DNA of 23,706 nucleotides, taken from Falciphora oryzae. Taxonomy: Eukaryota; Ascomycota; Sordariomycetes; Magnaporthales; Magnaporthaceae. The translations under genes were made by a program, and so were the position numbers. Positions 1 to 23,706 of the stretch are shown piece by piece. The notes under the pieces are model-generated. The model had not been told where the DNA came from and did not search any database. It saw only the letters and a program-made list of their open reading frames with translations. The DNA is taken from NCBI GenBank assembly GCA_000733355.1, contig JNVV01000009.1, positions 1,175,084-1,198,789 of the forward strand, read 5' to 3'. Every line of letters starts with the position of its first letter. Within the stretch, counting starts at the first letter, position 1.

Positions 1-160
1 AGCCGCCGTGGCCCTCGAGCGTCTGCAGGCACGCGCCGCTGGCCGCGTCCCAGATCTTGACGGTTCCGTCGCCCGACCCGTATCGGTCGCCCGACCCGGA
101 AGCGATGCGGCGGCCGTCGTGCGAGAACGCGACCGAGTTGACCGAGCCGCGGTGGCCCTC
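1..160 (-). repeat. Start of WD40 repeat array of NLR A with an internal micro-duplication
   Basis: The first WD40 unit begins at 160 and the next at 16, reading leftwards. The unit is 48 residues instead of 42. The extra six residues come from an 18-nt-period direct repeat (13-nt identical cores at 68-80 and 86-98), which duplicates the GSGD loop. The rest of the array lies outside the window. The unit is otherwise nearly identical to the repeats of copy B (SVAFSHDGRRIASGS, TVKIWDAASGACLQTL). Confidence 0.85.
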
Positions 161-2210
161 GAGCGTCTGCAGGCACGCGCCGCTGTGCGCGTCCCAGTTA
201 TCTCCCATTACTGGCTGGGTCGTAATCCATTCCACCTCGTGTTGGAATAGCTCTTTTACGATACTGCGGGATGGGCTGAACACAAGTGCTGAACCGTATG
301 TCTGGAGGGGGCTGTTCTCGATTGGTCCTCTGTGGTGTAGGATGAATCGGTGCGCATCGCGGACCAAATCGCTTAATCCAGATGCTCCTGTTCGCCCCTA
401 CAGTGGAGTTAGGATAGTTTTTAAAAGTGGTAGCAGCTAGAACGTACCTGTAGCAAGCGCTCGAGTTTTTGTACCGACATGATCCCCTCAGTTATGCTTC
501 GGAAAAGGCTAAGTGCTTCGAGCCAGTAAAGATATCGGTTTTGGAGGAACGTATCGACGGCGGCGCCGTCTTTGAGGTCTTCGTATAGTCCAGATGTCAC
601 GGCTCTCCCCTTACAATAATGTTAGAAGCAGCTTAAAAGGGTATTATAAAAGGGCTTACCTGAGATAAAGCGCCGAGTTTTGCAAACAGAGGGATTCTTC
701 TCGAGAGACCTGGCGGAAACCTAAACGGATGCCGCCGGTGGAGGTATGGCGTTCGCGGAAGGGTGTCGACCTTGATGCTCTCTTCCAGGTGGTCTACCCA
801 GTAGACACACGAGTAACTTGCTGCCGCTAACGGATTTGGCTTAGGCTGCTTGGCCTGGCCGATGGGAGTTCCAGGGGCGCGCAGGTCGTACATATCGCGC
901 CGTAGCGTTTCGTTCATGACCTGCAGCGATTGCGTGAAGATAGCCCGGTGGGCAGCTGCAGAACCAGAGGGGAAGATGGTTGGGGCGGCCTTTCCCACCA
1001 GGTAGTCCTTGGCAGACTGATGCACGAAGTAAATAGTTTCGTCGCGAACTGTGAGGAAGGAGCCGCTTTTCGTGACAATCTTCCGAATGTATCCGACGTT
1101 GCCGGAAATCGCGTCTGGAAGTCCGGACACCGCGCCTAGCTCAAGCAGCCGAAGTGGGCGGTAGGCCAGTGTGGCCGCCGAAAGGACCAGCCGGCAATAC
1201 TTTGTAAGTGTGCTAGCCGGTCGTTCAATCTGCTCCATCATCCGCGCGTACAAACCACCAAGGCCTTTTGGTACCTCGCCGACCACCTGCCGCACCTCCC
1301 AGGGATCCTCCAGGTCTTCGAGTTCTTGGACGATTAGGGCTACCCAAAGGAACGTTCCCTCGGCTTTTTCGAGGAGGACCTGTCGAACATGGTCCTGCAT
1401 TGAACGGTCGTCTTGCAGAAATTGGATTTGCGATGTCTTGTTGGCAATGTAAACTTTGATGGCTTGAGAGACGGAATCTGCGTTCTGCTGCAATTCCAGG
1501 CTGAGTATCGATTGCGAAGGTTTAAGCCCTGTATGCTGTTCAACGTTGTTCCGGCTGGAAATGATCCATTTGACGCACGGCAAGTTCGCTTCCTGGAGAA
1601 TGAACTTTAAAAGCTTGTCTTGGTCCTCCATGCATTCGTCGAGAGCGTCGATTATCACGATGATCTTTTCCAGGCTCGGATCACGCAGGATTCCCAAAAA
1701 GATGTTGCACAATGCAGCCCATACTTCCGCATCTCCAAAGCGCGGCTCCCCTGTGTCTTTGAATTTGTCCCGCACGTGCGAGCGAAGCGACGGCTGCTGC
1801 GTGTTCACGACCGTATAGATCAGACCGCGCAGGACAGCATGAGCGTTGCTGAGCTTGGGGTCGGTGGCTTGGCAGAAGAAGAAGGACAAAAGCGTCTCGG
1901 CTCGGGCGTCTGCCAGTTTCGTGGCAGGGCGTAGCTGGTCGATGATGCCGGAGAGCAGCATAGTCTTGCCCTTGCCGGGATCGCCCTTGATCCAAAGCAG
2001 CCGGCTGTCTTCGTCATCGCGCCAATGTTGGAAGTCGGGATGGTCGAGGATCCAGCGGTATGACTCCTCGAGGGCGGCGCCTCTTGTCTGATGAATGCCC
2101 GTCCGGACGTCGCGCGGGTCGGTCACTCCTAGGTAGTCGAGGAAGCGATCCTTGCTTTGTCGGCCTTCATGTTGCACGGTTCGACGTCAAATTGGAATTG
2201 CTAAAAGCGT
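1..2210 (-). repeat. Inverted duplication, left arm (NLR A)
   Basis: The left arm matches 9165 to the WD40 array of copy B in opposite orientation, including introns and intron positions. Similarity stops abruptly at about 2210 (A) and 9165 (B), inside the first intron, so the upstream intron sequence is not recognisably shared. The encoded proteins agree at roughly four residues in five by eye. There is no obvious C-to-T decay in either arm. Confidence 0.8.
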
Positions 2211-2442
2211 AGAGAGATAGGCGCGATCTCTTGGTACACACCTTCGGCAGGAGGATAAATATTCTGCGTCACATGCCTGTTTTTAAGATAAGGAGTTAGG
2301 CGAGGGCATCGTCCAAAGTATCACAGAATTGAGAGAGGACAATCGGAGAGAGGAAAAGAAGCTCCTACGAGTTAGGCGCATTTCCCTGTATAGCTATGAT
2401 AGACTTATCGGTGCTCCAGTGATAATTGTCGGTATTAGCCAT
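1..2442 (-). CDS. NACHT-WD40 NLR copy A, 3' end beyond window
   Basis: This is a STAND-type NLR of the fungal HET-D/HET-E/NWD group, a cytosolic receptor whose WD40 repeats sense a ligand and whose NACHT ATPase drives oligomerisation. Exons inferred: 2369-2442, 660-2154, 448-609 and 1-397, with the last running off the window. The last two introns are each 50 nt, with GTAAG/GTACGT donors and CTAAC branch points. Exon 2 encodes Walker A GDPGKGKT, a Walker B-like IIDALDEC, and the HQSAKDYL and LELGAVSGLP blocks typical of these NLRs. The short first exon starts at ATG 2442 in good context (A at -3, G at +4) and contains WSTDKSIIAIQGN, which resembles a HET-s-related amyloid motif. Its donor GTAGGA is weak. 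It joins in phase to the acceptor before 2154. Compared with copy B, exon 2 is about 33 codons longer near its 3' end. The family call is firm; the first exon is inferred. Confidence 0.88.
2369..2442 (-). other. Proposed first exon of NLR A with HRAM-like motif
   Basis: The exon gives 24 codons plus two bases, ending PNS across the junction. Its core WSTDKSIIAIQGN has an aromatic residue, then T, eight residues and G-N. That is the spacing seen in the motifs of the HeLo and transmembrane genes in this window. The stop codon of the frame lies inside the proposed intron, just past the donor. In copy B the first exon ends NNS at the equivalent place. An alternative model adds a second mini-exon (about 2281-2235, acceptor after AAAAACAG) and is also in phase, so the exact junction needs RNA data. 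Confidence 0.55.
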
Positions 2443-3574
2443 GCTTGCTATTGAACACCGTAGTCGATGTGCGTCTGAGACGGTCCTGTTTGGTGCAGAC
2501 CTTCTGTCGCGGGTTCAGAAGACGTGATGTACCACGACAAACTACGCGCTGTACGTAAGGCTGTGTTGCTAAGGGAGCTGCGGCAGGATACTGGCACAGC
2601 CACTCTTACGCTGTAAACGCTTCTGATTCGTCCGAGAACTGGTTTATGACAGTGTGCACGCCGAACTCCGAAGCGGAGAAGCTTCCACGCGCGGGTGAAC
2701 TGGCTGAGAAGCAGAAGCTGAACACATACACACGGCGTTCTCGGCCAATGGTAGGTGTGCAGCCGTCACGCCCAAGCCAGCCGAGCAGCTTATTTGCCAC
2801 GAAATCCGTGAAAGAATGGGGAAGAGCACAGCAGCTCCTCGTCGTCGGGCTGCGACACGTCGGCAGTTTTGCTTTCCTCGAGGTCAACGTCTGGGTGGAG
2901 CATGGAGACGCCGTACACCAAAACGTCGGCTTGACACGCCCGCCACAGAAAACAGCACTGTGGACGGTACCCGACGTTCAAGCGTGCCTTTGCTGGGATC
3001 GTGCGCTGTCTCGCGTCGACGCGATTGGGACTATGGGACCAAGACGCTGCTGAAACAGTGCCGTTTCTCCGGACTCGACGCGACCAGACGCTGTGTCGAT
3101 CTGCCGCGTCGGACTGGACAAGACATGTCCGGAACATTTCATCAGTTGCCGCGCTTCGCGCCGCTCACTGCTCAGTTTTGCAGTAGAAAGATGACCGGCG
3201 CGACCGCGGTGTTACTTGTTGCAGCCCTGAGCCAACAGGTAGAAATTATTGGCCGTGGGTGCGATGTGATGTGACGTGGCTTGCTTGATCACCCGCTCCA
3301 ATTCCAGCGAGAGCTCCGACAGGCACCAATGTTTTCGTCCACGCAGCAATTGTGCATTTCTCTGCCTCCGCGGAATCGAGGTCGGGCTCTCACCATCCAT
3401 CTGTATTCACGGGAGTATGGTGCACCGTGCGAACAGCCCGGGAGGCGGCCAATTTGGGGCACCGGATTTGAGGCCTGGAGTCGCTCCTGGCCTCCACTCT
3501 GGGCTGTCAATGACCGGCTTTTGGGGCCTGAAGCAAAAATCCGGCCAGGTTGTCTGCTGGCGGGAGGTGTGATT
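2443..3574. other. Intergenic, no supported gene
   Basis: This lies upstream of NLR A and should hold its promoter. Open frames on both strands overlap each other and none shows a recognisable domain, conserved block or convincing splice signals. A minus-strand frame at about 3137-2790 has an acidic stretch (DVDLEESKTADVSQPDDEE) but nothing else to support it. Confidence 0.5.
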
Positions 3575-4147
3575 GCCACTATCTGTGGCCCCCACAAACT
3601 CGCGCCTTCTCAATCCGCGTCACGATCGCTCTAGAAAAGCCAACACATCCACGCGCCCAGTTACGGCAGCATGCTGAATTAGCGTTACGTCGCCCAAAAG
3701 AGGTCTTTGACATGCACAGCAGCTTCGCAAGGCAAGAGATCGATTCTTAGGCTCCTTGAAAGGGCCAAGCTTGGTAATCGGCTACAAGCCAATTTTATTA
3801 GATACCACCCAAAGCAAAATCGGGGACCCTTCCCCAAGCTCAAGTCCAACTGTCGAGAACATGATGATTTGCATCGAGACTACTTGAAGATGAAGTGACA
3901 TGAGGCACTCCATTACGCCTGTGATAACGCACTCTTTAGCGTTTAACGAAGCATGTTGACCGTCTGGAATGCCCTCCTATTACTGCCGTGATGTGACTGT
4001 CATCTCGTAGCGCCCTCCCGTATCCGTCCCCATCTTCTGGACAGTGCTATTCTCAGTGTTGAAGGTCGTCATGGGATTATCCTATGAATACGTGAGAATC
4101 AGTGTACACAACGACACTGTATGGACGTAACTCACTGCTGGCTGAAG
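3575..4147 (-). repeat. Segmental duplicate 1, carries the 3' end of the TM-motif gene
   Basis: This segment is colinear with 4838-5386 in the same orientation. Shared landmarks include CTCGCGCCTTCTC..ATCCGCGTCAC at the left, GAGGCACTCCA.TACGCCTGT in the middle, and CATCTTCTGGACA..GCT with the ATTATCCTATG intron boundary at the right. The homology covers the last intron, the motif exon and about 400 nt downstream. It stops a few bases into the preceding exon, at about 4147/5386. Confidence 0.8.
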
Positions 4148-4357
4148 TTGCGGAGTATGAGGTGGTGGCGGAGGCTGAGGCTGAGGTGGTGGCGGAGGCT
4201 GAGGCTGAGGTGGTGGCGGAGGCTGAGGCTCCGATCTCCGGCACTTCCTCCATACAAGATACAGAGAAATGATTCCACCCAGACCTCCCGGAATGCCGAC
4301 AGCGATGGCGATAATGTCTGATTGAGAAAGATTGTTGTTTGACATTGGTATTGTCAT
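3980..4357 (-). CDS. Small transmembrane, proline-rich protein with C-terminal HRAM-like motif
   Basis: Exons are 4136-4357 and 3980-4081, with a 54-nt intron (donor GTGAGT, branch-like CTCAC, acceptor ATAG) and a phase-0 junction. The protein has a short N-terminus (NNNLSQS), one hydrophobic helix (IIAIAVGIPGGLGGII then SLYLVW), a basic WRKCRR stop-transfer, a PQPPPPP repeat linker, then FNTENSTVQKMG and RYEMTV, ending SRQ. It has no HeLo domain. The motif exon matches the last exon of the neighbouring HeLo gene, with frame and key residues kept despite roughly 70% nucleotide identity. The start could be ATG 4357 or ATG 4345. An additional upstream exon ending at 4419 (48-nt intron, in phase) is possible but weak. 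I infer a membrane-anchored partner of the NLR; its function is unproven. Confidence 0.65.
4159..4230 (-). repeat. 24-nt minisatellite, three exact copies, encoding the Pro/Gln linker
   Basis: Units at 4159-4182, 4183-4206 and 4207-4230 are identical. On the minus strand they encode a PQPQPPPP-type linker between the membrane helix and the motif exon. Exact identity suggests recent expansion and likely length polymorphism. Confidence 0.95.
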
Positions 4358-4837
4358 TCGGTGTCCGCCACTGTCGCCGCAATAATCCACACGTTTCTTG
4401 TTCAGGTGTTGATTCTACGTATATGTGTGGTTGTCACGTGTGGCCGTGGTCTGTGCGGCGCACACTTTGTAGTTTAGCCCTCGGGCCGCTGCCTGCAGAG
4501 TTTTGCCGGCGTCCAAGATAGAACCACCAATCAGTTCCAGCACGAGGCGCCTTCCGCAGTGGTGGACACCGCTGGAAGGCGCGGTTGTGGCGTATTGCAT
4601 TTGGGTCCCGTTCGTGCATTGGTGACCCTCAATTACATGCCAATCATTCCCCGCATGTCGCATTGTGTGTGGCGGCCCCGGGCACCCGCAAGGGCCATGT
4701 GGCCCACCCAGACCTTGGCCGCCCGCAGATAGCAGGGACTTCTCCAGTCCCTGAACACCCACAGATTGCCATCTGTGTGCTCTTCCAGGACTAAATGCAC
4801 GTCTACAGTGGCCGGTGCAGACACGTGATACGTGACA
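4358..4837. other. Region upstream of the TM-motif gene
   Basis: A minus-strand frame from ATG 4663 to 4415 encodes a cysteine-containing stretch (QCTNG, HHCGRRLVLELIGGS, NYKVCAAQ). It could be spliced in phase (donor GTAGAA at 4418, acceptor at 4371) to the membrane-segment exon, which would make a larger single-pass protein. There is no signal peptide and the donor is weak, so I do not annotate it as an exon. Otherwise the region would be the promoter. Confidence 0.3.
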
Positions 4838-5386
4838 CACCATCTATGGCTCCCACAGACTCGCGTCTTCTCGATCCGCGTCACACCTACGCACCTAGCT
4901 GACGGAGTGGCAATATTTAAAATAGCGGTTGTCGCCCAGCGGAGGAAAGTCATCTACATGCACAGCCGAATCGAGAGAACGATTTCCAAGGCCAGTGGAA
5001 TTTGCTAATAGATCGATAGCCCATTTCATCTAATATCCAAAGCAAATCGAGGACCCTCCCCTAAGCTCAAGGTTATAATTATCGAATAAAGACATGCGTC
5101 AAGGCTGGAGAAAGGTGAAGTGACACGAGGCACTCCAGTACGCCTGTAACAACATAACGCACTCCCCAACACGACAAGTTCGAACAATGTTAAACCACCG
5201 GCTCACGGCATCTCGGGCACGTCCGCTGTGATCCGACAGTCATATTGTAATGCGATGCGCTATCCTGACCCATCTTCTGGACACTGCTCCCTTTGGTGTT
5301 GAAGGTTATGGCATTATCCTATGGGTGCGTAAGCGGCGGTGTACGTAACAGTGGAATGTATGAGCGGGACTTACTGCTGGCTTAAG
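4838..5386 (-). repeat. Segmental duplicate 2, carries the 3' end of the HeLo gene
   Basis: This is the partner of 3575-4147, placed directly behind the HeLo domain exon. It contains the last 56-nt intron, the motif exon (5190-5318) and the downstream flank of the HeLo gene. Both copies keep the splice sites and the open motif frame, whereas the downstream flanks have many indels. Confidence 0.8.
5190..5318 (-). other. Motif exon of the HeLo gene (prion-forming-domain-like)
   Basis: The exon holds 42 codons and a stop. It begins DNAIT, then FNTKGSSVQKMG, a short linker QDSAS, then HYNMTVG. This gives one full and one partial repeat, similar in layout to the two pseudo-repeats of HET-s but shorter. 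The tail (CPRCREPVV) is not shared with the transmembrane paralogue, whose frame stops earlier. Motif identity is inferred from spacing and from the matching first exon of NLR A. Confidence 0.6.
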
Positions 5387-6018
5387 AATCTTTTCCAGCG
5401 CTGACACCAAAAGTCATCCTGCCCAGTTGCAGCCTGATTCAAAACCCGGAAAGGCGCACTGAAGTCGGACACCTCGCGGGCAGCGAGCTCTAACTCTTTG
5501 GCCTCTTGAGCGGGAACAAGAGCCACAAGCTCGTTCGTTCGCTCTGTGATGCCGCCGACCAGGCTCTGCAGGCGCTCCTCCGAGAGAACAAACTTAGGCT
5601 TCTTGGTCCGGGATGCCCCGTTCATCCGCTTCCCCGACAGCTCTCGCATTTTCTCGTGGAGTGACCGCGTTATCAGGTCCAAGCCGCTGTGTTCGTCGAT
5701 TACAGGAGGGCTTCTGTCTGAATTCTCCCAGGCCGTGTTGAAACTCTCCAGAATCTGGCCGAGCTTCTCCCCCGCCTTGCGTTTGGCCGTTTCGGACCAG
5801 ACGTCTGGTGGCAACGCTGTCTCTTCGTCGACATGGCCGCCGCTCAGCCCCAAGGCGTCACCCCATCTTGACAGTCTCAGCTGTGCGTTGTACAGCTTCA
5901 GCACGGACGTCGCGAGGTTCCGGCCGGACGCGATCTGAATATATTTGAAACTGTTAATGACGTTGTTGTAGAGGCTGGCCAGACCGGAAACGTCCTTGAC
6001 AAAATCACCGGACGCCAT
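5190..6018 (-). CDS. HeLo-domain protein with C-terminal HRAM-like motif, apparently frameshifted
   Basis: HeLo is the alpha-helical cell-death domain of HET-S, which becomes membrane-active when the adjoining amyloid motif folds. Exon 1 (5375-6018) starts at ATG 6018 and encodes about 215 residues: an N-terminal hydrophobic helix (VSGLASLYNNVINSFKYIQI), the signature AQLRLSRWGDALGLSG near residue 50, then a helical region with EAKELELAAREVSDFSAPFR. The frame ends in the intron at GTAAGT (5374-5369); the acceptor is 5319. Exon 2 (5190-5318) is open in the frame encoding FNTKGSSVQKMG and HYNMTVG. By comparison with the transmembrane paralogue, the ancestral junction is phase 0, but exon 1 arrives one base off. 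The alternative frame reads EKILKPA up to the donor, so a one-base loss near 5405-5416 (beside an AAAA run) is likely. It is either a null allele or an assembly error. Confidence 0.8.
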
Positions 6019-7473
6019 TGCGAAGAGCTGAGTAGGGTGCTGTGCTGTCTGGAGGGAGCTTGAAGGCAGGCGCATCTGGACGATGTGTCGCGTACTTATA
6101 ACCGGCATGTCAAGCTGCCACACCGACAAAGCACGGAATTCAGCTGTTCGGAGAAGCAGAGCGCGGTTAAACCAAAGTCTGACAAGTGGTGGGAGACATC
6201 TGTCTTTGCGTCAGATCCGGGCAACTATTTACAGGGCCGGGCGACTATTGGGGGCAATGCACGCAGCTCCGTTGTGCGAGTTTGGCCATTGCCAATCACT
6301 CCCTGAAAGCGCTTATCGTTGCTCTGCATTGCTTTCTATTGTTCCCATTAGGGGCGAAGGTGGTATCACCTGTTCTCATTGCACGAAAGTTACTGGCAGG
6401 GACCACGGGACTGCAGCCGCCATCCGCTTTGAGGCAATCCGGAATTTTGCGGCATTTGTTCCACCGCACTTGACCATGCACCTGCATGGAACTTCTGTGT
6501 GCCATTGGCGACAAGGGAGAGGGAAATGGAGGGCGAGGGCGGATTTGGCACTTTAGCTGATTTACGATTGGCGCAGCTGCTCCATTGGATAGCTGCATCC
6601 TGTAGATATCGTCCGATATTTGCAGAGCCATGCAGATCTTCAATTAACACGCAAAGAATGAGGCCCGCCTGTTGGTGCAGTAGCCTTATTTGCAGACTTC
6701 GTCCGAAGCCTCGCCTTGCTCAGCCAGGATGGGTGTGCGTCCCCATATTTTGCAGGGCAACTGAACCTGACGTATCGCTACCCCTCCGGACGTGGCGCGA
6801 ATTCTGGTGGCGAACCGCTGGCCTCATTGCCGGCGACACGTGATTCGGGTCTGGAATGCCGCAGTACCCTGCTCGGGCGAAGTTGAGGGCATCCTGTAGC
6901 AGCCGTTCTTTAATCCGCTAGGAATGTATTGTATGTGCGGCCGGAAATGGGAAGCTCGATCATGAGAAATCGCCCTCCCCGCGGCCGCTGCCCTGCCTGG
7001 ATGTGGCTGTCGTGCCTTGGAGCCTGGGGGAGCGCCCCTAGTCTGGCTTGCGGCCTCGCCTTGAGCAGACTTAGCGCCGGCTTTGCTTCCTGGTCCGCGC
7101 CGTCGCCCGGTTGCTGCTTTCCTTGGCAGCTGTCCTGGGCACCGACTCCCTCCAAGGGCCCTTCGGGGCGGGCGTGACCGAGCGGTGGGACACTAACTGG
7201 TGACCGACTGGACGCGACAGGGCGGACGCTATTTAGTCGCATCTTGCTGCGATTTCTCTGCGGCCTAAGCTAAAAGCTCAAGACGATTGGTCGTAGACGC
7301 CAGATCATTTGCAACTAAATTCTCGCACCTGCGCAACCTCTGGTATCACAGCTACACTGCCCGCCCTGGCTTTACGCCGCTTATGCGCGGCAGTGGCCTA
7401 TAATGTGTTTCCAGGCCAAGGCACTGACCGAAACAGGATGAGCAACCTTGTGCCGCTTGCAATTACTGTCCAC
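6019..7473. other. Intergenic, no supported gene
   Basis: This region lies between the HeLo gene start and the 3' end of the truncated HeLo gene. The open frames on both strands are low-complexity or mutually overlapping and carry no recognisable domain. It presumably contains the HeLo promoter near 6020-6200. Confidence 0.5.
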
Positions 7474-7788
7474 CTAGTGTCCCTTCCTGCTGCTTCTATC
7501 GGCTCCAATCGTCATTTCGTAGCGGGCCTGCTTCTCCTGCTCCTCATCGAGCCGGAATGAGCCCGAGCTCTTCAGCGACTCCTCGTCTTCAATCCGCGGA
7601 CCTGCGAGGCCGGCCGCTTTGCCCCAGCGCGTCAACCTCAGCTGCGCATCGTCCAGCTTCACGAGCAGCGACTGCAGCCGCGGAGCCGCCTGCTTGGCGA
7701 CGAGGACGTAGTCGAACCAGGTTATAGCCGTGTTGAAGAGGTTGGCTAGCCCAGACGCCGCTCCGATTCCTTCTGCGACGCCCGTCAT
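7474..7788 (-). pseudogene. Truncated HeLo-domain gene, N-terminal part only
   Basis: The 104-residue frame starts MTGVAEGIGAASGLANLFNT, the amphipathic first helix typical of HeLo proteins, followed by DAQLRLTRWGKAAGLAG, which aligns with AQLRLSRWGDALGLSG of the other HeLo gene. After EEQEKQA the helical core (about 120 residues) is missing and the protein ends RYEMTIGADRSSRKGH. The RYEMTI part resembles RYEMTV and HYNMTV of the two motif exons, at both the DNA and protein level. This suggests an internal deletion that joined the N-terminal HeLo part to the end of a motif exon. No intron is seen. It lies divergently from NLR B, as a former partner might. It is likely non-functional as an effector; a small regulatory role cannot be excluded. 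Confidence 0.65.
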
Positions 7789-8131
7789 TTCGACTCGTGT
7801 GTGTGTCAATAATGATTATGGGTTCGGAGGAGCTTGATACGGGACTTTTTAGCGCATACTTCCTGGGGCATGCAGGACGTATTTGTACCAAATAAACCGG
7901 GCGTAAATGCGCCCAGCAAATATTGGGTTACTGCAGAAGCGGAGTCGCCGGAAATGCAGACGTGCTGCATACCTGCGGCTGAAATACGCCCATTCAGCCG
8001 CTTTCCGGGGCTGCTCGCCTGGACTTCGAAAGCTGCCATACGCTAACCAGCGATTCGCTCAAGTGCGGAGACATGACGCGACAACACAACGCGATTCGTC
8101 AGATGCGTGAGGGCCCAATCCCCCCACCCGG
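7789..8131. other. Intergenic, part of the divergent region before NLR B
   Basis: I see no gene here. It would hold the promoter of the truncated HeLo gene on the minus strand and leads into the foldback element. Confidence 0.5.
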
Positions 8132-8634
8132 CTGCCGCGGCAGCAAGTACTTGTGCGGATTAAAAGATCTCGCACGAATCGGCCCTCTGGGGATTAGGCG
8201 GCACGGCAATCTGTCGTTTTTCGGTCAATCTGTCGTTTTTTTGGGACACTTCCCCATACAAATTAACAGTGATTTAATGTTCCCTCGCATCAGCACGTGC
8301 CACGCCCATCCGCGGGCAGCGAGCTCTGTCTAAAGCACAACCGAAGCCAGGCGCGCATTCACAAGCCGGCGTGCTTGCGCAAACTGTGTTATTTCGTTAG
8401 CTGTGCTTCAGTGAATTAATTGCTGCTATTCGTGATGAGGTAGATTTGGTTGGGCGGGTTGCGCGCTAAAGTGAGGGTACATTAATGCACGGCTAATTTT
8501 GTATGGGAAAAAATGTCCTAAAAAAAACGACAGATTGACTAAAAAACGACAGATTGCCGTGCCGCACTCTATCCTCAAAGGGCCGATCGAGTGCGGGGCG
8601 CTTTTAGCCCGCACAAGTAGCTGCCCAAAGGCAG
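8132..8634. mobile_element. MITE-like foldback element with ~170-nt inverted arms
   Basis: The left arm (about 8132-8300) is the imperfect reverse complement of the right arm (about 8461-8634). Strongly shared parts are TACTTGTGCGG near the tip, GGCACGGCAATCTGTCGTTTTT, a second TCAATCTGTCGTTTTTT directly after it, CCCATACAAA and TTAATGT.CCCTC on the inner side. Each tip carries a small palindrome (CTGCC....GGCAG). The central loop of about 160 nt has no coding capacity. I see no clear target-site duplication, so the superfamily is unassigned. It sits about 350 nt upstream of the NLR B start. Confidence 0.75.
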
Positions 8635-8987
8635 TAAGAGGCGATAATACAGGCAATGGCCTGATATCTGCATTGGCTTAACGTTAGCGCAGTACTGCCA
8701 TATCTTTGTCAAGGGGTATGCATAACTATGCCGCGCCTTTCACGGGACCAGCCCCGCCGTTTGCGGCGGCTTTGAGCCCGACAACCCGCATTTCTCAGTC
8801 CTACGAAATCAAGAGCAGGGTGCAAGAAAACAGTTCTCAGCTCTGCCTCACGGCGACGGCTCTCGTTCAACTAGGCCACCTACCGAACCGATTTGCTAGC
8901 GGTGCCGCTTTGAACAGCAATCGTCGCATGTCTTCGACCCCGTCACAGAGCAGACCAAGAATGGCACCGCCTGATGCAGTCCCGGCC

Positions 8988-9049
8988 ATGGATCACCAGC
9001 ATTACGAGATCCGAGCAACGACCATGCATGCTGGCCCTTCAAATAATTC
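8988..9049 (+). other. Proposed first exon of NLR B
   Basis: The exon gives 20 codons plus two bases, then the strong donor GTAAGG at 9050. It splices in phase only to the AG at 9220-9221, about 31 nt after the CTGAC branch candidate at 9187. The core HYEIRATTMHAG followed by PSNNS resembles an HRAM with a shortened middle. The Y, I/W and A/T positions line up with copy A, while the flanking intron does not align. Confidence 0.5.
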
Positions 9050-12000
9050 GTAAGGACATGTCGACGACTGTATTACTTCAAGGAAGAGTATTAACATAGT
9101 ATAATTCCAGAAGCTATCATATGCATCATCATACGCATGTCGAAGGCACGTTTAACTACAAACCCTACGCTTTAGCAATTCCAATCTGACGTCGAACCGT
9201 GCAACATCAAGACCGACAAAGCAAGGATCGCTTCCTCGACTACCTGGGAGTGACCGACCCGCACGACGTCCGGACCGGCATCCATCAAACAAAAGGCGCC
9301 GCCCTTAAGGAGTCATACCGCTGGATCCTCGACCATCCCGACTACCAACGTTGGCGCGACGACAAAGTCAGCCGGCTGCTTTGGATCAAGGGCGATCCCG
9401 GCAAGGGCAAGACTATGCTGCTCTGCGGCATCATCGACCAGCTACGCCCTGCTACGAAATTTGCAAACACCGAAGCTAAGACGCTCCTGTCCTTCTTCTT
9501 TTGCCAAGCTACCGTCCCCAAGCTCAGTAACGCTCATGCTGTCCTGCGCGGTCTGATTTACATGGTCGTAAACAAGCAGCAGCCGTCCTTTCGCTCGCAT
9601 GTGCGGGATAAATTCAAGGACACAGGGGAGCCGCGCTTTGAAGATGCGGAAGCATGGGCTGCATTATGCAACATCTTTTTGAGCATCCTGCGTGATCCGG
9701 ACCTGGAGAAGATTATTGTCGTCATTGATGCTCTCGACGAATGCGTGCAGGACCAAGACAAGCTCCTAGAGTTCATTTTCCAGGAAGCGAACTTGCCGCG
9801 CGTCAAATGGATCATTTCCAGCCGGAACAACGTCGAGCAGTGTACACGGCTAAAATCTTCGCAGTCGATCCTCAGTTTGGAGTTGCAGCGGAACGCAGAT
9901 TCCGTCTCTCAGGCTATCGAAGCTTACATTGCCAACAGGACATCGCAACTCCAATCTCTGCAAGACGACCCTTCACTGCAGGACTACGTTCGACAGGTCC
10001 TCCGCAGGAAAGCCGAGGGAACGTTCCTCTGGGCGGCCCTCGTCGTCCAGGAACTCAAAAAAGTTCACCGCTGGGAGGTGCGACAGGTGATCGACGACGT
10101 GCCGAAAGGCCTTAATGATTTGTATACGCGGATGATGGACCAGATTGGACGGCAGGCGAGCATAGCAGAGTACTGTCGACTGGTCCTTTCAGCGGCCACG
10201 CTAGCTTACCGCCCACTTCGGCTGCTTGAGCTAGGCGCAGTATCTGGACTTCCAAACGAGATTTCCAGCAACGCACAAAACATTCGCGAAATTGTCGGGA
10301 TGAGCGGCTCCTTCCTCACAGTTCGCGACGAAACTACCTACTTCGTGCATCAGTCTGCCAAGGACTACTTGGTTGGAAAGGCCGCACCAACCATCTTCCC
10401 TTCTGGTGCTGCAGCTGCCCACCGCGGAATCTTCACACAATCACTGCAAACTATGGAAAAGACGCTACGGCGCGATATGTACGACCTGCGCGCCCCTGGA
10501 ACTCCCATCGACCAGGCTAAGCAGCCTGAGCCAGATCCGTTAGCGGCAGCAGGTTACTCGTGTGTCTACTGGGTAAACCACCTGGAAGAAAGCGCGAAAC
10601 TCGGCGCTTTATTTCAGGTAAGCCCTTTTATCATCCCCTTTTACGCTGTTTCTAACGTTATCGTAAGGGGAGCGCAATGACGTCCGGACTATGCGAAGAC
10701 CTCCAGGACGGCGGCGCCGTCCATACGTTCCTCCGAAACCGATATCTCTATTGGCTCGAGGCATTTAGCCTTCTCCGAAGCATGACGGAGGGGATCATAT
10801 CGGTACAAAAACTCGAGCGCTTGCTACAGGTACGTTCTAGCTGCTACTTTTTCTAAGTACTATCCTAACTCCACTGTAGGGGCGAGCAAAAGCATCTGGA
10901 TTGAGCGATTTGGTCCGCGATGCGCACCGATTCATGCTATACCACAGAGGACCAATCGAAAACAGCCCCCTCCAGATATACGGTTCAGCGCTTGTATTCA
11001 GCCCATCCCGCAGCATCATAAAGGAGCTATTCCAACACAAGGTGCCAAAATGGATTACGACCGAGCCAGTAATGGGAAATAACTGGGACGCGCACAGCGG
11101 CGCGTGCCTGCAAACGCTCGAGGGCCACGGCGGCTGGGTCAACTCGGTCGCGTTCTCGCACGACGGCGGCCGCATCGCTTCCGGGTCGGACGACCGAACC
11201 GTTAAGATCTGGGACGCGGCCAGCGGCGCGTGCCTGCAAACGCTTAAAGGCCACGGCGGCTCGGTCTACTCGGTCGCGTTCTCGCACGACGGCCGCCGCA
11301 TCGCTTCCGGGTCGGGCGACGGAACCGTCAAAATCTGGGACGCGGCCAGCGGCGCGTGCCTGCAAACGCTCGAGGGCCACGGCGGCTTGGTCAGGTCGGT
11401 CGCGTTCTCGCACGACGGCGGCCGCATCGCTTCCGGGTCGCGCGACGGAACCGTCAAGATTTGGGACGCGGCTAGCGGCGCGTGTTTGCAAACGCTGGAG
11501 GGCCACGGCGGCTCGGTCAACTCGGTCGCGTTCTCGCACGACGGCCGCCGCATCGCTTCCGGGTCGGACGACCGAACCGTCAAGATCTGGGACGCGGCCA
11601 GCGGCGCGTGCCTGCAGACGCTCAAAGGCCACGGCGACTGGGTCAGCTCGGTCGCGTTCTCGCACGACAGCCGCCGCATCGCTTCCGCGTCGCACGACCG
11701 AACCGTCAAGATCTGGGACGCGGCCAGCGGCGCGTGCCTGCAGACGCTCGNNNNNNNNNNNNNNNNNNNNNNNNNNNNNNNNNNNNNNNNNNNNNNNNNN
11801 NNNNNNNNNNNNNNNNNNNNNNNNNNNNNNNNNNNNNNNNNNNNNNNNNNNNNNNNNNNNNNNNNNNNNNNNNNNNNNNNNNNNNNNNNNNNNNNNNNNN
11901 NNNNNNNNNNNNNNNNNNNNNNNNNNNNNNNNNNNNNNNNNNNNNNNNNNNNNNNNNNNNNNNNNNNNNNNNNNNNNNNNNNNNNNNNNNNNNNNNNNNN

Positions 12001-12945
12001 NNNNNNNNNNNNNNNNNNNNNNNNNNNNNNNNNNNNNNNNNNNNNNNNNNNNNNNNNNNNNNNNNNNNNNNNNNNNNNNNNNNNNNNNNNNNNNNNNNNN
12101 NNNNNNNNNNNNNNNNNNNNNNNNNNNNNNNNNNNNNNNNNNNNNNNNNNNNNNNNNNNNNNNNNNNNNNNNNNNNNNNNNNNNNNNNNNNNNNNNNNNN
12201 NNNNNNNNNNNNNNNNNNNNNNNNNNNNNNNNNNNNNNNNNNNNNNNNNNNNNNNNNNNNNNNNNNNNNNNNNNNNNNNNNNNNNNNNNNNNNNNNNNNN
12301 NNNNNNNNNNNNNNNNNNNNNNNNNNNNNNNGCCACGGCGGCTCGGTCTACTCGGTCGCGTTCTCGCACGACGGCCGCCGCATCGCTTCCGGGTCGGACG
12401 ACGGAACCGTCAAGATCTGGGACGCGGCCAGCGGCGCGTGCCTGCAGACGCTCGAGGGCCACGGCGGCTCGGTCTACTCGGTCGCGTTTTCGCACGACGG
12501 CCGCCGCATCGCTTCCGGGTCGGGCGGCGGAACCGTTAAAATCTGGGACGCGGCCAGCGGCGCGTGCCTGCAAACGCTTAACGTTGGCATAACCATCTCC
12601 AATCTCTCCTTCGATCTTACTGGCTCATTTCTCAACACTGATATTGGAACAGTCGCTCTTTTTGACTCGCCGACAACGCCGCTGGAGCCTCAACGGCATT
12701 GGCGGCGAGTTAACGGCGCTCAAGAGCCGCAGGAGCCGCAAAAGTCGCAAAAGCCTCGGTTCCGAGGCTACGGCGTCAGTCCCGACCGCGTCTGGATTTC
12801 ACGGGATTCGCAGGACCGGCTGTGGCTGCCGCGCGAGTACCGCCCGGTTTGTTCGGCTGTAGCGCCGTCGGGGTTAGCCTTGGCGCTTGGCTGCGCGTCC
12901 GGACGCGTGCTGATTTTTGGGTTTTCGGCTGAGGCTTGCGATTGA
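8988..12945 (+). CDS. NACHT-WD40 NLR copy B, interrupted by assembly gap
   Basis: Exons inferred: 8988-9049, 9222-10617, 10668-10829, and 10880-12945 including the gap. Introns are 172, 50 and 50 nt, with GTAAGG, GTAAGC and GTACGT donors and CTGAC/CTAAC branch points. A short first exon (M at 8988 in GGCCATGG context; HYEIRATTMHAG, ending SNNS) is followed by the NACHT module: Walker A GDPGKGKT, Walker B-like VVIDALDEC, and HQSAKDYL. Exon 3 has the usual FLRNRYLYWLEAFSLLRS helix, then SPLQIYGSALVFSP and the WD40 array. The C-terminus (12580-12945) is a degenerate non-repeat region ending at TGA 12943. Alternative in-frame starts exist at 8961 and upstream. The motif lacks about three residues compared with copy A. 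The reading frame changes across the gap, but the run of unknown bases has no reliable length, so this is not evidence of a frameshift. Confidence 0.88.
11120..12579 (+). repeat. WD40 repeat array, 126-nt units
   Basis: Five complete 42-residue units precede the gap, starting at 11120, 11246, 11372, 11498 and 11624. Two follow it, with unit starts at 12328 (first bases lost in the gap) and 12454. Units are almost identical at the DNA level except at a few codons: residue 1 (E/K), 6 (W/S/L), 8 (N/Y/R/S), 16-17, and 24-26 (DDR, GDG, RDG, HDR, GGG). This is the pattern of homogenised repeats with diversified surface positions known from HET-D/HET-E/NWD proteins. Confidence 0.95.
11751..12331. 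other. Run of 581 unknown bases inside the WD40 array
   Basis: The gap falls exactly in the near-identical repeats, most likely an assembly collapse. A whole number of 126-nt units would require 3+126n bases; 581 does not fit, so the true repeat number is unknown. Confidence 0.99.
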
Positions 12946-12993
12946 ATTTGCGCGACTTTCAACACGTGCGTCGATGAGCTAATAACTACTACA

Positions 12994-13020
12994 TTTTTTT
13001 TTTTATTTTTTTTTTTATTT
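12994..13020. repeat. T-rich tract 50 nt after the NLR B stop
   Basis: Two T runs are separated by single A residues. They lie in the presumed 3' untranslated or downstream region of NLR B. Confidence 0.9.
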
Positions 13021-14269
13021 CTTTGCCCTTAACAGGGTCCAAGGGGGAGCGACAAATTTATTCTTTTTTCCCTGTAGCTAACGTTAGGCTGTTCCGAATA
13101 TTCTATTACATTCCGTCCGTTAATGGCGAAATGACGTCTTCCCCTAACAAAAAAACCGGCCATATGTTTCCTGACCAAGGACCCGCGAGTGGGGATAGTA
13201 ACGGCATACAAAGTAATCGAATCGATCGGCCCGTTAATTGTAGGCTTTGACGCGGGTGTAAAGCAATCGCGGTGGGCGGTGAGTCGAGCACAATGTGGTA
13301 GTCGTTGCGGTAAGGGCTAAGCTAGGCACAGTACAGTCCCATAACCTCCGGTCGTCTGGCGGTTCTGGTTCCGTCGTTAACGCCGCCCAGCCCGCTATTC
13401 GGGCTCTCGAGGACCAAAGTCGTCTGGCGGCTTTGGCTCGTGGGGACGGACAACGAATCCAAGCTGCAGCGTCGACTGTTCCCGGCCCTTCTCCAACCCA
13501 GGGTCGTCGTTCCGTTCGGTGTGGCAACTGATACGTCTTTCTGCTCCTATCCAGCGGCGACCTTGCCGCGAGGGTCCAGACCCCGATGGGGATTGCTACC
13601 ACCTGCGCAAGGGCTGGTTGTGTCGGCCGATGTTAGTTCGGTCGCTTCGCTCCGTGGGCTGAGGTGACTGCAAATGTGCTGAAGGAGGACTCGGAGGTGG
13701 AGCCTGACTTCGACGAATACTTACTGTGGGGAGGCGAATCTTGCATTATCTTCAAAGGGGCGTACCTAATGCCCCAGATAGTCCAGCGCCGCCAGCCTCG
13801 CCTGTGGATATGTTGGATCGTGGCCGTGGAATGCCAAAGTCGACCGCAAGGCTCCTACAGTTGCGTTTCCGTGGGACGAGGTTCTGGGCGAGATAAATCT
13901 CAAGCTCCGTCGGTTTGGGCGCTCCCACTTTAACTGGTTTCGAGCCCGCCGTGCACACGACAGCTACAGGTTGGCGGGCGGGCGGGCTGTGTCCGCACGG
14001 CAACCAGGTGGCTGTGATCAGCAGAATGTAGAACATCAATTCTTAGGGGCAATGAAAAGTCATCGTAAAGCGTGCCGTCGCGCGAAATGGCGCGTGCCTC
14101 CAGAGGGCTCGGTCAGCGAGGCGGTGGGGCTCGTCGAGCTCGAGCACCAGACCGAAGCCGACCATTTTGCCGCTCACGGTCGCTCCCTCTGCACTGCGAG
14201 TCGCAGCAGCAGCGCATGCACCAGATTGTTCCAGGCCTGTTCGGCGCGGCCTTTGCGCAAGCACGTTTT
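13021..14269. other. No supported gene
   Basis: Several overlapping frames exist on both strands. A plus-strand piece near 13690-13760 (EPDFDEYLLWGGESCIIFKG) looks protein-like but is short and isolated. It may be a further relic. Confidence 0.4.
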
Positions 14270-14440
14270 GGCTCGGCCTCGATCTGCACATCGTAAATCA
14301 GGCCAAGTTCATCGTCGCTTATTAAGGCCCGCCAGGATCCGCACGAACTTCTCGGGGTTTTCGTGGATGTCGAATGGGCCGGAGCTATACGGGCCGGATC
14401 GGTAAAACACCCAAGCCTCCATCGTCCCGAGTTTCGATGA
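14270..14440 (-). pseudogene. FunK1-type fungal protein kinase fragment
   Basis: On the minus strand a frame reads MEAWVFYRSGPYSSGPFDIH then ENPEKFVRILAGL. The adjacent frame continues LISDDELGLIYDV after a shift at about 14320-14330. The W-V-F-x-R-S-G-P-Y-S-S...F-D-I-H..PE.F block and the following DDELGL are a signature I associate with the region just before the kinase core of fungal FunK1 kinases. No kinase catalytic motifs (VAIK, HRD, DFG) follow. The fragment is preceded by a (GGC)n tract. It is called a relic because of the frameshift and missing domain. Confidence 0.6.
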
Positions 14441-14480
14441 CGATAGCAAGAAGCGGAGTCGGGAATCGAACCGTAGCAGT

Positions 14481-14502
14481 GGCGGCGGCGGCGGCGGCGG
14501 CG
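14481..14502. repeat. (GGC)n microsatellite
   Basis: Seven GGC triplets occur in a row, next to the kinase relic. Confidence 0.95.
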
Positions 14503-14680
14503 ACAGGTCACCCTCGCCATCACCTTCTAAGCGGCGGCGGGGCGTGGGTGTGCCCGACGTTAAGGTAGTATGATATCCTCTCCCTTGTGCTAGTGTGTGT
14601 CGCCATACTAGGACGAGGATGCTCTTAATCACAATCTTATTTATTAATTACTCAAAACAACTCAAGTTCTGTAAGGTTGC

Positions 14681-14738
14681 CCGGCCCGCGAAGCCAGTTC
14701 CCCGGCCCGCGAAGCCAGTTCCCCGGACCGCGAATCCA
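14681..14738. repeat. 21-nt tandem repeat, nearly three copies
   Basis: Two identical units (14681-14701, 14702-14722) are followed by a diverged partial unit. The repeat lies just upstream of the decayed frame that starts at 14741. Confidence 0.9.
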
Positions 14739-14740
14739 CG

Positions 14741-15067
14741 ATGGGTATCGTCAACCGCTCGAGTATGGACACCGCATCTACGGACCGGATGAACCGCCGC
14801 CTGATCAATGCCTAGGTCTACCTTGTCGTGATGAACACACCTGAACAACCCACCCTGTTGCTTTGGGCCGTCTACAAGCATGGAAAGGGCCACCCGATCT
14901 CGCAGATGGCCAACGATCTCTAGCTATTGCTCGTCCAGATTTTCGGCAGGATTAAGCGTGCCGATGAAGTTATACCATCCATCCGTCAGGAGTTTCTACT
15001 ACCCGCCATCAGCAAAGACGACAAAACTCGACCTACACGAATGCGCGCTTATGCCATCGAACAGTAG
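14741..15067 (+). pseudogene. Decayed coding frame with three in-frame TAG stops
   Basis: From ATG 14741 one frame reads protein-like sequence (VYLVVMNTPEQPTLLLWAVY, KHGKGHPISQMANDL, KRADEVIPSIRQEFLLPAIS, TRMRAYAIEQ). It is broken only by TAG at 14813, 14921 and 15065. Each stop is one C-to-T change from CAG (Gln), in CpA context. An open frame at 15110-15467 (LQIQKTAERITTRG, DFAAALNTALDPLKQAFIRL) may be its continuation. I do not recognise the family. Chance openness cannot be excluded. Confidence 0.4.
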
Positions 15068-15467
15068 GTTTTACCCTCGACCCGGTTCAGACTTCTGATT
15101 GTTCCAAAAGCAACGAGCTGCAGATCCAGAAGACGGCTGAGCGCATAACCACGCGTGGTGGAGACGCGAGGGCGTTGAGGCGGCTCCCCAGCGGTGGCGT
15201 TCGAGGGACTAGCGGATCAAACGAATCTTCGGAGACGCGGCGCAGCACCGGACCGGGGCCTACGACGTGGTGGTTAAGGGACTTCGCCGCCGCGCTGAAC
15301 ACCGCGCTGGACCCCCTCAAACAAGCCTTTATCCGGCTGAGCCTGTACTTGACGTTATACCGCGAGACTTACGAGGGCGATGGCGAGCCCACCTGCTCGG
15401 ACGCTGCCGAGCCCACCCAGTCCGAACTGGCCGACCCGGTGTCCCGTGGCAAGGCCCCTGGCAAGTG

Positions 15468-16670
15468 ATTGATGGACGCCGAACCGGAAGGCTCGGCCCA
15501 CAGGAGCAAGCGGCTAAAAGGCCAGGCACGCTGCGCTTGGGGAGTAGTAAAAGGGAAGGAGGATGCGTGTTAGAGGGCGAAGCCCGAGGTCAGGGATGCG
15601 ATTCAACATCACTCCGCAGGCGGATCTCCGGCCGGACCGGGGGAGGGGGAACATGGAGAGGCCCGAGGGCGGAAGACGTGTATTTCAGCGGGCGATCGCC
15701 CGAGAAAGGGCGGGTCCTTACGGCTTTCCTTTCTCCTTGGTAAAACGTCAATTGATCTTATACCTAGCACCAGTGCTTGCTCTGCGGGCCCTTTCCTTTA
15801 AATTATCGCGTCGTTATTTTGTGATCTGTAATTTTGAGGCTCTGCTGAGCTGGATTCGGTAGGCCGGTTGTCCTGCCGCGATGGCGGCCGCCCAAGCGAC
15901 CGGCTTCGGGGTCCCTGGGGAAGGCCATGCTTACGTGCCTAGAAGGCGGAGAACATGAAGCATGCCCAATCCTGCGAAACAGGGGAGATTCGACCCTATC
16001 CGGATAGCTGCAACCTCGCAGAAGACCGACATGTCAGCGACGTCTATGTGGATCGACGGCATGCTGACGATGCATTATTTACAGGGGGTTTACGGTCGGA
16101 AAGCGGCGACTAAAGTATGGATCAAATACTTTGCTCGGCCTAGAAATGGTGGCTTGGTTTTGGGTCCACGCTGCCGTCCCGCCGCCTGAAGCTTTGTTGC
16201 TGAAGCTGCGCATGCATGTGTTGCCGGCCTCCTAGGCGCGCCCTGTCTTGGAGAACCCGTGTGACTCGTAACGTTCAGCTGGTGAAGTTGTCACCAACCC
16301 CTCCTATTGCTTCCTGGCACTCTTCTGGCCAATCGCAACTGGTTGTTGATATATTCGCCGCCAACTAAAGCAACACACGAATACACGCAAGATAACACAG
16401 ACCAAGCAATTGCACCAAGATGGTGCCTTAGGCTTGGTAGGGGTGGCCAGCTGAAATATGCGGGGGCTTTCCGTCTCGTAAGGCTAGGAACGATGAGTTC
16501 AAGTTCGCTTTTCCTCTCGCCTTTTCCGCAACGCTCCTATTCGCACAACACCAGACTGTATCGGCAACTCCCTTCGTAAGGCCAAGGGCGAAATAATCAA
16601 CTCCTGTCGAGGTATTCGATTTCAAGTTACCGGCACACAGGCCGCGACAACCTCTTATGCAGATCTGGAG
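15468..16670. other. No supported gene
   Basis: Short frames on both strands have no recognisable domains. A small plus frame starts at 15962 (MPNPAKQGRFDPIRIAATSQ) and could be another remnant. Confidence 0.4.
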
Positions 16671-18011
16671 ATGCCGGCGTCAGCCAGTCCCAGCCCTCCG
16701 GCTGGCCAAGATACCCACGCCCCGGTGGCGCCGTGTTTGGCGAATGGAGACTCGTTTCCCCCGCGGACGCCATCGCCTAGCCGCCCGAGGAGAGCGCATA
16801 TTTGCCCGGAGCCCGGCTCCCTCTACGACATCATGCGCTCCTGTCCTGGCTATCCCCTTTACGTATTACCCATCCGTTGGACAGACATACACACCAAATC
16901 TCTTGGCGTGCAGTTCAAGCAGCAGTCGCCCATCATCTTTTCCTCACCCGAACCCCAGCGCTACCCCAGCATGCCGCCTACCCCGTCGCCGGAGCCGTCG
17001 GCCGCAGCCAAGCAGCTGTGCGCCAAACTGGACGCCTTTATAGATAATTCGGTGCTCGCCGACAAGATCTGCGCCCTCAATGACCTCTTGTCCCGCTTCT
17101 ACCCCGATATGTCCTGCAAGGCCGAGACTTCGGAGGACCTCGATTTCCATTTCGGGACCAAATTCTATCGGAAGGCTGTCAGGGTGCCCGTCATATGGAA
17201 GCGGATGGGTTCTCGCCGGAACTCTTTCGCCTCGGGCGTGGCGCACACAGTATCGTCGTCTCAAAAGTCCACCTCTAGTGAATGCGGCCTCGGCGGTATT
17301 CGAGGGGCGAACTAGCGCAGCGCGAGCAAATCCGCCAGGGACGCGCCTCTGCTCGCTTACATCGACCGCGGCCACCTGGCATCCGAACGCAGAACTCTCT
17401 TCCACGTCTCGCCCGGGCCCCGTAACACGCCTGTCGCCAACCTGCAGAGACTACGGACAAAAGCTCTCGTCCCGAGCGACCTGGACTGCGATGCGTATTT
17501 CATCGCTGTCCTCCTTGCACTGGGGCAGGCGCGCTTCTACAACAACAGCCAGGACCCTAATCAACCCGATTTGGTTATGACCGATGTCGAGGTGCGCCTC
17601 TTCACCTTTGACACCGACAACAAAGACTTTATTGTGTACACGGCCTTTATCGGGGCGGATTTCCTAGAGGGATTTGCGCAGCCTAGTCAACGACTGCACC
17701 AGGGTCCCGAAGATGTCTCGTCGATGCAAGTGTCCTACACCAAAGTACGCGTCTGGCCATTCTATGGTCTTAGGGAACGGCTAGGCAGGGCACTGGGGGC
17801 GGAAATCATGGGCAGCGAGTTTTCTGCACCCGGCTACGACACCTTCCACACACCTGAAGAGCTTGCAGAGGTAGCGAGGATACGGCGGGAGGAGGAGCTC
17901 CGTTATCAGGAGCACCGAGTCTGGCGGGAGAAGCTCGGCAAGAAGCGGGGCTCTAGCCATGAGGGTAGCGGCGCGCCGTCTAAGCGCGGGCACACCCGGG
18001 GACGGATGTAG
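16671..18011 (+). pseudogene. Uncharacterised fungal protein family member, frameshifted in the middle
   Basis: The 5' part (start at ATG 16671 or, more likely, near ATG 16971) encodes LADKICALNDLLSRFYPDM, then FHFGTKFYRKAVRVPVIWKR. The 3' part encodes LLAYIDRGHLASERR, SDLDCDAYFIAVLLALGQ, then DVEVRLFTFDTDNKDFIVYT and VWPFYGLRERLGRALGAEI, ending in a basic tail. I recognise the pattern as a repeated family of unknown function in filamentous ascomycetes. Between about 17245 and 17352 the family-like sequence moves through all three frames (LKSPPLVNAASAVFEG, then GELAQREQIRQGRAS, then LLAYIDR), implying three small indels. The frame shared by both ends has a TAG at 17313. It is either a pseudogene or a poorly sequenced stretch. 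No function is assigned. Confidence 0.6.
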
Positions 18012-18345
18012 CGCAGACCTCCCTGAACGACGCCCCAGTCGATCAATGATCAATAGCAAGCGCTTATAGGTGGCTTGTGCTTCAAGAGAACTCTATAACC
18101 TTGAGTCGGGCGCAAATATCACGACTGTTTCTATAGTATCAGAGCACCCACGCTGCTTTGGTCAGTGGATCTGGCCCGCGACTTTCTTGAGGGATACCAG
18201 GATGCTGCTCTCTTGAAGCGATACTTCGTGGTGGGCGCCCCCAAGCTGGACATAAACTAGAAAAACAACATGCCCGAACCGCGACCTCTGAACGCAGCTC
18301 GTCGACTAGCTCCCCATGGATTTTGCGCGCAGCCTAGTAGCTGGC

Positions 18346-19000
18346 CTAGTGCTCCTCGAGCCTGTTGTGCATCTCCCGTACCACTTCGGCGGTGACCCCG
18401 AGCTCCTCAAGCGCCGAGGCCCCATCGCGGATCCCGCCGGCCTTGTGCATCTGGCCGTTCTGCGCCATGGCTCTAAACCGCACCAGGGGCCCAGCCGAGG
18501 AGGCCTCGTGGGTTGCGTCGGCCCCTCATGACGGCGCCCAGACTGTCCCAGACTTCGGCCCCGAAGGCCGATATGTTTTCTTTGCTCGCTTCGATCTTGG
18601 CGGTCAATGCTTTGTGCTTTATGTACATTGTGAAATGCCGCCCACCGACCGCGGTGGAGCCCCCAGGAAACCGAGGGCGGCAGCGAAGAAGACGGCGTCG
18701 ACGAAATAACGGTGGACAAAGTCATTATGGGCGTTCTCGATATGCCCCACGAACCCCGTTAGGATAGCGGAATCGACAACGACGGTACCCTGAGCCGTAA
18801 GCCCCCCGGCGATTATGGCCATAGCCTCCCCGTCGAGTAGCTTTTTGGCCGTAGCCTCTTCCAGCTATCGCGCCGCCGCGGCGTCAAAGGGACGTGTTGG
18901 AGCACGAATTTGTCACCCTTCTGGCCATAGTAAATGTCGGCACAGGTCGGCAGGTAGCCCCGCAATATTACATGCTTCTGGGAGTCTGTTAGCCAGTTGT
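18346..19000 (-). pseudogene. Broken gene of unknown family
   Basis: On the minus strand consecutive blocks in different frames form one plausible protein. The blocks are NWLTDSQKHVILRGYLPTC and YYGQKGDKFVLQHVPL; then a shift to LEEATAKKLLDGEAMAII and TVVVDSAILTGFVGHIENAH with the hydrophobic YFVDAVFFAAALGFLGAPP; then a shift to LTAKIEASKENISAFGAEVW; then AMAQNGQMHKAGGIRDG and ELGVTAEVVREMHNRLEEH, ending at TAG 18346-18348. There is also an in-frame TAG before LEEATA. At least three frame changes mark it as decayed. The central hydrophobic part could be membrane-associated. I cannot name the family. Confidence 0.5.
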
Positions 19001-21167
19001 AAGCTGCTCACTTGCAAGTAAAAAGGCTGGGGCCCGCGCCGTCACTCATGAATCCTCCACCCCTCCCTAAAATTGGCATTCCTCCTCTGCAGGCCGATGT
19101 GACTCACCGCGCAGTAATTTGGGGGCGCTTGCAGCTGATGGGGGGCGGGCAGAGGGCCGATCAGAAACGAGCGATCGACGTTCCCATAGGCCCGCGGCCT
19201 TCCACACCTTTGCCTTTTACAACCCTGCAAAAATGCCCGTCTGAGTTGTCGTTGCATGGATGGTGGCCAGCGTCTAGCTAATATATCAGGCCATTTTCCT
19301 GGGAACTCATGGGTGGCATCTCGTTTGGAGGGGATGCAGAGGAGGTACTGGTTCGAGCCCAAGGCCGGTATAAGCGAAGTCTTCCAAGCTTGAGCGGGCT
19401 CCGAAGGCAAAGCCGGCAACTCTCACGTGGCCAATCGGTGATCTTGCTGCCATCAGCCGAAAGACGGCGGCGGCGAGGAAAGCGCTCTTGGCGGGCCACG
19501 ATAAAAAGAGCAAGGTGCTGATCGCTTTCTGCACCCACATGCAAGGCTTCAAGGGAAACCGAGAGAACGACGCAAGCCCCTCCCGCCCAAGAGAGCCGCC
19601 GGCCAGCCCTTCTCCACACCTGCTCCGTCCACCAACCCTACGAGGATATTCTGCCGCTGTCAGATGCAGTGGTCCTGGGAGGATGCTTGAGGCCGGGAGT
19701 CTAGGTACGAAACGGGGTCTGGAGTTGCTTAGCGTGGGAGCTTTCTGGGGCCTGTATATACAACGATCAGAAGTCGTCCCAGGGCCAGGCGAATTTGCAG
19801 TAAGGAATCAAATCCTTGATTTGCCCGAGTGTAGGCAGCCAGCGCTCGCCTAATCCTGTATTCCTGTTGCCCGGGCCGAGCCCCTCCGATGTGTCCAAGG
19901 GGCAGCGTTTGGACTGTGCAAGTTATATAGTGCTTCAAATGTTATAGTTATTCGCAAACGCCGTCTATTTTGCTGAAGCAGACGCGACAAACGTGTTTTC
20001 AGCAGGCAAGGATAAACGGGATTTAAAAGACAATCGGCCCATTAGGTCCGCCAGATAGACCTCAATTCCTTAAGCATCATGTACAAAGAATAGTTGTTGA
20101 AAATTTAAACCCAACTCTCGCGCTCGCTCTTTCCGCTTAACCAATTCTCATAACAATTGCCAAATCACACTTGAAAGCTGGGGTGCGTAGGGGTGCTCCG
20201 CGATACCCAACGAAAACACGGTACGGCTGGTCAGGAGTGACCCCTGACCAGCGAATTCACACAGTTTATGCACTGTGAAGGTCGACAAGTGCAAAACCAA
20301 GCCGAAGTTCAAACTGCGCCTTTTCAACTCGCTAGCTCATTTCTTGTCGCACCGGACACGTTTGGCGGCGGTAGCCGGACGAGCAAGCAAGCAACTGTAG
20401 CCTCTCGATGTAGGGACAAGCCTGCGAGCGGCCGTTGTTGTCAATTTCCCACACACCATCACCGAGGGCTTCCAGTCGGCCACATAGTATTAGGGGTGGC
20501 TGGGGGTGGGAAAGGAAGAGGCTATCGGTCCGTCTCGATGCTGGAGGTGGAAGAGATGCATGACATGTAAAACTTCCCGGCACCTACCACGGCAGTACAA
20601 TCTGTACCTCCGAGACTTGTACGCTGCTCGGGCCGGGGACTTTGCCCACACCGGGGCCGAAATAACAAACGGCAGCCAGCCAGCCACATTGGCTGCTACG
20701 GCAGGTGGTGCGTTTGGGGTGTTTCATTTGTGGTTATGCTGTTATTGCAGCCGCAGGTATGGAAGGGTAGAAACAAACAACAAGCGGGTGCGCGAAGAGT
20801 CGCGTAAGGATGGACGAGACGTGGAACGCGTTAGGTCGGACTTTGAAAATCCCAGCCCGAAAAAGTGAGGTCCATTCAAGCAGCCCGGGACGTTGTCCGG
20901 AAATCGTCGCTGCCTGGAACAGACGCGGCTTCCCCTACGGTAGCAATGTACTGTAGGCCTTTTCGGGTTACGTCGTAAGCGTAACTGCTGCTACTGCTGC
21001 AGCATTTCGCAGTCGGCTAGCTAAAGCACAAGTAGCTGTACTTTTTGCGCTTGAAATTTTTGTTTATATAGGGCGGGAAAAAAAAGAGGGAAAAAAACAT
21101 AAGAATAAGGGCATACGGCACAACAGCGTACGAAAGGGAGGTGGGAACAGCACTTTTTTTCGGATGG
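19001..21167. other. No supported gene
   Basis: Frames at 19042-19619 (minus) and 20506-20868 (plus) lack recognisable domains. The stretch 19930-20170 is more AT-rich. It contains the hairpin at 20226-20252 and purine-rich A/G runs at 21070-21100. Confidence 0.4.
20226..20252. repeat. Perfect 10-bp-stem hairpin
   Basis: GCTGGTCAGG pairs with CCTGACCAGC around a 7-nt loop. The flank to the left is G-rich and repeat-like. Such subterminal palindromes occur at ends of some DNA transposons, but no second end was found in the window. Confidence 0.6.
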
Positions 21168-21746
21168 CTATATGATATAACAACAGCCTAGGGCCATTTT
21201 CCACCACCCTTTACCCAGCCTCGGCTCATGCGGTTCTCCCTGAAGCTGGCGGCGCACCTCTTGATGCAAGGGTGAAAGCTCGTTGTCGTTGACATTGTTG
21301 TCCGAATTGCCGTTCGACCGGCGCCGCCGGCTTTGCAACGCTGTTGCGGCAGCGGCTTGCGAAGACGACGGCGAAATAGATGATTGCTGCAACGGAAATA
21401 CAGCCGGCAGTGGATTGACAGATGGTATCGGGGCCGAAATATTGTACGACCGCGGCGGCGAGCTGTCCGCTAAGCTGACTCGTATTGGATTTTTGCCGTT
21501 ACGCCGGTGAGGAATATCTATAGCCGGTGTTCGAGATTCCACGACTTGCTGATGTCGTTGAGAATCGCCCAGCCTCCGGCAAATCATCCGCTCTGGGTAT
21601 GTGTTGTGCAACAAACTGGCAGCCCTGGCGGCCGCGGCATCGGCCGGTGGGGAAGGCAGATCCGCGTCGAGCTTGCGGTCGCGTGGTAGAGGGTTCGACT
21701 CGGGTCCGGCCCCTCCGTCGCCGCCGCCTTCGCTGGTCTTGCGCAT
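21168..21746 (-). CDS. Possible 192-residue protein, unknown function
   Basis: The frame starts at ATG 21746 and ends GKGWWKMALGCCYII. It is rich in Ser, Pro, Ala and Asn (ISAPIPSVNPLPAVFP, SQAAAATALQ, NSDNNVNDNE), so it is largely disordered, with a distinctive WW and CC pair at the extreme C-terminus. A stop lies eight codons upstream of the ATG, but it could also be a last exon. The paired cysteines near the end could be lipid-modified; this is a guess. No homologous family is recognised, and a long antisense frame overlaps it, so reality is uncertain. Confidence 0.35.
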   Translation of the reverse strand: MRKTSEGGGDGGAGPESNPLPRDRKLDADLPSPPADAAAARAASLLHNTYPERMICRRLGDSQRHQQVVESRTPAIDIPHRRNGKNPIRVSLADSSPPRSYNISAPIPSVNPLPAVFPLQQSSISPSSSQAAAATALQSRRRRSNGNSDNNVNDNELSPLHQEVRRQLQGEPHEPRLGKGWWKMALGCCYII

Positions 21747-22777
21747 CAGTGGGCACAGCGCGTCTCATCTGCCGCCGTAAAGCAAGGCGACGTTTCCAAA
21801 AGGCGCGTTGTGGGAGGACCATAGGCTGGCGGGCCGGTGCGGGAGGCAGCGGGCTTATGTGCGACGTAACTTCGTTGAAAAATCCCCTAGGCGTGCAGCC
21901 GAAGCCAAATACGTGGCTTGGGGTGCCAAATCAAGAAACCGGTGTGTTGGCAACCAGCCACAGAATTATGGAACTGCGACCTTGTCGGCAGGCGGTAACC
22001 ACCCGTTTGCATCCTGCTAATAGTTGATTGGCAGGAAATCGCTGATTTGGTGAATAAAAAGGGGAAGGAGAAGAAGAGGGTGGGGGCGTGTTTTTCATTT
22101 TGTTTTTTTTTAACTATCCCCGGTGACTGTTTTCAACGAAAGTTGCAAACGGGTGGCGGACGGTGGTGCATGCCAACGGGTGTACCCCACGGGTACGCTT
22201 CCGTGACCTTCGCACGAGGTATTGTAAGGTTCCGGGCCGGCCCACACGTCGCGTCGCGTCGCAGCCTCTTTGACCTTTTCCACCGTGTCGAGGATGCGTT
22301 TTAAGATTCGGCATCGAAATTTGGCCCCCTTTGGGACGCTCCTCCTTGACCCCCATCTAGGCAACCGCCTGCGAAGATGGGCGTTGATGGTACCGGTAAT
22401 AAGTATAGCCATGGGCAACCCCCCAATTGAATGCGCTTGGAAACCCATATATGGTTATCTATTCTGTCAACCGCGAGCAGTGCGTCCAGCATAAGCCTTG
22501 TTTGTCCTCCCTACTTTCCTTCCGTGTCCAACGTTTGGCCGGGCCTGGGGCGTTAGCGGCAAGTCTTCCGCTCGACCTTTACCGACAGCGTTTGCAAATC
22601 TACGACTGCGGTCGCGATATCCGTGGTACCAGCAACCCCAGATCGATAGCCGCATCGCCGATTTCTGCGCTAACCCGAGCCGTATTGCCGTGACCCTAGC
22701 CCCTGCAAGCCTTCACCAACCCCAAAGCATAAAACGACGGCCTGCGAAGCGTCACCACCGTTACCGAAAGTCCGCAC
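21747..22777. other. No supported gene
   Basis: Overlapping short frames occur on both strands without domains. Confidence 0.4.
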
Positions 22778-23462
22778 ATGCCAGGCCACACGGATGCCCA
22801 AATGCCAGCAACGCTTCAAAACAAAAGGGGATCTCAGGCAATGCAGCAAAACCCTACCCAACAAGGCGATACGGAGATTATCAGGTGTGTTTGCGGGGCC
22901 ACCAAGGAGGTCCATGGCTTGGGCGAGATATGGATCGCGTGTGACGAATGCTCCGTCTGGCAGCACACAGGCGGCGCGCACACCACGACGCGGGCGGGGA
23001 GAGCGGGCGGCCGAATCCAGACGGGCAAAAACGGCGGACGGCTATCGATACGTCTGTTTGGATTCATTTATATACAGCCAACAGTCAGTACAGCATCCGC
23101 CCCGCGGCGTGGCTTTCACGCCCAGGCTTCCAAGACCCGGCGACGAGAAGACGCAGAAGGAGACCAGGGCACCGGGGGGCCGCAAAGCCCAGTTCGGCCA
23201 GGCGGCGCGGCGGCTGGCCGAGCGGAGGTCGGCCGAGCAGGCTTCTGCCGCCGCCACCTCCTTACGCAAAAAACAAGGCTCCAAAGGTTCGAAAGACGTG
23301 CTGGGCAAGAGGGATAGAAACGCCGCCGCTTTGGCACGGATAAAAAAGACGTTGAACAGGTGGGATCAGAAGCTGTGGGAGAGGGACAAGAGAGCCACAC
23401 GGGAGGACTCGAAAAATGTCCTTCCAGATGGAGGAAAGGCTCCATCAATGTTGCCGCCCTAG
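22778..23462 (+). pseudogene. PHD-finger protein fragment
   Basis: From about 22870 the frame reads IIRCVCGATKEVHGLGEIWI then ACDECSVWQH. This is the first half of a PHD finger: C-x-C, C-x2-C, the conserved W two residues before H. It resembles Bye1/Cti6-type chromatin readers that bind methylated histone H3. The last zinc ligands (a Cys after the His, and the final C-x2-C) are absent. The sequence turns into Gly/Arg/Thr-rich low complexity, and a second frame ending at 23462 carries a basic coiled region (ARIKKTLNRWDQKLWERDKR). Without the remaining ligands it is probably a truncated or frameshifted remnant. Confidence 0.5.
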
Positions 23463-23706
23463 TTAGGCTGATATATCTGCCAGCGTATTGAGGGTCAAAT
23501 CTTCAATTTCGGCACCGTTATCATTTTGCTCGTACTCCATATCTGCGGCGCCGGCGCCTCAGGGCAAGTGTGTCGGAAGGGTTTGCAGCGGCCTCTGGTG
23601 TCCACGCCTTGGCGATTGCAGGCTCTCCCAATTCCTGCAATGCAACTTCGTCAGCAGAGATAAGCTGCGGTCCAAAGACCCGTTTCCTAATCCTACACCC
23701 CGCTTT
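23463..23706. other. Window end, nothing recognised
   Basis: I see no coding or structural signal in the last 240 bases. Confidence 0.5.

What the first reader, a model, noticed from the sequence alone, without database searches (positions are those of the whole stretch)
1..9049. A candidate NLR-HeLo-transmembrane amyloid signalling cluster with a shared T-x8-G motif
Seen: the proposed first exon of NLR A has WSTDKSIIAIQGN, the HeLo gene's last exon has FNTKGSSVQKMG, and the TM gene's last exon has FNTENSTVQKMG. They align without gaps as aromatic, N/S, T, two variable, S, one variable, V/I, three variable, G. Known: in Podospora the NLR NWD2 carries at its N-terminus a HET-s-related amyloid motif (HRAM) that templates the C-terminal motif of the neighbouring HeLo protein HET-S, triggering cell death. 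Inference: this locus encodes one receptor motif and two possible membrane effectors sharing a divergent HRAM subtype.
Basis: partly seen in the sequence, partly recalled or inferred. Interest (0 to 1): 0.88.

Follow-up and report, generated by a model that had tools for sequence, protein, structure and literature searches.

The report
Fungal NLR cluster sharing amyloid motif
A fungal immune receptor and two neighbouring membrane-related proteins carry the same short amyloid-like tag, which fits none of the named classes we could test, and one tagged protein is a tiny membrane-anchored protein of a kind we did not meet in the papers we searched.

Summary
The window carries two NLR systems: NLR A with a small transmembrane (TM) gene and a HeLo gene, and NLR B with a HeLo2 remnant. 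The shared motif is a 23-residue unit, [FWY]-x6-[VI]-x3-G-x6-[YFV]-x-[MQ]-x-[VI], on its own last exon in the TM and HeLo genes and spanning exons 1-2 of NLR A; NLR B has a divergent form. The same motif ends HeLo proteins of five other fungal species and begins Aspergillus and Penicillium NLRs. The HeLo-TM-NLR A cassette is duplicated elsewhere in the genome. All four NLR motif exons found lie within 2 kb of an effector motif exon (one only a half motif). The TM gene shows purifying selection (dN/dS 0.09), and its tail is a duplicated HeLo tail. 'HRAM subtype' is not supported: the receptor-side hydrophobic register does not fit and there is no second repeat. In the window the HeLo motif exon is out of frame and HeLo2 is an internal deletion, so the TM protein is the only intact motif-bearing effector here. 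Best reading: an NLR-amyloid-effector signalosome with an unassigned motif class and a probable new TM effector. Amyloid formation and expression are untested; the window's own NLR matches are weak taken alone.

The parts
2369..2442 (-). NLR A exon 1, first part of receptor motif (WSTDKSIIAIQGNAPNS)
   Evidence: 24 of 25 residues kept in the C40 copy
2242..2276 (-). NLR A exon 2, second part of the motif (HVTQNIYPPAE)
   Evidence: phase-consistent splicing, same introns in the C40 copy; register shared with Aspergillus/Penicillium NLR N-termini
660..2164 (-). NLR A exon 3, NPHP3_N/NACHT domain
   Evidence: Pfam PF24883 3.1e-36, PF05729 4.7e-13
1..609 (-). NLR A exon 4 (about 448-609) and start of the WD40 exon (1-397), which runs off the window
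   Evidence: ORF list; exon layout read from the sequence by analogy with C40; the frame continues into an N gap in L056
4136..4345 (-). TM gene exon 1: hydrophobic glycine-rich helix, basic residues, proline-rich linker
   Evidence: only other copy found in the genome is on C40
3980..4081 (-). TM gene exon 2: motif exon
   Evidence: dN/dS 0.048 against C40
5375..6018 (-). HeLo1 exon 1 (HeLo domain); reading frame changes near its 3' end relative to the C40 and C92 copies
   Evidence: Pfam HeLo 1.4e-16; comparison
5190..5318 (-). HeLo1 exon 2: motif exon, out of frame with exon 1 in this copy
7474..7788 (-). HeLo2 remnant: internal deletion fuses the HeLo N-terminus to the second half of the motif (QARYEMTIG)
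   Evidence: Pfam HeLo 1.2e-13; longer relatives on C92 and C117; half motif found
8988..9049 (+). NLR B exon 1, divergent receptor motif (HYEIRATTMHAGPSNNS)
   Evidence: second copy on C117
9111..9145 (+). NLR B exon 2, second part of the motif (SYHMHHHTHVE), GC-AG intron after it
9212..10617 (+). NLR B exon 3, NPHP3_N/NACHT domain
   Evidence: Pfam
10668..12945 (+). NLR B exon 4 (about 10668-10829) and WD40 exon (from 10880), with an N gap at 11751-12331
   Evidence: Pfam WD40; gap; exon 4 read from the sequence

Best explanation
The locus encodes a fungal NLR-amyloid-effector signalosome. NLR A senses a ligand through its WD40 repeats. Nucleotide-driven oligomerisation brings together its N-terminal 23-residue motifs, which fold into an amyloid template. 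The template converts the same motif at the C-terminus of the neighbouring effectors: a HeLo protein (relative of HET-S) and a 103-residue single-pass TM protein whose cytosolic tail carries the motif. Effector assembly at the membrane then damages it and triggers cell death or a barrier response. Shown here: the genes, the shared motif, its presence in other species on both the receptor and the effector side, cassette duplication, purifying selection on the TM gene, and homology of the TM tail with the HeLo tail. Inferred: amyloid folding, templating, ligand sensing, membrane topology and cell death. In the window's own copy the TM protein is the only effector whose motif is intact and in frame.
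For: Pfam domains; a profile of 27 HeLo homologues matches HET-S/HET-s crystal chains 2WVO/2WVN/2WVQ at E 2.6e-54 to 4.5e-50. Motif exon in 6 own-genome places outside the window over two searches and at the C-terminus of 6 of 28 HeLo homologues. Receptor motif in the same register in Aspergillus/Penicillium NLRs; profile-profile E 6.4e-5 over 29 columns; reciprocal profile tests. Joint pattern: 12 of 12 effectors, 13 of 15 selected NLRs, 18 hits in 101,009 residues of the 148 proteins retrieved, all at the expected termini. The four NLR motif exons found (two A, two B) lie 1.4-1.8 kb from an effector motif exon, that beside NLR B on C9 being a half motif in a remnant. HeLo1-TM-NLR A collinear on C9 and C40. 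dN/dS: TM 0.088, HeLo1 exon 1 0.145, NLR A 0.32.
Against: No amyloid, expression or cell-death data. NLR A and NLR B alone score p 0.027-0.111 against the effector profile; NLR A against the TM peptide prefers another offset; NLR B fails the joint pattern, and its relatives in Chaetomium and Schizothecium (P0055, P0065) match no effector (p 0.44-0.96). Purifying selection is not shown on the receptor motif exons: NLR A exons 1+2 differ at 2 nonsynonymous and 0 synonymous of 36 codons, NLR B at 11 and 3 of 32. An NLR query over residues 1-75 found nothing at E <= 10, and the Aspergillus motif found nothing in the own genome. HeLo1 and HeLo2 in the window are broken. Three motif-bearing HeLo loci (C92 twice, one at a contig end, and C71) show no NACHT-type signature in the stretches read. 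TM homologues in other species were not searched.
Confidence: 0.72

Rival explanations
1. The TM protein is not an executioner but a membrane anchor, decoy or brake: it fixes the amyloid signal at a membrane, or titrates the NLR template, while a HeLo protein (the C40 copy, or other copies acting in trans) does the killing.
For: The predicted TM segment is exposed from the start, so an obligate pore former would be expected to need some other control; in Chaetomium HELLP directs a second PP-motif protein, a lipase, to the membrane region (PMC7885112, passage). An intact HeLo1 copy exists on C40.
Against: Both HeLo1 copies whose start was read (C9, C40) have lost the hydrophobic character of the N-terminal helix (Kyte-Doolittle 0.53 against 1.82-1.89 in P0001, P0002, P0004, P0005 and P0007), the part tied to HET-S toxicity (PMC3531502, passages), whereas the TM protein has a helix scoring 1.93.
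Confidence: 0.35
2. The locus is a decaying relic: duplicated NLR cassettes with broken effectors and no present function.
For: HeLo1 frame broken and HeLo2 deleted in the window; C117 HeLo2 carries an insertion relative to C92; N gaps in the WD repeats leave the NLR ends unread.
Against: TM frames intact in both copies and NLR A frames intact up to the gaps; TM dN/dS 0.088, its motif exon with 5 synonymous and 1 nonsynonymous codon differences; the motif occurs on both partner types in other species.
Confidence: 0.15
3. The motif is simply a divergent HRAM or another already described class (for example NLR34 of PMC9815663), so nothing about the motif is new.
For: Conserved G with an aromatic eleven residues before it, and in the effectors HRAM position 18 is hydrophobic in 11 of 12. 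HRAM is broad: only 38 of 155 double-repeat proteins match PF11558 (PMC4518210, passages). NLR34 is an Ascomycota NLR motif listed without effectors; its logo is in a figure I could not see.
Against: Receptor-side register does not fit and no second repeat. In the sections read, PMC9815663 reports neighbouring or paired effectors in ascomycetes for PP, HRAM-type, sigma and PUASM motifs and one further PNP_UDP-linked motif.
Confidence: 0.25
4. The receptor-effector resemblance is chance similarity of short peptides.
For: Pairwise p values in the window are 0.06-0.20 and one prefers another offset; the joint pattern was written after seeing the sequences.
Against: Reciprocal profile tests, shared register, specific termini, no other hits.
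Confidence: 0.07

Closest known systems
NWD2/HET-S of Podospora anserina (HRAM signalosome)
   Same: NLR with N-terminal motif beside a HeLo protein with C-terminal motif; HeLo family homologous to HET-S
   Different: Different motif register, single unit rather than two 21-residue repeats, extra TM gene, NLR motif split over two exons
PNT1/HELLP/SBP (PP motif, Chaetomium globosum)
   Same: One NLR controlling two motif-bearing effectors in one cluster (PMC5485727, section headed 5; PMC7885112, passage)
   Different: No GxQxG or RHIM tetrad in any of 27 motifs; HeLo rather than HELL; TM protein rather than lipase
het-eN/sesA/sesB of Nectria (sigma motif)
   Same: Three-gene amyloid cluster (PMC5485727, section headed 5)
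   Different: No PF17046 match at these loci; the genome has sigma-type hits elsewhere, on C60 and C78
Unpaired NLR motifs of PMC9815663 (NLR34 in particular)
   Same: Short Ascomycota NLR N-terminal amyloid-like motif
   Different: Listed without effector partner; identity could not be tested because the logos are in figures

Membership tests
HeLo domain (PF14479) | Profile above curated cut-off and homology to HET-S/HET-s HeLo structures | tested here: met
   61.4 and 51.8 bits against cut-off 23.2; homologue profile to 2WVO E 2.6e-54
Fungal NACHT-WD40 NLR | NACHT plus WD40 repeats | tested here: met
   NACHT in both; WD40 by Pfam for NLR B, by reading the repeats for NLR A
Fungal NLR amyloid signalosome | Homologous motif at NLR N-terminus and effector C-terminus, adjacent genes | tested here: met
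   met at family level; weak for the window's NLRs taken singly
Fungal NLR amyloid signalosome | Motif forms amyloid, propagates as prion and activates the effector | not testable with these tools
   needs wet-lab work
HRAM | Hydrophobic at 5, 8, 10, 16, 18 and G at 19, R/K preferred at 15 (PMC4518210) | tested here: not met
   G19 in 27 of 27; position 8 hydrophobic in 25 of 27; position 15 hydrophobic in 12 of 12 effectors and 13 of 15 NLRs; 16 hydrophobic in 5 of 12 and 3 of 15; 18 in 11 of 12 and 2 of 15
HRAM | Usually two 21-residue repeats in the HeLo C-terminus | tested here: not met
   one 23-residue unit followed by at most about 20 residues in the HeLo tails read, C71 apart
HRAM | Match to HET-s_218-289 (PF11558) | tested here: not met
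   a weak test, since only 38 of 155 HRAM proteins match it
PP/RHIM | NxGxQxGxN core (PMC9815663) or [IV]Q[IVLC]G tetrad (recalled) | tested here: not met
   0 of 12 effectors, 0 of 15 NLRs
PUASM | FxGxGxQxxGxGxF (PMC9815663) | tested here: not met
   0 of 27
sigma (Ses_B/NACHT_sigma) | Pfam sigma models | tested here: not met
   no match; PF17046 only elsewhere in the genome
NLR34 motif of PMC9815663 | Published profile | not testable with these tools
   logo and profile not held

The most novel reading that the evidence does not exclude
A new kind of amyloid-controlled effector: a minimal single-pass membrane protein (glycine-rich helix, basic stop, proline-rich linker, amyloid motif) that arose when a duplicated HeLo tail exon was captured by a TM reading frame. 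It has taken over the membrane step from a HeLo protein that lost its own membrane helix, under a further class of fungal amyloid signalling motif used by NLRs from Sordariomycetes to Eurotiomycetes (class names recalled).
Probability: 0.33. Interest if true: 0.8.

Novelty: new variant of a known kind. Interest (0 to 1): 0.64.

Why it matters
One paper counts four families of fungal amyloid signalling motifs and its data set holds five (PMC12261475, passages). This adds a candidate family with members on both the receptor and the effector side. It also shows how such a circuit can gain effectors: HeLo proteins carry the motif on a separate last exon behind a conserved intron, relatives of the same HeLo lineage carry other motifs there, and a TM gene holds a copy of that exon. 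If the TM protein is an executioner, it is a much simpler membrane effector than a HeLo protein and a direct test of what an amyloid template needs in order to kill a cell.

Tried and rejected
Rejected: HRAM, PP, sigma and PUASM membership. Rejected: plain chance. Led nowhere: NLR search restricted to residues 1-75 (14 candidates, none at E <= 10); Aspergillus motif against the own genome; structure model of a HeLo homologue, mean pLDDT 59, best PDB match 2WVO at E 8.8e-4, too weak to add much; literature searches for a TM effector with an amyloid motif in fungi, whose listings named no such protein. Rows dropped: P0003 (near copy of P0001) from the effector profile; the C71 copy (degenerate second half) and C117 HeLo2 (same motif as C92) from the effector sets; from the 15-NLR count I left out P0037, P0044, P0055, P0064, P0065 and P0070, relatives that keep only part of the pattern or none. 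The NLR sets were chosen by eye from 120 listed proteins, of 4,296 found, and the joint pattern was defined after seeing them. In one search one non-motif tail (P0006, p 0.0115) and another (P0023, p 0.03) also had low shuffle p values, at low scores.


Full report
WHAT IS THERE. The window is the end of contig C9 of a 50.2 Mb fungal genome with at least 85 NACHT matches. NLR A runs leftwards from 2442. Its exon 1 (2369-2442), exon 2 (2242-2276) and exon 3 (660-2164) join in phase, with the same introns as in a second copy on contig C40; NPHP3_N/NACHT is recognised and WD40 repeats follow up to an N gap. Upstream on the same strand lie a TM gene (exons 4136-4345 and 3980-4081) and a HeLo gene, HeLo1 (5375-6018 and 5190-5318; PF14479). 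NLR B runs rightwards from 8988, and beside it a HeLo2 remnant (7474-7788) matches PF14479.

THE MOTIF ON THE EFFECTOR SIDE. A search with the TM motif exon found 7 places in the genome; one with the HeLo2 motif found 9, adding the C71 copy and the half copy in the window. They are the TM and HeLo1 genes on C9 and on C40, HeLo1 at the end of C92, HeLo2 on C92, C117 and C71, and the HeLo2 remnant. In C71 the motif is degenerate in its second half and runs on into further sequence. Among 28 HeLo homologues (of 1,025 candidates), 6 end with the motif (Purpureocillium twice, Diplogelasinospora, Byssothecium, Alternaria, Fusarium). Sixteen appear to run into a conserved intron and so show no last exon, 4 end with a different but similar motif, 1 with a sigma-type tail, and 1 is partial. 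So the motif sits on a last exon of its own behind a conserved intron, and relatives carry other motifs there.

THE RECEPTOR SIDE. The 120 listed NLR homologues (of 4,296 at E <= 1e-30) include a group, 11 of 12 named Aspergillus or Penicillium and one unnamed, whose N-termini read for example QQWDNNGGNVQFQGTATNPTFHMHIEH, joined to the same downstream sequence as in NLR A. NLR A, this group and the effectors share one register: aromatic at 1, V/I at 8, G at 12, aromatic or V at 19, M/Q at 21, V/I at 23. Profile-profile comparison of 10 effector tails and 19 NLR heads gives E 6.4e-5, probability 64%, 29 aligned columns without a gap between match columns (the TM row has one extra T before F). 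An effector-only profile scores p <= 0.01 on 11 of 124 NLR heads; ten are this group and one (P0128, a sigma-type NLR) lies in another register; NLR A has p 0.027 and 0.043, NLR B 0.083 and 0.111. An NLR-only profile built from 12 of these NLRs, without the window's own, puts motif effectors in the top 11 places by score of 35 tails (p <= 0.012; TM 0.011 and 0.012); HeLo2 of C92 is 12th with p 0.08 and that of C71 fails, p 0.23.

PAIRWISE RESULTS, FOR AND AGAINST. NLR A fits the Purpureocillium tail best (p 0.003) and two HeLo1 tails in the same register with p 0.06 and 0.20; against the TM tail its best offset is another one (p 0.09). NLR B fits HeLo2 best (p 0.027 and 0.013) and the A-type tails less well (0.08-0.56), a hint of two channels; but its relatives P0055 and P0065 fit no effector (p 0.44-0.96). 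The joint pattern fits 12 of 12 effectors and 13 of 15 selected NLRs, failing both NLR B rows. It occurs 18 times in 101,009 residues of the 148 retrieved proteins, always at the expected end, and in 558,354 six-frame residues of overlapping loci hits only effector tails. It was written after the sequences had been seen.

CLUSTERING AND SELECTION. The genome searches found each NLR head twice: A on C9 and C40, B on C9 and C117. All four lie 1.4-1.8 kb from an effector motif exon; beside NLR B on C9 that exon is the half motif of the remnant. The HeLo1-TM-NLR A order is the same on C9 and C40. C9 against C40: TM dN/dS 0.088 (10 synonymous and 3 nonsynonymous codon differences of 90), TM motif exon 0.048 (5 and 1 of 33), HeLo1 exon 1 0.145, NLR A 0.32, HeLo1 motif exon 0.315. 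The receptor motif exons show no such signal: NLR A 0 synonymous and 2 nonsynonymous of 36 codons, NLR B (C9 against C117) 3 and 11 of 32.

ORIGIN OF THE TM GENE. On C40 a stretch of about 580 bases is homologous between the TM and HeLo1 genes (443 identities in 614 columns). It begins 12 bases before the donor site and runs through intron, motif exon and 3' flank; the first exons show no comparable match. HeLo relatives in other fungi have the same exon, so I infer that the TM gene acquired the HeLo tail.

HOW IT MAY WORK. By analogy with HET-S, an activated NLR would nucleate amyloid and convert the tails. HET-S kills through a buried N-terminal membrane segment (PMC3531502, passages). The HeLo1 relatives P0001, P0002, P0004, P0005 and P0007 have a hydrophobic N-terminal helix (Kyte-Doolittle 1.82-1.89); the C9 and C40 HeLo1 copies carry K and D inside it (0.53), while the TM helix scores 1.93 and 1.98 with basic residues after it, which suggests a cytosolic tail. 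I infer that the TM protein may supply the membrane step. In the window HeLo1's motif exon is out of frame and HeLo2 is an internal deletion; intact copies exist elsewhere in the genome. That leaves the TM protein as the only intact motif-bearing effector of this copy.

COMPARISON. HRAM: G and the aromatic fit, and effector position 18 fits in 11 of 12, but position 15 is hydrophobic, positions 16/18 are polar in most NLR motifs, and there is no second repeat (PMC4518210, abstract and passages). PP/RHIM and PUASM patterns: 0 of 27. Pfam HET-s and sigma models: no match here. PMC9815663 (sections 6, 19 and 24 read, plus passages) lists unpaired NLR motifs such as NLR34; the logos are in figures I could not see, so identity with one of them is open. 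PMC5485727 (sections headed 4 and 5) and PMC7885112, PMC12258605, PMC12261475 and PMC12881547 (passages) mention no TM effector with such a motif in what I saw. No search for TM homologues outside this genome was made.

VERDICT. A genuine NLR-effector amyloid-type cluster with an unassigned motif class and a probable new effector type. Function, amyloid state and expression remain to be shown.

Noticed in passing
L048 about 4700-5900 (C71): A HeLo2 copy whose motif has a degenerate second half and continues into a linker, another tail-type intron and an unrelated reading frame: a chimeric tail.
   Followed up: partly
P0015, P0018, P0019, P0022: HeLo relatives end with a motif like TTFNNxxSKIxNQAxxMxIxGGQTIN, similar to but different from the window motif; possibly a bridge between motif classes.
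   Followed up: no
L045 about 6845-7140 (C117): The HeLo2 gene on C117 carries an insertion of a few hundred bases near the end of exon 1 compared with C92.
   Followed up: partly
window 9146-9211 and L046 about 6624-6693: GC-AG introns are needed for NLR B intron 2 and for the HeLo2 intron.
   Followed up: partly
G000 C60:23227 and C78:2275: Sigma-type (Ses_B) hits elsewhere in the same genome: a second amyloid signalling class.
   Followed up: no
window 22733-23314: Sub-threshold PHD-finger-like match (PF20826, 20.1 bits against cut-off 27) in a reading frame near the contig end.
   Followed up: no
P0076, P0083, P0091, P0092, P0101, P0113, P0115, P0139: NLR heads, mostly Trichoderma, share a different N-terminal pattern around SFGDNxTIxQ.
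   Followed up: no
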